A DNA stretch of 64,000 nucleotides from Micromonospora sp. NBC_01813. GTDB taxonomy: Bacteria; Actinomycetota; Actinomycetes; Mycobacteriales; Micromonosporaceae. The notes under the pieces are model-generated. The model saw only the letters and a program-made list of their open reading frames with translations, did no database searches and was not told where the DNA came from. This document shows, piece by piece, positions 1-64,000 of the stretch. How positions within the stretch are numbered: position 1 is the first letter of the stretch; each line of letters begins with the position of its first letter. Location of the stretch: contig NZ_CP109067.1 of assembly GCF_035917335.1 (NCBI RefSeq), positions 1,738,501 through 1,802,500 on the forward strand, given 5' to 3'. The position numbers and the translations under genes are program-made.

Positions 1-1430
1 ACCCCGGCGTACAGGGTCCTGGTCCCCGACGGCAGCTCCTCCCGTCGGGTGATCTCGTAGCGCTCGGCGAGCAACCGTTCGAACTCCGCGCGCTGGTAGT
101 CCGGGAACAGCCCAGCCGGCTTGTTCGCGAGCAACTGGCGGGCCATCGGGTCGTCGGGATGCACGAACTCGATGATCAGGTGACCCTGGCCGCCGCCGAC
201 CGGCAGCATGGCGGTCAGCCAGTCGAGGATTCGGGGCAGCGGCACGTTCCGACCGATCGCCAGATGGTGGATGACCGCCAACGCCAGCACGGAGTCCGCC
301 TTCGCCCGGGACAGGAACGAGGTGCGTTCGTCGCCCGCCCAGCCACCACCGGGCGACGGATCGGCCAGGTCCATCAGGATCGGCAGGATCCGGTGCTCCC
401 GCTCGGCCCGCAGTTTGCGGTAGAGGTCGTCGACCACGGCCGGGTCGCTCTCGACGGCCACCACGTAATCCGCGTGCGCGGCGGCGATCCGGGAGTAGGT
501 GCCGTCGTTCGCGCCGAGGTCGAAGACGGTCCCGGGGCGCCGGTCGGCAAGCTCGCCGTCGACGAAGGCGGTCTTGGCCGTCCGATCGGCGTCCGAGTAC
601 GTACAGGTCTGCTGGTAGTTGACCCAGTGGCTGCGCGGTGGCGCCCAGTCCAGTCGCTCGACCAGCCGGGCCACCGCCCGCACCGTCGCCTGCACGAGCT
701 CGGCGGAGAAGCCGGCGTCGCGGATCTCGTCGCGGACCTCCCCCGTGCTCGCTCCCGCGTTGCGGGCCTGCATCGCGTCGTGCAGGTGTACGTGTTTGAA
801 CACGCCTGCCCGCCACCGCCGCGCGCCGCCGAACATCCGGCGCATCTGACTCGACTCGATGCCGTCGATGCGCGCCCGCAGGAACGGTTGGAAGTCCAAC
901 CCCAGGTGTGCCTGGAGCATGAGGGGGTAGAGCATCGTCTGGCAGAACTGCCGGTAGCCGGCCCACGGCTCACCGGCGGTGCCAGGTTGGAACGATCCGA
1001 CATCGATGAAGACCGGATCCGCCCCCCGCCACTGGAGGTTGTACGCCGAACCGTCGGTCATCGTGATCCCGTCGGCGAGCGCGTCCTGCAGAATCTCCAG
1101 ATGCAGCCGGGCCGCGTCGCGCAACATCGCGAACGACCACTCGTACGGGTAGGACACGAAGGGGATCCGGTCGTGCCGCAGCACCGTTGTCCAGCGGCCG
1201 GTCACCGTCGCGGGCAGGGTCTGCGGCGCGGCGGGTTCGGTGCCGATCACCTTTCCGGCAGCGAGCAACGGCGGCAGGAACGAACTACCCGAGACTGTCG
1301 ACCAGTCCTTCGCGGCCTGCGGCCCCAGCCCACGAAGGACGGCACCCTCGGCGTAGAAGACCTGATTGTCCGGGTCCCGGAACGAGCCGGGTTCGTCGCG
1401 CGTGGTCGAGGTAGGCGTTTCGGAGATCAT
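1..1430 (-). CDS. NoeA-like class I SAM-dependent methyltransferase, partial at the window edge
   Basis: The protein starts MISETPTSTTRDEPGSFRD at an ATG at 1430 and runs off the left edge after about 476 codons, so its C-terminus is missing. An N-terminal region of about 300 residues (motif DGSAYNVQWRG, then FIDVGSF) precedes a Rossmann methyltransferase core with the SAM motif VFDLGANDGTYS near residue 302 and an acidic VVAVESD strand after it. This layout is known from NoeA-type nodulation methyltransferases and many actinobacterial relatives; the acceptor substrate is unknown. It lies 14 bp downstream of a small membrane-protein gene in the same direction, so the two are probably one operon. 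No strong ribosome binding site precedes the ATG, consistent with translational coupling. The methyltransferase fold is clear; the NoeA link is from memory of the family. Confidence 0.8.
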   Translation of the reverse strand, partial: MISETPTSTTRDEPGSFRDPDNQVFYAEGAVLRGLGPQAAKDWSTVSGSSFLPPLLAAGKVIGTEPAAPQTLPATVTGRWTTVLRHDRIPFVSYPYEWSFAMLRDAARLHLEILQDALADGITMTDGSAYNLQWRGADPVFIDVGSFQPGTAGEPWAGYRQFCQTMLYPLMLQAHLGLDFQPFLRARIDGIESSQMRRMFGGARRWRAGVFKHVHLHDAMQARNAGASTGEVRDEIRDAGFSAELVQATVRAVARLVERLDWAPPRSHWVNYQQTCTYSDADRTAKTAFVDGELADRRPGTVFDLGANDGTYSRIAAAHADYVVAVESDPAVVDDLYRKLRAEREHRILPILMDLADPSPGGGWAGDERTSFLSRAKADSVLALAVIHHLAIGRNVPLPRILDWLTAMLPVGGGQGHLIIEFVHPDDPMARQLLANKPAGLFPDYQRAEFERLLAERYEITRREELPSGTRTLYAG

Positions 1431-1444
1431 CGATACGGAGCCGC

Positions 1445-1594
1445 TCAGTCCTTCTTGGTGGGCTGCTTACGGAACCGGCTGGTCAGCCGACGCCAGTACA
1501 GCTTCGTCGCGACGACCACGCCGGCCGTGCCGGCTACCAGTGCCTGAACGATCAGGCTGCCGGATCCGGCGTCCAGGTAGGCCAAGTCCGTCAT
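1445..1594 (-). CDS. Small single-span membrane protein with YLDAGSGS motif
   Basis: A 49-residue protein, MTDLAYLDAGSGSLIVQ and onward, followed by one hydrophobic span (residues about 13-30) and a very basic C-terminus (KLYWRRLTSRFRKQPTKKD). The Shine-Dalgarno GGAGGT lies 7 bases before the ATG. I recall short proteins with a YLDPGSGS-type motif followed by one membrane helix beside methyltransferase or envelope genes in many bacteria. Their function is not established. Immediate linkage to the downstream methyltransferase suggests a membrane anchor or partner. Too short for most gene callers, but start, ribosome site and motif all agree. Confidence 0.78.
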   Translation of the reverse strand: MTDLAYLDAGSGSLIVQALVAGTAGVVVATKLYWRRLTSRFRKQPTKKD

Positions 1595-1978
1595 GCCGGC
1601 CACCTCCCAACTGTGTCGAAGTTCGTGCCAACAGGTCCGGGCAGCAGATCTCCATGGTCGCGACCGGTGCCGGCGTCACCATGGGTTGGCCGGCAAGTCA
1701 CCTCACGGACAGCTGCCGTCCACCACCCTACGCCGAGCGTCGCACCGGCACCCTCAGCCCCACCGACAACTTGGCGAAGGCGGATCGTGGCATCGGCACC
1801 GACAAGTCGAGTTTTTGCGTTCTATGCCCCATTTTTCCACGTAGGTAGCCGGCGAACCCATCCCGCGAGCGCCAGGTAACAGTTCAACAACGGCCGACCG
1901 AACCGGCGGACTCCCGTCGAGCGGACCCGCCGGCTCGACCGGTCCCGATGCAGCCGGATCAGATGTCGCGCCGCACCG
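1595..1978. other. Intergenic region with hairpin and an AT-rich patch
   Basis: No convincing gene here. Near the end of the helD gene, arms GTCGAGC (1916-1922) and GCTCGAC (1933-1939) form a 7-bp stem with a 10-nt loop. A competing 7-bp stem (1903-1909 with 1927-1933) overlaps it. Either could end the minus-strand helD transcript, but neither has a T-tract. An AT-richer patch at about 1805-1840 may carry the promoter of the small membrane protein and methyltransferase pair; no clean -35/-10 pair was recognised. Confidence 0.4.
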
Positions 1979-4390
1979 CTACCCCGCCGAGCGGGGAGCG
2001 GCCGCCGACCCGAGTACCGGCGGAAGCTCGCCCGGGTAGAGCACGCCGAGCCGCGAGGTCGCCCGGGTCAGAGCGACGTACAGGTCGTTGAGGCCCCGCG
2101 GCGACTCCGCGAGAATGGCCGCGGGATCGACCACCACCACGGAGTCGAACTCGAGACCCTTCGCCTGGGAAACGGTGAACACGACCACCGTCGCCTCGAG
2201 GTCCGGTTGCTCGCCGAGGGCCACCTGATCGATCGCCGCGCGGACCGCCTCGCCCAACACGGTCGCAGAGCCGGCCGGCACGATGACTCCGACCCGGCCA
2301 TCCCCCACCGCCGGCACCTCCCGGCGGACCAGTTCCACCAGCCGGTCGGCGAGCCGGTCCGGCGCGTCGATCCGCTCCCACCAGGGCTGGCGACCGGACT
2401 CACGAACCGCCCGGGGCACGCGGGCCTGCGGATCGATGGCCACGAGCACCCGCGAAGCGACCGCGAGAATCTCGGCAGGCGTCCGGTAACTGACCGTCAA
2501 CTCGGTCATCCGCCACCGGTCCGCGACGTACGGCTCCAGAAGCTGGCGCCACGACGCCGCACCGGCGAGCGACCCCGTCTGGGCCACGTCGCCGACGATC
2601 GTCATCGACCGGCTGGGGCACCGCCGCATCAGCAACCGCCAGGTCATCGCCGACAGCTCCTGTGCCTCGTCGACCACCACGTGCCCGAACGACCACTGCC
2701 GGTCCACGGCGGCCCGCTCCGCGGCCGTCCGGTGGTCCTCGGCCGTCTGGCGGGTGGCCAACGCCTCGGCATCGAGCAGGTCCGTCGCCCCGAGGATCTC
2801 CGGCTCGGCCTCGTCCTCGACATCGATCGACTCGGACCCACGAAGCACGTCGAGCGCGCCTTCCGCGTACTCCAACCGGCGGCGGCGGAATGCCTCCGCC
2901 AAGGCCCGCTGTGCGCTGTCGTCGACCCCGAGCAACTCGGCCGCCTCGTCGAGCAGTGGCACGTCCGCCGATGTCCAGCCGCCACCCGGGCCGCGATGGA
3001 GCAGGTCCCGGTCGTCCCCATCGAGGTGCGGCGCGGCTGCGGCGAGCCGCTCGGGCGAGGCGTACAGTTCGGTCAGCAGTCGTTGCGGAGTCAGCACCGG
3101 CCAGAGCCGGTCCAGCACCGCCCGCACCGCCGGATCCGCCCGCAGTTCGCGTCGGATCTCCGCGAGGTCCGTCTCGGCGAGGACCTGGGGGTCGCCGGGC
3201 GCGTCGTCGCCACCGAGAGGGTCGTCGGCGTACGGGTCGATGCCGATCTGTTCGGCGATCTGGCCGGCGAGCGCGTGCACGATCTCGGTGTCGAACAGTG
3301 GGCGCGCCAGATTGTGCAGCCGCCCCGATCGACGGGTGTTGTCGCGGGCGGTCGCACAGGTCTGCGGAGTCAGGCGGAGTCGGTGGCCGTCGAACTCGAC
3401 GAGGATCGGCTCGTCGGGCACCTCCTGCCGGTCGCGTACCGCCGCCGCGACCAGGTCGGCCATCTCCGCGCGGCCCTTGAGCTGAGCGGTCCGAGCCGGC
3501 TCGGACCGGGTGGCCCGTACGCCGGGAAACAGCTCTCCAGGGGTGCGCAGCAGCACCCCGGTCTCCGCCAGTGACGGCAGCACCTGCGCGATGTACCGCA
3601 GGAACGTCGCGTTGGGCCCGACGACCAGCACTCCCCGGCTGGACAGCTCACGTCGGTGGGTGTAGAGCAGGTACGCCGCCCGGTGCAGGGCGACGGCGGT
3701 CTTGCCGGTGCCCGGCCCCCCCTGCACCACGAGCACACCGTCCACCTGTGCCCGGATGATCTCGTCCTGCTCGGCCTGGATGGTCTGGACGATGTCCTTC
3801 ATCCGCCCGGTCCGGCCGGCGGTGATGGCGGCGAACAACGCCGCTTCCCCCGTCAACACGCTGGCCGGCCGGTCCCGGGCCAGCTCCAGGTCGAGCACCT
3901 CGTCGTCGATCGCGGTCACCGTCCGAAGGCGGCTGCGGATGTGCCGACGGCGACGGACCCCTTCCGGCGCAGCGGCGGTGGCCAGATAGAACGGCCTGGC
4001 GGCGGGTGCCCGCCAGTCGATCAGCAGTGGCTCGTAGTCGTCCGACTCGTCGAACAACCCGATCCGGCCGACATAGTGCCGAACGCCGTCGGTCAGGTCG
4101 AGCCGGCCGAAGCAGAGTCCGTTCTCCACCGCCCCGTACTGGGCGATCCGGTCGCTGTGCAGGGCGACCGTGCTCTCCCGCTCGGATCTTGCCTGTGGGG
4201 TGCCACCGGTCTGTAGCAGGGCCGCCGCCAGTCGCTGCTGTGCCTGAGCCCGCAGGACGTCCAGTTGGTCGTGCAACATGGTCACGTAGCGCTGCTCATG
4301 AGCCAGTTCGGCACCCGGATCCGGGTCGCCAACGGTCTGTCGCGTCCCCCCAACGTCGCCGCGGTCCGGCGCGCCCACCGCACTTGACAA
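1979..4390 (-). CDS. helD: HelD-type RNA polymerase recycling motor (UvrD-like helicase family, class II)
   Basis: About 803 residues from a TTG at 4390; an in-frame GTG at 4471 would add 27 residues. Features in order: N-terminal coiled coil (AHEQRYVTMLHDQLDVLRAQ), the HelD signature LLIDWRAPAARPFY, Walker A GGPGTGKTAV (about residues 224-233), Walker B/DEAQ in HVVVDEAQELS, GDVAQTG, AKGLEFDSVVVVDP and LYVALTRATSRLG. HelD proteins use ATP to release nucleic acid and sigma from stalled RNA polymerase, and one actinobacterial branch (HelR) protects polymerase from rifamycins. I prefer the TTG because GGGGG lies 5 bases upstream and because the GTG would put an operator-like array inside the coding region. 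No 19-bp rifamycin-associated element was found upstream. Divergent from the Ohr/OsmC gene. Confidence 0.9.
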   Translation of the reverse strand: MSSAVGAPDRGDVGGTRQTVGDPDPGAELAHEQRYVTMLHDQLDVLRAQAQQRLAAALLQTGGTPQARSERESTVALHSDRIAQYGAVENGLCFGRLDLTDGVRHYVGRIGLFDESDDYEPLLIDWRAPAARPFYLATAAAPEGVRRRRHIRSRLRTVTAIDDEVLDLELARDRPASVLTGEAALFAAITAGRTGRMKDIVQTIQAEQDEIIRAQVDGVLVVQGGPGTGKTAVALHRAAYLLYTHRRELSSRGVLVVGPNATFLRYIAQVLPSLAETGVLLRTPGELFPGVRATRSEPARTAQLKGRAEMADLVAAAVRDRQEVPDEPILVEFDGHRLRLTPQTCATARDNTRRSGRLHNLARPLFDTEIVHALAGQIAEQIGIDPYADDPLGGDDAPGDPQVLAETDLAEIRRELRADPAVRAVLDRLWPVLTPQRLLTELYASPERLAAAAPHLDGDDRDLLHRGPGGGWTSADVPLLDEAAELLGVDDSAQRALAEAFRRRRLEYAEGALDVLRGSESIDVEDEAEPEILGATDLLDAEALATRQTAEDHRTAAERAAVDRQWSFGHVVVDEAQELSAMTWRLLMRRCPSRSMTIVGDVAQTGSLAGAASWRQLLEPYVADRWRMTELTVSYRTPAEILAVASRVLVAIDPQARVPRAVRESGRQPWWERIDAPDRLADRLVELVRREVPAVGDGRVGVIVPAGSATVLGEAVRAAIDQVALGEQPDLEATVVVFTVSQAKGLEFDSVVVVDPAAILAESPRGLNDLYVALTRATSRLGVLYPGELPPVLGSAAAPRSAG

Positions 4391-4393
4391 GTG
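4381..4393. promoter_or_regulatory. 13-bp palindrome CACTTGACAAGTG at the helD start
   Basis: Perfect 6-bp arms CACTTG and CAAGTG around one central A. It overlaps the preferred TTG start of helD and the -35 element of the proposed plus-strand promoter, so a protein bound here could affect both directions. A repressor site is inferred; no regulator gene is adjacent. Confidence 0.35.
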
Positions 4394-4411
4394 TGCCCCC
4401 TGTTTGATAAG
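4384..4411 (+). promoter_or_regulatory. Candidate promoter for the Ohr/OsmC gene
   Basis: Consensus -35 TTGACA (4384-4389), a 16-bp spacer, then GATAAG (4406-4411). Transcription would start near 4418, giving a leader of about 270 nt before the ATG at 4686. The 18-bp repeats at 4444-4500 would lie in this leader. The -35 match is exact and the -10 is moderate. Confidence 0.45.
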
Positions 4412-4443
4412 TTCCCAGCAAAGACGGCCTTCGTCATCGGTTT

Positions 4444-4500
4444 CGATAGTCGCTATCGGTTCGGTAGTCACTATCGATCAGGTAGTCACTCAACCACCTG
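4444..4500. repeat. Operator-like array with 18-bp period between helD and the Ohr/OsmC gene
   Basis: TAGTC recurs at 4447, 4465 and 4483, exactly 18 bp apart. Units one and two share TAGTC(G/A)CTATCG; the third keeps only TAGTCACT. The first unit lies in a perfect palindrome, CGATAG-TCG-CTATCG (4444-4458), and the second is an imperfect version. A spacing near two helical turns with repeated half-sites suits cooperative binding of a dimeric repressor. The array lies upstream of the preferred helD start and in the leader of the proposed plus-strand promoter. Confidence 0.5.
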
Positions 4501-4685
4501 ATGACTGGAGCTCGTCCATTTTTGTGCGCGATCATGCCACGAGACCAACGATAGCTGCTGGCCCCCCGCCAGCGCACCTACCACCGTCCCCGCCCCGCGG
4601 ACTGTCGTCGTCGGCGCTATCCACCCAGGCGTTTCGTCACCCGGACGACGGGTACCACCCCTCCGCAGCACGCGGAGGGAGCACG

Positions 4686-5132
4686 ATGGGCGACTCAGAC
4701 ACCTGGATCCACGGTGCGTCGGCGACTGCCGAGGCGGGCCGGGTCCGGACCGACGACGGCGAGTTCTCCAGCCGGCTCTCATCACCGCTGGCGCCACACG
4801 GCAGTGGTCTGACTCCGGAGCAGTTGCTCGCGGCGGCGTTCGCGTCCTGTCTGCACCACGCCGCCGTCGAAGCGGCGACCGACCTGACCGACGAATCGCA
4901 CACGGTCGAGGTTCGCGCCGAGACCCGGCTGCTGCGGGATCCAGATGGACGGTACCGCGCCGACGTCCGGGCCAGCGTCTCCTCCTGCGGCCTCAACGCG
5001 GAACAGCTCTCCGCCCTGGCCCACCGGGCTGATCTGCTCTGGCCGTTCTGTGGGCAGGACGGCACCCGGCACACGGTCAACGTGGTGGCGGCGCGCAACG
5101 ACGAGGCTCCAGTGCCCGCGCCGCCGCCCTGA
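4686..5132 (+). CDS. Ohr/OsmC family peroxide-reductase-like protein with displaced second cysteine
   Basis: 148 residues. The ATG at 4686 is preceded by GGAGG. The N-terminal part fits the Ohr pattern (GRVRTDDGEFSSRLSSP, then GLTPEQLLAAAFASCL) with the peroxidatic-type cysteine at C55. Ohr/OsmC proteins reduce organic hydroperoxides with two cysteines in a dimeric alpha/beta fold. Where the family normally has Cys-Pro-x-Ser, this protein reads LLWPFCGQ: tryptophan (W119) replaces the cysteine and a cysteine sits three residues later (C122). The usual C55-C119 chemistry may therefore be altered. The stop codon abuts the stop of the next, convergent gene with no spacer (TGA then TCA). Confidence 0.85.
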   Translation: MGDSDTWIHGASATAEAGRVRTDDGEFSSRLSSPLAPHGSGLTPEQLLAAAFASCLHHAAVEAATDLTDESHTVEVRAETRLLRDPDGRYRADVRASVSSCGLNAEQLSALAHRADLLWPFCGQDGTRHTVNVVAARNDEAPVPAPPP

Positions 5133-7664
5133 TCACCCCGAACCGGTACGACGAAGTCGAGGCATCCGCACGATGTTCGCCCCGGGATGCAGGCTGGTGG
5201 CCAGGGTCCCCGCCTTTCCGTCGCAACCTCTGCGAAGCGCGGTCAGCAGGTCATCGGCACCGACCGCCGGCCCGAACAACTCTCCCTGACCGGCGGCACA
5301 GCCCAGTTCCCACAGCGTTCGACGATGCGCCGGGGTGGACACTCCGCTGGCGACCACGGTGTCGGCGAGGTCCCGGCCGAGCCCGATCAGTGACCGCAAC
5401 GCGGATGGTGCGTTGTCCGCCTCGCCGAGCACCTGGTGATCCACCGTCACCAGATGTACCGGGATACGCAACAACGTGGACAGCGGCGCGTTCGAGGTGC
5501 CGAACGAGGCAAAGGCGATCCGCACCCCGTCGTCGTGCAACTGGTACAACGTGCGCAGCGCCAGGTCCGGACAACCGGCCCCGATCGTGTCGGTCAGCTC
5601 CACTATCAGGGCGTCCGCCGGCACCTGATGGCTGGCCAACTGGCGGCGGACCTCGACCGGAAACGCCGGATCGAGCAGGCTACGCGCTGAAATTCCGACT
5701 GCCACCGGCAGGACGAATCCGCCGACGCGCCAGGTCCGGGCCGCGGCGAGGGCGCGGTCGAGCGTGCCACGGGTGAACTCGGCCAGCCAGCCGGACCGCT
5801 CCACCAGCGCCAGCAGCCGTGCGGCCGGCTGGTCACCGAGATCGCTGTGGCCGAGGCGGACCACCGCCGCGGCCGCGATCGCCGCGCCGCTGCCCAGGTC
5901 GACGACCGGGTCGAAGTCGACACGGTAGCGACGTCCGGCGAGCGCACCGGGTAGTTCTCCGCCGAGCGCCAGTCGGTCCGGGTCCGCCGTGTCGTGGCTG
6001 CGGTCGTACCTGTTCAGCCCACGTCCGGTCTCTTTGGCCTGATACATCGCCACGTCCGCCCGACGTAGCAGTTCCTCGGTGCTGGCGTTGCCATTGGCGG
6101 TGGCCAGACCCGCGCTGGCCTGCAGGCTCACTCGGATTCCGTCCAACTCCATCGGATCGCGCAGCACCTGCAGGATCTGGCGTGCGCGATGCTCGGCCAA
6201 CGCGGGTGCGGCGTGCCCGGACAGCAGGATGGCGAACTCGTCGCCGCCCAGGCGCGCGACCAGGTCGTCGGCGGCCGCCGACGCGAGGCGCCTGCCGACC
6301 TCGACCAGCACCTGATCACCGGCGGAGTGGCCGAGCGTGTCGTTGATCTCCTTGAACTGATCCAGGTCGATCAGCAACAGAGCGGTACGGGGCAGGCTAC
6401 GCCGGTCAGCCAGCACCGCGCCGAGCCGCTCCCGCAGAAACCGACGATTGGCCAGGCCCGTCAATGGATCGTGGGTGGCATCGTGTTCGTGGCGGGCCGC
6501 GAGTTCGGTGGCCTGCGCGTAGGCGATCGCGTTGCGGATGGCTGTGCTCAGTGCCGCCCCGAAGGTTCGCAAGGTGTAGCGTTCCCGGTCAGACAGCACG
6601 GCGGTGGCGAGCACGAGCCGTAGCTCACCGGGATCACCCTGATCGCTGTTGGCTGGCACCAGTGGCACACAGACCAGTTCACCGCTGGCCGCTGACACCA
6701 CGGAATCGACGCATCCGTCGTACCGTAGGCCGTGCTCATCGCCTCGGACCAGCCTGCGCCGTGGGCCGTGCTGGAACTCGATCTCGACGTGCCGTGCGGC
6801 GAACAACCGAGCCGCGCCCGACAGTGCCGTGCGCAGGACCGCGTCGAGGTCCACACTGTTGAGAGCGTCGGTGGTCTCGGCCAGTTGCCGCCACGCCGAC
6901 CGTTCCTCGTCCAGGTGCAGCCGACGCCGGTAGCTGGAGTGCAGCAGCAGCACCGCCAGCGGTGTGGCCACGAGCAGCCGCGCGTCGATCGCGACGACGA
7001 CCACTGTGGCGAGCGTGAGCAGCAACGTCGCGACCTTCACCCCCGCGCGCATCCGAGCGCCTCGGCGGACCACCCGCTGCCAGGACGCCCCGTCGGAGAT
7101 CGCCACGACGGGCACCGGCAGGGTCTCGTCCACCACCGCGTAGGCCACCGCCGCCGCACACAGCGCCAGCCCGGTGGTGGTCCAGGAATGCGTCAGGTGG
7201 GTGGTCGTGCCGAGGGCCGGCGTCAGCCCGATCCAGGCGGCGGCCAATGCGGCTCCGAGTGCGCCGATGGCCTCCTTGGCTGTCGCGAAACCGACCTTGA
7301 TGGGCGCGGAACCCGCGATGAACCGGCCGACCAACACACCCACTGCGGTACAGATGACCACCCAGGAGGGTGGTAGGACCGCGACCGACACCAGCACCGC
7401 CGCGCTCGTCGGCGAGATTCCCTGCGGGGCTCTGATCCGAATCGGCACGGTGCACGCGCTTGCCACGGCGACCAGGCTGGCCAGTACCAGGGGGTGATAC
7501 AGGGAGCCGAGGCCGGGCGGTGTCTCGATTGCCGACACCGCCCATGCCAGAGCCGCCAGGCCACAGCAGACGACGAGTCCGACGATCGGCGCGAGCCGCC
7601 GGTCCACATCATCGTTACGCACCGCTGCCGCCGCCTCGCCTTCTGCTTGGACAGCACCATCCAC
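5133..7664 (-). CDS. Membrane-bound GGDEF protein with degenerate EAL domain
   Basis: 843 residues from a GTG at 7664, with GAGG 5 bases upstream. About six to eight hydrophobic segments (residues about 25-245) precede a GAF-like region (about 265-390), a GGDEF domain (about 400-560) and an EAL-like domain (about 580-830). The cyclase signature GGDEF is intact in VARLGGDEFAILLSG, so c-di-GMP synthesis is plausible. The inhibitory RxxD site is absent: AADD occupies that position. The EAL domain has lost its catalytic motifs: EALVRW-type reads AAAVVRL, DDFG reads ASFG, and the KID-type motif reads TVD. It is predicted to lack phosphodiesterase activity and might act as a sensor or scaffold. Ligand of the membrane region unknown. 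Confidence 0.88.
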   Translation of the reverse strand: MDGAVQAEGEAAAAVRNDDVDRRLAPIVGLVVCCGLAALAWAVSAIETPPGLGSLYHPLVLASLVAVASACTVPIRIRAPQGISPTSAAVLVSVAVLPPSWVVICTAVGVLVGRFIAGSAPIKVGFATAKEAIGALGAALAAAWIGLTPALGTTTHLTHSWTTTGLALCAAAVAYAVVDETLPVPVVAISDGASWQRVVRRGARMRAGVKVATLLLTLATVVVVAIDARLLVATPLAVLLLHSSYRRRLHLDEERSAWRQLAETTDALNSVDLDAVLRTALSGAARLFAARHVEIEFQHGPRRRLVRGDEHGLRYDGCVDSVVSAASGELVCVPLVPANSDQGDPGELRLVLATAVLSDRERYTLRTFGAALSTAIRNAIAYAQATELAARHEHDATHDPLTGLANRRFLRERLGAVLADRRSLPRTALLLIDLDQFKEINDTLGHSAGDQVLVEVGRRLASAAADDLVARLGGDEFAILLSGHAAPALAEHRARQILQVLRDPMELDGIRVSLQASAGLATANGNASTEELLRRADVAMYQAKETGRGLNRYDRSHDTADPDRLALGGELPGALAGRRYRVDFDPVVDLGSGAAIAAAAVVRLGHSDLGDQPAARLLALVERSGWLAEFTRGTLDRALAAARTWRVGGFVLPVAVGISARSLLDPAFPVEVRRQLASHQVPADALIVELTDTIGAGCPDLALRTLYQLHDDGVRIAFASFGTSNAPLSTLLRIPVHLVTVDHQVLGEADNAPSALRSLIGLGRDLADTVVASGVSTPAHRRTLWELGCAAGQGELFGPAVGADDLLTALRRGCDGKAGTLATSLHPGANIVRMPRLRRTGSG

Positions 7665-8101
7665 ATGAGCCTCGCGTTAGCGTCTCATAACTCACCGTCC
7701 ATGCAACAGGTCCGGAATCACAGCCAATCGTTGTCACGCATCTCGCCACCTCCTCATCCCACGGATGTACCCGAAGGATAAGAGACTTAAGTGGCGGTTG
7801 GTATAGCTAAATGTCTTTTGCGCCTGTACGCGATTATTATAGCGATAATTACTTTGCGCCCGTTTCTGGAAACAGTCGGTGAATGCGATCACCCCGTCGA
7901 CGGCGCACAAGGGGTCGAATCACCCCTCCACCACCTGGTTCACGACGACGCGATCGACCCGACGCAGGACGACACAGAGCGCACTGGCCATTCTGAAGGA
8001 ACCGGCAAGCCGGAGGGAAATCACGAAGAGTTCCGGAGAATGCACCTAGAGTCCACATCGACTCTGTCAAGAGGGGCCCCCTCCCGACGCGATACCTCCG
8101 A
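7665..8101. other. Intergenic region with promoter elements and hairpins
   Basis: No gene seen. An AT-rich patch at 7780-7860 contains the palindrome ATTAT-AGCG-ATAAT (7836-7849); read on the minus strand it gives a perfect TATAAT (7841-7836), a candidate -10 box for the GGDEF gene about 170 nt before its start. At the other end, AGAGTC (8048-8053) pairs with GACTCT (8060-8065), and GAGGGG-C-CCCCTC (8071-8083) is a perfect palindrome. These follow the end of the glycosyltransferase gene and may stop its transcript, though no T-run follows. Confidence 0.4.
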
Positions 8102-9241
8102 TCAGGTGGTCGTGGGGAGAAGCTCAGGTACGGCCTGGTTGGCCCGTCCGCCGTGCGCCCGCTGCTCGGCCTGCGGCATCGCGTGCTTCCACCGGTGGTA
8201 GATCCGCTCGTAGCGCGAAGCCATCAGATCCGGCGAGAACGACGTCCGCACGTGCTCGGCGCAGACGTACGGATCCAGGTGCCGGACCTGTTCGATCGCC
8301 GCCGGAAGTTCGGTCGGGTCGTCGCAGATCATCCCGGTCACACCGTGCCGCACGACCTCGGGCACCGCGCCCCGCTTGAGGGCCACCACCGGGGTGCCGC
8401 ACGCCATCGCCTCCAGCATCACCATCCCGAACGGTTCCTCCCACCGAATCGGCATGAGCAGGCACCGTGCGGCGAGGAGCAACTGCCAGCAGCGAGCCCG
8501 ATCCGGGTTGACCAGCAGCTCCACATCCGGTCCGAGCATCGGGCGGACGGTCTCGTCGAGGTAGCGCTGCTCCGACGGCTCGGTGGCCTTACCGGCGAGC
8601 ACCAGCGCTACGCCCGAGGCGCGGCATGCCTCGATCGCCAGATCCGGGCCCTTGTCCGAGGCGAAACGTCCAAGCCACAGCACCGGCCCGTCGGACGGGA
8701 CAGGTTTGGTCTTGACGTCGGCGGCCAGCCCGTTGTGCACGGTGGCCGCCCAGGGCAGACCGGCGCCGACCCGCCGCTGGGAATACGAGATCGCCACCAG
8801 TGCCACCGCGCGGTCGATGCCCCGCAGATACTCGCCCAGTTCACCGTCTGGCGAGTTGTGGACGGTGACGACGGTCGGCACCCGGCGCTGGGCCGCGGCG
8901 AGCGGGCCGACGGTGGTGTGGTCGTGTACGACGTCGAAGGTGTCGTCCTCGATCAGCCGGTCCACCCGGGCCAGGTGGACCAGTTCCGGCAGCGAGTGAC
9001 CGAGCCGGTCGGACTGGAGCTCCCGAACCGTGCTGACGAAGTTCGCCGCCGTCCCGGTCTTGCTGCCGGCGCCGAACAGGGTCACCTCGTTGCCACGGGC
9101 CACCAGGGCGTCGACCAGCGCCGCGCAGACCTGTTCGACCCCGCCGTACCCGGGCGGAGGTAGTTCGTAGTAGGGCGGCACGATCATCGCGATCCGCAAC
9201 GGCTTCTGCTGTTCGGTGTGCGTGGACGGGACCTCGTTCAC
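8102..9241 (-). CDS. Glycosyltransferase family 4 (GT-B fold)
   Basis: 379 residues from a GTG at 9241, preceded by AGGGGG 6 bases upstream. The open frame extends further upstream but that part does not look like protein. The N-terminal strand LRIAMIVPPYYELPPPGYGG, with the glycine loop GYGGVEQVCAALV, and the C-terminal nucleotide-sugar motif EEPFGMVMLEAMACGTPVVAL (E-x7-E) are diagnostic of retaining GT4 enzymes. VVHDHTTVGPLAA and VLWLGRFASDKGPDLAIEA are further family landmarks. Donor and acceptor cannot be read from sequence; no other cell-wall or polysaccharide genes are adjacent. Divergent from the LuxR-type regulator at 9482. Confidence 0.88.
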   Translation of the reverse strand: MNEVPSTHTEQQKPLRIAMIVPPYYELPPPGYGGVEQVCAALVDALVARGNEVTLFGAGSKTGTAANFVSTVRELQSDRLGHSLPELVHLARVDRLIEDDTFDVVHDHTTVGPLAAAQRRVPTVVTVHNSPDGELGEYLRGIDRAVALVAISYSQRRVGAGLPWAATVHNGLAADVKTKPVPSDGPVLWLGRFASDKGPDLAIEACRASGVALVLAGKATEPSEQRYLDETVRPMLGPDVELLVNPDRARCWQLLLAARCLLMPIRWEEPFGMVMLEAMACGTPVVALKRGAVPEVVRHGVTGMICDDPTELPAAIEQVRHLDPYVCAEHVRTSFSPDLMASRYERIYHRWKHAMPQAEQRAHGGRANQAVPELLPTTT

Positions 9242-9291
9242 GGCGCACCCCCTGCGCTCAGCCGACACCACGGCCGGATATGCACGGCTTA

Positions 9292-9306
9292 CCCTGCTAG
9301 ACAGGG
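9292..9306. promoter_or_regulatory. Inverted repeat between the glycosyltransferase and LuxR genes
   Basis: CCCTG (9292-9296) and CAGGG (9302-9306) flank CTAGA, about 50 bp upstream of the glycosyltransferase start and next to an AT-rich tract (GGATAAAAACAGATAT). This is a plausible operator in the 240-bp divergent region; the regulator is unknown. Confidence 0.35.
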
Positions 9307-9481
9307 ATAAAAACAGATATCGCGTGATGTGACGCTCCAGGCGGGGGTGATCGCCGGTCACTCCCGCAGGATGGTTCCGACCCGGCCGCCGCGTTAGATC
9401 CGGGCACGGCGGGGAACGCCACCGCGACACACACCAGTCCGGCCCGCCAGCGGCGCGGCCGACAGGCGACAGGAGTGGCGG

Positions 9482-12196
9482 ATGCGCACAGCCGGACAGG
9501 AAACCGTGGCGGACCAGCGGCATTCGCCCCGGCCGACCGGCCCGGCTGGTGACGCGACCGTGCCGTTGCTCGCTTCGAAGATCACACCTGCGGATCCGCC
9601 GGCCGCCCTGGTCGACCGGCCCCGGCTGGCCGTTCGGCTCGACTCCGGGGCGCAGGGCCCACTCACCCTGCTGCTCGCGCCGGCAGGGTGGGGCAAGACG
9701 ACACTACTCGCCGGTTGGTTCGCCGGCCGCCGGGCGAACGGCACCGCCGCCTGGTTGACGTTGGAGCCAGGCGATCACGGCACCCGTTTCTGGTGCTACC
9801 TGCACGCGGCGCTCACCGCCGAGATCGCCCGCCGACATCCAGATCTGGCGGCCCCGCCCGAACCGGGCCGAACCGAACCCGAGGTGTTCCTGCCCCGACT
9901 GGCGTCGGCGATCGCGGCGCAGCCGGAACCGGTGCTGGTCGTCCTCGACGACATCCACACCGTCACCGACGCCGACGTGATCCGGGGAATCGAGTTCCTG
10001 CTGCGGCACTCGCAGGGACAGCTACGACTCGTCATCGCCGGACGCAGCGCACCGGCCATCGCGCTGCACCGGTTGCGGCTCACCGGTGAACTGACCGAAA
10101 TCCGCACCGCCGAACTCGCGCTGACGTTGAGCGAAAGCGTCCGGCTCGTCCGGGAACAGGCGCCGGACCAGCCGATCGAACGGATCCGGGAGTTGCACAC
10201 CCGCGCCGAGGGCTGGCCCGCCGGCGTCAGGCTGGCCAGCCTGGCGTTGGCCAGCGGCGCGGATCCGGCTGCCGGACGGCTGCCGGCCAGCGATCCGGAC
10301 GCCGGCATCGCCGGCTACCTACGGGCCGAGGTGGTTCCCGACCCGGACACGCCCGCCCACGAGACACTTGTCCGCGCCTCGGTGCTCGACCGGGTCTGCG
10401 GGGCGTTGGCCGACGAGTTGACCGGCCGCCACGACGGCGAGCAGCAACTGGCCGCCGCCGCCCGCACCGCCGCCGGTTTCATCGTCGCCATCGACGGCGA
10501 ACCGGCCTGGTACCGCTGCCACCAGATGCTCGCCGACGCGCTGTACGCCGAGTTGCAGCGCCGGTGTCCCGACGAACTTCCCGAGCTTCACCGCCGGGCG
10601 TACGCATGGCATCGCGCGCATGGCCGCCCGGTCGCGGCGCTGCGCCACGGGTTGGCGATCGGCGACGCTGCCGGTGCCGCCGAACTGGCCGCCACCTACT
10701 GGCCGGAACTGCTGCTCTGCGGACACGAGGACGCCAGCCGTACGACACTGCCCGCGAGCCTGGATCGCGCGCCTGCGGCGCTGGCCATGTCGTTGGCACT
10801 CGACCAGTTGGAGATCGACGTCCACCCTGACGGTGCGATCGCCACCGAACAGCCGGCGTGCGTCGGCGAACCGCCGACTGCCCGGTCCGGGGCGCACGCC
10901 GCCGGCCGAGATCTCACCGTGATCGTGGCACCACTGGCCATCGCACTGGCCCACGGGAACTTCGAATCGGCGGCCGGGTACGCCGGGGAACTGGTCGCCG
11001 CCACGGCGGCGACCGGGCAGGGCGAGGCCGGTCGCGGGCACCCGGTGGCGCTCGCCCTGCTCGGCACCGCCCGGTTCGGGCTGGGTGATCTGCCGGGGGC
11101 GGAGGAAGCGCTGACCGCCGTACCGGCGATGGCCGACGGCAGGCACAGCTGCACGATCCGCTTCGCCACCGGACAGTTGGCGCTGCTGCAGGCCTGGCGC
11201 GGTGACCTGGACCGGGCCGGTGCGGCCGCGCAGACGGCGCTGGCCTCGCCGGCCTGCCCGGGTCGCCGGTGCGCCAGCCACGCCGCCGCTGCCCACCTGG
11301 CACTCGCCCTGGTCGCCCTGCACCGTGACGACCTGTCCGATGCCACCCGACAGCTCGACCAGGCACGAACGTTGGCCGGTCCGGGAACCTCGGCCACGGT
11401 GACCGGGCTGGTCGCGATGGTCCAGGCCGCCATCCGGCACGCCGAGGGCGACTTCACCGCGGTCGCCGACCTGCTCGGCGACACCGACACCGGATCGACC
11501 GTCAACTATCACGCGCAGCTGCGCCGGCTGGCGCTGGCAGAGACCCGAATGGCCTGTGGCGACCTGGGCGGGGCACGTGAGCTGCTGTCCGGCCTGGCCG
11601 GGGAGGGGCCGGCACCGACCCGGCAGACCGCCCGGATCGCACTCGCCCGGCTACGGCTGCTCGCCGGCGAGCCGGCCGCGGCCCTGGCCGAGGTGCCCGG
11701 CTGGGCACCACCACGCGACGAGCTGTCGACGCGGCTGCACCGGCTGGACGCCGGTCTGGTCGAGGCGGTGGCCACCCGGGCACTCGGCGACCAACGCACC
11801 GCACGGGACCTGCTCGAACAGGTGCTCGACCTGGCTGCCTCGGACGGCCACCGACGGGTCTTCGGGCACGGCGGCACACCGGTGCGGGAACTGCTGGTGG
11901 AGCATCTCGACTCCGGCACCCGACACCGCGGCTTCGTCAACGACCTCGTCGACGCCGCCGGCCGCCGGCATGCCGACCGGCACCGCCCGGCACCCGCGAT
12001 CGCCGAGCCCCTCACCGAACGGGAACTGACCGTACTGCGGTACCTGCAGGGCACCTTGTCCAACGGTGAGATCGCCGCCGAGCTGTTCCTGTCGGTCAAC
12101 ACCGTCAAGACGCACGTGCGCAACATCTACCAGAAGCTCGGCGCACCCCGCCGCCGCGAAGCGGTGCGCAGGGCCCGCGAGCTGCGGCTGCTCTAA
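9482..12196 (+). CDS. MalT-like LuxR-family STAND ATPase transcriptional regulator
   Basis: 904 residues; ATG at 9482 with AGGAG 6 bases before it. Walker A APAGWGKT lies at residues 66-73, and Walker B VLVVLDDIH near 145. A long helical-repeat (TPR-like) sensor region fills the middle. The C-terminus (about residues 838-904) is a LuxR helix-turn-helix: PLTERELTVLRYLQG, SNGEIAAELFLSVNTVKTH. MalT-type proteins oligomerise on binding ATP and an inducer, then activate transcription. Only 20 bp separates it from the BON-domain gene downstream, so it probably controls or travels with the 12217-14241 genes. The inducer is unknown. Confidence 0.9.
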   Translation: MRTAGQETVADQRHSPRPTGPAGDATVPLLASKITPADPPAALVDRPRLAVRLDSGAQGPLTLLLAPAGWGKTTLLAGWFAGRRANGTAAWLTLEPGDHGTRFWCYLHAALTAEIARRHPDLAAPPEPGRTEPEVFLPRLASAIAAQPEPVLVVLDDIHTVTDADVIRGIEFLLRHSQGQLRLVIAGRSAPAIALHRLRLTGELTEIRTAELALTLSESVRLVREQAPDQPIERIRELHTRAEGWPAGVRLASLALASGADPAAGRLPASDPDAGIAGYLRAEVVPDPDTPAHETLVRASVLDRVCGALADELTGRHDGEQQLAAAARTAAGFIVAIDGEPAWYRCHQMLADALYAELQRRCPDELPELHRRAYAWHRAHGRPVAALRHGLAIGDAAGAAELAATYWPELLLCGHEDASRTTLPASLDRAPAALAMSLALDQLEIDVHPDGAIATEQPACVGEPPTARSGAHAAGRDLTVIVAPLAIALAHGNFESAAGYAGELVAATAATGQGEAGRGHPVALALLGTARFGLGDLPGAEEALTAVPAMADGRHSCTIRFATGQLALLQAWRGDLDRAGAAAQTALASPACPGRRCASHAAAAHLALALVALHRDDLSDATRQLDQARTLAGPGTSATVTGLVAMVQAAIRHAEGDFTAVADLLGDTDTGSTVNYHAQLRRLALAETRMACGDLGGARELLSGLAGEGPAPTRQTARIALARLRLLAGEPAAALAEVPGWAPPRDELSTRLHRLDAGLVEAVATRALGDQRTARDLLEQVLDLAASDGHRRVFGHGGTPVRELLVEHLDSGTRHRGFVNDLVDAAGRRHADRHRPAPAIAEPLTERELTVLRYLQGTLSNGEIAAELFLSVNTVKTHVRNIYQKLGAPRRREAVRRARELRLL

Positions 12197-12216
12197 GACG
12201 CCACGGGAGGACTCTG

Positions 12217-12897
12217 ATGACCGCCGCAACGGTACGCACCGACGAAGAGCTCCAACGCGACGTCCTGGAGGAACTGAAGTGGGACGCCCGGGTCCAGCCC
12301 AACGAGATCGGCGTGACCGTGCAGGACGGGGTAGTGACCCTGCTCGGCTCCGTCGACAACTACGGCAAGAAGTGGGCGGCGGAGCGGACCACCCACCGGG
12401 TACGTGGGGTCACCGCGGTCGCCAACGACATCGAGGTGCGTCTGCCCAGTTCGGCTGAACGTACCGACGCCGACGTCGCCGGCGCCGCCACCCGGGCGTT
12501 GGAGTGGGACGCGTTCGTCCCCATCGAACGGCTGGAGGTGACCGTGGCCCAGGGCTGGGTCACCCTCAAGGGCGAGGTGGAGTGGGAGTTTCAACGCCGG
12601 GCCGCGGAGCGGGCGGTACGCCGGCTTTCCGGGGTGCGCGGGGTGACCAATCTGGTCGCGGTCCGCCCCCGGGTCGACCCGTCCCCGCCCGAACTGCGGC
12701 GCAGCATCTCCGACGCGCTCGTCCGCAGCGCGACCACCGACGCGAGACAGATCACGGTCGACACCGACGGCGGAAAGGTCGTCGTCAAGGGCGTCGTCCG
12801 GTCCTGGTTGGAGCGTGAGGAGGCGGAGCGGATCGTCTGGTCGGCTCCGGGTGTCACCGCGGTGGAGAACCGGATCACCGTCGATCCGCAACGCTGA
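12217..12897 (+). CDS. Triple BON-domain protein (OsmY-like)
   Basis: 226 residues with three consecutive BON domains (about residues 9-76, 86-153 and 158-226), each with the pattern V..GxVtLxGxV and a terminal VxxVxNxixV strand. GGGAGG precedes the ATG. OsmY of enteric bacteria has two periplasmic BON domains. This one lacks a signal peptide and so is probably cytosolic or inner-face associated. BON domains are thought to bind phospholipid or membrane surfaces. Its place between a MalT-type regulator and an MscS channel fits an osmotic or envelope-stress role. Confidence 0.88.
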   Translation: MTAATVRTDEELQRDVLEELKWDARVQPNEIGVTVQDGVVTLLGSVDNYGKKWAAERTTHRVRGVTAVANDIEVRLPSSAERTDADVAGAATRALEWDAFVPIERLEVTVAQGWVTLKGEVEWEFQRRAAERAVRRLSGVRGVTNLVAVRPRVDPSPPELRRSISDALVRSATTDARQITVDTDGGKVVVKGVVRSWLEREEAERIVWSAPGVTAVENRITVDPQR

Positions 12898-12975
12898 CCG
12901 GGGCACGGGCAGACGGTCGGCGGGTGAGGGCGACCCCGACGGCGTGACGGGCAGGCCGACGGAGGTGACCGGAAG

Positions 12976-14241
12976 ATGTTGGACGAACAGGTCGGCCGGG
13001 CGGTCGTGGCGGTGATCGCCACGGTCGGCGGGTCGTTCGCACTGACCTGGCTCTCCGGATGGGGTGCCCGGCTGGCGGCCCGTGGGCGGTACGCGCCGTT
13101 TCTCACCACCCTGCACCGGGAGTGCCACCGGCCCTGGGGAGCCACGCTACTGGTCGGCGGGCTGTTGCTGGCAGTCCCGGTCAGCGGGGTCACCGGGGAG
13201 TTGCGCGACGAGGTCCTGCACATCCTCCTGCTGGCGCTGATCTACACCGGCGCATGGCTGGTGATCCGGATCCTGTTCGTCTTCGAGGACACCGCGTTCC
13301 GGCGGCTGCCGGTGGACATGACCGACAATCGACGGCGGCGCCGGGCCCGTACCCAGATCGGTCTGCTCCGCCGGCTCACTGCGGTGATCATCGGCATCGT
13401 CGCGCTGGCCGCGACCCTGATGACGTTCTCCCAGCTTCGAGCGCTCGGGGCGTCGTTGCTGGCGTCCGCTGGCGTAGCCGGCGTGGTCGCCGGGCTGGCC
13501 GCCCAGTCGGTACTGGGTCACGTGTTCGCCGGCCTGCAGTTGGCGTTCAGTGATGAGCTGCGCCTCGACGACGTGGTGGTGGTCGAACAGGAGTGGGGCC
13601 GGGTCGAGGAGATCCGGCTCACGTACGTCGTGGTCCGGGTCTGGGACCAGCGCCGCCTGATCCTGCCCACGTCCTACTTCACCACGACTCCCTTCCAGAA
13701 CTGGACCCGCAACGAAGCGCAGGTGCTGGGCAGCGTGATTCTGCACCTGGACTTCACCGCCGACATCGACGTGCTGCGCGCCGAGGCACACCGGATCGTC
13801 GACGCGTCACCCTTGTGGGACCGGCGGGAGTGGGTGGTGCAGGTGGTGGACGCGACCGAGACGACGATCTGTATCCGGGTCCTCGCCTCGGCCGCCGACG
13901 CGCCGAGTTCCTGGGATCTACGGTGTGAGCTGCGCGAGGGATTGTTCGAGTTTCTCCGCCGCTGCCATCCGGACTGGTTGCCCCGCGCCCGCAGCGAGCT
14001 GTCCGGGCCGATGGAGGCAGAGCAGTTCTCCACACCGCACCCCGCCGGTTCGGCGGGTCGGCCGACGATCGGCCGGCTGGGCCGTCCCGGCGCCGGCGGC
14101 CCGGATCCGGGCAGTAGCCGTGGCACGGGCCCGCGTGGCCGGGCCGCCCGGACGGCGGCCAGCCGGCAGTTCGGCAGTACGGTGACCGCCAGGCGGCAGA
14201 GCATGATCGATCCGTCGGCCGCCGACCGGGCCGGCGGCTGA
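12976..14241 (+). CDS. MscS-family mechanosensitive ion channel
   Basis: 421 residues. Three or four membrane segments (about residues 8-28, 55-75, 80-105, 135-160) lead into the MscS pore-lining signature ASAGVAGVVAGLAAQSVLGHVFAGLQLAF. The beta domain follows (LDDVVVVEQEWGRVEEIRLTYVVVRVWDQRRLILPTSYF with NW near residue 240). The last 70 or so residues are a low-complexity Gly/Arg/Ser tail absent from minimal MscS. The channel would release solutes on hypo-osmotic shock. GGAGG lies about 10 bases before the ATG. Co-directional with the BON-domain gene, 78 bp apart. Confidence 0.88.
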   Translation: MLDEQVGRAVVAVIATVGGSFALTWLSGWGARLAARGRYAPFLTTLHRECHRPWGATLLVGGLLLAVPVSGVTGELRDEVLHILLLALIYTGAWLVIRILFVFEDTAFRRLPVDMTDNRRRRRARTQIGLLRRLTAVIIGIVALAATLMTFSQLRALGASLLASAGVAGVVAGLAAQSVLGHVFAGLQLAFSDELRLDDVVVVEQEWGRVEEIRLTYVVVRVWDQRRLILPTSYFTTTPFQNWTRNEAQVLGSVILHLDFTADIDVLRAEAHRIVDASPLWDRREWVVQVVDATETTICIRVLASAADAPSSWDLRCELREGLFEFLRRCHPDWLPRARSELSGPMEAEQFSTPHPAGSAGRPTIGRLGRPGAGGPDPGSSRGTGPRGRAARTAASRQFGSTVTARRQSMIDPSAADRAGG

Positions 14242-14299
14242 CCGCCGGACCGACCGGGTTGACGAACTGCTCGAAGGATCGATGTGCGTACCGACGGGC

Positions 14300-16123
14300 C
14301 TACCGGTGATCCGATGCGGCCGCGAACGCCTCGGCGACCTGCCGAAGCTCGGCGGACAGGGTCCGCAGCCGCTCCACCGGTGCCTGTTCGCCCAGCGCGC
14401 CATGGGCGTCGTCGACGAGCATCTGGGCTCTGGTCCGCTCGTGGGCGGGCGCCACCGCGGCCGGACCGGCCAGTTCCCGCTCGACCAGCTCCGCCAACAT
14501 CTGCAGTTCGTCGCCGGGATCGACCCCGGCGGCGTCGCCCGCCGGTCGCTGCGGCAGACCGCCGCGCGGCGACGGACCGGCAGCCGGCAGCGGGCCGGCA
14601 GGCACCGACGATGGCTCGACGATCTCGGTCACGGTGATCGACCGGCTGTGCCCACTGTCGGCGTCCCGGGCCGAGATGGTGACGATCCCGTCCGCGTCGG
14701 TTTCGGCAGTGACCTCGATCCGTGGTGTCCCGCGTGGCGCGGGTCGGATGCCGGAAAGCCGGAACCGGCCCAGTATCCGGTTGTCCTGCGCCTGGCTGCG
14801 CTGCCCCTGCCGCACGACGATGTCCACGCTCACCTGGTCGTCCTCAGCGGTGGAGAAGATCTGGGTACGGCGTACCGGGATCGCGGTGTTTCGTTCGATG
14901 ATGGTGGCCATCGCCCCGTCATGCGCCTGCAGGCCCACCGCGAGCGAGGTGACGTCCCGCAGCCGGGTCCGGGTATCGGCGTCCGCGCCGGCCCCGGTCA
15001 GCAGACCCGCCTGGACAGCCGCGCCCAAGGCCACCACCTCGTCCGCGTTGATCAGCAGATGCGGCTCGTGGCCGTCGGTGAGTCGGCGCAGCAGTTCCCG
15101 TACCGCCGGAATTCGGGTCGCGCCGCCGACCATCAGGACCTGGTCCAGGTCCGCGGCGCGGACCTGGGCGTCCCGCATCGCCTGCTCCACCGGTCCCCGG
15201 CAGCGCTCCACCAGATCGGCGGTGAGTTCGTCGAAGCAGTGGCGGTCGACGAGGGTGCGCAGATGCTTCGGTTCCCCCGGATCGGAGGCGACGAACGGCA
15301 GATTCACCTCAGCCTCAGTCGCTGACGACAGCTCCTCCTTGGCCCGCTGCGCCGCCTCGGTGAGCCGCTGGCGGGTCTGCGCGTCCATGGCGAGGTCGAT
15401 CCCGTGGTCCCGGTGGAACCCGGCGACCAGGTGCTCCACCACCCGGTGGTCGAAGTCGTCGCCTCCCAGGTGGGCGTCGCCCGCCGCGGCGCGAACCTCG
15501 ACCGTGCCGTCCCCGACGTCCAACACACTGACGTCGAAGGTGCCACCGCCAAGGTCCACCACCAGCACCGTCTGCGGCTCACGTAGATGCAGTCCGTAGG
15601 CGACAGCCGCAGCGGTCGGTTCGTTGATGATCCGCAGAATCCGCAGGCCGGCGAGTCGCCCCGCCTCGCGGGTGGCGGTGCGCTGCGCGTCGTCGAAGTG
15701 CGCCGGTACGGTCACCACCGCCTGGTCGATCCGCTCGCCCAACACCGCCGCCGCGTCGTCGACCAGGCTACGCAGCACCAGGGCGCTGATCTCCTCTGGC
15801 GCGTACCGCCGGCCCTTGATGTCGAACCGGGCCATGCCCCCGTCGCCGATCACGTCGAACAGCACGCCGGCCGCCTCCCGGCCGACCTCGTCGTAGCGTC
15901 GCCCGGTGAACCGCTTCGCCGAGTGGATCGTCCCCTTCGGGTTGAGTACCGCCTGACGGCGGGCGGCGTCACCAACCAGCCGGGCGCCGGCTTCGGTGAA
16001 GGCCACCACCGACGGGGTGGTCCGGGCTCCGACGGCGTTCGGCACGACCGTCGGACGTCCACCGGAGACCGCTGCGATGACCGAGTTGGTGGTGCCCAGG
16101 TCTATTCCCACTGCACGCGGCAT
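14300..16123 (-). CDS. DnaK/Hsp70 family chaperone paralogue
   Basis: 607 residues from an ATG at 16123 with GAGGGGG 7 bases upstream. The ATPase domain is complete: IDLGTTNSVIAAV, IINEPTAAAVAYG, VVDLGGGTFDVSVLDV and LMVGGATRIPAVRELL. The linker and substrate-binding start differ from housekeeping DnaK: LLLDVTPL-type reads RLRDVTSLAVGLQ. DNRILGRFRLSGIRPAPRG is conserved. The helical lid is short and preceded by a Pro/Gly-rich stretch. No grpE, dnaJ or hspR is adjacent, and neither CIRCE nor HAIR sequences were seen upstream. It is therefore a stand-alone paralogue. Convergent with mscS across 58 bp. Confidence 0.88.
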   Translation of the reverse strand: MPRAVGIDLGTTNSVIAAVSGGRPTVVPNAVGARTTPSVVAFTEAGARLVGDAARRQAVLNPKGTIHSAKRFTGRRYDEVGREAAGVLFDVIGDGGMARFDIKGRRYAPEEISALVLRSLVDDAAAVLGERIDQAVVTVPAHFDDAQRTATREAGRLAGLRILRIINEPTAAAVAYGLHLREPQTVLVVDLGGGTFDVSVLDVGDGTVEVRAAAGDAHLGGDDFDHRVVEHLVAGFHRDHGIDLAMDAQTRQRLTEAAQRAKEELSSATEAEVNLPFVASDPGEPKHLRTLVDRHCFDELTADLVERCRGPVEQAMRDAQVRAADLDQVLMVGGATRIPAVRELLRRLTDGHEPHLLINADEVVALGAAVQAGLLTGAGADADTRTRLRDVTSLAVGLQAHDGAMATIIERNTAIPVRRTQIFSTAEDDQVSVDIVVRQGQRSQAQDNRILGRFRLSGIRPAPRGTPRIEVTAETDADGIVTISARDADSGHSRSITVTEIVEPSSVPAGPLPAAGPSPRGGLPQRPAGDAAGVDPGDELQMLAELVERELAGPAAVAPAHERTRAQMLVDDAHGALGEQAPVERLRTLSAELRQVAEAFAAASDHR

Positions 16124-16345
16124 GACCGTTCCCCCTCGTGCCGGTGTCCGGCGTGGGCCGGTGTCAGCCTCATCCGGCCCCCGGTGTCGGCCCTCATCGT
16201 CGCCGCCCGCCGGGTGACCTCGGCTCACCCGGCGGGAATGAGCCTCTCGTTCACGGGTCGGGACTCTGTCGTGGAGCCGGCAGGGCGTCGACCAACTCCG
16301 ACACCGCCGGGCGTGGACCGCCCGACGGTGGGTATTCCTGCCGCC

Positions 16346-16534
16346 ATGGCCGACTCGCTGCAGCTCCCCGACTACGTCGCGGGCCTCGATTTCCCACTGT
16401 CCCGGGAGGATCTGATCCGGCGTGCCCAGGAACTCGGCGCCGACACCTCGTTGCTGCAGACGCTGCGGGCACTGCCCGTGGAGCGGTTCACCAGCGTCGA
16501 CCAGCTACTCGCCGCCCTGGCTCAGCCGAGCTGA
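16346..16534 (+). CDS. DUF2795 family small protein
   Basis: 62 residues starting MADSLQLPDYVAGLDFPLS. The core matches my recollection of DUF2795: a hydrophobic strand, then SREDLIRRAQELGAD and LLQTLRALPVERFTSVDQLLAAL. It is a small all-helical domain of unknown function, common in actinobacteria and often near stress genes. The open frame extends upstream, but the family pattern starts near this ATG. The ribosome site is weak. It is divergent from dnaK (222 bp apart) and ends 9 bp from the convergent surE stop. Confidence 0.72.
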   Translation: MADSLQLPDYVAGLDFPLSREDLIRRAQELGADTSLLQTLRALPVERFTSVDQLLAALAQPS

Positions 16535-16543
16535 CGATGCCGG

Positions 16544-17359
16544 TCAGTGGTCGATGGTGACGTCCGGTGCCTCGTCGACCGACCGTAGCGGGGTGACCGT
16601 GGCGAAGCCGTCCGCCAGGTACGCCAGGTCGGTGCCGGGCGTCAACCGGGCGCCGGTCTCCTCCACGGCGGTACGCAGATACCCCTGGCCGCTCTCCGCG
16701 ATGGCCATCTGCACCTGCCCGAACCTCGCCAGTTTGGCCCGCCGCAGCCCGCGGAGCCGGTCGGTGGGCACATCCGGGACGTTGACGTTGAACACCGTCG
16801 CGGACGGTGCCCGGCGCAGCGGCGGCAACAGTCGCGTGAGCAGGCCGGCGGCGGTCGACCAGTTCCGGATCTCGTCGTCGGTGTCGTCGAGTGCCGCGAT
16901 GGCGGTCGCCCCGCCGGAGGCACCGGTCGCGACCGGCGAGAGCACGTCCAGCGAGAACGCCATCGATCGAAGGCCCTGCCCCGCCGCGGTCAACGCGGCA
17001 CCGACGGTACCGGAGTGGATGACCGCGTGCCCGGCGTTGGCACCACGGTTGATCCCGGACAACACCATCTCCGGTGCCGGTCCGAACGCGCCGAGGGTGG
17101 CCAGGACCACGATGTAACTGGGCGAGGCGCTCACCCCGTAGGCGGGTACCGTGTCGAGGCCGGCGAGCGCCCGTGGCTCGACGATCACCTTGGCGTGTTC
17201 GGTGACCGCGGTCATCGCCGCGCTCATCCCGCTCGCCTCGTGCAACGGCGCCGCGACCGTCACCCGGCAGCCGGCCCGCGTCGCGGCCGCCGCCAGCTGC
17301 CGCAGCCCGGGAGCGTCGATCCCGTCGTCGTTCGTGATCAGCACCACTGGTCCGGTCAT
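16544..17359 (-). CDS. surE: 5'/3'-nucleotidase SurE
   Basis: 271 residues. The N-terminal metal-binding signature VVLITNDDGIDAPGL, with its DD pair, is diagnostic, and the serine loop in AAPLHEASGMSAA and the asparagine-bearing VLSGINRGANAGHAVIHSGTVGAA complete the SurE active site. SurE dephosphorylates nucleoside monophosphates and is linked to stationary-phase survival. The ATG at 17359 follows GGAGG. Family length is typically 250-270 residues, so it is full length. Its neighbours (dnaK paralogue, BON proteins) support a stress-survival island. Confidence 0.93.
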   Translation of the reverse strand: MTGPVVLITNDDGIDAPGLRQLAAAATRAGCRVTVAAPLHEASGMSAAMTAVTEHAKVIVEPRALAGLDTVPAYGVSASPSYIVVLATLGAFGPAPEMVLSGINRGANAGHAVIHSGTVGAALTAAGQGLRSMAFSLDVLSPVATGASGGATAIAALDDTDDEIRNWSTAAGLLTRLLPPLRRAPSATVFNVNVPDVPTDRLRGLRRAKLARFGQVQMAIAESGQGYLRTAVEETGARLTPGTDLAYLADGFATVTPLRSVDEAPDVTIDH

Positions 17360-17480
17360 CCTGCGCCCTCCTCGTCCCCACCCTCCGTTCCCACCCGGGC
17401 AAGCCGGCAATCATCGCCCCGGTCGGCGGCCGACTACCCGCCGCCGGCCGGCAGATACCCTCCCGTCGGCGTTTCGGCGG

Positions 17481-18218
17481 GTGCCGACCGGGTACCGGCG
17501 GCAGGTGTTCTACGCGGAGTTCTCCAGCACCCGGCACCGGCTGCATGACGGATACCTGACGGCAACGGCGGCCGATCTGCTGGCCACCGACCCCCGACTG
17601 CGTGATCTCGATGTCGAGGTCCGGTTCGACGGCGGCGTTGCCCACCTGACCGGCGACGTCGCCGACCGAGACCAGTTGCGCCGGGTACGCGAGGCCATCG
17701 GTCGGTTGGCAGGTGTACACGGCGTCTGGGACCGGGTCCGGGTCGGCGGTCTCGATCCGGTGATCCTGGACATCGGCTGTGGCGACTGCCCGCAGTATCC
17801 GGGCAACATCGGCCTGGACCAACGTCCGGGCAAGGCCGTCGCCGTCGTGTCCGACCTGCGAAACGGCCTGCCGGTACGCGACGCCTCGGTCGACCAGATC
17901 TTCGCGGTCCACGTGCTGGAACATCTCACCGACTACCTGCGTCTGGTCGACGAGTGTCACCGGGTGCTGCGGCCGGGCGGCGTGTTGCACGTGCTCTCCC
18001 CCTGGTGGCGACATGTCAACGCGGTCGCCGACCCGACGCATCTGCGCTTCTTCGACCTGCAGACGATCAAGGGAATCTGCCAGCAACCGGCCCCGGCCGG
18101 GCGGTGGTACCCGCAGCACGCCTCGTGCGACGGTGCGACCGTCTTCGCGGATCTGGTCGCCGGCCAGCCCACTGACCCGGAGCCGGACACCAGCCACCTG
18201 GCACGGTTCTTCGACTAG
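17481..18218 (+). CDS. BON domain fused to a class I SAM-dependent methyltransferase
   Basis: About 245 residues. An N-terminal BON domain (ATAADLLATDPRLRDLD, then VAHLTGDVADRDQLRRV and VHGVWDRVRV) is joined to a Rossmann methyltransferase: VILDIGCGDCPQYPGNIGLD, then FAVHVLEHLTDYLRLVDECHRVLRPGG. The acceptor is unknown. The BON part could place the enzyme on a membrane. The start is uncertain: GTG at 17481 is used, GTG at 17505 is an alternative, and neither has a strong ribosome site. It is divergent from surE by about 120 bp and echoes the triple-BON gene 5 kb away. Confidence 0.78.
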   Translation: MPTGYRRQVFYAEFSSTRHRLHDGYLTATAADLLATDPRLRDLDVEVRFDGGVAHLTGDVADRDQLRRVREAIGRLAGVHGVWDRVRVGGLDPVILDIGCGDCPQYPGNIGLDQRPGKAVAVVSDLRNGLPVRDASVDQIFAVHVLEHLTDYLRLVDECHRVLRPGGVLHVLSPWWRHVNAVADPTHLRFFDLQTIKGICQQPAPAGRWYPQHASCDGATVFADLVAGQPTDPEPDTSHLARFFD

Positions 18219-18290
18219 CGGGTCGCTCGGCACGCCATCGACCACGACCTCGCGCTGCCGTCGACCGGGCCGAGGCTGCCGACCGGGCCG

Positions 18291-19700
18291 CTACACCAGT
18301 CCGCCGCCGAGCAGCACCAACCAGCTGAGTTCCGGTTGGAGGACGTCGCTGTGCGCGCCGCTCGGCGGACCACCCCGGCGGACCACCCCGGTCGCGTCCA
18401 CATTGATGATCCGGCCATGGCGGAACTGATAGGCGTCGCGCCGACCGGCGGCGGCGACGGTCGTGCCGGGTGCTCCGGCCGCGCTGGCACCGTGGAAGCC
18501 CAACGCGCCCCAGCGTCGGCCGAGCGACGGCAGGGCGGCCGCGTCGTCCCCGGCGGCCAGTGAGGCCAGCGGATAGAACACCCCCAGCGCCGAATCGTTG
18601 GTCGAGTAGCAGACCGTCACCGGGCCGGCGACCCCGGACGGCATCGCGGCGAGGGCACCGGATCGGCCCGGGGCGAACGGCAGCGTCGGCGCGAAGGCGA
18701 ACCGGGACAGCGCCCCCTGCAACAAGGTGACCGACCGCACCGGAGCCGGCGCGGCCGCCGCGGCCGCCGCGAAGCTGACCAGCCGGGCGCCGAAGCTGTG
18801 TCCCACCAGATGGATCCGGACACCCGGCACCGCCCCGGGCAGTTGGGCCAGCACCGGACCCAGACCGGCGCGGCCGATCACCCCGGCCCGGTTCTTCATC
18901 TGCCAGTAGGTCAACTGCCGCAACGCTTCCTTGGCGCCGTGCCAGATACCCCGCAGCGGATCGCCGAGACCGGCTGCCCCGCTGCTTTGAGCATCCCCGA
19001 GCGGGGTGCCGCACCGCCGTAGGCCGTCGAGGAACCGGCCGTACACCTGGGCCGGATCGCCGTCGAGCATCCCGGGCAGCGGCGGACCGGCCGGGTCGTC
19101 ATGGGCAGCGGCGGTCTCGCCGTCGTCGAATCCGCCCGCGACCACGACCGCGAACTGCCGCAGTTCGGCGGCGAACGCGTCGACCCGGGCCGGGGTCGGT
19201 CGGGTCAGCAGCAGCTGGGCCATCCGATCGACCGCCGGTGCCCCGGTGGGAAAGGTGGACCGCAACGCGCGCAACGTCGCATCGTCCAGACCGGCCGGCC
19301 GAGGTGCCCCCGACGGCGTGGGCGACACAGTCACCGCGCCGGACCCGGGCAGGGTGGCCGGCGCAGGCCCGGGACCCGGCACCGGACCGGCGGGGGCGAA
19401 GTCGGGCACCGGCTCGTCCGGCCACCGCCGTGCGGGCCAGTGCACCCCGGCCAGGCCGATACTCTCCGCCCACGGCCCCGCCTGTCGGGCCTGCGCGGCC
19501 AGCAGTCCGAAGAAGGCCTCGTACGCCGGACCGGCGAGCTGCCGGTCGTTGTTCCAGCCGTGGGCAAGAAGCACCAGATCGGTGACGCCGCAGGCACGGG
19601 CTCCCTTGAGCAGGGCGGTCACCGCCGCCTGGTCCGGGTCCCCGGTGGCATCGAAGCGCAGTTCCCAGAACGGCAGCCCACCGATGCGTGCGGTCGTCAT
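18291..19700 (-). CDS. Cytosolic alpha/beta-hydrolase-fold protein, serine nucleophile motif GHSFG
   Basis: 469 residues from an ATG at 19700 with GGAGGGAG upstream. VLLAHGWNNDRQLAGPAYEAFFGLL resembles the oxyanion region of alpha/beta hydrolases, and HLVGHSFGARLVSFAAAA is a nucleophile elbow (GxSxG). A Pro/Gly/Ala-rich insertion lies at about residues 100-145. A GV-Y/S segment late in the protein (NDSALGVFYPLASLAAGDD) and a histidine in GFHGASA could supply acid and base, but I cannot assign them. No signal peptide. The substrate is unknown. It ends an apparent two-gene operon, 22 bp after the subtilase, so the two may act together. Confidence 0.68.
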   Translation of the reverse strand: MTTARIGGLPFWELRFDATGDPDQAAVTALLKGARACGVTDLVLLAHGWNNDRQLAGPAYEAFFGLLAAQARQAGPWAESIGLAGVHWPARRWPDEPVPDFAPAGPVPGPGPAPATLPGSGAVTVSPTPSGAPRPAGLDDATLRALRSTFPTGAPAVDRMAQLLLTRPTPARVDAFAAELRQFAVVVAGGFDDGETAAAHDDPAGPPLPGMLDGDPAQVYGRFLDGLRRCGTPLGDAQSSGAAGLGDPLRGIWHGAKEALRQLTYWQMKNRAGVIGRAGLGPVLAQLPGAVPGVRIHLVGHSFGARLVSFAAAAAAAPAPVRSVTLLQGALSRFAFAPTLPFAPGRSGALAAMPSGVAGPVTVCYSTNDSALGVFYPLASLAAGDDAAALPSLGRRWGALGFHGASAAGAPGTTVAAAGRRDAYQFRHGRIINVDATGVVRRGGPPSGAHSDVLQPELSWLVLLGGGLV

Positions 19701-19722
19701 CGCTGCTCCCTCCCCCGGCCGG

Positions 19723-21546
19723 TCACACCGACTGCAGCGCGCGGAGCAGGTCGACCAGTCCATGCCCCTGGAACCGCGGATCCCGACCGAGTGGCACCGC
19801 CGTGGCCAGCAGGACCTGCTTGACCCGATCGGGCTGGCCGATGAACTCACGTCGGACGGACAGGAACGCCGCGACCGCGCCGGAGACGTGGGGGGCGGCG
19901 ACACTCGTACCGGACTCCTCCAGATAGACCGCCGCTGGTGGGCCCGTCCAACCGACCTGGGCGGCCGCCAGCCGGGTCCCCGCCGCGCAGGACACGATCC
20001 GTTCGCCGGGCGCCACCAGGTCTGGCTTGGCGCGTCCGTCACCGGTCGGTCCCTTGGACGAGAAGTACGACACCCCGTACGTGTGGGGCATGTCGCGGTG
20101 GGTGGCGCCGACGGTGATGGCCCGCTCGGCGTTGCCCGGGTCGTTGATGGTCGAACCGAGCGCGAATCGCGACGGAAGGCCGAACGGGGCACCGACCATT
20201 CCGTAGCCGGAGTTGCCGGCGGCGGTGACCACGACGACGCCGGAGCGGACCAGTTTGTCGACCTCGCGGCAGAGCGGGGACTGTCCGCAGGCGAACCACT
20301 CCGGGTCGAACTCGTACCCCACGCTGAGGTTGACCCCGTGGATCCGCATCACCCGGTCGCTCTGCGCGTTGACCTGCCGCACGTACGCCAGTGCGCCGAT
20401 CACCCTGGACACCCGTTCGGCGAGCCCGCCACCGCCGTGCAGGACCTTGAGGCTGACCAGCCGTGCCTGGGGCGCGATACCCATCATCGGGGTCGGGTCA
20501 GACAGTTCCCGGGTCACCGGGACAGGCTCGGTCGGGTTGTCGATGTCGTAGTGGTGCTCGATCACCCGCACCGCCCACGGCGGCTGCCGGTGCACCGAGG
20601 CGTCGATCCCACCGGCGATGATTCCGGCCACGTGGGTGCCGTGCCCGCTCTCGTCGACCAACGCGCCGTCGGAACGCGGTGGCCCGCCGCCGGGGAAACT
20701 GCGGTGCAGGTCGCGGACCTCGGGCGCGCTCAACGTCGCGTTGCTGGCGAAGTGGGGATGTTCTGCGTCGATCCCCGAGTCGATCACCGCCCAGACGATC
20801 CGTTGGCCCGCGGCGCCGAAGGTGCGGCGGGCGGCGTCGGCCTTGATGGTGGCCGCCGAGACGTCGATCTGTGGACGGACCGGGAAGTCCGGCCAGATCC
20901 GGTGCACGGCCCGGTCGGCCGGTTCGCTGGACACCCGGTCCGCGGCGACCAGTCGCTTCATCTGGTTGAGGCTCAGTTCGCCGACCAGGTACTCGCCGGC
21001 CAGCGGGTGCGGATGCCGACCGCCGGTTGCTCGGAACCAGAGCCCGGCCAGGTGTTCCGTCGCGCGTCGTGTGCCGCCGGCGAAGTGCAGATTCACCGCC
21101 ACCAGCACCGGCATCGGTTCGTCGGGCCCGGTCGGGAATCCCAGTCGCAGCCGTCCGACGATGCCTCGCAGCGGGTCGGCGATCGTGCCGGGTAGGGCGA
21201 TCGGCGGCCCGGTGGCACCCGGCCGACCGGCGGCGGGACCGGTCGGGGTCGTCGCGGCCGATGGCCGCTCGGCCGGAATGGCCTCGGTGTGCTGCCGTCC
21301 GGCATCGGTCAACCGCAGGGTACGGGTACCGCTGATCAGCCCGGCGGCGCGCAGCCGGTCGACCGCCCGGCGGACCGCCTCGTGCCAGCCGGGTTCGCCG
21401 GCCCGATAGGCGTGGTCCACCTCGGTGAACAGGTCGCCGAACTGGAATGCCACCTCGCGCAGCACCACGGGAAGGCCACCGGCTGGTCGGGACCGCCCGG
21501 CGAGAGCGAGCAGCGTGCGGCGGTCCCATTCATCCGGCTCCGACAT
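19723..21546 (-). CDS. Intracellular S8 (subtilisin-like) serine protease with N-terminal helical domain
   Basis: 607 residues; ATG at 21546 after GGGAGGGG. The catalytic triad is visible: Asp in WAVIDSGIDAEHP, His in GHGTHVAGIIAGG and Ser in ESGTSVAAPHVSGAVAAFL; the oxyanion Asn is in TAAGNSG. There is no signal peptide and no recognisable inhibitor propeptide. The first 100 residues form a charged helical module ending GLISGTRTLRLTDAGRQHTE, which looks like a winged-helix domain. A second, unassigned domain of about 140 residues precedes the protease. The domain order suggests a regulated cytosolic protease. It is the first gene of a pair with the alpha/beta hydrolase. Confidence 0.85.
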   Translation of the reverse strand: MSEPDEWDRRTLLALAGRSRPAGGLPVVLREVAFQFGDLFTEVDHAYRAGEPGWHEAVRRAVDRLRAAGLISGTRTLRLTDAGRQHTEAIPAERPSAATTPTGPAAGRPGATGPPIALPGTIADPLRGIVGRLRLGFPTGPDEPMPVLVAVNLHFAGGTRRATEHLAGLWFRATGGRHPHPLAGEYLVGELSLNQMKRLVAADRVSSEPADRAVHRIWPDFPVRPQIDVSAATIKADAARRTFGAAGQRIVWAVIDSGIDAEHPHFASNATLSAPEVRDLHRSFPGGGPPRSDGALVDESGHGTHVAGIIAGGIDASVHRQPPWAVRVIEHHYDIDNPTEPVPVTRELSDPTPMMGIAPQARLVSLKVLHGGGGLAERVSRVIGALAYVRQVNAQSDRVMRIHGVNLSVGYEFDPEWFACGQSPLCREVDKLVRSGVVVVTAAGNSGYGMVGAPFGLPSRFALGSTINDPGNAERAITVGATHRDMPHTYGVSYFSSKGPTGDGRAKPDLVAPGERIVSCAAGTRLAAAQVGWTGPPAAVYLEESGTSVAAPHVSGAVAAFLSVRREFIGQPDRVKQVLLATAVPLGRDPRFQGHGLVDLLRALQSV

Positions 21547-21633
21547 CGCGGTCCCCTCCCACCGGACCGCCACCTCGGCCGATCGGCTGCTGCGGCGACC
21601 ATTTCCAGCATAGAGCGACCAAATAACTACCTA

Positions 21634-21653
21634 AAGTAACCGAACGGCTACTT
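21634..21653. promoter_or_regulatory. 20-bp imperfect palindrome before the P-type ATPase
   Basis: AAGTAACCG (21634-21642) and CGGCTACTT (21645-21653) pair at 8 of 9 positions around AA. It lies in the most AT-rich part of the 240-bp divergent region between the subtilase (start 21546) and the ATPase (start 21787). This is the expected position of an operator; its size suits a TetR- or ArsR-type dimer. Confidence 0.45.
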
Positions 21654-21786
21654 CGCCCCGCTCGGCCACCGGATCGAGAAGCCGGAAACCACCTCACGTT
21701 CGCTCGCTCAGATCTACCGTCAGGAGACAAACTGTGACCACGACCGTCATCCCCCCAGGCGGATCCGCCCCGGGAGGTACCGCCCC

Positions 21787-24700
21787 ATGCTGGAGCGTCC
21801 GGCAGCCACCATCAGGTCGGTACGGCGACGCCGGATGGCCCACGCCCGGCATGCCTGGGCCTACGACGGCCACGCCCATCTGGAGGTCAGCACCGACGAC
21901 CACGGCCAGGTCATCGGTGACACCCAACACCTGGAACAGGCGCTCGACGCCATCGACGGAGTGCACTGGGCCGCCTGGAACGGCGCCCTGTGCCGGATGG
22001 TCGTCAGCTTCGACCCGGACGTGATCACCGGCAACCGACTGGTGGTGGCGCTCGCCGAGGCGGAAAACCAGTTGTCGCCGCCGGCCGGCGCCAGCACCCA
22101 TGTCGACGCCAGCGTCGGCAACGTCGCGTCGCTCACCGGCGACCTGATCGGGGCCGGCATCGCCACCGTCGGCAAGATACTGCGGCTGCCCGCGCTGCCC
22201 AACGAGATCGCGGCGCTACCGGCTGCCTTCGAACACGTGCCGCAGCTACGAGCCTGGCTGCGACGCGCCCTCGGGCCGGTCGGCGCCGACCTCGGCCAGG
22301 CGTTGTTCACCACCGCGGTGGCCGCGGCCACCCAACGCCCGCTCACCAGTCTCACCGACGCAATGCTGCGGGCCACGCTGATGGCCGAGGATTCGGCCTA
22401 CCACGACGTCTGGGCGGCCCGGGTGCGCGAGCTGCACCGGGACGCCGACAGCAGCCGGGCTCCGGTCCTGCCGCTGCCGGCCCGGCCCCGTCCCCTACCG
22501 GACGGACCCATCGAGCAGTACGCCCAACGGATGAGCACCCTGACGCTGGTCGCCGCCGGGATCCTCACCGTCCTGCCCGGCGGCCGGCAGCGCGCGGCCC
22601 GGGTGACCGCCGTCGCCTCGCCCCGCAGCGCCCGCACCGGCCGGGACGCGTACGCCGGGCACCTCGGCCGGGCCCTGGCCCGGCAGGGTGTGGTGGTCCG
22701 GGAGGCCGCCGCCCTGCGCCGGCTCGACCGGGTGGACACCGTGGTCATCGACGCCGCTGTGCTGCTCACCGGCCGCACCGTGGTCACGGCGGTGATTCCG
22801 GTCGCCGCCAGCGAGGAGCAGACCCGCCAGCAGGCGAACCGGCTGCTCGACGTCGGCGGCGAGCCCGGCGACGACACCACGGACGGTTGGTCACTGACGC
22901 CACCGCACCGCCTGGACCGACCGGTACCGACCGAGGCGCTCGACCGCCTCGACGTCGGCGAGCCAGCGGCCGGTGGTGCCGCGGCACCGGAAGCGGGCAA
23001 CGGCAACGGCAACGGTCCGGCCACCGGCGATGTGCTGGCACTCACCCACCGCGGTGAACTGATGGCGCTCGTCCGGGTCGAGGCCGAGCTTGATCCGCAG
23101 GCCGAGGCGCTCACCGCCGCCGCCCGCCGGGTGGGACGGCTGCTCATCGCCGGGCGGAGCGCGGTCGGCCGCAATCCGGTCACCGGGTCGTCCGGCCGGG
23201 CGCTCGCCGCTCGCTGCCGGGCCGAAGGCACCGTGGCCAGCGGTTCGCGGCTGGCGGCGTCGGTGCGATCGTTGCAGCAGGCTGGCCACGGCGTGGCGCT
23301 CATCGCCACCCGCAACGACGTCGCCCTGGCCGCGGCCGACTGCGGCATCGGGGTGATCCGTCAGGCCGCCCGCCGGCCGCCGTGGGGTGCGCACCTGATC
23401 TGCGCCCCCGGGCTGGAGACCGCCTGGCTGGTGTTGGAGGCGACGGCACTGGCGCGGGCGGTGAGCGCGGGCAGCGCCCGACGGGCGATGTTCGGCTCGG
23501 TGGCCGCCGCGGCGCTCGGGGTCCTCGACGGTACGCCACGTGGCGGCGCCCGATCACTGTTGATCGACAATGTCGCGGGCCTGGTGAACCTCGCGATGGG
23601 CTACCGGGCGGCCCGCGATCTGGGTCGGCGTCCGATGCCGGTGCCCGAAAACCGCGCGCCCTGGCACGCGATGCCGGTGGACGAGGTGCTCGACCGGCTC
23701 GGCAGCTCCGCCGGCGGGCTCAGTGACACACAGGCCCACCAGCGGCAGGCCGAACAGGACGGCAACCGGCCGGACCCGGACGCAGGCCGAGGGTTGTGGC
23801 AGGCTGCGGCGGCCGAGCTGGACACCCCGCTGACCGGGCCGCTGGCGGCTGGCGCCGGCGTCTCGGCGCTCACCGGATCCACCGTCGACGCCGTCATGGT
23901 GCTCTCGGTGATCATGGCGAACGCGTTGCTCGCCGGAGCGCAGGAGATGACCGCCGGCCGCGCCCTGCGGCGCCTGCTCACCGCGGGCGCGCTGCGGGTA
24001 CGCGTACAACGTGACGGGGAGCAACGGATCGGGCCGGCCGAGGATCTGGTCACCGGCGACCTCATCTGCCTCGAGCCGGGCGACTCGGTGCCCGCCGACT
24101 GTCGACTGATCACCGCCAACGGTCTGGAGATCGACGAGTCCAACCTGACCGGCGAATCGGTGCCGGTGACGAAGTCCCCCACCGGCACCGACGCCACCGC
24201 TGTCGCCGAACGCACCAGCATGGTGTACGCCGGCACGACCGTCGCGGCCGGCACCGCGACGGCGGTCGTGGTGGCCACCGGCAGATCCACCGAGGCCGGC
24301 CGCTCGGCCGACCAGGTTCTCGGCGAGGCACCGCAAGGTGGGGTGCAGGCCCGGCTGCGGCAGATCGCCTCGGCCTCGGTGCCAGCCGCGCTGGCCGCCG
24401 CCGCCGCGACTCTCGGCAGCGGCCTGCTGCGTGGCCGGCTCGCCGAGTCCGTCGGGTCATCGGTCGCCCTGGCGGTGGCCGCGATCCCCGAAGGACTGCC
24501 GTTCGTGGCCACCGCCGCCCAGCTCAGCGCGAGCAAGCGGCTATCCCGGCACAACGTGCTGATTCGCGACCCGCGGGCGATGGAGGCACTCGGCCGCGTC
24601 GACGTGATCTGCTTCGACAAGACCGGCACCCTCACCCAGGGACTGATCCGGTTGCAGAGCGTCTGCGACGGGTCGCGTACCGAGCCGGTGGACGCGCTGA

Positions 24701-26325
24701 GTCACGGCCACCGCCATGTCCTGGCCGCCGCACTGCGGGCGACCCCGGTGCCGGACGGAGACCAGCGGCTACCGCACCCGACCGACCAGGCCGTCGTCGA
24801 CGGCGGCCAGACCGCCGGGGTCGGGCTACGCGAGGGTGCCGACGGCTGGGAACTGCTGGCCGAGTTGCCGTTCGAGCCCGGGCGGGGCTTCCACGCGGTA
24901 CTCGGTGTCTGCCCCGACGGTGCCACCATCAACGTCAAGGGCGCACCGGAGACGGTGCTGCCACGCTGTGCGACCTGGCGACGCGGCGACGAGGTGGTCC
25001 CACTGGACGAGAGCCGACGCACCGAGGTCGACGCCGCGATCGACCGGCTGGCCCGCGACGGGCTGCGGGTACTCGCGGTGGCCGGACGGGCCGCGTCCGG
25101 CCGACGCGATCTCGCCGACGACCGGGTCGATCAGCTGGAGTTGCGCGGGCTGCTCGGCCTGGCCGACCCGCCACGCGACAGCGCCGCCGAGGCCATCCGG
25201 CGGTTGCGGCTGGCCGGCATCGCCGTGGTGATGCTCACCGGCGACCATCCGAGCACCGCCGAATCGATCGGCGCCCAGCTCGGGCTGATCAACGGCAGCT
25301 CGGTGGTCACCGGAGCGGACCTCGACGCGGCCGGCCCGGACCGGCTGGCCGAGCTGGTGTCGCGTACCTCGGTGTTCGCCCGGGTCAGTCCGGCCCACAA
25401 GGTCGCGGTGGTACGGGCACTGCGGCAGGCTGGCCGGGTCGTCGCGGTGACCGGCGACGGCGCCAACGACGCCCCGGCGATCCAACTCGCCGACGTGGGC
25501 ATCGCCCTCGGCGACCACGGCACCAGCGCCGCCCGCCAGGCCGCGGACATGATCGTCGTCGACGGCCGGATCGAGAGCATCGCCGAGGGAGTGACCGAGG
25601 GCCGGGCGATGTGGGTGTCGGTACGCGAAGCACTCGCTCTGCTGCTGGGGGGCAACCTGGGCGAGATCCTGTTCTCGGTCGGCAGTTCACTGATCTCCGG
25701 TCAGCAGGCGCTCAACCCCCGACAGATCCTGTTCGTCAACCTGATGACCGACCTGCTGCCGGCGATCGCCGTGGCATCACGGCCACCGCGTGGGGTGAGC
25801 ACCGACGAGTTGGCCAGGGAGGGACCGGAGTCCTCGCTGGGAGCCAGCCTGAACCGGGAGGTGGCGCGGCGGGCGGCGGCGACGGCGCTGGCCACCACCG
25901 GAGGCTGGCTGACCGCCCGGTTCACCGGCACCCCGGCGCGGGCATCGAGTGTGGCGCTCGCCAGCCTCGTCGCCGCGCAGTTGGCGCAGACCGCGGTCGC
26001 GGCCAAGGGCGACCCGATGGTGCTGGCCGCCGCCGGCGTCTCGCTCGGAACCCTGTTCGGCGTGGTGCAGACCCCGGTGGTCAGCCAGTTCTTCGGTTGC
26101 CGGCCACTCGGGCCGGTGGGGTGGTGCATCGTCGGGGGCTCAGCCGCCGCAGCGGCCGGCCTGGGGCTGCTGCCGTTGGAGCGAATCGCCCGGCTCCGGC
26201 GTACCCGGCTCGGTCGGCTGACCGTCGACGCGGCCCGCCACGGACGCGGTCTGCGGCCACGGCGGATGGTCCGGCCGATCCGGCGGCTGACACCGACTGG
26301 CGCCGATGCCCCGGTCCCGGCCTGA
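21787..26325 (+). CDS. Giant cation-transporting P-type ATPase (CtpI/CtpH-like)
   Basis: 1512 residues, with a 600-residue N-terminal extension before the canonical core. The size and layout match mycobacterial CtpH/CtpI. Core motifs: TGES from residue 788, PEGLP at 901-905 (a P2-type pump hallmark rather than CPC/CPx metal pumps), the phosphorylated DKTGTLT at 944-950 and GDGAND at 1223-1228. The extension has metal-binding-domain-like strands near residues 28-85 and a degenerate, duplicated hydrolase-like part. The transported ion is unknown; the PEGLP motif makes Ca2+, Mg2+ or Mn2+ more likely than Cu+ or Zn2+. GGGAGGT lies 8 bases before the ATG. It overlaps the DUF1345 gene by 20 bp. Confidence 0.88.
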   Translation: MLERPAATIRSVRRRRMAHARHAWAYDGHAHLEVSTDDHGQVIGDTQHLEQALDAIDGVHWAAWNGALCRMVVSFDPDVITGNRLVVALAEAENQLSPPAGASTHVDASVGNVASLTGDLIGAGIATVGKILRLPALPNEIAALPAAFEHVPQLRAWLRRALGPVGADLGQALFTTAVAAATQRPLTSLTDAMLRATLMAEDSAYHDVWAARVRELHRDADSSRAPVLPLPARPRPLPDGPIEQYAQRMSTLTLVAAGILTVLPGGRQRAARVTAVASPRSARTGRDAYAGHLGRALARQGVVVREAAALRRLDRVDTVVIDAAVLLTGRTVVTAVIPVAASEEQTRQQANRLLDVGGEPGDDTTDGWSLTPPHRLDRPVPTEALDRLDVGEPAAGGAAAPEAGNGNGNGPATGDVLALTHRGELMALVRVEAELDPQAEALTAAARRVGRLLIAGRSAVGRNPVTGSSGRALAARCRAEGTVASGSRLAASVRSLQQAGHGVALIATRNDVALAAADCGIGVIRQAARRPPWGAHLICAPGLETAWLVLEATALARAVSAGSARRAMFGSVAAAALGVLDGTPRGGARSLLIDNVAGLVNLAMGYRAARDLGRRPMPVPENRAPWHAMPVDEVLDRLGSSAGGLSDTQAHQRQAEQDGNRPDPDAGRGLWQAAAAELDTPLTGPLAAGAGVSALTGSTVDAVMVLSVIMANALLAGAQEMTAGRALRRLLTAGALRVRVQRDGEQRIGPAEDLVTGDLICLEPGDSVPADCRLITANGLEIDESNLTGESVPVTKSPTGTDATAVAERTSMVYAGTTVAAGTATAVVVATGRSTEAGRSADQVLGEAPQGGVQARLRQIASASVPAALAAAAATLGSGLLRGRLAESVGSSVALAVAAIPEGLPFVATAAQLSASKRLSRHNVLIRDPRAMEALGRVDVICFDKTGTLTQGLIRLQSVCDGSRTEPVDALSHGHRHVLAAALRATPVPDGDQRLPHPTDQAVVDGGQTAGVGLREGADGWELLAELPFEPGRGFHAVLGVCPDGATINVKGAPETVLPRCATWRRGDEVVPLDESRRTEVDAAIDRLARDGLRVLAVAGRAASGRRDLADDRVDQLELRGLLGLADPPRDSAAEAIRRLRLAGIAVVMLTGDHPSTAESIGAQLGLINGSSVVTGADLDAAGPDRLAELVSRTSVFARVSPAHKVAVVRALRQAGRVVAVTGDGANDAPAIQLADVGIALGDHGTSAARQAADMIVVDGRIESIAEGVTEGRAMWVSVREALALLLGGNLGEILFSVGSSLISGQQALNPRQILFVNLMTDLLPAIAVASRPPRGVSTDELAREGPESSLGASLNREVARRAAATALATTGGWLTARFTGTPARASSVALASLVAAQLAQTAVAAKGDPMVLAAAGVSLGTLFGVVQTPVVSQFFGCRPLGPVGWCIVGGSAAAAAGLGLLPLERIARLRRTRLGRLTVDAARHGRGLRPRRMVRPIRRLTPTGADAPVPA

Positions 26326-26983
26326 AGCCGACCGGCGCGGTGCGCCGCGCCGGCGACGGCACCCACCGTGGCAGTTGCTGGCCTTGGCCGCCGCGGGCCT
26401 GGGCGTGGGGGTGCTGGTCGCCGTCCTCGGGCCGACCATGTTGGGGCCGCTGGCCGGCTGGGGTCTCACCGCCACCGGCTATCTGCTGTGGCGCTGGCCG
26501 GTGATCTGGCGGTGCGACGCGGCCGCCACCGTCCGTGCCGTCGATCAGGTCGACCCGGGGCGGCTGCTGGCGGACACGGTGCTGGTCGGTGCCGCCCTGG
26601 CGAGTCTGCTCGCCGTGGCGGTGGTGCTCGGTGCACCCCAGGTGTCGCACGATCCGGCCAGCGGCCTGCACATCGGGGTGAGCGTGGGCGCCGTGGTGCT
26701 GTCCTGGGCGGTCATCCACGAGGTGTTCACCGGGCGGTACGCCCGGCTCTACTACGGCCCGGACCGGGCCGGGGGTATCGACTTCCACACCGAGGAGCAG
26801 CCCCGGTTCAGCGATTTCGCCTACCTGGCGTTCACGATCGGGATGACGTTCCAAGTCTCCGACCCGCAGCTGACCAGCAGCGCGATGCGCCGGACCGTGC
26901 TCAGCCACGCGATGCTGTCGTTTCTCTTCGGCGCGGTGATCATCGCCGTGTTGATCAACCTGATCGGCAGCCTGGTGCGCTGA
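26306..26983 (+). CDS. DUF1345 family membrane protein
   Basis: 225 residues with five hydrophobic segments. The signature I recall for DUF1345 is present: a VIHEVFTGRYARLYY stretch, GGIDFH, then DFAYLAFTIGMTFQVSD. The function is unknown. The start codon lies 20 bp inside the end of the P-type ATPase gene, so translation is probably coupled. That makes a functional link to ion transport plausible but unproven. Confidence 0.83.
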   Translation: MPRSRPEADRRGAPRRRRHPPWQLLALAAAGLGVGVLVAVLGPTMLGPLAGWGLTATGYLLWRWPVIWRCDAAATVRAVDQVDPGRLLADTVLVGAALASLLAVAVVLGAPQVSHDPASGLHIGVSVGAVVLSWAVIHEVFTGRYARLYYGPDRAGGIDFHTEEQPRFSDFAYLAFTIGMTFQVSDPQLTSSAMRRTVLSHAMLSFLFGAVIIAVLINLIGSLVR

Positions 26984-26988
26984 GCACC

Positions 26989-27021
26989 GCGCGGCTGTGC
27001 CGCGCCACCCTGGTGCGGCAC
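26989..27021. terminator. Competing hairpins between convergent genes
   Basis: GCGCGGC (26989-26995) pairs with GCCGCGC (26999-27005) over a 3-nt loop. Alternatively GTGCCGC (26997-27003) pairs with GCGGCAC (27015-27021). The site falls between the DUF1345 stop and the convergent membrane-protein stop, the right place for a bidirectional terminator. There is no T-tract. Confidence 0.45.
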
Positions 27022-27045
27022 CCGGACCCCGGCCTCGACAGGTGG

Positions 27046-27612
27046 CTACGCCGCCTTGCTGATCTGGCTCTCGAAGCGCTGCCGCAGTGAGTCGGCCCGC
27101 TGCGGATCGGCGAAACCCCGGAAGGCCTGATCGACGAACTCGGCGGGCATCATCACCTCGACCTGGGTACGGAAGTCCTCGTCGAGCTGCGTGACGGTCA
27201 CCTCCACCGGCTCGGCGAGGCGGGCCACGATGGGGCCCGCGTTCATCCGCGACAGCATGTACGGCGTACCAGGTGTGCCGGTGGCACAGAGGTAGTAGCC
27301 GTACGCGGTGCCGGGCTGCTCCGCAGTTCCGGCGTCCAACTGCCACACCTCCGCGGTGCACAGCATCCGTTCGTCCGGGTTCACCTCGTGACCGTGCGCG
27401 GCGTGCTCGTCGCTGGTCGACTGCTCGATGCTGGTGGCGATCCGCGTCGCCGCGTCCTCGCGCAGCTGGGCCTCGGTCAGCACCGGCTCGGCGGACGCGA
27501 CGGAGTAGTAGAGACCCACCGTCAGCAACGCCAACACGAGGACCTCAGGAACCACCCACCAGGCGGTCGCACGGCGACGCGGAGCACCCAAGGAATCGAC
27601 ATCTCTCGACAC
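27046..27612 (-). CDS. Membrane-anchored hypothetical protein
   Basis: 188 residues from a GTG at 27612. One hydrophobic span (WWVVPEVLVLALLTVGLYYSVA, given here in outline at about residues 18-38) follows a basic N-terminus, so the rest probably faces outside. The exported part has two cysteines (in MLCTAEVW and YYLCATG) that could pair. No domain recognised. It is co-directional with, and 84 bp upstream... relative to transcription it lies downstream of the NuoF-like gene, so it may be the last gene of that operon. Confidence 0.6.
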   Translation of the reverse strand: MSRDVDSLGAPRRRATAWWVVPEVLVLALLTVGLYYSVASAEPVLTEAQLREDAATRIATSIEQSTSDEHAAHGHEVNPDERMLCTAEVWQLDAGTAEQPGTAYGYYLCATGTPGTPYMLSRMNAGPIVARLAEPVEVTVTQLDEDFRTQVEVMMPAEFVDQAFRGFADPQRADSLRQRFESQISKAA

Positions 27613-27696
27613 CCTTGCAGTGTCGCAGCAGATGACGCGGAAGGAAAGCCGCGGCGGACACCCGCGGCCGGATCGCCGCCGGTGTCCGGGTCCGGG

Positions 27697-29169
27697 TCAG
27701 CTCTTGCCCTCGCTGAGCCGCAACGCCAACGCGGGACACATGTTGACCGCTTTACGGGCCCCCGGCTCCAACCAGACCGGCACCGGGCTCGACGGGAAGG
27801 CCGGGAAGCCGTTCGCGTCCAGTCGGATGTACTCGGGCACCACGTGCGCGCAGAGCCCGTGCCCGTCGCACCGGGTCCAGTCGACACTGAGCCGCTTGGT
27901 CCCGCCGGACGGCGCGTCCACCGGCAGCGGCAGGATGCCCTTGACCGGTTTACCGCATCCGTCGCCGCCGGCGTGGGCGGCCAGGTCCTCGGCGAAGACG
28001 TCCAATGCCGAGATGGCGAACCGGGAGGTGCCGTCGGGGTGGCTGCACGCGCCCCTGCCCTTGATCACGCTGGCGGCGGCCCGGACCGCGTCGACCGCCG
28101 CGCTACCGATCACCAACGAGTCGATGGTGCGGGCCATGTCCGGCAGGCCGAGCCGACAAGGCCCGCACTGGCCGGCCGACTCGCCGGCCATGTAGTGCAC
28201 GACCCTGGCCACCTCGCCGAGCGGGCAGGTGCCCTCACCCAACGGGATGGTGATGCCGGCACCGAGCGTGCCGCCCACCTTGGTGAAACCCTTGCGGGAG
28301 ACCTCGACGGTCGCCACCGCCTCCGGCGTGATCCATTTGCCGTGGTACCCGCCGATCAGCAGGCCGGGCCCGACGGTCGCCTCGCACAGCTCCAGGATGT
28401 CGCGCAACGGGGTCCCGGTGGGGCATTCCACCACCGCCGGCCGGGCGGCCGACCCGCCGATGGTCAGCAGCACCGTACCCGGCTCGTCGGGCAGGCCGAC
28501 CGCGCTGTACTCGTAGGGACCGAGCCGGGCCGCGACCGCGAGTTGCGAGTACGTCTCCGCGTTGGACAGCAGAGTCGGCAGACCGGACACCCCGGAGTCG
28601 CTGGATCGGATCTTCACTCCGGGTGGAATGTGCGGAAGCCCGTTGATGCCGCGTACCAGCGCGCCGCCCTCGCCGGAGATGAACCGGTGCGGGACGGTGA
28701 CGATGCTGGTGGGCACGGGCATCCGTCGCTCCGCCAGCGCCGCCGACAGCGAGGCACCGCCCACTCCGTCATCGGCGACCCCGATGACGATCTCCTCAGC
28801 CTCCAGGGCGAACGCCGCCAACGCGGCGCCGTCGAGGATCAGGTGCGGTGCCCGGGTGAGCAGCACCTTGTCCTTCCAACTGGCAGGTTCGCCCTCAGTC
28901 GCGTTGACCACGACCACGACGGGCTTGTCCTGCTTGTCGGCTGATTCGACCACCGCCTTCACCTTGCGATGGAACGGGAACCCCGCGCCACCCCGGCCCT
29001 TGAGGTCGATCGCCTCACCCAGCCGCATCAGATCGTCGACCGACAGTGGACCGACCCCGCCGTGCACCTCCTCGTGTGCCCGTAGGTCGAGCCGGCCGAA
29101 CTCCTCGAAGCCGGCGGTCAACCGGGGTGGACCGATGGTCGCGACCGGCGGAACGGTTGCCGTGCTCAA
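27697..29169 (-). CDS. NuoF-like NADH/FMN protein fused to a [3Fe-4S]-type ferredoxin
   Basis: 490 residues. The FMN/NADH site LKGRGGAGFPFHRKV and VVNATEGEPASWKDK mark the NuoF/HoxF fold, followed by an SLBB-like part and an iron-sulfur helical domain. The N3-cluster loop reads ESAGQCGPCRLG: the first of the usual C-x2-C-x2-C cysteines is alanine. A C-terminal ferredoxin follows (CDGHGLCAHVVPEYIRLDANG, then MCPALAL), with the C-x5-C...CP spacing of actinomycete [3Fe-4S] ferredoxins. The TTG start overlaps the upstream gene's stop (TTG/TGA) and is preceded by GGAG. It probably feeds electrons from NAD(P)H to the coupled membrane protein. Confidence 0.85.
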   Translation of the reverse strand: MSTATVPPVATIGPPRLTAGFEEFGRLDLRAHEEVHGGVGPLSVDDLMRLGEAIDLKGRGGAGFPFHRKVKAVVESADKQDKPVVVVVNATEGEPASWKDKVLLTRAPHLILDGAALAAFALEAEEIVIGVADDGVGGASLSAALAERRMPVPTSIVTVPHRFISGEGGALVRGINGLPHIPPGVKIRSSDSGVSGLPTLLSNAETYSQLAVAARLGPYEYSAVGLPDEPGTVLLTIGGSAARPAVVECPTGTPLRDILELCEATVGPGLLIGGYHGKWITPEAVATVEVSRKGFTKVGGTLGAGITIPLGEGTCPLGEVARVVHYMAGESAGQCGPCRLGLPDMARTIDSLVIGSAAVDAVRAAASVIKGRGACSHPDGTSRFAISALDVFAEDLAAHAGGDGCGKPVKGILPLPVDAPSGGTKRLSVDWTRCDGHGLCAHVVPEYIRLDANGFPAFPSSPVPVWLEPGARKAVNMCPALALRLSEGKS

Positions 29170-30821
29170 TTCGCCTCTCCTCGAAGCCGGGTCCAGTAGT
29201 CCTCGTCGACGTCGTCGGCCCCGCCACGGCCACGGCCGGACCGGCGGCCCGACGACTCCGCCGCGGCCGCCCGCTGGGCGCGCCGGGATGCGAGGTCGAC
29301 CAGGGTGGGGGTGTCGTCCGCCGGGTAGTCGGCCAGGTCGCGGCTGCCCGCCGGCGGCTCCACCTCGGCGCGACGCCGGGCGGCGCGGCTACGGACCGGC
29401 TCTGCCGACTCGGGCCGGTCGTCGAAGCGTCCCCGGGGACCGGCCCCGGAAACCGGCCGGTCGTCGGCGAACCGACTGCGGGCACCCGAGCCGGAGACCG
29501 GCCGGTCGTCGGCGTAGCGGCCTCTGGAGCCGACGGTGTCGTCCACCGGACGCCGGTTGTCGTAGCCTCGATCGTCGTCGGCGTAGCGACGACGGCCATC
29601 ATCGGGTTCCGCGACGCGGCGCCGGTCGGACTCCTCGCTGTAGCGCCGCCGGGAACCGGTGTCCTCCTCGGCGTACCGGCCCCGGCCGGAGTCCTCCTCT
29701 TCCCGCCGGCGGCGATCGGTGGCCTCGCTGCGGGCCGGTTCGGACCGACGTGCGGCAGGGCGCTCCTCCTCGGCGTACCGGCCGCGGCCGGAGTCGTCCA
29801 CCCGTGGCACCCGGTCGGCGTCGATCTGGCGGTACGCGCGGGTCTCCTCGGCCAGCGACGAGCGGGTCCGCTCCGCCGGCTGGGGCACCTCGGGCACCCG
29901 GTAGCGGTCGGAGGGTCGCGGCGTGGCACCGCGGGCGGCACCCACCGGAGCCCACGAGTCGATCATGTCCGCGCGTCCCCCGAGCGCCCCGAAACGGGCG
30001 GTCGCCGGCTCCAGGCTGATCCGGTCGTCGCGGCTGCCGCGACGGCGTGACGAGCCGGAACCGGAGCGGGAGTCCTCGGCCATCTTGCCGACCGGCTTGA
30101 TCGACGTGCCGGTCGCCTGCGAGACGAACGGCTTCTTCTTGCCCACCCCGGTCGCCAACCGGACCAGCAAGGCGATGACCACCAGCACGATGCAGACGAT
30201 GTAGCTCAGCGTGACCCAGGTCGCGGGAGGCCGGCCAGCACCGAGACCGTGCAGGATGCCGATCGGCCACGCCACGTAGGCGCCGCTGTGCATGGCCCGC
30301 CACATCCATGGTGGACCGACGCCGACCCAGCGGGCCCGGGCGAGGCCGGTCCAGAGGATGGCGAACATGATGTACGCCGAGAGCGTGCCGAAACCGACGT
30401 AGAACGCCTGGCCGCCGCCGAGGAACGGGATGAACGCGCCGACCATCGAGACCGCGCCGGTGGTGATCTGCGTGACGATGTGCAGCACCAGGCAGACGAT
30501 GGCCATGATCCCGGTGGTGCGGTGCGCCGACTGCAGCAGCACCCGGTGTCGGGGCAGCAGGACGATGCGGTCGGTGGCGAGCAGCCCGACCATCACCGTG
30601 ATGCTCAGCGACACCAACGCGAACACGCCGCCGAAGAAGTCCGTGAAGAAGAACGCGTACACGTACGCGATCCGCCCCGCCGGCGTGAGCATCGCCAGCG
30701 CCCAGAAGACCGCCAGCACCGATGCCGAAAGGACCAGGACCGACAGCCGGGACGGCTGTCGCATCCCGGGTAGCTCGGGCCTGGGGCCGGCGGGTCGCTG
30801 GTTCTGGTTCGTCCGCGCCAT
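29166..30821 (-). CDS. Ferric-reductase-like heme membrane protein with long repetitive charged tail
   Basis: 551 residues from an ATG at 30821 (GAGGAG 3 bases upstream). Six hydrophobic segments occupy residues about 27-222. Histidines H100, H114, H178 and H191 fall in membrane helices, as expected for two b-type hemes in ferric-reductase/NOX-like proteins. From residue about 224 the protein becomes a hydrophilic Arg/Asp/Glu/Gly tail with recurring units: SGRGRYAEE twice, RYADDRPVSG, RFADDRPVSG and RFDDRPES. No flavin or NAD domain is fused; that role probably belongs to the next gene, whose start overlaps this stop. Confidence 0.82.
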   Translation of the reverse strand: MARTNQNQRPAGPRPELPGMRQPSRLSVLVLSASVLAVFWALAMLTPAGRIAYVYAFFFTDFFGGVFALVSLSITVMVGLLATDRIVLLPRHRVLLQSAHRTTGIMAIVCLVLHIVTQITTGAVSMVGAFIPFLGGGQAFYVGFGTLSAYIMFAILWTGLARARWVGVGPPWMWRAMHSGAYVAWPIGILHGLGAGRPPATWVTLSYIVCIVLVVIALLVRLATGVGKKKPFVSQATGTSIKPVGKMAEDSRSGSGSSRRRGSRDDRISLEPATARFGALGGRADMIDSWAPVGAARGATPRPSDRYRVPEVPQPAERTRSSLAEETRAYRQIDADRVPRVDDSGRGRYAEEERPAARRSEPARSEATDRRRREEEDSGRGRYAEEDTGSRRRYSEESDRRRVAEPDDGRRRYADDDRGYDNRRPVDDTVGSRGRYADDRPVSGSGARSRFADDRPVSGAGPRGRFDDRPESAEPVRSRAARRRAEVEPPAGSRDLADYPADDTPTLVDLASRRAQRAAAAESSGRRSGRGRGGADDVDEDYWTRLRGEAN

Positions 30822-31132
30822 ATGCTCCTCGATCTCCCGCTTGGTGCCATCCGAGCACTCTTGGCAGCCGAGCTGTGTGCCCGGTCCACCGCGAATGCCT
30901 TGCCCTTGGCGTGGCGCCGGAGAAACCGTACCGCTTCCCGGTCGTTTCGCCCGCTCCAGTGCCCGTCCCTCAGCAACTACGTAGCCGGGGCCTCCGCGGA
31001 TGAACGCTGCCGACATTTGATTGGCGGCGGGGCACTCTGCCGGAATCATCCCGCTAGTTCCCGGTCGACTTCACCAGCCGAACGCTGCATCTATGACGGA
31101 AAGTAGGCGTCCGATCACGACAGATTATTTGT
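30822..31132. other. Upstream region of the ferric-reductase-like operon
   Basis: No gene seen. The proximal 230 bp is GC-rich; the distal part (31080-31146) is AT-rich and serves the terminator of the convergently placed secreted-protein gene. A promoter for the redox operon is expected here, but no clear -35/-10 pair was recognised. Confidence 0.35.
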
Positions 31133-31185
31133 TAAAAAATAAAGATGCCCCTCCGGCGCCGCGTGGAGAGCGACGCCGGAGGGGC
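31133..31185 (-). terminator. Strong rho-independent terminator of the duplicated-domain gene
   Basis: Perfect 12-bp stem: GCCCCTCCGGCG (31147-31158) with CGCCGGAGGGGC (31174-31185), 15-nt loop. On the minus strand the stem is followed by ATCTTTATTTTTTAAC, a genuine T-tract. It lies 44 bp after the stop of the gene at 31230. It is the best intrinsic terminator in the window. Confidence 0.9.
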
Positions 31186-31229
31186 CGGTTCCCGGGTGAG
31201 CGGCGGGAACCCGTCTGGTCCGGCTCAGG

Positions 31230-32084
31230 TCAGCTGGACTGCAACTGACAGGTGGCCAGCGACTCCAGCCCGACCGGACGCTCACCTTGGCGCCCGATCG
31301 AGATCGCGATCCGCTCCAGCGCCGCGGTCCGCTTGTCCGCCAACGGCCCGAGGATCGCGTTGTTCACGAAGTTCGCACCGCCCTGCCCCTGGCTGCTGAT
31401 CAGCCGCGCGTTCGCCTCGGCGATCTGCGTCTCCAGCGCCTGCAGGTTCCGGTCCACCTCGGCCTGCGCCGAAGCCGGCACCGCCGGCAACCGGTCGGCG
31501 ACACTCGGGCACACGATGGTGCCAGCGCCGGCGTTGCCTTCGTTGGCCGGTGGTTGCGTGGCGGCGGGCGGTGCGGCAGCGGGTGGCGCGGCGGCGGGCG
31601 GTGCGCCGGCGTCGCCGCCGGCCGCCGCGCCACCGGTGACGAGCTGGCAGGTGGCCAGCGACTCCAGCCCGACCGGACGCTCACCTTGGCGCCCGATCGA
31701 GATCGCGATCCGCTCCAGCGCCGCGGTCCGCTTGTCCGCCAACGGCCCGAGGATCGCGTTGTTCACGAAGTTCGCACCGCCCTGCCCCTGGCTGCTGATC
31801 AGCCGCGCGTTCGCCTCGGCGATCTGCGTCTCCAGCGCCTGCAGGTTCCGGTCCACCTCGGCCTGCGCCGAAGCCGGCACCGCCGGCAACCGGTCGGCGA
31901 CGCTCGGGCAGGCGATGGTGCCGACGTCAGCGGATGTGGCGGTGTCCGCTGCCGCCAGACCCAGTCCGGCCCCCATGATCACGGTAGCCAGGCCGAGCGT
32001 GCCGGCGATCTTCCACCGTCGGGACTTCAAGGGCGACGGACCGACCGGGTGATCGACCCTACGCCGAGGAGAGCGCGTGTTCAT
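31230..32084 (-). CDS. Secreted protein with two identical tandem domains
   Basis: 284 residues from an ATG at 32084. A basic N-terminus and a hydrophobic segment (WKIAGTLGLATVIMGAGLGL) form a signal peptide or anchor. Two copies of an about 90-residue domain follow, each beginning CPSVADRLPAVPASAQ and ending LESLATCQL, so each has one cysteine near either end. They are joined by an Ala/Pro-rich linker. Within the domain, EVDRNLQALETQIAEANARL is helical. No family recognised. A 254-bp DNA segment is identical between copies. The gene ends at a strong terminator, so it is probably monocistronic. Confidence 0.72.
   Translation of the reverse strand: MNTRSPRRRVDHPVGPSPLKSRRWKIAGTLGLATVIMGAGLGLAAADTATSADVGTIACPSVADRLPAVPASAQAEVDRNLQALETQIAEANARLISSQGQGGANFVNNAILGPLADKRTAALERIAISIGRQGERPVGLESLATCQLVTGGAAAGGDAGAPPAAAPPAAAPPAATQPPANEGNAGAGTIVCPSVADRLPAVPASAQAEVDRNLQALETQIAEANARLISSQGQGGANFVNNAILGPLADKRTAALERIAISIGRQGERPVGLESLATCQLQSS
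31249..31502. repeat. 254-bp perfect direct repeat, copy 1
   Basis: Identical over its whole length to 31648-31901, at a distance of 399 bp. The first mismatch is at 31503 (A versus G); near-identity continues for a few more bases. It encodes most of the C-terminal domain of the secreted protein. Confidence 0.95.
31648..31901. repeat. 254-bp perfect direct repeat, copy 2
   Basis: Second copy of the repeat at 31249-31502, encoding the N-terminal domain of the same protein. No silent differences, so the duplication is recent or homogenised by recombination. Confidence 0.95.
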
Positions 32085-32751
32085 TCGACTGAAACCCAAC
32101 CCTTCTGGGGACAGCTGCCGGTAGCCGCGCCGCTCGATCGACGGCATCCCGGTGGGCCACACGGCCCGTGTCCGACGACGCCCCGAGCGTGGGGTCACCG
32201 GACACTGTCGGAGATGTTCTGGTGAGGCTTCGGCGATCTCCGCCGCTGTCTCGTCCATGCATACGGCGGTCCGACGGGGACGGTTCAACCTCGGCGAGAG
32301 CTATTCGGCGGACCCCGCCGAGGCAACCACCTGATCGATCGAGCCAAGTTGATGCATTCCGCACGGCCGTCTCGGCGGGAGCGGTGCCGGCCGGGCGGAC
32401 ACGGCGGCACCGCCGTCGGGCCGATCACCGGGAGCCGGCGATCCACGACATTCACCGAGGGAATCAGCCGGAAAATAAGGCGGGGCGACGCAGCCGACTC
32501 TTGCGGGAGACCGACGTTAAGGCGCGCCGCCCCGCTCACACACACTACTCCCGCACCCTGCGAAAAGGATTGCTGGACGCGCTGTAGCGGACTAGCAATT
32601 GCTTGGCCGGGGACGGGGCGCGGACCACGGTTGGCTGATCGGCCGATCAGCAGGGTGGAGGCGGCGGGACATCGACTCCGGCGACGGACCCCCGGGCCGA
32701 CGGTGCGCCGCTGCCGGCCAGGACCGCGCGCGGGTGCGAGAATCGACGGCG
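32085..32751. other. Long intergenic region without a recognisable gene
   Basis: 667 bp between the divergent secreted-protein and biliverdin-reductase-like genes. Reading frames here show no protein-like pattern. Two structures stand out: GCGGGGCG (32480-32487) can pair with CGCCCCGC (32528-32535) across a 40-nt loop, and an 18-bp palindrome lies at 32634-32651. No cobalamin box was seen on either strand. Confidence 0.4.
32634..32651. promoter_or_regulatory. 18-bp perfect palindrome GCTGATCGGCCGATCAGC
   Basis: Arms GCTGATCGG and CCGATCAGC meet with no spacer, about 100 bp before the biliverdin-reductase-like gene. Size and symmetry suit a TetR-type operator. It could regulate that gene and the cobLMK genes after it. 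Confidence 0.5.
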
Positions 32752-33156
32752 ATGGCCATCACCGATCCGCCCGCACCCAGCGCCGCGCTGCGCGACTTCT
32801 GGCGCGAGCGACACCTGTGCTCGCTGACCACCCTGCGCGGCGACGGCAGCCCGCACGTCGTTCCGGTCGGCGTCACCTTCGATCCCGACGACGGCACCGC
32901 CCGGGTGATCACCTCCGGTCGGTCCCGCAAAGCCGTCCACGTCCGCGCCAGCGGTGCGCCCGGCGCTCGGGTGGCGGTCTGCCAGGTCGACGGCCGGCGG
33001 TGGTCGACGCTCGAGGGCCGGGCCTGGATCCGCGACGATCCGCGGACGGTCCGCGACGCCGAGGAGCGCTACGCCCAGCGTTACCGGACGCCACGCCCGA
33101 ACCCGGACCGGGTGGTCATCGTGATCGAGGTCACCCGCCGGCTCGGTAACCTCTGA
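32752..33156 (+). CDS. F420-dependent PPOX-family protein, Rv2074-like (biliverdin reductase type)
   Basis: 134 residues. A split-barrel flavin/deazaflavin fold with [35 protein letters not shown] and [21 protein letters not shown]. From memory these segments resemble Mycobacterium tuberculosis Rv2074, described as an F420-dependent biliverdin reductase. In that species Rv2074 also sits beside cobL, cobM and cobK, as here. The ATG at 32752 is chosen over upstream in-frame starts because homologous sequence begins there. The ribosome site is weak. Confidence 0.82.
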
Positions 33157-33266
33157 TCCGCCGCCCGCTCCGGCGACCCGCACGATCGCCGATCACTCGG
33201 CGGGCGACATCCGCAACCGGCAGGGTGGCGGTGACCGCGGTCGGCACCAGGGGTTACCGTCCCCTC

Positions 33267-34496
33267 ATGCCCCCCACTCGCGGTCCCGCCATGGTCACCG
33301 TCGTCGGTATCGGTGCCGACGGGTGGGACGGTCTGTCCGGCGCCGGCCGCGCGGCGCTGCGCGCGGCCACCGTGCTGATGGGCAGCCGACGACAGATCGA
33401 CCTGATCCCGTCGCCGCACCGGCCGGCGGCCGTCGTCGCCTGGCCGACGCCGCTGCTCACCCACCTGCCCGGACTCATGGACGAACAGTCCGGACGGCAC
33501 GTCGCGGTGCTCGCCAGCGGCGACCCGATGCACTACGGGATCGGTGGCACCCTCGTCCGGCTGCTTGGCGCCGATCGGGTCCGTGCGGTTCCCCATCCGT
33601 CGGCGACCTCCCTTACCTGCGCCCGACTCGGCTGGCCGGTCGAAGAGGTCGACGTGATCAGCACCGTCGGGCGCCCGGTGCAACTGCTACACCCGTGGAT
33701 CCAGCCGCGTCGGCGTCTGGTGGTGCTGAGTTCGGGCGCCCACACCCCGGGCGAGGTGGCCGGGCTGCTGACCGCCCGAGGGTATGGGCCGAGTGCGCTG
33801 ACTGTGCTCGAACAACTCGGTGGTGTGCGGGAGCGGATACGGACCGTCGCCGCCCAGGACTGGTCCGACCTTGGCCCCGACCCGCTCAACGTGGTCGCGG
33901 TGCAGTGCCGGGCCGAGCCGCAGACGGTGCCGTTACCCCGCGTTCCCGGGCTACCGGACGACACCTACCAGCATGACGGGCAGCTGACCAAACGCGAGGT
34001 ACGGGCGATCACGCTGGCCCGGCTGGGCCCGCTGCCGGGGCACCTGCTCTGGGACATCGGCGCCGGCTCGGGCAGCATCGCCATCGAGTGGGCGCGGACC
34101 CACCCGCAGTGCCGGTCGATCGCCGTCGAGCACGATCCGCAGCGGGCGCGACGGATCGGCGACAACGCGACGGCACTCGGCGTACCAGGGGTGCGAGTGG
34201 TCACCGGGGCGGCACCCGACTCGCTCGCCGGGCTGGATCCGCCGGACGCGGTGTTCGTCGGTGGCGGGGTCACCACCGGCGGGCTACTCGACGCCGCCTG
34301 GTCGGCGCTGCGACCCGGTGGCCGGCTGGTGGTCAACGCGGTCACTCTGGAGTCCGAGGCCGTGCTGGCCGACTGGTACGCCCGGTTCGGCGGCGACCTG
34401 ACCCGGATCACGATCAACCGGGCCGCGCCGGTCGGCGGCTTCACCGGTTGGCGGCCGCTGATGCCGGTCACGCAGTGGGTGGTGCACCGGCCGTGA
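33267..34496 (+). CDS. cobL: Precorrin-6Y C5,15-methyltransferase (decarboxylating), CbiE-CbiT fusion
   Basis: 409 residues. The N-terminal half is a tetrapyrrole methylase ([29 protein letters not shown]), corresponding to CbiE. The C-terminal half is a Rossmann methyltransferase ([37 protein letters not shown], written here as two motifs: LTKREVRA and [15 protein letters not shown]), corresponding to CbiT. It methylates C5 and C15 and decarboxylates the ring-C acetate in the aerobic pathway. An ATG at 33291 is an alternative start. The stop overlaps cobM (GTGA). No cobalamin riboswitch precedes it. Confidence 0.95.
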
Positions 34497-35236
34497 CCGT
34501 CCACTTCGTAGGTGCCGGACCCGGTGCCGCCGACCTGATAACCGTCCGTGGCCGCGACGCCATCGCCACCAGCCCGGTCTGCCTGTACGCCGGCAGCCTG
34601 GTGCCGCCGGAACTACTCGCCCACTGCCCCGCCGGGGCACGTCTGGTGGACACCGCCAACCTGACCCTCGACGAGATCGTCACCGAGATGGTCACCGCGC
34701 ACACCGCCGGGCGGGACGTGGCCCGGCTGCACTCCGGCGACCCGTCGGTGTTCAGCGCCGTGGCGGAACAGATCCGCCGGCTCGACGCCGCAGGGGTGCC
34801 GTACCGCATCGTGCCCGGGGTGCCGGCGTTCGCCGCCGCCGCCGCGGCGCTCGGCCGGGAGCTGACGGTGCCCGGCGTCGGGCAGACGGTGATCCTGACC
34901 CGGGTGTCGTCACGGTCCACCCCGATGCCGCCGGGTGAGGACCTGGCCACCCTCGGCGCGACCCGGGCCACCCTCGTGCTGCACCTGGCGGTGCAGCGGA
35001 TCGACGCGGTCGTCGCCGACCTGCTGCCGCACTACGGAGTGGACTGCCCGGTGGCGGTGGTCGCCCGAGCGAGCCGCCCCGACGAGGTGGTGCTGCGCGG
35101 CACGTTGGCCGACATCGCCGCGTCGGTCCACGCTGCCGGCATCGTGCGCACCGCGGTCATCATCGTCGGCGCGGTCCTGGGCGCCGCGGATTTCCCGGAC
35201 AGCCATCTCTACAGCGCCGACCGGTGCCGGCGGTGA
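34493..35236 (+). CDS. cobM: Precorrin-4 C11-methyltransferase
   Basis: 247 residues starting at a GTG in a GTGA overlap with the cobL stop. Tetrapyrrole-methylase motifs: [49 protein letters not shown] and [16 protein letters not shown]. It moves a SAM methyl group to C11 of precorrin-4. Length matches the family. Its 3' end overlaps cobK, giving a tightly coupled cobL-cobM-cobK operon. Confidence 0.96.
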
Positions 35237-36048
35237 CCACCGGTGGAGCTGGGGGCGCCGGCCCACAGCTGCGGGTGTTGATCCTCGGCGGTACGGCGCA
35301 GGCCCGCCAACTGGCCGCTGAACTTGCCGCAGCCACGGCCGCAGCCCCATCCGGGCGGGTGGTGACCTCCCTTGCCGGCCGGGTTGCCCGCCCCCGGCTG
35401 CCGGCCGGCGAAACCCGCGTCGGCGGCTTCGGCGGACCGGTCGGGCTGGCCCGTTGGCTGCGCGACGAACAGATGACCGCGGTGGTGGACGCCACCCATC
35501 CGTTCGCCACCCGGATCTCCGCGTCGGCGGTCGCCGCCTGTGCCGAGACCGGGGTCGCGCTGCTGGCGCTGCGCCGGCCCGGTTGGGTCGCCGGCCCCGG
35601 CGACGACTGGCACCGGGTGCCGGGCCTGACCGCCGCGGCGGCGGCGTTGCCGGCGCTCGGCCGCCGGGCGATGCTGACCACCGGCCGGCAGAGCCTCGCT
35701 GCCTTCGCGCCGCTGGACGGAATCTTCTTCCTGATCCGCACGGTGGACCCGCCCCAGCCACCACTTCCGGCCGACCGGGTGCTGCTGCTCGACCGAGGTC
35801 CGTACACGGTGGATGGTGAGTTGGCGTTGATGCGCCGGCACGACATCGACGTACTGGTCACCAAGGACAGCGGCGGCGAGGAGACAGCGGCCAAACTGAC
35901 CGCTGCCCGCCATCTCGGGCTGCCGGTGCTGATGGTGGACCGGACCCCGGCGCCGGACACGGCGACGGTCGCCACCGTCGACGCGGCCCTCGCCTGGCTG
36001 CTCGCACAGCCCACCGCTGCCGGGGCGCCGGGCAGTCAGACCGGGTAA
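35224..36048 (+). CDS. cobK: Precorrin-6A reductase
   Basis: 274 residues from a GTG that overlaps the cobM stop by 13 bp; a GTG at 35233 is possible. [19 protein letters not shown] is the NADPH-binding start. [17 protein letters not shown] and [19 protein letters not shown] are CobK/CbiJ signatures. It reduces the macrocycle of precorrin-6A. Its 3' end overlaps the convergent cobIJ gene by 13 bp, so the two transcripts are complementary there. Confidence 0.94.
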
Positions 36049-37625
36049 CGGCGCGGGGTGAACACCACCGGTGGGCCGTCACCGGTGGTGGCGACCCGGG
36101 TGGTGGACGAGCCGACGATCAACAGCGTCCGCATGTCCACCATCGCCGGATCCAGCTGGGCCAACTCCACCACCTCGAGCCGTTCGCCGGCGCCCCCGAC
36201 GTCGCGGCCGAGCACCACCGGGGTACCCGCCGCCCGGTGCTCCAGCAGCAGATCCCGGGCCTTCGCCAGCTGCCAGGTGCGACTGCGCGACGCCGGGTTG
36301 TAGATGGCGATCACCAGATCTGCCCGGGCGGCCGCGAGCAGCCGCCGTTCGATCACCGGCCACGGTTTGAGCTGGTCCGACAGTGACAACACGCAGTAGT
36401 CGTGGCCGAGTGGGGCACCGACCCGGCTCGCCACCGCCTGGGCCGCGGTGACCCCGGGCAACACCCGCACCGGCACGCCTTTCCAGCGCGGCTCGGCGGC
36501 GACCTCCAGTACGGCCGCGGCCATCGCGAACACGCCGGGGTCGCCGGAGGAGACCACCGCGACCCGGGCGCCATCGGCTGCCAACCCCAGCGCGTACGCG
36601 GCCCGCTGCGCCTCGACCCGGTTGTCCGACGGATGCCGGCGCTGGCGCGGGTTGGTCGGCACCCGGTCCAGGTACGGGCCGTAGCCGACCAGGTCGTCGG
36701 CGGCGGCCAGGGCGGCCTGGGCCTGCGGAGTGATCCAGTCCCGCCCGGCCGGGCCGAGCCCGACCACCACGACCTCGCCACGACCGGACGCTTCGGCAAC
36801 CACCCGGGCCGACTCGGCATGCCCCGGCGCCACGGCGGCGTCACCGGGCACCCCAGAGGCCGCCTCGGCCGGAGCGGACGCTGCGGCGGCGCCGAGCCGG
36901 CTGGCCAGCAACGCCAGCGAGAAGTACGGCACCGTGTCCGGGTCGACGTCGGCCAGCGGCTCGACACGTTCGCCGTCGGTGCTGGCCCGCTCGACGTACC
37001 AGGCATCGTCGAGCCGGCCGGCGGCCGCCAGCGCCTCGCGTACGGCGGGAAAGGTCCGACCGAGCTTGAGCACGGCGGCGGCGTCGGTGTCGGCGAGCCG
37101 GCGGGCCAGTTCCTCCGTGGGTAGCGTGCCGGGCAGCACGGTCAGCACCTCGTCGGCCTCGACCAGCGGCCGGCCCAGCGTGGCGGCCGCGCCGCTCATC
37201 GAGGTGACCCCGGGCACCACCTCGGTGCGGTAGCGGTGCGCCAGGCGCTGGTGCAGATGCATGTAGGAGCCGTAGAAGAGCGGGTCGCCCTCGGCGAGCA
37301 CCACCACCGTGCGCCCCGCGTCGAGGTGGACGGCGAGCCGGCGCGCGCAGTCGGCGTAGAACTCCCGCATCGCCGCCCGGTAGCCACCCGGATGGGAGCT
37401 GTCCTCCGTCGTCACCGGGTAGGTCAGCGGCTCCTCGACCTGCCCGGGGCGCAGGTAGGGTTCGGCAATCGACCGGGCGACGCTGCGGCCGTGCCGGGCA
37501 CTGTGGTAGACCACCACGTCGGCGGCCCCGATCAGCCGGGCAGCCTTGACGGTGACCAGGTCCGGGTCACCGGGCCCGAGGCCGACGCCGTACAGCCGGC
37601 CCGGCCCGTTCGCTGCCGTGGTCAC
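36036..37625 (-). CDS. cobIJ: Fused precorrin-2 C20- and precorrin-3B C17-methyltransferase
   Basis: 529 residues holding two tetrapyrrole methylases. The CobI half starts [20 protein letters not shown] and has [18 protein letters not shown]. An Ala/Pro linker follows near residues 245-285. The CobJ half starts [18 protein letters not shown], with [18 protein letters not shown] and [14 protein letters not shown]. The same fusion occurs in mycobacteria. The GTG at 37625 overlaps the cobH stop (GTGA) and has GGGGG 5 bases upstream, so it is preferred over the ATG at 37637. Middle-to-last gene of the cobG-cobH-cobIJ operon. Confidence 0.95.
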
Positions 37626-38260
37626 CGGATCCCCCATCCCTCGTCGTCGCTGGCGATCGCGTTGACCGCGGCGGCGGCCATCGCGCTGCCACCGCGCCGA
37701 CCCCGTACCACCAGGTGTTCCACCTCACTGGAGTGTTCGACGAGCGCCTGCTTCGACTCTGCCGCGCCGATGAAACCGACCGGTACGCCGAGTACCGCCG
37801 CCGGCCGGGCGGCGCCGGACCCGATCAGCTCCAGCAGCCGGAACAGGGCTGTCGGGGCGTTGCCGACGGCGACCACCGCGCCGTCGAGCCGGTCGCCCCA
37901 CAGGTCCACGGCGGCGGCGCTGCGGGTGGTGCCCAGCCGGGCGGCCAGCTCCGGCACCCGCGGATCGGTCAACGTGCACAGCACCGGGTTGTCGGCGGGC
38001 AGCCGTAGCCGGGTGATGCCGGCAGCGACCATCGTGGCGTCGCAGAGCACCGGTGCCCCGGCCCGCAACGCGGCCCTGGCAGCGGCGACGACCCCGGGCG
38101 AGAAGATCAGATCCTCGACGAGGTCGACCATGCCACAGGAGTGGATCATCCGGACGGCGACCCGGGCCTGTTCGGGGGTGAACCGGCTGAGGTCGGTCTC
38201 GGCGCGGATGGTGGCGAACGACTGCCGGTATATCTCGGCCCCGTCGCGGATGTGGTCCAT
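37622..38260 (-). CDS. cobH: Precorrin-8X methylmutase
   Basis: 212 residues. [17 protein letters not shown] and [18 protein letters not shown] carry the catalytic histidine of CobH/Cbi[27 protein letters not shown] and [16 protein letters not shown] are conserved. It moves the methyl group from C11 to C12, giving hydrogenobyrinic acid. The ATG at 38260 overlaps the cobG stop (TGATG) and has GAGGAG 5 bases upstream. Length is standard. Confidence 0.96.
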
Positions 38261-39615
38261 CACGACTCCTCGCGTGCGGTGCGGACGGCGACGGCGAGCG
38301 CCGCCCCTGGCGGAACGTGGACGGTGGACCGGCCGGTGGCGCTCACCCGGTAGCCGTCGCCGGTGGCGAGCACCCGCACGACCTGGCCCGCCGGGGTACC
38401 GCAGCCACGTTCACAGCCGATCCAGTGCACCGGAAGTCCGACGTGGGCCAGGTCTGACCGGTGGCCGTGCACCGCTGCCGCGTCGACCCCGAATCGGTGG
38501 CCGTGCACCGCCGTCGCGTCGGCCCGGACATCGGCCCGGGATCGGAGACAGCCGGGCCGGCCGGCACAGGCGGTGACGCCGAGCCAGGGTGATCCAGGGT
38601 CGGTGACGAGTCCTGCGGTGCGCAGCCGATCAGCCCAGTCCGCCGCGTCGGTGACCGTGGGCAGCACCACCGCCCGCCACGGGGTGATCCGCAGCTGCGG
38701 CGAAGCGGCGGCGAGCAGGTCCGCCTGCTCGGCGGTGAGCCGTCCCAACGGGACCGCCAGGACCAGAGCGTGGTCGCCGTCGGGGCGGCGCAGGACGCCC
38801 ACCGGCGGTACGGGTACCTGCCGTGGCAGCGGCCGCCGGTCCGCCGCCGGCACCCGGTGGACCCCCGGCTCGGTGGCGACCCGCGCGACGACCCGGGCAA
38901 CCTCGGCTGCGGTCAGGTCGCCGATCCGCCAGATGGTGCCGTCCACCGCCCGCTGGTCGGCGACGAAGGTCCGGGCGACCGCGACGGCGACCCGTACCGC
39001 GTCGCGGTGTCCGGTGCGCAGGCCGTGGTCGACGCCGGCCAGCAGGACGACGACCAGTCCGTCCGTTCCGGGCAGCAGGCCCACGTCGGGGCGCGCCGAG
39101 ACGGTGTCGCCACGCCCGTCGTCGACCGCGAACAGGAAACGCCCGGACAGCCGGGTCAGCTGCGGCTGGCCGCAGATGGCCGCGTCGAGCGCCCGCACCT
39201 GCGCCGCGACGTCCCAGCCCGGCACACTGTCCACCCCGGCCAGGGGCGAGCCGAGGATGTTGCGGGCCCGGTCGTGACCCGGCGCGGGCAGCAGTCCGGC
39301 GGTGCTCAACCGGCCGGCGAGCGCCTCGGCGGCCGCGACGGTCACCCCACGGATCTGCACGTTCGCCCGGCTGGTCAGCTCCAGTCGCCCATCGCCGAGG
39401 TCCCGGGCGGCGGCGGTCAGGACGGTCAACTGGCCGGCGGTGAGCAGTCCGCCCGGGCAGCGGATCCGGGCAAGGTGCCCGTCGGCGGCCTGATGCAGCG
39501 CCAACGCGCCGGGGCAGGCGTCGGGGCCGCCCCGGACGGGCGGCGACGGCGAGGCTGGCACGCGGCGGATACTACGGGCTGCCACCGGGAGACGACGTGG
39601 TCGCGGCGAATTCAT
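38260..39615 (-). CDS. cobG: Precorrin-3B synthase (oxygen-dependent, sulfite-reductase-like)
   Basis: 451 residues from an ATG at 39615 (AAGG upstream). It has a nitrite/sulfite-reductase ferredoxin-like repeat, with [16 protein letters not shown] in the first half. Cysteines in [19 protein letters not shown] and [13 protein letters not shown] supply the [4Fe-4S] centre. CobG uses O2 to form precorrin-3B, so the pathway here is aerobic. First gene of cobG-cobH-cobIJ. Its start lies only a few bases from the proposed divergent cobN promoter. No riboswitch was seen in this direction. Confidence 0.93.
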
Positions 39616-39621
39616 CACACC

Positions 39622-39650
39622 TTGACGAAACGTCCATTGGTCGTGACAGT
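39622..39650 (+). promoter_or_regulatory. Candidate promoter of the cobN riboswitch transcript
   Basis: TTGACG (39622-39627), a 17-bp spacer, then GACAGT (39645-39650). The -35 overlaps the minus-strand ribosome binding site of cobG, so the two divergent genes share this short stretch. The -10 match is weak. Confidence 0.35.
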
Positions 39651-39835
39651 TGTCGGTAGCCAGCTGCGGCGGCATGTGGAGGAAGCCGGTGTGATTCCGG
39701 CGCGGTCCCGCCACTGTCACCGGGGAGCAGACCCCACCGAAGGCCACGGCCCCGATCCACGGGGCGGGAAGGCCGGGGCGCGCATCGATCCGGGAGCCAG
39801 GAGACTCCGGTCGCCGCGACCGACGACCCGGGGCG
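39650..39835 (+). ncRNA. Cobalamin riboswitch controlling cobN
   Basis: The leader holds the cobalamin riboswitch core: GGAAGCCGGTGTGATTCCGG (from about 39681), CGCGGTCCCGCCACTGT with the B12 box GCCACTGT at 39710-39717, and the late conserved GAGCCAGGAGACTCC near 39794-39808. It points at cobN, whose ATG is about 30 bp after the aptamer. Binding of adenosylcobalamin is expected to reduce cobN expression. The outer limits are approximate. Confidence 0.93.
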
Positions 39836-39863
39836 CGGATCCCGAGGGAGGACCAGGCATCCG

Positions 39864-42800
39864 ATGATGCTGCTTTTGTCCACTTCAGACACTGATTTGT
39901 TGAGTGGACGGGCCAGCGGTGCCGACTGGCGCCTGGCGAACCCGGCCCGGCTGTCGGTCGACGACCTTCCGCAACTGCTGCCCGACGTCGAACTCGTGGT
40001 GGTCCGGCTCCTCGGCGGCCGACGTGCCTGGCCGGACGGACTCGACGCGCTGCTGTCCGGCCCCCGACCGGTCGTGGTGCTCAGCGGTGAGCAGGCACCG
40101 GACGCGGCGCTGATGGAGCTGTCCACCGTACCGGCCGGGGTGGCCGCCCAGGCACACGCCTACCTGGCCCACGGCGGGCCGACGAACCTGACGCAACTGC
40201 ACCACTTCCTGTCCGACACGGTGCTACTCACCGGGCACGGCTTCACCGCACCCGAGTCGGCCCCGGAGTGGGGTGTGCTCAGCCGCCCGGTGACGGCACC
40301 GGCGACGGACCGCCCGGCAGCGGCGGCACCGACGGACCGCCCGACCGTGGCGGTGCTCTACTACCGGGCACACCACCTGGCCGGCAACACCGGCTTCGTA
40401 CACACGCTGTGCGATGCGATCGACGCCGCCGGTGGTCGAGCGCTGCCGGTCTACTGCGCCTCGCTGCGCTCGCCCGACCCGCAGCTGCTGGCCACCCTGC
40501 GCCAGGCCGACGCCCTGGTGGTCACGGTGCTCGCCGCCGGCGGCACCCGGCCGGCGACCGCCTCCGCCGGAGGCGACGACGACGCCTGGGACGTCGGCGC
40601 GCTCGCCGAGCTCGACGTGCCGATCCTGCAGGGACTCTGCCTGACCAGCTCCCGGCAGACGTGGGCTGCCACCGACGACGGGCTGTCCCCGCTGGACGCG
40701 GCCACCCAGGTCGCGATCCCCGAGTTCGACGGCCGGCTGATCACCGTGCCGTTCTCCTTCAAGGAGATCGACGCCGACGGGTTGTCGGTATACGTCGCCG
40801 ACCCGGAACGGTCCGCCCGGGTCGCCGGCATCGCGGTACGCCACGCCGCACTGCGCCACATCGCACCGGGCGACAAACGGATCGCGGTGCTGCTGTCGGC
40901 GTACCCGACGAAGCATGCCCGGATCGGCAACGCGGTCGGCCTGGACACCCCGGCCAGCGTGCTCGCCTTGCTGCGCACCTTGCGCGACGCCGGCTACGAC
41001 GTCGGGCCAGCCGACGGCCCCGACGCGCTGCCCGGGCTGGCCTGCGACGACGGCGACGCGCTGATGCACGCGCTGATCGCCGCCGGCGGGCAGGACCCGG
41101 ACTGGCTCACCGAGGAGCAACTGGCCGGAAACCCGGTGCGGATCCCGGCCGCCGACTACCTCCGCTGGTATGCGCGGTTGCCGGCCGACCTGCGCGAACG
41201 GGTCGAGCAGCACTGGGGTCCACCACCGGGCGAGCTGTACGTCGACCGCTCCGCCGACCCAGCCGGCGAGATCGTGTTGGCCGCGCTGCCCGCCGGCAAC
41301 ATCGTGCTGCTGGTGCAACCGCCACGTGGGTTCGGCGCCAACCCGGTGGCCATCTACCACGACCCGGACCTGCCGCCGAGCCACCACTACCTGGCCGCCT
41401 ACCGCTGGCTGGAGCACGGCTTCGGCGCGCACGCCGTGGTGCACGTCGGCAAGCACGGCAACCTGGAGTGGCTGCCCGGCAAGACCGTCGGGCTCAGCGC
41501 CGGCTGCGGGCCGGACGCGGCCCTGGGCGACCTGCCGCTGATCTACCCGTTCCTGGTCAACGATCCCGGCGAGGGCACCCAGGCCAAGCGGCGGGCACAC
41601 GCCACCCTGATCGACCATCTCGTCCCGCCGATGGCCCGCGCCGAAAGCTACGGCGACATCGCCCGGCTGGAACAGTTGCTCGACGAACACGCCAACATCG
41701 CCGCCCTGGACCCGGCGAAGCTGCCGGCGATCCGGGCGCAGATCTGGACGCTGATCCAGGCCGCCCGGCTCGATCACGACCTCGGCCTGGACGACCGGCC
41801 ACACGACGCCGAGTTCGACGACTTCCTGCTGCACGTCGACGGCTGGCTCTGCGAGGTCAAGGACGTACAGATCCGCGACGGGCTGCACGTACTCGGCGCC
41901 GCCCCGGTCGGCGAGGCCCGGGTCAACCTGGTGCTGGCCATGTTGCGGGCCCGGCAGATGTGGGGTGGGCAGGTGGCCGCGCTGCCCGGGCTGCGCGAGG
42001 CGCTCGGACTGGACGAGTCCGGATCCGACCGGGACGGCACCGACGCCGCCGAGGCCACCGCCCGGGAACTGGTGGCGGCGATGGAGGAACACGGCTGGCA
42101 GCCGGCAGCCGCCGCCGAGGTCGCCACCACCGCGTTGGGCGACGACGGACGCACCGCGCTGGTCACCCGGATCCTGCACTTCGCGGCGACCGAGGTGGTG
42201 CCCCGGCTGGCCCGCACCACCGACGAACTCGCGCACGTCCGGCACGCGCTGGCCGGCGGCTACGTGCCGGCCGGGCCGAGCGGTTCCCCGCTGCGCGGGC
42301 TGATCAACGTGCTGCCGACCGGTCGCAACTTCTACTCGGTGGACCCGAAGGCGGTGCCGAGCCGGCTGGCCTGGGAGACCGGGCAGGCGATGGCCGAGTC
42401 CCTGTTGGACCGCTACCGGGCCGACACCGGTGACTGGCCCCGCTCGGTCGGACTGTCGGTGTGGGGCACCTCGGCGATGCGCACCTCCGGCGACGACATC
42501 GCCGAGGTGCTGGCGCTGCTCGGCGTACGGCCGGTGTGGGACGAGGCGTCGCGGCGGGTGACCGGCGTCGCGGTGGTCCCGGCCGGGGAGCTGGGCCGGC
42601 CCCGCATCGACGTGACGGTGCGGATCAGCGGCTTCTTCCGCGACGCGTTCCCGCACGTGGTGACGATGCTCGACGACGCGGTGCGGCTGGTGGCGGCCCT
42701 CGACGAGCCGGACGAGGTCAACTTCGTCGCCGCGCATGCCCGCGCCGACCTGGCCGAACACGGCGACCAGCGGCAGGCCACCATGCGGATCTTCGGCTCC

Positions 42801-43508
42801 AAGCCGGGCACGTACGGCGCGGGTCTGTTGCAGCTGATCGACAGCCGCAACTGGCGCGACGACGCCGACCTGGCCGAGGTGTACGCGGTGTGGGGCGGCT
42901 ACGCCTACGGCCGGGACCTCGACGGCGCACCGGCGCGGCCGCAGATGGAGTCGGCGTACCGGCGGATCGCGGTGGCCGCGAAGAACATCGACACCCGCGA
43001 GCACGACATCGCCGACTCCGACGACTACTTCCAGTACCACGGCGGCATGATCGCCACGGTACGGGCGTTGACCGGGTCGGCGCCGGCCGCGTACATCGGC
43101 GACAGCACCCAGCCGGAGGCGGTACGCACCCGGGCGCTGCACGAGGAGACCGCGCGGATCTTCCGGGCCCGGGTGGTCAACCCACGCTGGTTGGCCGCGA
43201 TGCGCCGACACGGCTACAAGGGGGCGTTCGAGCTGGCCGCCACGGTCGACTACCTGTTCGGCTACGACGCCACCGCCGGGGTGGTCGCCGACTGGATGTA
43301 CGACAAGCTGGCCGAGACGTACGTGCTCGACGAGGAGAATCAGCGGTTCCTGACCGAGTCGAACCCGTGGGCGTTGCACGGCATCGCCGAACGCCTGCTG
43401 GAGGCGGCCGACCGCAAGCTCTGGGAGTATCCCGACCCGGCGGTGCTCGACGGGCTGCGGGAGGTGTTCCTGCGTACCGAGGGCGACCTGGAGGACCGCG
43501 CCGGGTGA
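39864..43508 (+). CDS. cobN: Cobaltochelatase large subunit CobN
   Basis: 1214 residues, normal CobN length. Recognisable segments: TVAVLYYRAHHLAGNTGFV near residue 155, VLLSAYPTKHARIGNAVGLDTPAS, the conserved HVGKHGNLEWLPGKTVGLSA, and FGSKPGTYGAGLLQLIDSRNWRDDADLAEVY (two motifs: FGSKPGTYGAG and DSRNWRDDADLA). CobN binds hydrogenobyrinic acid a,c-diamide and inserts Co2+ together with an AAA/VWA partner. No cobS or cobT is present here; the partner is probably the ChlI/ChlD-like fusion at 56449. Preceded by a cobalamin riboswitch and divergent from cobG. Confidence 0.96.
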   Translation: MMLLLSTSDTDLLSGRASGADWRLANPARLSVDDLPQLLPDVELVVVRLLGGRRAWPDGLDALLSGPRPVVVLSGEQAPDAALMELSTVPAGVAAQAHAYLAHGGPTNLTQLHHFLSDTVLLTGHGFTAPESAPEWGVLSRPVTAPATDRPAAAAPTDRPTVAVLYYRAHHLAGNTGFVHTLCDAIDAAGGRALPVYCASLRSPDPQLLATLRQADALVVTVLAAGGTRPATASAGGDDDAWDVGALAELDVPILQGLCLTSSRQTWAATDDGLSPLDAATQVAIPEFDGRLITVPFSFKEIDADGLSVYVADPERSARVAGIAVRHAALRHIAPGDKRIAVLLSAYPTKHARIGNAVGLDTPASVLALLRTLRDAGYDVGPADGPDALPGLACDDGDALMHALIAAGGQDPDWLTEEQLAGNPVRIPAADYLRWYARLPADLRERVEQHWGPPPGELYVDRSADPAGEIVLAALPAGNIVLLVQPPRGFGANPVAIYHDPDLPPSHHYLAAYRWLEHGFGAHAVVHVGKHGNLEWLPGKTVGLSAGCGPDAALGDLPLIYPFLVNDPGEGTQAKRRAHATLIDHLVPPMARAESYGDIARLEQLLDEHANIAALDPAKLPAIRAQIWTLIQAARLDHDLGLDDRPHDAEFDDFLLHVDGWLCEVKDVQIRDGLHVLGAAPVGEARVNLVLAMLRARQMWGGQVAALPGLREALGLDESGSDRDGTDAAEATARELVAAMEEHGWQPAAAAEVATTALGDDGRTALVTRILHFAATEVVPRLARTTDELAHVRHALAGGYVPAGPSGSPLRGLINVLPTGRNFYSVDPKAVPSRLAWETGQAMAESLLDRYRADTGDWPRSVGLSVWGTSAMRTSGDDIAEVLALLGVRPVWDEASRRVTGVAVVPAGELGRPRIDVTVRISGFFRDAFPHVVTMLDDAVRLVAALDEPDEVNFVAAHARADLAEHGDQRQATMRIFGSKPGTYGAGLLQLIDSRNWRDDADLAEVYAVWGGYAYGRDLDGAPARPQMESAYRRIAVAAKNIDTREHDIADSDDYFQYHGGMIATVRALTGSAPAAYIGDSTQPEAVRTRALHEETARIFRARVVNPRWLAAMRRHGYKGAFELAATVDYLFGYDATAGVVADWMYDKLAETYVLDEENQRFLTESNPWALHGIAERLLEAADRKLWEYPDPAVLDGLREVFLRTEGDLEDRAG

Positions 43509-43548
43509 GCCGGGCGGGACGGGCCCGGGTCGACGTAGAGTCGGCGTC

Positions 43549-44511
43549 ATGGGTCGGGAGAGCACCTGGTACGGCGGGACCGTGACGGCGGGCGCCGAGC
43601 CGGAGAGTGTCCTGCTGCCCGGCCACGACGTGCCGCTGGGCCGCTACACGACGGTGCGGCGGCTGCTACCGCAGCGGCCCCGCCGGATGGTCGGCGCCTG
43701 GTGCTTCGTCGACCATTTCGGGCCGGACGACGTGGCCGACCGGCCCGGCATGCAGATTCCGCCGCACCCGCACACCGGTCTGCAGACCGTCACCTGGCTG
43801 GCCGAGGGCGAGATCGCGCACCGCGACAGCCTGGGCAGTACGCAGTCGATCGTGCCGGGGCAGCTCAACCTGATGACCTCCGGGCACGGCATCGCCCACT
43901 CGGAGCAGTCACCGCCGGCCCATCCGCCGGTGATGCACGGGCTGCAACTGTGGGTGGCGCTGCCGGAGGCTGCCCGGCACGGTGAACCCCGCTTCGAGCA
44001 CCATGCCGACCTGCCGCAGGTCTCTGCCGGCGACGCCCGGTTCACCGTGGTGGTCGGCGAGTACGGGTCGGTCCGGTCCCCGGCGCGGATGGCCAGCCCG
44101 ATCGTCGGGGTCGAGGTCGGTGTCGACGGCGCCGGGCCGATCGGGCTGACGCTGCGCGACGACTTCGAGTACGCCCTGCTGGCGATGTCGGGCCAGGCCC
44201 GGGTCGACGGGGTGGAGTTGGCACCGGGCGGGCTGCTCTACCTGGGCGAGGGCCGATCCTCGACGACGGTCGACACCGCCGGACCGGCCCGGCTGTTCCT
44301 GCTGGGCGGCGAGCCGTTCGACGAGCCGCTGGTCATGTGGTGGAACTTCGTCGCGCGCAACCACGACGAACTCGTGGCCGCCCGCGACGACTGGTCGGCC
44401 GGCCGCCGGTTCGGCACCGTCACTGGTTGCGTCGACCCTCCGCTGCCCGCGCCGGAGATGCCGATCACCCGGATCAAGGCACGTGACCGGCACGGCCGTA
44501 CCGTCGCCTGA
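43549..44511 (+). CDS. Pirin family cupin protein
   Basis: 320 residues, a double-cupin pirin. The metal-site motifs are PPHPHTGLQTVTWLAEGEI, HRDSLGS and the TSGHGIAHSE stretch, giving the usual three histidines and one glutamate for Fe. Bacterial pirins have been reported as quercetinases or as regulators of metabolic enzymes; which applies here cannot be said. The gene starts 41 bp after cobN and could be carried on the same transcript. Confidence 0.88.
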   Translation: MGRESTWYGGTVTAGAEPESVLLPGHDVPLGRYTTVRRLLPQRPRRMVGAWCFVDHFGPDDVADRPGMQIPPHPHTGLQTVTWLAEGEIAHRDSLGSTQSIVPGQLNLMTSGHGIAHSEQSPPAHPPVMHGLQLWVALPEAARHGEPRFEHHADLPQVSAGDARFTVVVGEYGSVRSPARMASPIVGVEVGVDGAGPIGLTLRDDFEYALLAMSGQARVDGVELAPGGLLYLGEGRSSTTVDTAGPARLFLLGGEPFDEPLVMWWNFVARNHDELVAARDDWSAGRRFGTVTGCVDPPLPAPEMPITRIKARDRHGRTVA

Positions 44512-44567
44512 CCCACCGCACCCGCCGTCTGACCTGCCGCCAGCTCGCGGACGATGCGGCGACGGTC

Positions 44568-44596
44568 TTTACTGTTAACACTCTTTACCTTATCTT
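44568..44596 (+). promoter_or_regulatory. Candidate LPMO promoter
   Basis: TTTACT (44568-44573), exactly 17 bp, then TATCTT (44591-44596), in an AT-rich island with a GTTAAC palindrome in the spacer. It lies 60 bp before the LPMO ATG. Confidence 0.5.
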
Positions 44597-44655
44597 CGTG
44601 GATACGACGGTCGCCCATCTCCCCACCGCCACCCCCACGACGTGCGGAGCCCGCC

Positions 44656-45414
44656 ATGCGACGACGGATCACCCTGCCCCTACTCACCGCCGGTGTCGTG
44701 CTCGGCACCCTGCTGGTCGCCACCCCGGCGAGCGCGCACGGCTACATCGCCCACCCGCCGAGCCGGCAGGCGATGTGCGCCCAGGGCCGGGTCGCCAACT
44801 GCGGCCCGATCGTATGGGAGCCGCAGAGCGTCGAAGGCCCCAAAGGACAGCGCAACTGTCACGGCGGACTGAGCCAGTTCGCCATCCTCAACGACGACAC
44901 GGTCAACTGGCCGACGACATCGGTCGGCGGCTCGGTGACCTTCACCTGGACGCTCACCGTCCGACACGCCACCAGCACCTGGGAGTACTTCGTCGGCGGC
45001 ACCCGGATCGCCGTGTTCGACGACGGCGGCCGCCAGCCCACCGCCACCGTGTCACACAACGTGAGCCTCGGCGGCCGCACCGGCCGGCAGAAGGTCCTGG
45101 CCATCTGGAACATCGCCGATACCCCGATGGCGTTCTATTCGTGCGTGGATGTCCAGATCGGCGGCGGCCCCGGGCCTACTCCCACCGCGCCCCCGCCCAC
45201 ATCCACCCCGCCCCCGCCGACGCTTCCGCCGACCACCGCACCGCCCACCACCAACCCACCCGGGCAGCCCGGTGGCACCTGGTCGGCCGGCACCACCTAC
45301 CAGGTCGGTGCCGTCGTCAGCTACGCCGGCGCCAACTACCGGTGCCGGCAGGCACACACCGCGCTCGCCGGCTGGGAACCACCAAACGTGCCGGCCCTGT
45401 GGGAACGCGCCTGA
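44656..45414 (+). CDS. Secreted AA10 lytic polysaccharide monooxygenase with C-terminal CBM5/12
   Basis: 252 residues. Signal peptide residues 1-27 end in TPASA, so the mature protein begins at H28 (HGYIAHPPSRQAMC). This free N-terminal histidine is one ligand of the copper histidine brace; the second is in TVRHATSTWEYF. Chitin/cellulose-active AA10 motifs NCGPIVWEPQSVEGPKG and AIWNIADTPMAFYSCVDV are present. A Pro/Thr linker leads to a CBM5/12 domain (WSAGTTYQVGAVVSYAGANY ending in ALWERA). It oxidatively cleaves crystalline chitin or cellulose. CGGAG lies 6 bases before the ATG. Confidence 0.95.
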   Translation: MRRRITLPLLTAGVVLGTLLVATPASAHGYIAHPPSRQAMCAQGRVANCGPIVWEPQSVEGPKGQRNCHGGLSQFAILNDDTVNWPTTSVGGSVTFTWTLTVRHATSTWEYFVGGTRIAVFDDGGRQPTATVSHNVSLGGRTGRQKVLAIWNIADTPMAFYSCVDVQIGGGPGPTPTAPPPTSTPPPPTLPPTTAPPTTNPPGQPGGTWSAGTTYQVGAVVSYAGANYRCRQAHTALAGWEPPNVPALWERA

Positions 45415-45418
45415 CCGG

Positions 45419-45441
45419 CCGGCGGACCAGCGCCCCGCCGG
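45419..45441 (+). terminator. Hairpin just after the LPMO stop
   Basis: CCGGCGG (45419-45425) pairs with CCGCCGG (45435-45441) over a 9-nt loop, 5 bp after the LPMO stop and 18 bp before the DUF305 gene. It may terminate or attenuate transcription. No T-tract. Confidence 0.4.
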
Positions 45442-45458
45442 AGACCATCGCACCCGCC

Positions 45459-46106
45459 ATGACCAGATCCCCGATCCCCCGCCGGGTGGCGACGGCACTG
45501 CTCGTCGCCTGCCTCGCGGGCTGCGTCACCGCGCCACCGGCGGCACCCCACACCGCCGCGACCACTACCCCGACGACGGCCAGTTCCACGGCGACCGTCC
45601 GGTCCACCACCGGCCCGCACGGCACCTTCAACGCCGTCGACGTGATGTTCCTCCAGATGACGCTCGACCAGCACGCTGCCGCGGCCGAACTCACCCGACT
45701 GGCCACCGTCAGGTCGACCGACGCCCAGGTACGGATGCTGGCGGCGGCGATCGAGGTGACCCAGGCCGACGAGGCGCGCACCATGTCCGACTGGTTGGCC
45801 GGCTGGGGCCAGCCGACCACGCCGGATCCGGGCGCGTCCGGCGCGCACGGCCGGCACGGCGACCACGCCGGGCACGACGCGCTACGCGGCAGCACCGCAG
45901 CCGACATCGCGCTGCTCGCCGCAAGCCCGGCCGACGAGTTCGACCGGACCTTCCTCAACATCCTCATCGCCCACCAGCACAACGCCGTGGAACTCGCCCG
46001 AATGGCCCGCGACGCCGGCACCGACCCGCACGTACGCGACCTGGCCGAACTGATCGACCGGTCCCGTACCGCACAGATCAGCCAGATGCTCACCATGCTG
46101 GACTGA
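45459..46106 (+). CDS. DUF305 family lipoprotein
   Basis: 215 residues. A signal peptide ends in the lipobox LAGC (ALLVACLAGC), so the mature protein is lipid-anchored outside. A Thr/Ser-rich spacer leads to the DUF305 four-helix domain: VDVMFLQMTLDQHAAAAELTRLA and FDRTFLNILIAHQHNAVELARMA, with His-containing repeats. A His/Gly-rich loop (GRHGDHAGHD) between the halves may bind metal. Such proteins are often near copper genes. Adjacency to a copper enzyme (LPMO) makes copper handling a reasonable guess. Confidence 0.82.
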   Translation: MTRSPIPRRVATALLVACLAGCVTAPPAAPHTAATTTPTTASSTATVRSTTGPHGTFNAVDVMFLQMTLDQHAAAAELTRLATVRSTDAQVRMLAAAIEVTQADEARTMSDWLAGWGQPTTPDPGASGAHGRHGDHAGHDALRGSTAADIALLAASPADEFDRTFLNILIAHQHNAVELARMARDAGTDPHVRDLAELIDRSRTAQISQMLTMLD

Positions 46107-46160
46107 CAGTCTGCGCTGGACCCGGCTGACCAGAACTTGCTCGGCTGTCAGATCACTGCT

Positions 46161-46197
46161 TGCCCGACACGACAGATAAAGCCCAGCATGTCGGGCA
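46161..46197 (+). promoter_or_regulatory. Hairpin spanning the GHL10 gene start
   Basis: TGCCCGACA (46161-46169) and TGTCGGGCA (46189-46197) form a perfect 9-bp stem with a 19-nt loop. The 3' arm covers the last two bases of the proposed ATG (46188-46190) and the first base of a second ATG (46197). It could hide the start in mRNA, or act as an operator. Confidence 0.45.
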
Positions 46198-48122
46198 TGG
46201 GCTCCTCGACCTCCCCGCCGGATCCGGCCACGCCGAAGCGGCAGTTCCGGGGCATCTGGCTCGCGACGGTCGCCAACCTGGACTGGCCGAGCCGGCCCGG
46301 ACTGACACCGGCCGCCCAGCAGGCGGAGCTGCGCGGCTGGCTGGACCTCGCCCGGCGGCTGCGGTGCAACGCCGTCGTCGTGCAGGTCCGACCGGCCGCC
46401 GACGCGCTGTGGCCCTCGCCGTACGAGCCGTGGTCGGCGGTGCTCACCGGCGGGCAGGGCGGCCACCCCGGCTACGACCCACTCGGCTTCCTGGTCACCG
46501 AGGCGCACGCCCGCAACCTGGAACTACACGCCTGGTTCAACCCGTACCGGATCGCCAACCACGCCGACCCTGGACGGCTGGTCGCCGACCACCCGGCCCG
46601 GCGCAACCCGGACTGGGTCGTCGCGTACGCCGGCCGGCTCTACTACGACCCGGGCATCCCGGCGGTGCGGTCCTTCGTCCAGGACGCGATGCTCGACGCG
46701 GTCACCCACTACGACATCGACGCTGTCCACTGGGACGACTACTTCTACCCGTACCCGGTCGCCGGGCAGGCCTTCGCCGACCACGCTACGTTCGCACGGT
46801 ACGGCGCCGGCTTCGGCAGCGTCGAGGCGTGGCGCCGGCACAACGTCGACCGCCTCGTCGAGCAGATGAGCGACCGGCTGCGCGCGGTCAAGCCATGGGT
46901 ACGGTTCGGCATCAGCCCGTTCGGCATCTGGCGCAACGCGACCACCGACCCGCTCGGCTCGCGTACCGCCGGACTGCAGTCCTACGACGCGATCCACGCC
47001 GACACCCGCCACTGGGTACGCGAACAGTGGGTCGACTACGTGGCACCCCAGCTGTACTGGCACCTCGGACACCCGGCGGCCGACTACGCCGAGCTGGTCC
47101 GCTGGTGGTCCGAGACGGTGTCGGGCACCACCGTGGAGTTGATCGTCGGGCAGTCGACCTATCGGGCCGGTGCCGCCGGCCAGGACCCGGCCTGGCAGAA
47201 CCCGGCGGAGCTGAGCCGCCACCTGCACCTGCACCGGGCGTACCCGCAGGTTCGCGGTGATCTGCAGTTCAGCGCCAAGGACGTCCGCGCCGACCGGCTC
47301 GGTGCGGTCAGCCGGCTGGTCGCCGAGCACTACTCGCGGCCCGCGCTGGCGCCGGTGGCGGCCGGTCGCGGCGGCACCCCGGCACCGGGCACCGCCCCAC
47401 CGCCGCCGGCCGTCACCGCCGCAGTCCGCACCCCGACCGGCGTACGTCTGGACTGGCTGCCCGCCCCGGGCAGCACCCCGACCGCGTACGCGGTCTACCG
47501 GCTCGCCGGCACCGACGCGGCCGACCCGACGATGCTCGACGACGCCCGACACCTGCTGGCGGCGGTACGTGCCACCGGTGCCGGTGACTCCTACGCCGAC
47601 GCCACGGCGGCGGCCGGCTCCGCGTACACCTATCTGGTCACCGCGCTGGACCGTCAGCACCGGGAAAGCCCACCCGGCCCGGCACGGGTGCTGACCGCCG
47701 GCAGCGACGCGTTCAGCGTGATCGTCGACAACGACACCCCGGGTGGATTCACCGCCAGCGCCGCCTGGGGTACGTCGAGATGGTCGGCCGGACGCTACGG
47801 CGCCGACTACCGGTACACCACGGCGCAGCCGGTCAGCGATCCGGCCTGGTTCACCGTGACGGTGCCGGCCACCGGCAACTACCGGGTCGAGGTGTGGCAT
47901 CCGGCGGCGTCCGGCTACCACCCGGGCGCACCGCATCTGGTGCAGACCACCACCGGACTGGTCACCCGGCCGGTGGACCAACGCGCCGACGGCGGGCGGT
48001 GGCGGGAACTGGGCGTCTTCCCGCTGGCGGCAGGACGGCGGCCGGTGGTCGGAGTGAGCCGGTGGGCACCGGCCGGTGGCCACATCATCGCCGACGCGGT
48101 GCGCCTCACCCGCGTACCCTGA
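46188..48122 (+). CDS. GHL10-type glycoside hydrolase with fibronectin-III-like and golvesin-like domains
   Basis: 644 residues from the ATG at 46188. The GHL10 (DUF187) TIM barrel shows FRGIWLATVANLDWP, ADALWPSPYEPWSAVLTG, LELHAWFNPYRIANH, IDAVHWDDYFYPYP and VRFGISPFGIWRN. A fibronectin-III-like module (about residues 395-500) and a C-terminal golvesin-like beta domain (FSVIVDNDTPGGFTASAAWG to IIADAVRLTRV) follow. Related proteins are normally exported, but no signal peptide is visible before FRGIW. The start may be wrong or export non-classical. The target is presumably a glycan. Confidence 0.85.
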   Translation: MSGMGSSTSPPDPATPKRQFRGIWLATVANLDWPSRPGLTPAAQQAELRGWLDLARRLRCNAVVVQVRPAADALWPSPYEPWSAVLTGGQGGHPGYDPLGFLVTEAHARNLELHAWFNPYRIANHADPGRLVADHPARRNPDWVVAYAGRLYYDPGIPAVRSFVQDAMLDAVTHYDIDAVHWDDYFYPYPVAGQAFADHATFARYGAGFGSVEAWRRHNVDRLVEQMSDRLRAVKPWVRFGISPFGIWRNATTDPLGSRTAGLQSYDAIHADTRHWVREQWVDYVAPQLYWHLGHPAADYAELVRWWSETVSGTTVELIVGQSTYRAGAAGQDPAWQNPAELSRHLHLHRAYPQVRGDLQFSAKDVRADRLGAVSRLVAEHYSRPALAPVAAGRGGTPAPGTAPPPPAVTAAVRTPTGVRLDWLPAPGSTPTAYAVYRLAGTDAADPTMLDDARHLLAAVRATGAGDSYADATAAAGSAYTYLVTALDRQHRESPPGPARVLTAGSDAFSVIVDNDTPGGFTASAAWGTSRWSAGRYGADYRYTTAQPVSDPAWFTVTVPATGNYRVEVWHPAASGYHPGAPHLVQTTTGLVTRPVDQRADGGRWRELGVFPLAAGRRPVVGVSRWAPAGGHIIADAVRLTRVP

Positions 48123-48156
48123 CAGTGTTCTCTGCCCGAACCCAAGGAGAGCTCGG

Positions 48157-48615
48157 ATGCAGGCGACTGTCCGCGCGGCGACGGTCTCCGACGCCGCCGC
48201 CCTGGGTGCGCTGCGGTGGCGACGGCAGACCGAGGAGCGGGGCTACCCCGGCACCGACCGGGCCGACTTCATCGCGCACTTCTCGGCCTGGGCCGCCGCC
48301 CATGCGGCGACCCATCTGCCGTTCCTCGCCGAGGCCGACGGCGAGGTGATCGGGATGGCCTGGCTGATGGTCGCCGACCGGGTGCCCTATCCGGGACACC
48401 CGATCCGGCACAGCGGAGACGTGCAGTCGGTGTACGTGGTCCCGGAGTTGCGCGACAGCGGGATCGGTGCGGCGCTGATCGACGCGGTGCTACGCAAGGC
48501 CGCGGAGCTGAAGCTGGAACACGTCACCGTCCACTCCACCGAGCGGGCGGTGCCGTTCTACCACCGGGTGGGCTTCGAGCAGGACCGGCGCTGGCTCCGC
48601 TGGAAGCCCGACTGA
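48157..48615 (+). CDS. GNAT family N-acetyltransferase
   Basis: 152 residues; AAGGAG lies 7 bases before the ATG. The acetyl-CoA site is in VQSVYVVPELRDSGIGAALIDAVL, followed by VTVHSTERAVPFYHRVGF. It transfers an acetyl group to an unknown amine. It follows the GHL10 gene by 34 bp, so it may be co-transcribed. Confidence 0.88.
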   Translation: MQATVRAATVSDAAALGALRWRRQTEERGYPGTDRADFIAHFSAWAAAHAATHLPFLAEADGEVIGMAWLMVADRVPYPGHPIRHSGDVQSVYVVPELRDSGIGAALIDAVLRKAAELKLEHVTVHSTERAVPFYHRVGFEQDRRWLRWKPD

Positions 48616-48671
48616 GTTCTGAGCCGCTCGCGGCGCGTAGCGCGGCGGCGGGGCGCGATACCGCCACGCAC

Positions 48672-48691
48672 CGGAGTCGTCTCCGAGTTTT
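48672..48691 (+). terminator. Small hairpin with T-run after the GNAT gene
   Basis: CGGAG-TCGT-CTCCG (48672-48685), followed two bases later by TTTT (48688-48691). The stem is only 5 bp but has a tetraloop and a T-run, unusual for this GC-rich DNA. Confidence 0.5.
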
Positions 48692-48812
48692 GCTCGCGTA
48701 TTTCCGATCAACCATGCCCAATAGCCGGAGATCCGGCCGACAGACACGGGAACCCGTGCCGACGCCGGCCCGTCTGATGGATTGTGCCGATCGGAAATCC
48801 AAAGGGAGTGCC

Positions 48813-49388
48813 ATGCAGGACAAACGAAAAAATATGAGTCGCGGAGCGATTGCCTCGCTTTTTCTCGTGCTCGCCGCCACTGCTTGCGCCAGCAACGACG
48901 CGAGTGGTGCCCGGAATCCCGAAACGGTTCCGGAGCAGGAGATGACGGTGAACTCCACACCCGGCACCGACGACGATCCATTGGGCTGCGGGCAGCCACT
49001 GCGGCTGCCAGCCAACGGGGCGCTCAGTCTCGACGCACGTTTCCCCGGGACGACGCAGGGCACCAACCAGATGGTCACCGGCACCGTCGAGGTCACCAGC
49101 CAGCGGGATGTCCGGGGAGTCGTCAGCCAGCAGGCCGAGATGTTCCTGGTCCGGGACGACCGGGTGGTGGGCGTCCCGCTGGCACAGGACCTGCTGGGCG
49201 TGCAGATCGACCTCGCCGCCGGCGAGGTCGAACGGCTACCCGCCGACGCGACGCTGATCTCGTGTGAACCGGACGGCGGGCCGGTGCCGCCGGGCGATTA
49301 CGAACTGTACGCGCGGGTGGTGGTCACCCCGGACGACGGCGCGGCGTTGGTCTCCTTCGGCGGCCCGTGGCCGATCCAGGTCACCTGA
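48813..49388 (+). CDS. Lipoprotein of unknown function
   Basis: 191 residues; AGGGAG precedes the ATG at 48813. The signal peptide ends in the lipobox ATAC (LVLAATACAS), so it is predicted to be lipid-anchored. Two later cysteines (DPLGCGQPL and TLISCEPDG) may pair. The mature part is beta-rich (GTVEVTSQRDVRGVVSQQAE, YELYARVVVTPDDG), like an immunoglobulin-type domain. No family recognised. It ends before a strong convergent terminator. Confidence 0.72.
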   Translation: MQDKRKNMSRGAIASLFLVLAATACASNDASGARNPETVPEQEMTVNSTPGTDDDPLGCGQPLRLPANGALSLDARFPGTTQGTNQMVTGTVEVTSQRDVRGVVSQQAEMFLVRDDRVVGVPLAQDLLGVQIDLAAGEVERLPADATLISCEPDGGPVPPGDYELYARVVVTPDDGAALVSFGGPWPIQVT

Positions 49389-49405
49389 GTGGTGGCTGGA
49401 CGGGT

Positions 49406-49440
49406 CCGGGCCGGGGACCGTGTGGTGGTCCCCGGCCCGG
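49406..49440. terminator. 14-bp perfect stem between convergent lipoprotein and protease genes
   Basis: CCGGGCCGGGGACC (49406-49419) and GGTCCCCGGCCCGG (49427-49440) form a perfect 14-bp stem with a 7-nt loop. It is placed 18 bp after the lipoprotein stop and 19 bp after the protease stop, so it can serve both strands. Confidence 0.8.
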
Positions 49441-49459
49441 TCATCAACCGAAAGCCGGG

Positions 49460-50509
49460 TCAGCCGGTGACGATGCTGACACCGTAGGCGGCCTGGACGT
49501 CGATCCACCGTTCGGCGTAGCTCGTGACGCCGTTGCCCGCGATGATGTTTCCGCGGATCCAGACGCCGCCGGAGGTGTCCTTCACGTAGAACGGGCTGCC
49601 CGAGTCGCCGCCCGCCGGCTGGGTGCCGCCGGTGAAGACGATGACCGGCGACTTGCAGCCGGTCGACGTGCACACCTGCCCGGTGATGCTGGTCGCCGTG
49701 TGCCCGCAGTGTTCTCCGGTGGTACGGCCGCTGTGGCAGTAGTCGGCGAATCCGACGTAGGCGGTGCCAGCCGCGACGACCGGGGCGCTGGAAGTGCTGG
49801 TGACACCGCCGGTGAAGATGCGTCCCGAGTAGGAACGGCCACCGACCAGCTCCATGTCCTGGGCGTGGCCGCTCACCGTGGGCAACCGCCGGTTGGAGAC
49901 GGTGCCGTACGGGTTCGCGCCCGACTCGGTCAGCACGTTGATGCCGTTGGCGAAGCAGTGTCCGGCGGTGACCGAGAAGCGGGTGCCGGCACCGTTCTGC
50001 ACGGCGTACCCGGCCGAGCACCACGCGGTGTTCGCGGTCTGGGTGATGCCCCCACCGCCCCAGTACGGCTGGATGTCGTCGCGCCGGTGCCAGAGGTCGG
50101 CGATGCCGCTCCGCTGGACCCGCACCTCGCTGGCCGTCCGCGCGGTCATCGCACCGGTCGGCCGGGTCAGCGCGGCGACCACGTCGGTGGGCGCGTCCGT
50201 CTCAAGGACGATCTTGCCCGTGGTGCCGTCGAGGTAGCTACCGAACGTGTACTTCGTGCCGTGGGTGGCGACGTAGTCGGCGATCCGCCGCTGCATGGCG
50301 GCCAGTGTCGCCGTCGCGGCGGCCGACGCCGTGACCGTCGCGTGGGCACCCCGGTCCGGCGCCACCGTCTTGGCTGCCTGCCCGCTGATCGAACGGGCGG
50401 GCTCCTTGTCGCCGCCCGGCGCGGCCTGCGCCGAACCGGTGCCGAGCACCGTCAGGGCGAGGGCCGCCGCGACGACGGTGCTGGCGAGCGTTCTTTTCTT
50501 TCCGAGCAT
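49460..50509 (-). CDS. Secreted S1 family serine protease (streptogrisin-like)
   Basis: 349 residues from an ATG at 50509 with GGAGG 6 bases upstream. The signal peptide ends near GTGSAQAA. A propeptide (about residues 35-125, with a YLDGTTGKIVLETDAP strand typical of alpha-lytic-protease-type pro-domains) precedes the catalytic domain. The triad is visible: His in SVTAGHCFANG, Asp in HAQDMELVGG and Ser in PAGGDSGSPFYVKD. Cysteine pairs around AGHC and GCKSP fit streptogrisin-type disulfides. It is a chymotrypsin-fold exoprotease made as a proenzyme. A 16-bp inverted repeat lies about 85 bp upstream. Confidence 0.93.
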   Translation of the reverse strand: MLGKKRTLASTVVAAALALTVLGTGSAQAAPGGDKEPARSISGQAAKTVAPDRGAHATVTASAAATATLAAMQRRIADYVATHGTKYTFGSYLDGTTGKIVLETDAPTDVVAALTRPTGAMTARTASEVRVQRSGIADLWHRRDDIQPYWGGGGITQTANTAWCSAGYAVQNGAGTRFSVTAGHCFANGINVLTESGANPYGTVSNRRLPTVSGHAQDMELVGGRSYSGRIFTGGVTSTSSAPVVAAGTAYVGFADYCHSGRTTGEHCGHTATSITGQVCTSTGCKSPVIVFTGGTQPAGGDSGSPFYVKDTSGGVWIRGNIIAGNGVTSYAERWIDVQAAYGVSIVTG

Positions 50510-50591
50510 GAGTTTCCTCCGAATGAGTTCGCGGCCCGTTTGCCGCAACCTCACTCATGAGAAACGACAAAGCCGAAGATCGACAGTGGAA

Positions 50592-50607
50592 TGTCACTGT
50601 TGTGACA
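50592..50607. promoter_or_regulatory. Inverted repeat TGTCAC-TGTT-GTGACA upstream of the S1 protease
   Basis: Perfect 6-bp arms around a 4-bp centre, about 85 bp before the protease ATG and about 100 bp after the response-regulator stop. It is a good candidate operator for the protease gene. The adjacent NarL-type regulator is the first protein to consider. Confidence 0.45.
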
Positions 50608-50704
50608 GCAACATGACGCTCTCGACCCATCGGATCAATGAATGGTGTCCGCTGCCGGACAATTGTTGGCCGTATCCATTCTCTCTGCGATCTCAATTGC
50701 CAGA

Positions 50705-51385
50705 TCAACGACTCGGGTCAGGCCGGCCACTGGGCCGGACCCGCCCTGTTTCGTACGCCCACATCGCGACCTCGACCCGGTTGCGGGTGCCGAGCTTGGC
50801 CATCAACGCCGCGATGTGGGTCTTGACCGTACTGAGGCTGATGAACAGTTCGTGGGCGATCTCGGTGTTGGTGCGACCAGCCGCGACCGCCACGAGCACC
50901 TCCTCCTCCCGGTCGGTCAGCGGGTCGATCGGCTGCCGTGGCGGTGTGGCGGGTCCGGCCTGTGCGAACGCTCTGAGCAGTCGGGTGGTGACGGCCGGCG
51001 CGATCAGCGCGTCGCCGGCGGCCGCAGCGCGCACGGCCTGGGTGAGCAGAGCCGTGCCCGCGTCCTTGAGCAGGAATCCGCGCGCCCCCGCGCGCAGCGC
51101 GGCGTAGACGTACTCGTCGAGGTCGAAGGTGGTGATGACCACCACGGCGAGCGGATCGGCCACGGCGGGGCCGGCAAGGCTGCGGGTCGCCTCGATGCCG
51201 TCCACATCGGGCATGCGGATGTCGAACAGGCACACGTCGGGGCGTAGCCGTCTGGCCAGCTCGACCGCACGACGGCCGTCGGCCGCCTCACCGACGACCT
51301 CGATCCCAGGCTGGGCGTCGAGGATCATCCTCAACCCGGTACGCACGATCTCCTGGTCGTCTGCGACGACAACGCGGATGGCCAT
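50705..51385 (-). CDS. NarL-family response regulator
   Basis: 226 residues. The receiver domain has the acidic pair in VVVADDQEIV, the phospho-acceptor D55 in LFDIRMPDVDG and a conserved Lys in GFLLKDAG. The C-terminal LuxR helix-turn-helix is PLTDREEEVLVAVAAGRTNT, then EIAHELFISLSTVKTHI. It starts 7 bp after the histidine-kinase stop and forms a two-component system with it. Targets are unknown; the downstream S1 protease and the lipoprotein region are candidates. Confidence 0.94.
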   Translation of the reverse strand: MAIRVVVADDQEIVRTGLRMILDAQPGIEVVGEAADGRRAVELARRLRPDVCLFDIRMPDVDGIEATRSLAGPAVADPLAVVVITTFDLDEYVYAALRAGARGFLLKDAGTALLTQAVRAAAAGDALIAPAVTTRLLRAFAQAGPATPPRQPIDPLTDREEEVLVAVAAGRTNTEIAHELFISLSTVKTHIAALMAKLGTRNRVEVAMWAYETGRVRPSGRPDPSR

Positions 51386-51392
51386 GCCGGGA

Positions 51393-52547
51393 TTATCCGG
51401 TCGGTGCGTGTCGGGGCAACGCCACGGCCACGGTCCAGCCCTGACCCGGCCCGGCACCAGCCGTACAGGTCCCGCCGAGCAGCGCCGCCCGCTCCGTCAT
51501 CCCGACGATGCCGAACCCGCCGGGCGCGGTGGACCGGATCGAGCTGGTGTCGCCGTCGTCACTGACCCGTAGGCGCACCGACGTGGCGTCGGCGGCGACG
51601 CGTACCTGGATGCGGGTCGCGTGCCGGGCGTGCCGTCGCGCGTTGGTGACCGACTCCTGGGCGAGCCGGAAGACGGCGGTCGCGACCGTCGACGGGATGT
51701 CCTGGATGTCGCCGAGCAGTTCGACGTCGACCACCGGGCCAGGCTGTGCCCGACTCGCCAGCCGCGCGACGTCGGCGATGCCCGGGCTGGGCGCCAGATC
51801 CACCGGCTCCAACTCGTCGGTCGACGTGCTGTGGCGCAGGCCGTGCACCATCAGGCGCATCTCGGCCAGGGCTCGGGTCGCCTCGGCCTCGATCACCTGC
51901 AGCGCGTCGACCGCAGCCTCCGGTCGGGTCGGCGCCACCGCGATACCGGCCTGGGCCCGGATCGCCATCGCCGAGACGTGGTGCGCCACGGTGTCGTGCA
52001 GGTCACGGGCGAGCCGTTCCCGTTCCCGCAGCTTGGCCTGTTCGAGCCCACGGACCCAGAGCGTCGCGCGGCTCCGCAGGGCGACCGCGAGGGTGGCGGC
52101 CCCAAACACCACGACGGCCCCGAGGACCATGTCCGCGAGGCTGAGGTGACCGACCGCGCCCGACAGACATATCTTGGCGAGGATGATCGCCGATCCGGCC
52201 AGCACCTGCCGGCCGGAACCCCAGCGGAACAACGCGAACGCCAGGATCAACAGGTAGGCCCCAGTGTGCAGCTCCGGCTCGTGGCCGGCCAGCAGCGCGG
52301 CTACGCCGGTGACGGGAAAGGCGATCGCGACCATCGACAGTGGCCTGCTCCGGCGCCACCACAGCGTCGGTGCCAACGCCAGAGCGACGGCCACCGAGTA
52401 CCCGGGCGAGATCAGATCGGAGCGCAGCAACCCTTCGACGATCGCCAGCACGACGACGGCACCGACCAACGCCCTGTCCCGCCAGTCCGGCGGCGGCGGT
52501 TCGGCGACGCGGGGCTCGGCCCACACTGAGCGCAGCAGCTCACCCAC
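51393..52547 (-). CDS. Sensor histidine kinase (HisKA_3 type)
   Basis: 384 residues from a GTG at 52547, without a clear ribosome site. Four to six membrane helices occupy residues about 25-165 with almost no extracellular loop, so it may sense a membrane signal. The dimerisation helix has RERLARDLHDTVAHHVSAMA, with the phospho-accepting histidine. The ATPase domain has AQESVTNARRHA and the GFGIVGMTERAALLGG lid. Partner of the NarL-type regulator. It is divergent from the DUF2306 gene by 131 bp. Confidence 0.92.
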   Translation of the reverse strand: MGELLRSVWAEPRVAEPPPPDWRDRALVGAVVVLAIVEGLLRSDLISPGYSVAVALALAPTLWWRRSRPLSMVAIAFPVTGVAALLAGHEPELHTGAYLLILAFALFRWGSGRQVLAGSAIILAKICLSGAVGHLSLADMVLGAVVVFGAATLAVALRSRATLWVRGLEQAKLRERERLARDLHDTVAHHVSAMAIRAQAGIAVAPTRPEAAVDALQVIEAEATRALAEMRLMVHGLRHSTSTDELEPVDLAPSPGIADVARLASRAQPGPVVDVELLGDIQDIPSTVATAVFRLAQESVTNARRHARHATRIQVRVAADATSVRLRVSDDGDTSSIRSTAPGGFGIVGMTERAALLGGTCTAGAGPGQGWTVAVALPRHAPTG

Positions 52548-52678
52548 GTCACGATCGTACGCAGCACCCCCAGCGAGCGGACCGGCCTGAAGTACGACGG
52601 CCGGCCCCACCCATCGGCCGGTACGACGTCGACCCGCACGGCGATGACCGCCGCCGCGCCCGCCGCGACGATCGATCC

Positions 52679-53410
52679 ATGTCGGAGTACGTACAGGTCC
52701 CGTCCCCGAGCGGCAAGTCCGCTGTCTGGTCCCCCGCAGCAAACTGGCTGATCCCCGTCGCACTGCTGCTGCTCAGCGCCGTGCCGGTGGTAGCCGGCAG
52801 CCTCAGACTGGCCGAGATGGTCGGGGGCCTGCCGGTGCTACCGGACGGCGACCGGGTGCGGTCGGCCCCGGTCGCGCTCGTGGCGCACATCGTCAGCGTC
52901 ACCGTCTTCAGTGTCCTCGGCGCGTTCCAGTTCGCCCCCCGCCTACGCCGACGCCGCCGGGGCTGGCACCGGATCGCCGGTCGCCTGGTGGTGCTCTGCG
53001 GGCTGCTCACCGCGCTCACCGGCTTGTGGCTGACCCTGTTCCTGCCGCGCGGGGCAGCCGACGGTGACGTGTTGGTCGCCATCCGGGTGGTGGTGAGCGT
53101 GGCGATGGCGGCGTGTGTCTGCCTCGGCTTCGTCGCCGTACGGCGACGCGATGTCGCCGCGCACCGGTCGTGGATGATCCGTGGCTACGCGATCGGGATG
53201 GGGGCGGGCACGCAGTTCTTCACCCAGATGGCCTGGCTCGCCGCGGTCGGCCCCGTCACCACGGTGGGAAAGACCAGCACCTTGACGGCCGGCTGGCTGA
53301 TCAACATCGTGGTGGCGGAGTGGATCATCCGGCACCGCGCCACCGGCTCGGGCCGGCAGCGCGGTGCCGGTCGGGTCAGCCGATCCGCTCCACCACGACC
53401 CGCCGGATGA
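52679..53410 (+). CDS. DUF2306 family membrane protein
   Basis: 243 residues, seven hydrophobic segments. Typical DUF2306 features: VALVAHIVSVTVFSVLGAFQF, RGWHRIAGRLVVLCGL, then RDVAAHRSWMIRGYAIGMGAGTQ with conserved His and Arg (motif AHRSWMIRGYA). Function unknown. It starts opposite the histidine kinase, a frequent position for targets of such systems. Its last 35 bp overlap the convergent RlpA-like gene. Confidence 0.82.
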   Translation: MSEYVQVPSPSGKSAVWSPAANWLIPVALLLLSAVPVVAGSLRLAEMVGGLPVLPDGDRVRSAPVALVAHIVSVTVFSVLGAFQFAPRLRRRRRGWHRIAGRLVVLCGLLTALTGLWLTLFLPRGAADGDVLVAIRVVVSVAMAACVCLGFVAVRRRDVAAHRSWMIRGYAIGMGAGTQFFTQMAWLAAVGPVTTVGKTSTLTAGWLINIVVAEWIIRHRATGSGRQRGAGRVSRSAPPRPAG

Positions 53411-54026
53411 CGAACTTGCCCGGCTCCCGGACCTGTTCGAACGCGGCGTCGTTGAGCAGCACGCAACTCGCCGACGGGCTCGTCACCGTGACGGTGATGC
53501 TCTTGTCGTTGTCGAGGTTCGTCACCGTGAGCACCGTTCCGATGGGAAAGGTGCCGCTGGACGCCGCCGGGGCGGCGTCCTCGTTGAACAGGGTCACCGT
53601 CTCGCCGGCGCAGACGACCTCACCGGTGCCGACCGGAGCCCGATCCGGCCCGTCGCCGCCCGCCTCCTCGCCCGGCAGGTCCTGCGGCGGCGCGGACGGA
53701 GACGGAGCAGCCGGCGTCACCGGCGGTGCGGCCGGCACGCCCGCCGCCACGTCGGCGGTGCAGCCGGCTGTTGCCCGACGCTGCTGGATCAGGTCGACCA
53801 CGGCCTGCCGGTTGGCGATCCGGTCGTTGGACAGCGCGTCCGGATTGGCCCGCTGCTCGGCGATGAAGGTGAGGTTGTTGCGCAGCGCCCCGTCCAGGCC
53901 ATCGCAGTTCTCGCCGGCGTTGCCCAGCCCGGTGCCGACCGCCAGTCCGGTGCCGAGCAGGGCCGCCACCACCACCCCGAGGAGCACCTTGCGCCGCCGG
54001 CCACCGCTGATGTCCCGCCCGTACAT
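53376..54026 (-). CDS. Exported protein with RlpA-like (double-psi beta-barrel) C-terminal domain
   Basis: 216 residues; ATG at 54026. One N-terminal hydrophobic span (KVLLGVVVAALLGTGLAVG) acts as anchor or signal. A small helical domain follows, bounded by two cysteines (ENCDGLDGALRNNL to ATAGC). A Pro/Ala linker leads to a beta domain (FPIGTVLTVTNLDNDKSITV, then CVLLNDAAFEQV) whose pattern resembles RlpA/expansin double-psi barrels. The RlpA assignment is by pattern only. Domain order (span, Cys-bounded helical domain, linker) is reminiscent of the duplicated protein at 31230. Confidence 0.65.
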   Translation of the reverse strand: MYGRDISGGRRRKVLLGVVVAALLGTGLAVGTGLGNAGENCDGLDGALRNNLTFIAEQRANPDALSNDRIANRQAVVDLIQQRRATAGCTADVAAGVPAAPPVTPAAPSPSAPPQDLPGEEAGGDGPDRAPVGTGEVVCAGETVTLFNEDAAPAASSGTFPIGTVLTVTNLDNDKSITVTVTSPSASCVLLNDAAFEQVREPGKFVIRRVVVERIG

Positions 54027-54158
54027 GCACCACTCCTTCGGTTGCCGCTGCCCAGCTGCAGCTACCGATCCGTACGGGTACGGGCGACGCGTGGATCTAC
54101 CCGGAGCCTCAAGTTTTCATTAAGAACCTTCAGAGTTCTCTCGGGTACGCCGGGTGAA

Positions 54159-54185
54159 CCGGTCGGGACCTCGGCTGCCGACCGG
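54159..54185 (-). terminator. Hairpin directly after the DUF2277 stop codon
   Basis: CCGGTCGG (54159-54166) and CCGACCGG (54178-54185) make a perfect 8-bp stem with an 11-nt loop, abutting the stop codon of the DUF2277 gene. A second weak hairpin (AGAAC/GTTCT) follows near 54125-54140 and is trailed by AT-rich sequence. Confidence 0.6.
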
Positions 54186-54413
54186 TCAGTCGCTGGAACG
54201 GGCCGCCGGAGCACGGACCACCAGGCTCTCCAGCAGTTCGCGGCTGGCGGCGGCGACGGCGGCCACCGCAGCGTCGAACGCCTCCGCGTTGTGCGCCGCC
54301 GGTGCCCGGAACCCGGAGATCTTGCGGACGTACTGCAGGGCGGCGGCCTCGATGTCGGCGTCGGTCACATCGGTGGCGTACGGCTCACGGAGCGTCTTGA
54401 TGCTTCGGCACAT
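54186..54413 (-). CDS. DUF2277 family protein
   Basis: 75 residues beginning MCRSIKTLREPYATDVTDAD. The pattern MCRSIKTL, then IEAAALQYVRKISGFRAPA and AFDAAVAAVAAASRELL, is what I recall for DUF2277, an uncharacterised small family found in many actinobacteria. The ATG at 54413 has GGAG 4 bases upstream and is preferred over the ATG at 54422. It lies 18 bp after cobB and could be the last gene of the chelatase-cobO-cobB operon. Confidence 0.82.
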   Translation of the reverse strand: MCRSIKTLREPYATDVTDADIEAAALQYVRKISGFRAPAAHNAEAFDAAVAAVAAASRELLESLVVRAPAARSSD

Positions 54414-54431
54414 GCGCTCCATCCTGCCGCA

Positions 54432-55853
54432 TCAGCCGCTCCCGGAGTGGCCTCCGCCCGTGCGGCCGACCAACCGACGGGCGGCCGACACCAGCCCGGT
54501 GGCGATCTCTGGCCGCGCCGCCCAGTGCAAATGCAGATACGATGCGTGCACCCCACCGGCGACGAAACCCTCCGGGGCCGCACCACGCCAGCCCCAGGCC
54601 GGTGCCGCACCGGCGCGCGGGGCCACCTCGGTACGGTGGAACTCGTGGCCGGTCAGCCGGGCCCCTTCCGGCGTCACCGCGCTGTCGGTCAACGCCACCG
54701 CGTCCCGGTAGCCGAGCGTCAGCCGGGGCGTCATCTGCGCGTCAGCCGGCAGCACCCCGCACATCGGCGCCCCGTCGAGGGTCCGGCACAGCCACAACAG
54801 ACCGGCGCACTCGGCGATCACCGGGGCACCAGTGGCGGCCAGTGCCGCGACCTGCTCTCGCAGCCCGACGTTGGCGGCCAGCTCGGCGGCGTACACCTCG
54901 GGGAAGCCGCCGCCGACGACCAACCCGGCGGTGCCGGCGGGCAGCCGCTCGTCGCGCACCGGATCGACCTGGTGGACGTCGGCTCCGGCTGCGGTGAGCA
55001 GCTCGATGGTCTCCGGGTAGCCGAAGCTGAACGCCGGACCGCCGGCCACCGCCACCACCGGCCGGCCGGCGCTCACGTCGGACGGCAGTCCGGCGACCGC
55101 ATCGGACCGTTGCGCATCGGCGGTCGCCGCCGGCGCCGACCAGGGGTGCGCGGTGAGTTCCGGGGCGCTGGCCGCCACCGCAGCCACCGCGGCCAGGTCG
55201 ACCGACGCGGCGACGAGCTCCGCCAGCGAGCCCACCGACGCGGTCGCCGCCGCCGCCCGCTCCACCGCCGGAACCAGCCCAAGGTGCCGCGACGGGGTGT
55301 CGACCGACGGATGTCGCCGCAGGACGCCGAGCACCGGGGCACCGACCTCTTCGCATGCGTCACGCAACACCTGCTCGTGCCGATCCGAGCCGACCCGGTT
55401 GAGGATCACCCCGGCGATCCGGACCTGCCCGAACGACCGGAAGCCGTGTACCAGAGCGGCGACCGACCGGCTCTGCCCGGAGGCGTCGACGACCAGTAGC
55501 ACCGGCGCGGCCAGTAGGGCGGCGACGTGCGCGGTGGAGCCGAAGTCACCGGCACCGACCCGGCCGTCGTAGAGACCCATCACGCCCTCGACGACGGCGA
55601 GCTGCGCGCCGGCCGCCCCGTGGGCGAACAGCGGGCCGATCAGGTCCTCGCCGACCAGCACCGGATCCAGGTTGCGGCCGGGTCGGCCGGCGGCGAGTGT
55701 GTGGTAGCCGGGGTCGATGTAGTCCGGGCCGACCTTGAAGCCGGCGACCCGCACCCCACGGGCGGCGTACGCGGCGAGCAGCCCGGTCGCGACGGTGGTC
55801 TTGCCGTGGCCGGACCCGGCGGCCGCGATCACCACCCGGGGTACCGCTACCAC
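54432..55853 (-). CDS. cobB: Hydrogenobyrinic acid a,c-diamide synthase
   Basis: 473 residues from a GTG at 55853, 7 bp inside the cobO gene. The N-terminal P-loop VIAAAGSGHGKTTVATGLLA and KVGPDYIDPGYH bind ATP and the corrinoid; the C-terminal class-I glutaminase domain has its nucleophile in IAECAGLLWL and the late THEFHRTEVAP-like motif GHEFHRTEV. It amidates the a and c side chains with glutamine, giving the CobN substrate. Length is normal. Gene order chelatase-cobO-cobB resembles the Rv2850c-Rv2848c block of M. tuberculosis. Confidence 0.95.
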   Translation of the reverse strand: MVAVPRVVIAAAGSGHGKTTVATGLLAAYAARGVRVAGFKVGPDYIDPGYHTLAAGRPGRNLDPVLVGEDLIGPLFAHGAAGAQLAVVEGVMGLYDGRVGAGDFGSTAHVAALLAAPVLLVVDASGQSRSVAALVHGFRSFGQVRIAGVILNRVGSDRHEQVLRDACEEVGAPVLGVLRRHPSVDTPSRHLGLVPAVERAAAATASVGSLAELVAASVDLAAVAAVAASAPELTAHPWSAPAATADAQRSDAVAGLPSDVSAGRPVVAVAGGPAFSFGYPETIELLTAAGADVHQVDPVRDERLPAGTAGLVVGGGFPEVYAAELAANVGLREQVAALAATGAPVIAECAGLLWLCRTLDGAPMCGVLPADAQMTPRLTLGYRDAVALTDSAVTPEGARLTGHEFHRTEVAPRAGAAPAWGWRGAAPEGFVAGGVHASYLHLHWAARPEIATGLVSAARRLVGRTGGGHSGSG

Positions 55854-56449
55854 TCGATGCCCTGCTGGCCCTTGCGTCCGGCGTCCATCGGATGCTTGAC
55901 CTTCGTCATCTCGGTCACCAGATCCGCCAGCTCGACCAACTCGCTGGCGGCGTCCCGGCCGGTGATCACCACGTGCTGGCTGCCGGGCCGGTCGCGCAGC
56001 ACCGACACCACCTCGGCGACATCGATCCAGCCCCACTTGATCGGGTAGGTGAACTCGTCCAACACGTAGAACCGGTACGCCTGCGCCGCGAGGTCACGGC
56101 GGATCTGCGCCCAGCCCTCGGCGGCCTCGGCGGCGTGGTCGCGTTCGGTGCCCGGACGCTGGATCCAGGACCAGCCCTCCCCCATCTTGTGCCAGGTCAC
56201 CGGCGCCCCCTTGGCGGATTCGCCGAGGGTGCGCAGCGCGGTCTCCTCGCCCACCTTCCACTTCGGGGACTTGACGAACTGGTAGACGACGATCGGCCAG
56301 CCGGCCGACCAGGCACGCAGCGCCATCCCGAAGGCGGCCGTCGACTTACCCTTGCCCGCCCCGGTGTGTACGGCGAGCACCGGCTGGCGACGCCGCGCCC
56401 GGGTGGTCAGCCCGTCGTCGGGCACGTACTCCGGCTTGCCCTGCGGCAT
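55847..56449 (-). CDS. cobO: Cob(I)yrinic acid a,c-diamide adenosyltransferase
   Basis: 200 residues. P-loop AVHTGAGKGKSTAAFGMALRA, then FVKSPKWKVGEETAL, the catalytic-region KMGEGWSWIQ, and VLDEFTYPIKWGW are CobO/BtuR/CobA signatures. It transfers the adenosyl group from ATP to Co(I), making adenosyl-corrinoid, the effector of the riboswitch upstream. The ATG overlaps the chelatase stop (TGATG) and the 3' end overlaps cobB. Confidence 0.96.
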   Translation of the reverse strand: MPQGKPEYVPDDGLTTRARRRQPVLAVHTGAGKGKSTAAFGMALRAWSAGWPIVVYQFVKSPKWKVGEETALRTLGESAKGAPVTWHKMGEGWSWIQRPGTERDHAAEAAEGWAQIRRDLAAQAYRFYVLDEFTYPIKWGWIDVAEVVSVLRDRPGSQHVVITGRDAASELVELADLVTEMTKVKHPMDAGRKGQQGIEW

Positions 56450-58458
56450 CAGGCTGCCCTCCGTACGGTCCGGTCGGGATCGGCCGACCCGGCGGCCAGC
56501 GCCGCCAGCGGAAGCCATTCGGCGGCGAATCCGCTGGCCAGTCGCCGGCCAAGCCCGAGCCGGACCGGGCCCGACTCGCAGTCGAGCACCACCATCGTGG
56601 TGCCGGCGAACAGCGGCACGAGGGTCACTGGATCCGGTCCGCTGGTGGCCCGCCCGTCGGTGACCAGCAGGACCAGTGGCCGCCGCCGCGGGTCGCGGCG
56701 ACGTTCCGCGTCGATGACGGCGGCCGTGGCGCGCAGGCCGGCCGCGATCGGGGTACGCCCACCGGTGCGCAACTGCGCCAGTTTGGCGACTCCGACCTGG
56801 TGGCTGCTGGTCGGTGGCAGCACCACTTCGGCACCGGTACCCCGGAAGGTGACCATGCCGATGCGGTCCCGCCGATGGTAGGCGTCACGCAGCAGGGACA
56901 GCACGGCGGTCTTGACCACCGTCATCCGCTGCCGGGCGGCCATCGACCCGGAGGCGTCGACCACGAACAGGATCAGGTTGGCTTCCTGCCCGACGTAGCG
57001 GGCTTCACGCAGGTCGGCGGGGGCGATGCCGCGGGAGCCACGGGCCACGGCGGCGAGCAGCGTCGCCGGCAGGTGCACACTGGATGGTCGGCCACGGGGT
57101 TGACGCGCGCCGACCACCCGTCCCCGGTCCGCGCGGGCCGCCGAGCGCCGGCCGGGGGTGCCGCCCTTGCCGAGACCAGGCAGCCGCAACCGCTGCGGCC
57201 GGTACGCCGGCCCGGCCGCCACCGGCGGCGGCCCGCCGGCCTGCTCACTGCCCGACGGGTCGGCCTCGGAGCCTCCGTCGGCCCCGGCAGGTCCGACGCT
57301 GTCCGCAGGTCCAACGTCATCGGGAGGTCCAGCGCTGTCGGGAGGTCCGGCGTTGTCTCCAGGCCCGGCATTCGGCGACGACACCGGTGCGTCGGATGGC
57401 GGCGGGGGCGGCGGATCCGACGGCGGCGGACCCGGGTCAGGGTCGTCGCCGCCTTCGTCGCGCAGCACCTCGTCGAGGCGTTGTTCGTCGGCCCCGGGCG
57501 GATCGAGCGGATCGCGGCGGCGGCGGTGCGGCAGGGCCAGCCGCGCGGCGTCGCGTACCTCGGCGGCGGTGACGGCGGCGAGTCCACGCCAGGCGGCCAA
57601 CGCGATGGCCGCCCGGGCCATCACGATGTCCGCCCGCAACCCGTCCACCTGGTACGCCAGGCAGATCCGGGCTATCCGGTCGATCTCGGCGTCCGGCAGC
57701 GTGACCTGCGGCAACGCCGCCCGCGCATCGCGTACCCGCTGCGCCAGCTGGTCGTCGGCGGCCCGCCAGGTCGCCGCGAACGCCGCCGGGTCGGCCTCGT
57801 AGGTCAGCCGCCGACGCACCACCTCGGCCCGGTCGCTCACCTGCGTCGGCGCCGTCACCGAGACGACCAGCCCGAAGCGGTCCAACAGCTGTGGCCGCGG
57901 CTCCCCTTCCTCCGGGTTCATCGTGCCGACCAGCAGGAACCGGGCCGCGTGGTTGACCGACACCCCGTCGCGCTCGACGTGTGCCCGCCCCATCGCGGCG
58001 GCGTCCAGCAGCAGATCGACCAGATGGTCCGGCAGCAGGTTGACCTCGTCGACGTAGAGCAGGCCACGGTGGGCGGCGGCGAGCAACCCCGGCTCGTACG
58101 CCTTGACCCCGGCGCTGAGCACCCGCTGGATGTCCAGGGTGCCGACCACCCGGTCCTCGGTGGCCCCGACCGGCAGCTCGACAAGGGTGGCCGGGTGCCG
58201 GCGGCCGGCGGCGGGCGCGGTGTGTGGTCCGTCCGGGCAGCCCGGATCGGGGGCGACCGGGTCGCAGCCGAACCGGCAGCCGACCACCTTGTCGACCTCG
58301 GGCAGCAGCCCGGCCAGCGCCCGGACGATCGTCGACTTGGCGGTGCCCTTCTCGCCGCGGATCAGCACCCCGCCGATACCGGGATGCACGGCGGCGAGCA
58401 GCAGGGCCTGCCGCAGGTCGGGCAGGCCGACCACGGCGGTGAACGGGTACGGCGTCAT
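56449..58458 (-). CDS. ChlI-ChlD-like AAA/VWA fusion, probable cobaltochelatase partner subunit
   Basis: 669 residues. The AAA half has Walker A LIRGEKGTAKSTIVRALAG, Walker B LLYVDEVNLLPDHLVDLLLD and GTMNPEEGEPRPQLLDRFGL, as in Mg-chelatase subunit I. A Pro/Gly/Asp-rich linker (residues about 345-440) leads to a VWA domain with the MIDAS motif ILFVVDASGSMAA, as in subunit D. Actinobacteria often lack separate CobS/CobT; this fusion (Rv2850c-like) is the likely ATPase partner of CobN. First gene of chelatase-cobO-cobB, under its own cobalamin riboswitch. Confidence 0.9.
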   Translation of the reverse strand: MTPYPFTAVVGLPDLRQALLLAAVHPGIGGVLIRGEKGTAKSTIVRALAGLLPEVDKVVGCRFGCDPVAPDPGCPDGPHTAPAAGRRHPATLVELPVGATEDRVVGTLDIQRVLSAGVKAYEPGLLAAAHRGLLYVDEVNLLPDHLVDLLLDAAAMGRAHVERDGVSVNHAARFLLVGTMNPEEGEPRPQLLDRFGLVVSVTAPTQVSDRAEVVRRRLTYEADPAAFAATWRAADDQLAQRVRDARAALPQVTLPDAEIDRIARICLAYQVDGLRADIVMARAAIALAAWRGLAAVTAAEVRDAARLALPHRRRRDPLDPPGADEQRLDEVLRDEGGDDPDPGPPPSDPPPPPPSDAPVSSPNAGPGDNAGPPDSAGPPDDVGPADSVGPAGADGGSEADPSGSEQAGGPPPVAAGPAYRPQRLRLPGLGKGGTPGRRSAARADRGRVVGARQPRGRPSSVHLPATLLAAVARGSRGIAPADLREARYVGQEANLILFVVDASGSMAARQRMTVVKTAVLSLLRDAYHRRDRIGMVTFRGTGAEVVLPPTSSHQVGVAKLAQLRTGGRTPIAAGLRATAAVIDAERRRDPRRRPLVLLVTDGRATSGPDPVTLVPLFAGTTMVVLDCESGPVRLGLGRRLASGFAAEWLPLAALAAGSADPDRTVRRAA

Positions 58459-58509
58459 CGGACGTGCCGACAGCGGTGCATGGTGAATCCCTCCCGCGGG
58501 TGTCCACGC

Positions 58510-58690
58510 CCGCGTGCCGGTGGACCTGAGAGCGGCCGGAGTCTCCTGGCTGCCGGATCGTCGCCACGTCCCAGCCTTCCCGCCGCGTCGCGGCGGTGGC
58601 TGTCTCAAGGGGACGTGCCTCCCCGGTCACAGTGGCGGGACCGCCCCGGATTCGCACCGGGTTCCTCCGCGCACCGCTCGTGCCGGCCAT
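58510..58690 (-). ncRNA. Cobalamin riboswitch controlling the chelatase-cobO-cobB operon
   Basis: Read on the minus strand: GAGGAACCCGGTGCGAATCC, then the B12 box GCCACTGT (58636-58629), and the late conserved CAGCCAGGAGACTCC near 58552-58538. It ends about 50 bp before the chelatase ATG. High adenosylcobalamin should shut off the operon. Outer limits are approximate. Confidence 0.93.
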
Positions 58691-58718
58691 GCTCCCCCAC
58701 CGGCGCCTCGACCGTCAA
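58689..58718 (-). promoter_or_regulatory. Candidate promoter of the chelatase operon
   Basis: On the minus strand, TTGACG (58718-58713), an 18-bp spacer, then GAGCAT (58694-58689), just upstream of the riboswitch. The -35 is good and the -10 weak. Confidence 0.4.
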
Positions 58719-58756
58719 TGTGGCGCCGGTCCCGCTGCTGGTCACGGCGGTGGCCA

Positions 58757-58786
58757 TTGTCCGGCCCGGCGATCCGGCGGTACGCT
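58757..58786 (+). promoter_or_regulatory. Candidate promoter of cbtB-cbtA
   Basis: TTGTCC (58757-58762), an 18-bp spacer, then TACGCT (58781-58786), directly before the plus-strand riboswitch. The TAnnnT -10 suits actinobacterial housekeeping promoters. Confidence 0.45.
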
Positions 58787-58794
58787 GCGGACGC

Positions 58795-58960
58795 CATGGT
58801 GCTCGGGAAGCCGGTGTGATTCCGGCGTGGTCCTCGCCACTGTGACCGGGGAGTGTCCGTTCCACCACGCCACTGGGCCGCCACACGACGGCTTGGGAAG
58901 GCGGGACGATCGCGACGATCCGGGAGCCAGGAGACCGGCCGTGGCACGCACCGCATCGCC
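58795..58960 (+). ncRNA. Cobalamin riboswitch controlling cbtB-cbtA
   Basis: GGGAAGCCGGTGTGATTCCGG begins near 58805 (given here in part), followed by the B12 box GCCACTGT (58836-58843) and GAGCCAGGAGACC near 58924-58936. It points at cbtB, whose ATG is at 58990. It is divergent from the chelatase riboswitch, with only about 100 bp between the two aptamers. Confidence 0.93.
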
Positions 58961-58989
58961 ACGAGGCATGGACGAGAGGATTCCCTGGC

Positions 58990-59196
58990 ATGACTGCATC
59001 TTCGGTCGGCGGCGACGCCGCCAGCACCACCCCCACCATCCGCGTACCGCTGGCCGGCTGGCTGCTCGCCGCGGTGGCCGCGGTCGTCATCTACCTGGTC
59101 GCGCAGGACAACGGACTCGTGCTGGCCGGTGCCGCCGAGTTCGTGCACGAGTTCACCCACGACGGCCGGCACGCGCTCGGCGTACCGTGCCACTGA
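58990..59196 (+). CDS. cbtB: Cobalt transporter subunit CbtB
   Basis: 68 residues: one membrane helix (WLLAAVAAVVIYLVAQDNG) and a C-terminal His-rich tail, VHEFTHDGRHALGVPCH, the CbtB hallmark thought to bind Co2+. Small size is normal for the family. GAGAGGA precedes the ATG. It lies behind a cobalamin riboswitch, which supports cobalt uptake. Confidence 0.93.
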   Translation: MTASSVGGDAASTTPTIRVPLAGWLLAAVAAVVIYLVAQDNGLVLAGAAEFVHEFTHDGRHALGVPCH

Positions 59197-59210
59197 GCGC
59201 GGCGGCGACG

Positions 59211-59966
59211 ATGCGCACCCTTTCGTTCGGCGCCGTGCTGCGCCGTGGCCTGCTGGCCGGGCTGGCCGCCGGCGTTGCCGGCTCGATGGCGGCCCTGCTG
59301 ATCGTCGAGCCACAGATCGAATCGGCGCTGGTTGTCGAGGAGAGCCGGACGGCGGGCGAGGCCGCCGGGCACAGCCACGACGGCGAACTGGTCAGCCGCG
59401 CCATGCAGGTCTTCGGTGGGCTGGTCGCGACTGTCGCGGTCGCACTGTGCCTCGCGTTGATCGTCGCGGTGGTCTTCGCCGCGACCCGGCATCTGCTGCC
59501 CGGCCGCGACGACTTCCGCCGGGTCGGTCTGCTCGCCGGACTCGGCTTCGTCGTGGTGGCGTTGCTGCCGGCGATCCGGTTCCCGGCCAACCCGCCGGGT
59601 GTCGGCGACCCGGGCACGGTCAACCAGCGGACCGGGCAGTACCTGTCGTTCATCATCGCGGCGGCGGCGCTCACCTGGCTGGCGTTGCTGGTACACCGGC
59701 GGCTCGCCGGGTCCCGGCCGGAGCCGCTGCGGGCGGTGGTCGCGACGGCGGTCGCGATCGTCGGGTACGCCCTGCTGCTGGCTCTGTGGCCGGCGACGGC
59801 CGTCGAGGTGCCGGCGGACATCCCGGCGGTGCTGCTGTGGGAGTTCCGGCTGGCCTCGCTCGCCCAGCTGGCGACGATGTGGACGGTCCTCGGCGTGGTG
59901 TTCGGCCTGCTGCTCACCCCGGCAACGGTCGCCGATCGACGGCCCGCCCTCGCCGACGCGGCGTGA
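59211..59966 (+). CDS. cbtA: Cobalt transporter CbtA
   Basis: 251 residues with five or six membrane helices. VLRRGLLAGLAAGVAGSMAAL starts the protein, a His/Asp-containing loop (AAGHSHDGELVSRAMQVFGG) could bind metal, and LPAIRFPANPPGVGDP is typical of CbtA. A GTG at 59187, inside the cbtB end, is an alternative start. CbtA and CbtB are predicted to form a cobalt importer under B12 control. The stop overlaps the ferredoxin gene (GTGA). Confidence 0.92.
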   Translation: MRTLSFGAVLRRGLLAGLAAGVAGSMAALLIVEPQIESALVVEESRTAGEAAGHSHDGELVSRAMQVFGGLVATVAVALCLALIVAVVFAATRHLLPGRDDFRRVGLLAGLGFVVVALLPAIRFPANPPGVGDPGTVNQRTGQYLSFIIAAAALTWLALLVHRRLAGSRPEPLRAVVATAVAIVGYALLLALWPATAVEVPADIPAVLLWEFRLASLAQLATMWTVLGVVFGLLLTPATVADRRPALADAA

Positions 59967-60337
59967 CCGCCGGCGCCACCGCGCCGGAGCCGTCACTCGG
60001 GCAGACCGCCCGGGTGACGGTGTGCCGCGGCTGCTGCTGTGGCACCGTACGCAAGCATCCCGACGTCGACCATGACGCGCAGCTCGCGGTGCTGCGTGCG
60101 GCGGTCCCGGTGCAGGTCGCCGACTGCCTGAACGCCTGCGAGCGGTCCAACGTGGTCGTGGTGCAGCCGACCCCGTTGGCCCGGCGGCTTGGCGCCCGAC
60201 CGGTGTGGTTGGGCGACGTCCTCGACGACGCGACCCTGTCGGCGGTCGCCGACTGGGCCGCCGCTGGCGGGCCGGGCTACCGGGCAATGCCGGGCCGGCT
60301 CGGGCCGCACCGGTTTCCCGCGCCGCGCTGGAAGTGA
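59963..60337 (+). CDS. Thioredoxin-like (2Fe-2S) ferredoxin-domain protein of the cobalt operon
   Basis: 124 residues from a GTG in a GTGA overlap with cbtA. Cysteines in VTVCRGCCCGTVRKHP and ADCLNACERSNVVVV fit the C-x(n)-C...C-x3-C layout of thioredoxin-like [2Fe-2S] proteins. Related proteins occur with cobalamin genes in actinobacteria. An electron-transfer or metal-delivery role in cobalt reduction or insertion is inferred. The CCC run offers extra thiols for metal. Confidence 0.8.
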   Translation: MTAGATAPEPSLGQTARVTVCRGCCCGTVRKHPDVDHDAQLAVLRAAVPVQVADCLNACERSNVVVVQPTPLARRLGARPVWLGDVLDDATLSAVADWAAAGGPGYRAMPGRLGPHRFPAPRWK

Positions 60338-60396
60338 CCTGCGGCCAGCCCACGGAGCTGGGCACGTGGGGGCCCTCGCATGCCGCCGGTGCCGTC

Positions 60397-60433
60397 GTCG
60401 CATGCCGGATCAGGTCCTGATCCGGCATGCGAC
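60397..60433. terminator. 37-bp perfect palindrome after the cobalt operon
   Basis: Arms GTCGCATGCCGGATCAGG (60397-60414) and its exact complement (60416-60433) surround a single T. A transcript would fold into a very long stem with a tight loop. It lies 60 bp after the ferredoxin stop, so a terminator is the simplest reading, but there is no T-tract. A 6-bp hairpin (CGGTCG-GCAT-CGACCG) follows near 60443. Confidence 0.6.
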
Positions 60434-60604
60434 GCCCCCGATCGGTCGGCATCGACCGTCATGAACAATCGTCCGGAAGGTGCCGGTCGGGCAAGGTTCG
60501 CCCGGGGATCGGTTGCATGTTTGTGCAACGGCGGCTCCGCGCTCTTCCTTGACCGGCACCGGGATGGTTCGCTTGCCCGGTGACACGGGGGAACGGGAGC
60601 TGAT

Positions 60605-61642
60605 GTGTCCAAGGTCGCTGACGCGCTGCCACAGCTGACCCGTTGGGGCATCTCCCCCGACGCGGATCTGGTGTATCGGGCACTGACCATGTTGGGGGCG
60701 AGGACGGAGGGACAGCTCGCGCATGAACTCGGCCTGGCCCGCAAACGGGTGCACACCGCGCTCGACGAACTCCGCACCCTCTCGGGGGCGGCTCCGACCA
60801 ATGCCGGTGGTGTGTGGCGACACCAGCCGATCGAACAGGTGATCGCCCAGCTACGCCGGCCCCGACGCACGCGGGCCGTCAGCAAGCAGGACATCTGGCG
60901 CCAGCACTTCGCCACCGTCCACGGCATCGAACTGCCCCACTATGACAGCCCGCTGGCGCGCCGTTGGGAGAACCGGGCAGTCACCCGGCAGCGGGTCGCC
61001 CGGCTGGTGGCCGCCGAACGGTACGAGCACCTGGCTATCAACACTGAAGTGATCACTGCGACAGCCTCGGCGGCAGCGATGCCGTTGGACCGCAATCAGT
61101 TGGATCGCGGCGTCAAGGTACGGGTGCTCTACCGGCCACCCGTCGACGGCGACCTCAGCACCGACCACGCAGCCCTCGCTGCGGACACCGACCGTTCGCG
61201 GACGCTGATCGAGCCACCGATCAAGCTCCAGGTGTACGACCGTCGAATCGCGCTGTTCCCGGTCGACCCATTGAACTTCGAGGCGGGCTACGTCGAATCC
61301 GCCGATTCAACGGCCGTACAGCAGTTGTGTGCATTGTTTGAAGAACTCTGGGCGCAGGCCCACCGGCCAAGACACGAAGGGAGACCCACAATTACACTCA
61401 CCCCGCGCGAGCAGGCGTTGGTTGCCCTGCTTGCTGCTGGGCACACCGACGCATCGGCTGCCGAGGAGCTTCGGTTGAGCCTGCGCACCGTGGCATACAC
61501 GATCCGCAATCTGATGGATCGCCTCGGCGTGGAGAATCGCTTCCAGTTGGCGGTCCTGCTTGGCGCCTCCGGCACCGCGCCACTGCCGCCCACCTACCAG
61601 CCGGATCAACCCAACCAGCGCACCGAGGAGAATGAACAATGA
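60605..61642 (+). CDS. TrmB/LuxR hybrid transcriptional regulator
   Basis: 345 residues from a GTG with GGGAG upstream. The N-terminal winged helix (LVYRALTMLGARTEGQLAHEL, then RVHTALDELR) resembles TrmB. A middle domain (about residues 110-245) contains PLD-like strands (VKVRVLYRPPVDG, LQVYDRRIALFPVDP). The C-terminus is a LuxR helix-turn-helix (LTPREQALVALLAAGHTDAS, then LRLSLRTVAYTIRNLMDRLG). Such hybrids are common in actinomycetes, often beside a single target cluster. Its stop overlaps the first secreted-protein gene (ATGA), so that pair is the probable target. Confidence 0.85.
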   Translation: MSKVADALPQLTRWGISPDADLVYRALTMLGARTEGQLAHELGLARKRVHTALDELRTLSGAAPTNAGGVWRHQPIEQVIAQLRRPRRTRAVSKQDIWRQHFATVHGIELPHYDSPLARRWENRAVTRQRVARLVAAERYEHLAINTEVITATASAAAMPLDRNQLDRGVKVRVLYRPPVDGDLSTDHAALAADTDRSRTLIEPPIKLQVYDRRIALFPVDPLNFEAGYVESADSTAVQQLCALFEELWAQAHRPRHEGRPTITLTPREQALVALLAAGHTDASAAEELRLSLRTVAYTIRNLMDRLGVENRFQLAVLLGASGTAPLPPTYQPDQPNQRTEENEQ

Positions 61643-62271
61643 ACCGATCTGCTCGGCGAACCGCCGTCTGCTTGGCCACCGCACTTGTCACGACTGTCAT
61701 CGGGATCTGGATGACCACCGGGATCGGCGGTGCTTCGACCGGCCCGGCCCCGATAGGCTCACTGGTTCCGGTCACCAGCCCGCCGATCGAGCCGGTGCCG
61801 ATGCCGAGTAGCAACACCATCCAGTGGATCACCGCTCCGTGTGCGAACGCCGAGTTCGGCAGTGTGGAACACGAACCACAGCTTGGTCTGTTCATCAGCG
61901 CGTCTGCCAGAACCTGTCCCCCATACAAGCCCGGAAGCGCCGTCGCGGTAGCCACCTACCGGGACGATCGAGCGTACAGCTTCGTCCACGGCAGCAACTT
62001 GGTCCCGTACTCGCCGACCGGCGACACCTCGATGCGGATTCTGATCCGCGCGGCAACGCTACGGCCAGGGCAGGGGGTCTGCCTGATTCGTACGGATGCG
62101 GTCCGGCTGGTCTGCGGCAGAACCATCGCAGGGCCGGAATCGGCGATGACCGTGGAGCCCATTCCGGTGGACGACCCATTGGTCGACCGACCGGTCATCT
62201 TCGACGGCAACTCACGACCAGAGGGCGAGCCGATGCCGGGGTGCGCCACGTGTGTCGAGGCACCGTCTTGA
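61639..62271 (+). CDS. Unrecognised secreted six-cysteine protein, paralogue A
   Basis: 210 residues. The ATG overlaps the regulator stop, with GAGGAG upstream. A signal peptide or anchor covers residues about 8-30; a Pro/Ser-rich spacer follows. Mature cysteines are at 68, 93, 148, 159, 202 and 205, aligning with those of the next protein. Shared motifs: PCANAEF, AVAVATYR, GVC and RLVCGR, MTVEPIPVDDPLV with VIFDG, and GCATC at the end. No known family. Three disulfides are likely, and an extracellular role is inferred. Confidence 0.78.
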   Translation: MNRSARRTAVCLATALVTTVIGIWMTTGIGGASTGPAPIGSLVPVTSPPIEPVPMPSSNTIQWITAPCANAEFGSVEHEPQLGLFISASARTCPPYKPGSAVAVATYRDDRAYSFVHGSNLVPYSPTGDTSMRILIRAATLRPGQGVCLIRTDAVRLVCGRTIAGPESAMTVEPIPVDDPLVDRPVIFDGNSRPEGEPMPGCATCVEAPS

Positions 62272-62301
62272 ACGGGATCAACAGTACGCAAGGAGTGACG
62301 C

Positions 62302-62904
62302 ATGCTACTTCAGCTCCGTAATTCGGCGCTCTGTCTGGTTGCGGCCATGGTCGTCGCCACATCGGCAGTCGCGATCGGGTCCACTGCGTCCGCCGCCGCT
62401 CCGAAGTCGGGAGCGCCAGAAGCGGCAATCGCCGGGACCAAGGATCCAGCGCCGCCGCCACACATAGACCCGTGGATCCCATCACTGTGCGCCACGGCCG
62501 AGTTCACCTCAGCGTACTCCGATCCGCCACGGGACCTGGTAGCCATCGGGACGATAACACGCTGTCAGCAGTATATCCCGGACAGCAAGTTCGCCGTGGC
62601 GGTCTACCGTCCCGGGCAGGTCCCAGTGGTGTATACCTCGCAACTACAGCGCTACCAGGCCGACCAGCTTACTTTGAGGTTGGACTTCTTCGTCGGCAAT
62701 GAGCCGGTGTCCGACGGTGTCGGGGTGTGTGCCTTGTCCACCCGCCACCATCGGGTGGGTTGTGCCCGGTTGAGTCACGGTCCGGATGGCGCAATTGTCC
62801 TCGAACCGATTCCGGTCGACCATCCGCTGGTGCAGATTGCAGTCACCGTGATCTATGACGGGACCCAGGATCTGCCTGACCCCGGTTGCGCCCACTGCGT
62901 GTGA
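62302..62904 (+). CDS. Unrecognised secreted six-cysteine protein, paralogue B
   Basis: 200 residues; AAGGAG 7 bases before the ATG. The signal peptide (LLQLRNSALCLVAAMVVATS) ends near ASAAA. Mature cysteines at 63, 88, 143, 154, 196 and 199 match paralogue A in spacing (25, 55, 11, 42 and 3 residues versus 25, 55, 11, 43 and 3). Shared motifs: LCATAEF, FAVAVYR, GVC and RVGCAR, LEPIPVDHPLV with VIYDG, and GCAHC. It is 30 bp after paralogue A, so the two form an operon with the hybrid regulator. Function unknown. Confidence 0.78.
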   Translation: MLLQLRNSALCLVAAMVVATSAVAIGSTASAAAPKSGAPEAAIAGTKDPAPPPHIDPWIPSLCATAEFTSAYSDPPRDLVAIGTITRCQQYIPDSKFAVAVYRPGQVPVVYTSQLQRYQADQLTLRLDFFVGNEPVSDGVGVCALSTRHHRVGCARLSHGPDGAIVLEPIPVDHPLVQIAVTVIYDGTQDLPDPGCAHCV

Positions 62905-62910
62905 CGACCC

Positions 62911-62951
62911 GCTGATGGGCTGGGCCATCTTCGACGGTCCAGCCCGTCAGC
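62911..62951. terminator. Bidirectional terminator hairpin before the AdhE gene end
   Basis: GCTGATGGGCTGG (62911-62923) pairs with CCAGCCCGTCAGC (62939-62951): 13 bp with one mismatch, which is a wobble pair on one strand. The loop is 15 nt. It fills the 54-bp gap between convergent genes and can serve both. Confidence 0.7.
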
Positions 62952-62958
62952 GTGGCGA

Positions 62959-64000
62959 TCAGCTCGGCCGGGTACCCACCGTGGCGGTGCCGTAGTAGGC
63001 GGTTCGCATGATCTCCTGCATGTCGTCGAGCATCGGCATCCGTGGGTTGGCCGGCGCACACTGGTCCTCGTACGCGTTGATCGCCTGCTGCGGCAGGCTG
63101 GTCAGGAACGACGCCTCGTCGACCCCGACCGCCTGGAACGACGGCTCGATGCCGACCGCGTCACGCAGCCGTTCGACGGCGGCGGCGTACGACTCGACGC
63201 CCTCCTCGGGGGTGGCCGCCGGCAGGCCGAGGAGCTGGGCGATCTCCTGGAAGCGTTCCGGCGCCCGGTAGTGCTCGTACTTCGGCCAGCCGGACAGCTT
63301 GCCCGGCCGGGCCCCGTTGTAGCGGATCACGTGCGGCATCAGGATCGCGTTGGTCCGGCCGTGGGCGATGTGGAACGTCGCCCCGAGGGTGTGCGACATG
63401 GCGTGCACGATGCCGAGGAAGGCGTTGCCGAACGCCATCCCGGCGATGGTCCCGGCGTTGTGCATCTTCTCCCGGGCCTCGGGGTCGGCGGCACCGTCGC
63501 GCACCGCCCGCTCCAGGTAGGCGAAGATCAGCCGGATCGCCTGCAGGGCGAGCCCATCGGTGTAGTCGTTGGCGTACACCGACACGTACGACTCGGTGGC
63601 GTGGGTCAGCGCATCGAAACCACTGTCGGCGGTGACCACGGCCGGCAGGTCGGCGGCGAGCACCGGGTCGATGATCGCCACGTTCGGGGTGAGCGCGTAG
63701 TCGGCCAGTGGATACTTCTTGCCGGTCGCCGTGTCGGTGATCACCGCGAACGGGGTGACCTCGGCGCCGGTGCCCGACGTGGTCGGGATGCAGACAAGTT
63801 TGGCCAGCTCACCCGGGGCAGGGAAGGTGAACGCCCGCTTGCGGATGTCGAAGAACTTCTCCCGCATGTCGGCGAAGACCACCCCGGGGTGTTCGTAGCG
63901 CAGCCACATGACCTTCGCCGCGTCCATCACCGACCCGCCACCGAGGGCGATGATGGTGTCCGGCCGGAAGTGGCGCATCTGCTCGGCCCCGGCGTCGACG
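62959..64000 (-). CDS. adhE: Iron-containing alcohol dehydrogenase domain, probably the C-terminus of AdhE; partial
   Basis: At least 347 residues, continuing past the right edge. TIIALGGGSVMDAAKVMWLRYE is the nucleotide-binding part. The iron site includes DSGFDALTHATESYVS, GMAFGNAFLGIVHAMSHTLG and HIAHGRTNAILMPHVI, with the metal histidines. The ending YEDQCAPANPRMPMLDDMQEI is characteristic of bifunctional acetaldehyde-CoA/alcohol dehydrogenases, so an aldehyde dehydrogenase half probably lies outside the window. It reduces acetaldehyde to ethanol during oxygen limitation. A free-standing alcohol dehydrogenase is less likely. Confidence 0.85.
   Translation of the reverse strand, partial: VDAGAEQMRHFRPDTIIALGGGSVMDAAKVMWLRYEHPGVVFADMREKFFDIRKRAFTFPAPGELAKLVCIPTTSGTGAEVTPFAVITDTATGKKYPLADYALTPNVAIIDPVLAADLPAVVTADSGFDALTHATESYVSVYANDYTDGLALQAIRLIFAYLERAVRDGAADPEAREKMHNAGTIAGMAFGNAFLGIVHAMSHTLGATFHIAHGRTNAILMPHVIRYNGARPGKLSGWPKYEHYRAPERFQEIAQLLGLPAATPEEGVESYAAAVERLRDAVGIEPSFQAVGVDEASFLTSLPQQAINAYEDQCAPANPRMPMLDDMQEIMRTAYYGTATVGTRPS

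What the first reader, a model, noticed from the sequence alone, without database searches (positions are those of the whole stretch)
60605..62904. Regulator plus two secreted six-cysteine paralogues: a possible undescribed system
A TrmB/LuxR hybrid regulator overlaps (ATGA) the first of two adjacent secreted proteins. The two paralogues diverge strongly but keep six cysteines with near-identical spacing (25/55/11/43/3 versus 25/55/11/42/3) and shared EPIPVD and GCAxC motifs. I recognise no family. The region follows a 37-bp palindrome and ends at a convergent terminator, so it is a self-contained cassette. Possible roles include an extracellular binding protein pair, a toxin/immunity pair or a signalling factor.
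Basis: partly seen in the sequence, partly recalled or inferred. Interest (0 to 1): 0.72.

Follow-up and report, generated by a model that had tools for sequence, protein, structure and literature searches.

The report
Regulator-controlled family of secreted disulfide proteins
Soil actinobacteria carry a small gene cassette in which a DNA-binding switch sits beside one or two probably exported, cysteine-rich proteins of an unnamed family, and a shared DNA tag in front of most of these cassettes suggests that the switch controls them; what the exported proteins do is still unknown.

The parts
60396..60434 (.).
   Evidence: (z -6.3), 65 and 131: a hairpin stays at this place in sister species L056, L058 and L060 but with different sequence
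60513..60528 (.). proposed R operator, TTGCATGTTTGTGCAA (palindrome TTGC-N8-GCAA), 76 nt before the R start codon
60605..61642 (+). R: one-component regulator, TrmB-type N-terminal and middle domains plus C-terminal GerE/LuxR domain
60635..60823 (+). R residues 11-73, winged helix-turn-helix of TrmB type
   Evidence: (TrmBL2 aligned from residue 4; 1sfx 13-97)
60953..61375 (+). R residues 117-257, phospholipase-D-like domain, probably a sensor; the position of the catalytic His of the HKD motif (recalled) is Pro205
61388..61579 (+). R residues 262-325, GerE/LuxR DNA-binding domain
61639..62271 (+). A: six-cysteine protein, probably secreted (hydrophobic leader, proline-rich linker, beta-sandwich, CxxC tail)
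61840..62253 (+). A residues 68-205, the conserved six-cysteine domain
62302..62904 (+). B: tandem paralogue of A, starts 30 nt after A's stop
62488..62898 (+). B residues 63-199, the conserved six-cysteine domain
62905..62958 (.). strong hairpin between B and the convergent gene (stop at 62959), probable bidirectional terminator
   Evidence: -41.7 kcal/mol, z -6.2

Best explanation
An autoregulated operon for exported proteins. R is a cytoplasmic one-component regulator: a TrmB-type winged helix and a phospholipase-D-like domain without the catalytic His, which probably senses a small intracellular ligand, followed by a GerE DNA-binding domain. R (inferred) binds the 16-bp palindrome TTGC-N8-GCAA about 80 bp before the first gene of the operon and sets expression of itself and of the secreted protein(s), translationally coupled by the four-base overlap. 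The secreted protein (inferred from its leader) goes out by the Sec route and folds into an Ig/FnIII-like beta-sandwich, probably pinned by local disulfides (C1-C2 and C3-C4 across hairpins, C5-C6 as a CxxC tail). Showing no conserved catalytic set, it most likely works by binding an extracellular target (a polymer, a surface or a foreign enzyme). A and B are two specialised copies from a duplication. Shown: genes, domain make-up of R, linkage, conserved site. Predicted by model: fold class. Inferred: R binds that site, ligand sensing, secretion, disulfide pairing, binding role. Whether R activates or represses is open.
For: Linkage: 80 of 107 family places have R upstream on the same strand within 1 kb, 10 have it downstream on the same strand (two of them 1.5 kb away) and 1 on the opposite strand; 5 of the other 16 proved to have R or an R fragment adjacent. 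Operator: 63 of 72 distinct units with a family gene carry it before the first gene, against 4 of 475 other genes called in 40 of the 132 loci. It sits before the family gene when that gene comes first (8 of 9) and before 7 of 11 family genes without R. Own genome: 11 sites in 7.63 Mb, one of them here; the R paralogue has a one-mismatch copy. Fold. R architecture. Columns kept in 85% or more of 36 rows are the start M, W, the six C, one R, and D, P and V of the DPLV stretch, which argues against an enzyme.
Against: No binding, expression or secretion data. The operator matrix was trained on R upstreams, so part of the 63 of 72 is in-sample; the cleaner tests are the S-first and S-only units. 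9 of 72 units lack a site above threshold, among them 5 of 12 S-only units. R-like proteins of other families of the class have neither the secreted gene nor the site (13 of 17 such places fetched), so R's architecture alone does not imply the system. 46 of 126 R places have no family gene within 3 kb, and 8 of 27 R-only units lack the site. No -35 box was enriched after the site. The structural matches are generic, so 'binding protein' is an inference from absence of catalytic residues.
Confidence: 0.6

Rival explanations
1. A and B are a toxin and its immunity protein (or two bacteriocins).
For: Small, probably exported cysteine-rich proteins in adjacent genes. Some other sites of the same palindrome lie before RHS/pretoxin-type proteins.
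Against: A and B share one cysteine frame and 34% identity. Two adjacent family genes occur in 4 of 72 distinct units. The tandem pairs L039 and L180 are sisters in the tree (support 100/92 and 99/77), and A and B lie in one genus clade with single copies. No immunity-like neighbour stood out in a crude clustering of 40 loci.
Confidence: 0.07
2. The secreted protein is an extracellular signal whose processed product is sensed by R (a quorum-type loop).
For: Regulator and product share an operon and an operator; GerE domains occur in quorum regulators.
Against: R's N-terminal and middle parts are TrmB/PLD-like, not a quorum ligand domain. No processing protease or importer stood out in the crude neighbour clustering. 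The product is modelled as a folded beta-sandwich. Family genes without R nearby exist.
Confidence: 0.12
3. A and B are structural proteins of the spore, sporangium or hyphal surface, and R is a developmental regulator.
For: The system is concentrated in Micromonosporaceae, many of which form sporangia or complex mycelia (recalled). Beta-sandwich with no catalytic set.
Against: Patchy distribution, 60 of 354 genomes, which a core structural part would not show. No sorting or anchor signal was noticed by eye in the listed proteins (not tested by a tool).
Confidence: 0.15
4. R regulates something else and the secreted genes only hitch-hike beside it.
For: 46 of 126 R places lack the family gene within 3 kb.
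Against: Seven of 11 family genes without R nearby still carry the site directly upstream, and in S-first units the site is before S (8 of 9).
Confidence: 0.05

Closest known systems
TrmB family regulators (Pfam PF01978; TrmBL2, PDB 5box; TrmB, PDB 2f5t and 3qph)
   Different: R carries an extra C-terminal GerE domain; the window's own TrmB match is below Pfam's cut-off (13.9 against 25.6 bits)
LuxR/GerE DNA-binding regulators (Pfam PF00196; GerE, PDB 1fse)
   Different: The N-terminal and middle parts align to TrmB/PLD structures, not to a receiver or autoinducer domain
Ig/FnIII-like beta-sandwich domains (e.g. of GH3 beta-glucosidases, PDB 5fjj; RsgI4 sensor domain, PDB 7cg1)
   Different: 3-11% identity in the listed rows; no Foldseek hit better than E 0.013 in PDB; the six-cysteine frame with CxxC tail is the mark of this family
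Secreted proteinaceous enzyme inhibitors of actinomycetes (recalled, not compared by any search)
   Same: Small, exported, disulfide-stabilised, non-enzymatic, beta-rich
   Different: No convincing match to a Pfam family; membership not tested further

Membership tests
TrmB family regulator (R) | N-terminal winged helix of TrmB type | tested here: met
   11 of 20 R proteins match PF01978 at E at most 0.01, best 9.7e-9; the window R alone only 0.049, under cut-off; model aligns to TrmBL2 from residue 4
TrmB family regulator (R) | phospholipase-D-like middle domain without catalysis | tested here: met
TrmB family regulator (R) | sugar-controlled regulation | not testable with these tools
   needs ligand assays
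LuxR/GerE regulator (R) | C-terminal GerE helix-turn-helix | tested here: met
LuxR quorum-sensing receptor (R) | N-terminal autoinducer-binding domain | tested here: inconclusive
   N-terminal and middle parts align to TrmBL2/PLD structures; the quorum receptors in the list align only over residues 259-327; a family missing from that list is not excluded
Any described protein family (A, B) | match to a curated model or solved sequence | tested here: not met
   Pfam: 5 families, one member each of 33, best E 0.027; NCBIfam: 2 families, one member each, best 0.013; PHROGs: none of 33; PDB sequences: best 0.53
Ig/FnIII-like beta-sandwich (A) | fold match well above background | tested here: inconclusive
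Enzyme (A, B) | conserved catalytic residues | tested here: not met
   columns at 75% or more in the 36-row alignment: M1, W, G, L, Y, six C, R, D, P, L, V
Toxin/immunity pair (A, B) | two dissimilar genes that always travel together | tested here: not met
   paralogues with one cysteine frame; two adjacent family genes in 4 of 72 units
Exported protein (A, B) | N-terminal signal peptide | tested here: inconclusive
   positively charged start plus hydrophobic stretch in the listed gene models, except L057 (interrupted locus) and L198 (disturbed frame); start choice used that feature, no dedicated predictor was available

The most novel reading that the evidence does not exclude
R heads a regulon of exported, possibly competition-related proteins. 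In this genus the same palindrome stands before two operons of giant, probably exported LamG/RHS proteins (one with pretoxin-HINT), with the site kept at the matching place in sister species although its inner eight bases differ, so the six-cysteine proteins would be a soluble arm of a co-regulated surface or contact-competition programme in Micromonosporaceae.
Probability: 0.22. Interest if true: 0.72.

Novelty: new variant of a known kind. Interest (0 to 1): 0.52.

Why it matters
It turns two orphan secreted proteins into a family with a modelled fold class, a partner regulator and a candidate operator. That makes function testable: the operator predicts regulon members, the regulator gives a handle to switch the system on, and the six-cysteine frame defines what to purify. 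TrmB-type sensors fused to a GerE domain seem little described: in five paper searches the rows listed to me (36 in all, of up to 115 hits per search) showed no title or abstract start on this architecture or family.

Tried and rejected
Sequence search of the secreted protein in GTDB contigs from one protein: 45 pattern stretches, no relative. Alignments A1 and A3 had no stretch conserved enough for a contig scan, so R was used as bait. Plasmids and phages: no match to A. Wider taxonomy: order search 9 of 397 genomes, three of them outside the family. Of those three, G403 is a real member, without R or site in the 8 kb fetched; G383 and G394 I take for chance matches (E 3.7e-4 and 5.4e-5, partial matches at the start of the profile). 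Class search (E at most 1e-5): 1 of 256, the own genome.

Idea that R is an activator because a TTGAC -35 box follows the site: not borne out, 7 of 92 against 4.3 in shuffles. Idea that the 37-bp palindrome is an operator: rejected, its sequence is not kept while a hairpin is. Viral structure library: best E 0.003, unconvincing. For the beta-sandwich, families absent from the list are not excluded.

Rows dropped before counts: one search left out units with fewer than 120 bases upstream and repeated sequences, and loci L209-L214; its control genes come from 40 of the 132 loci and from a crude gene caller. One search counts include loci held twice (from two collections). R places are an undercount, as five candidates per genome were scored. 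The 107 places include pieces: the two of G308 are one split gene. Gene models L048, L060 and L070 were left out of the overlap count because their R models overlap S or are interrupted. The neighbour clustering is insensitive: it grouped only 14 loci for the family itself.

Full report
Observation. The three genes are present as described: R 60605-61642, A 61639-62271 and B 62302-62904 on the + strand, R and A overlapping by ATGA. A and B are 34% identical (E 5e-28) and share six cysteines with start-to-start spacings 25/55/11/43/3 and 25/55/11/42/3, plus a further cysteine at residue 11 inside the hydrophobic leader. The inverted repeat at 60396-60434 is 19+1+19 nt and perfect; the hairpin after B folds at -41.7 kcal/mol, z -6.2.

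Family. Neither A nor B matches Pfam or NCBIfam even at E 10. With 33 members, only single-member chance-level matches appear (Pfam best 0.027; NCBIfam best 0.013; PHROGs none); a 36-member profile found nothing better than 0.53 among PDB sequences. BLAST with A found relatives in 29 of 354 genomes of the family. A profile of 36 members found 107 places in 60 of 354 genomes and 16 of 44 genera. The host family is Micromonosporaceae, judged from contigs shared with named records (for example the 9,607,004-base Phytohabitans flavus chromosome). Outside it, order search: 9 of 397 genomes, of which G403 is the only convincing outsider; class search: 1 of 256. All six cysteines are kept in 36 of 36 rows and in 32 of 33 rows of a second, partly overlapping alignment. 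Some loci of the Actinoplanes group encode two-domain versions with twelve cysteines (five gene models). The own genome holds a third member beside a second R.

Linkage. R relatives (E at most 1e-40) occur at 126 places in 74 of 354 genomes. Of 107 family places, 80 have R upstream on the same strand (gap under 1 kb), 10 have R downstream on the same strand, 1 has it on the other strand, and 16 have none within 3 kb. Of those 16, five were later seen to have R or an R fragment beside them: L057 and L269, L270, L271, L272. So at least 96 of 107 are linked. 46 of 126 R places have no family gene within 3 kb. A crude clustering of called genes in 40 loci grouped R in 25 loci and the family in 14; the next cluster spans 9 loci (a long ORF I did not identify) and the others 5 or fewer, among them a cobalt-transporter-like gene (name recalled) shared by four loci of the window's genus and L050 of another genus. 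In 13 of 22 R-S gene-model pairs the start codon overlaps the R stop by four bases, 8 of them ATGA, the others GTGA or TTGA (models, bases; three further models left out).

Operator. A palindrome TTGC-N8-GCAA lies upstream of R in the window at 60513-60528 and in many relatives. In 118 loci (1.56 Mb, some held twice) there are 77 sites, 67 of them within 400 bp upstream of an R or family gene; five Markov shuffles gave 1 to 9 sites in all. A matrix from 44 sites was then applied. Of 114 distinct units in 132 loci, 92 have a site before the first gene; of the 72 with a family gene, 63 do (R-S 34 of 37, R-S-S 5 of 5 of which one is a split gene, small GerE-R-S 6 of 6, S-R 8 of 9, S alone 7 of 12, small GerE-S 2 of 2, R-R-S 1 of 1); R alone 19 of 27. 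Other genes called in 40 of these loci: 4 of 475. The cleaner tests are units outside the training set: when S comes first the site moves to S, and 7 of 11 S genes with no R nearby carry it. In the own genome the pattern occurs 11 times in 7.63 Mb against 48 for the reversed control pattern, once here; the second R has a one-mismatch copy. Sister species G309, G307 and G308 keep the site. In G304 no perfect site was found at the cassette and R is incomplete, which fits decay. The large palindrome at 60396-60434 is different: in L056, L058 and L060 a hairpin with 15 to 18 nt arms stays at the same place with another sequence, as expected of a terminator. No -35-like TTGAC is enriched after the site, 7 of 92 against 4.3, so activation or repression stays open.

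Verdict. A conserved regulator-secreted protein module with its own DNA site, which I found described nowhere in the listings seen. The regulatory half is well supported by comparative evidence; the biochemical job of the secreted protein is inferred. Paper searches (listings only, no paper opened) showed nothing on this system; the library is partial.

Noticed in passing
own genome G000: L240 (site 87-102) and L241 (site 128-143); sister loci L304, L302, L303: Two of the ten other TTGC-N8-GCAA sites of the own genome stand about 60-115 bp (by start codon chosen) before genes or operons of giant, probably exported proteins (RHS repeats, LamG, PT-HINT, Stv). G000 has at least six RHS frames; chance of two is about 7e-7 for 150 bp and six genes, but the category was chosen after the fact. 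The first site recurs before the matching gene in G309 (L304), the second in G307 (L302) and at the matching place in G304 (L303, gene after it unclear), with different inner bases.
   Followed up: partly
L301 2027-2042 (G307): A consensus-like site (TTGCGAGATCATGCAA) lies about 170 bp before a 108-aa probably exported protein with no Pfam match.
   Followed up: no
L164, L165, L171, L173, L179, L183, L184, L187, L189-L191, L193-L196, L284: A stand-alone GerE ORF (about 65-95 aa aligned) resembling R's C-terminal end sits shortly before R (before S in L284); the site is then before this small gene in 7 of 9 gR, 6 of 6 gRS and 2 of 2 gS units.
   Followed up: partly
L057 (G304), L060 (G308): In two sister species the R frame is incomplete, and in L060 the secreted gene is split: the cassette seems to be decaying there.
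   Followed up: no
window 60580-60620: The window reads GTGACACGGGGGAACG where sister species start R with GTGACACGGGGAACG; one extra G shifts that start out of frame, so R starts at GTG 60605 instead.
   Followed up: no
L152 5999-7408: In Actinocrispum wychmicini R overlaps a gene that looks like a BTAD/AfsR-type regulator (name recalled) instead of a secreted protein, with the palindrome upstream of R.
   Followed up: no
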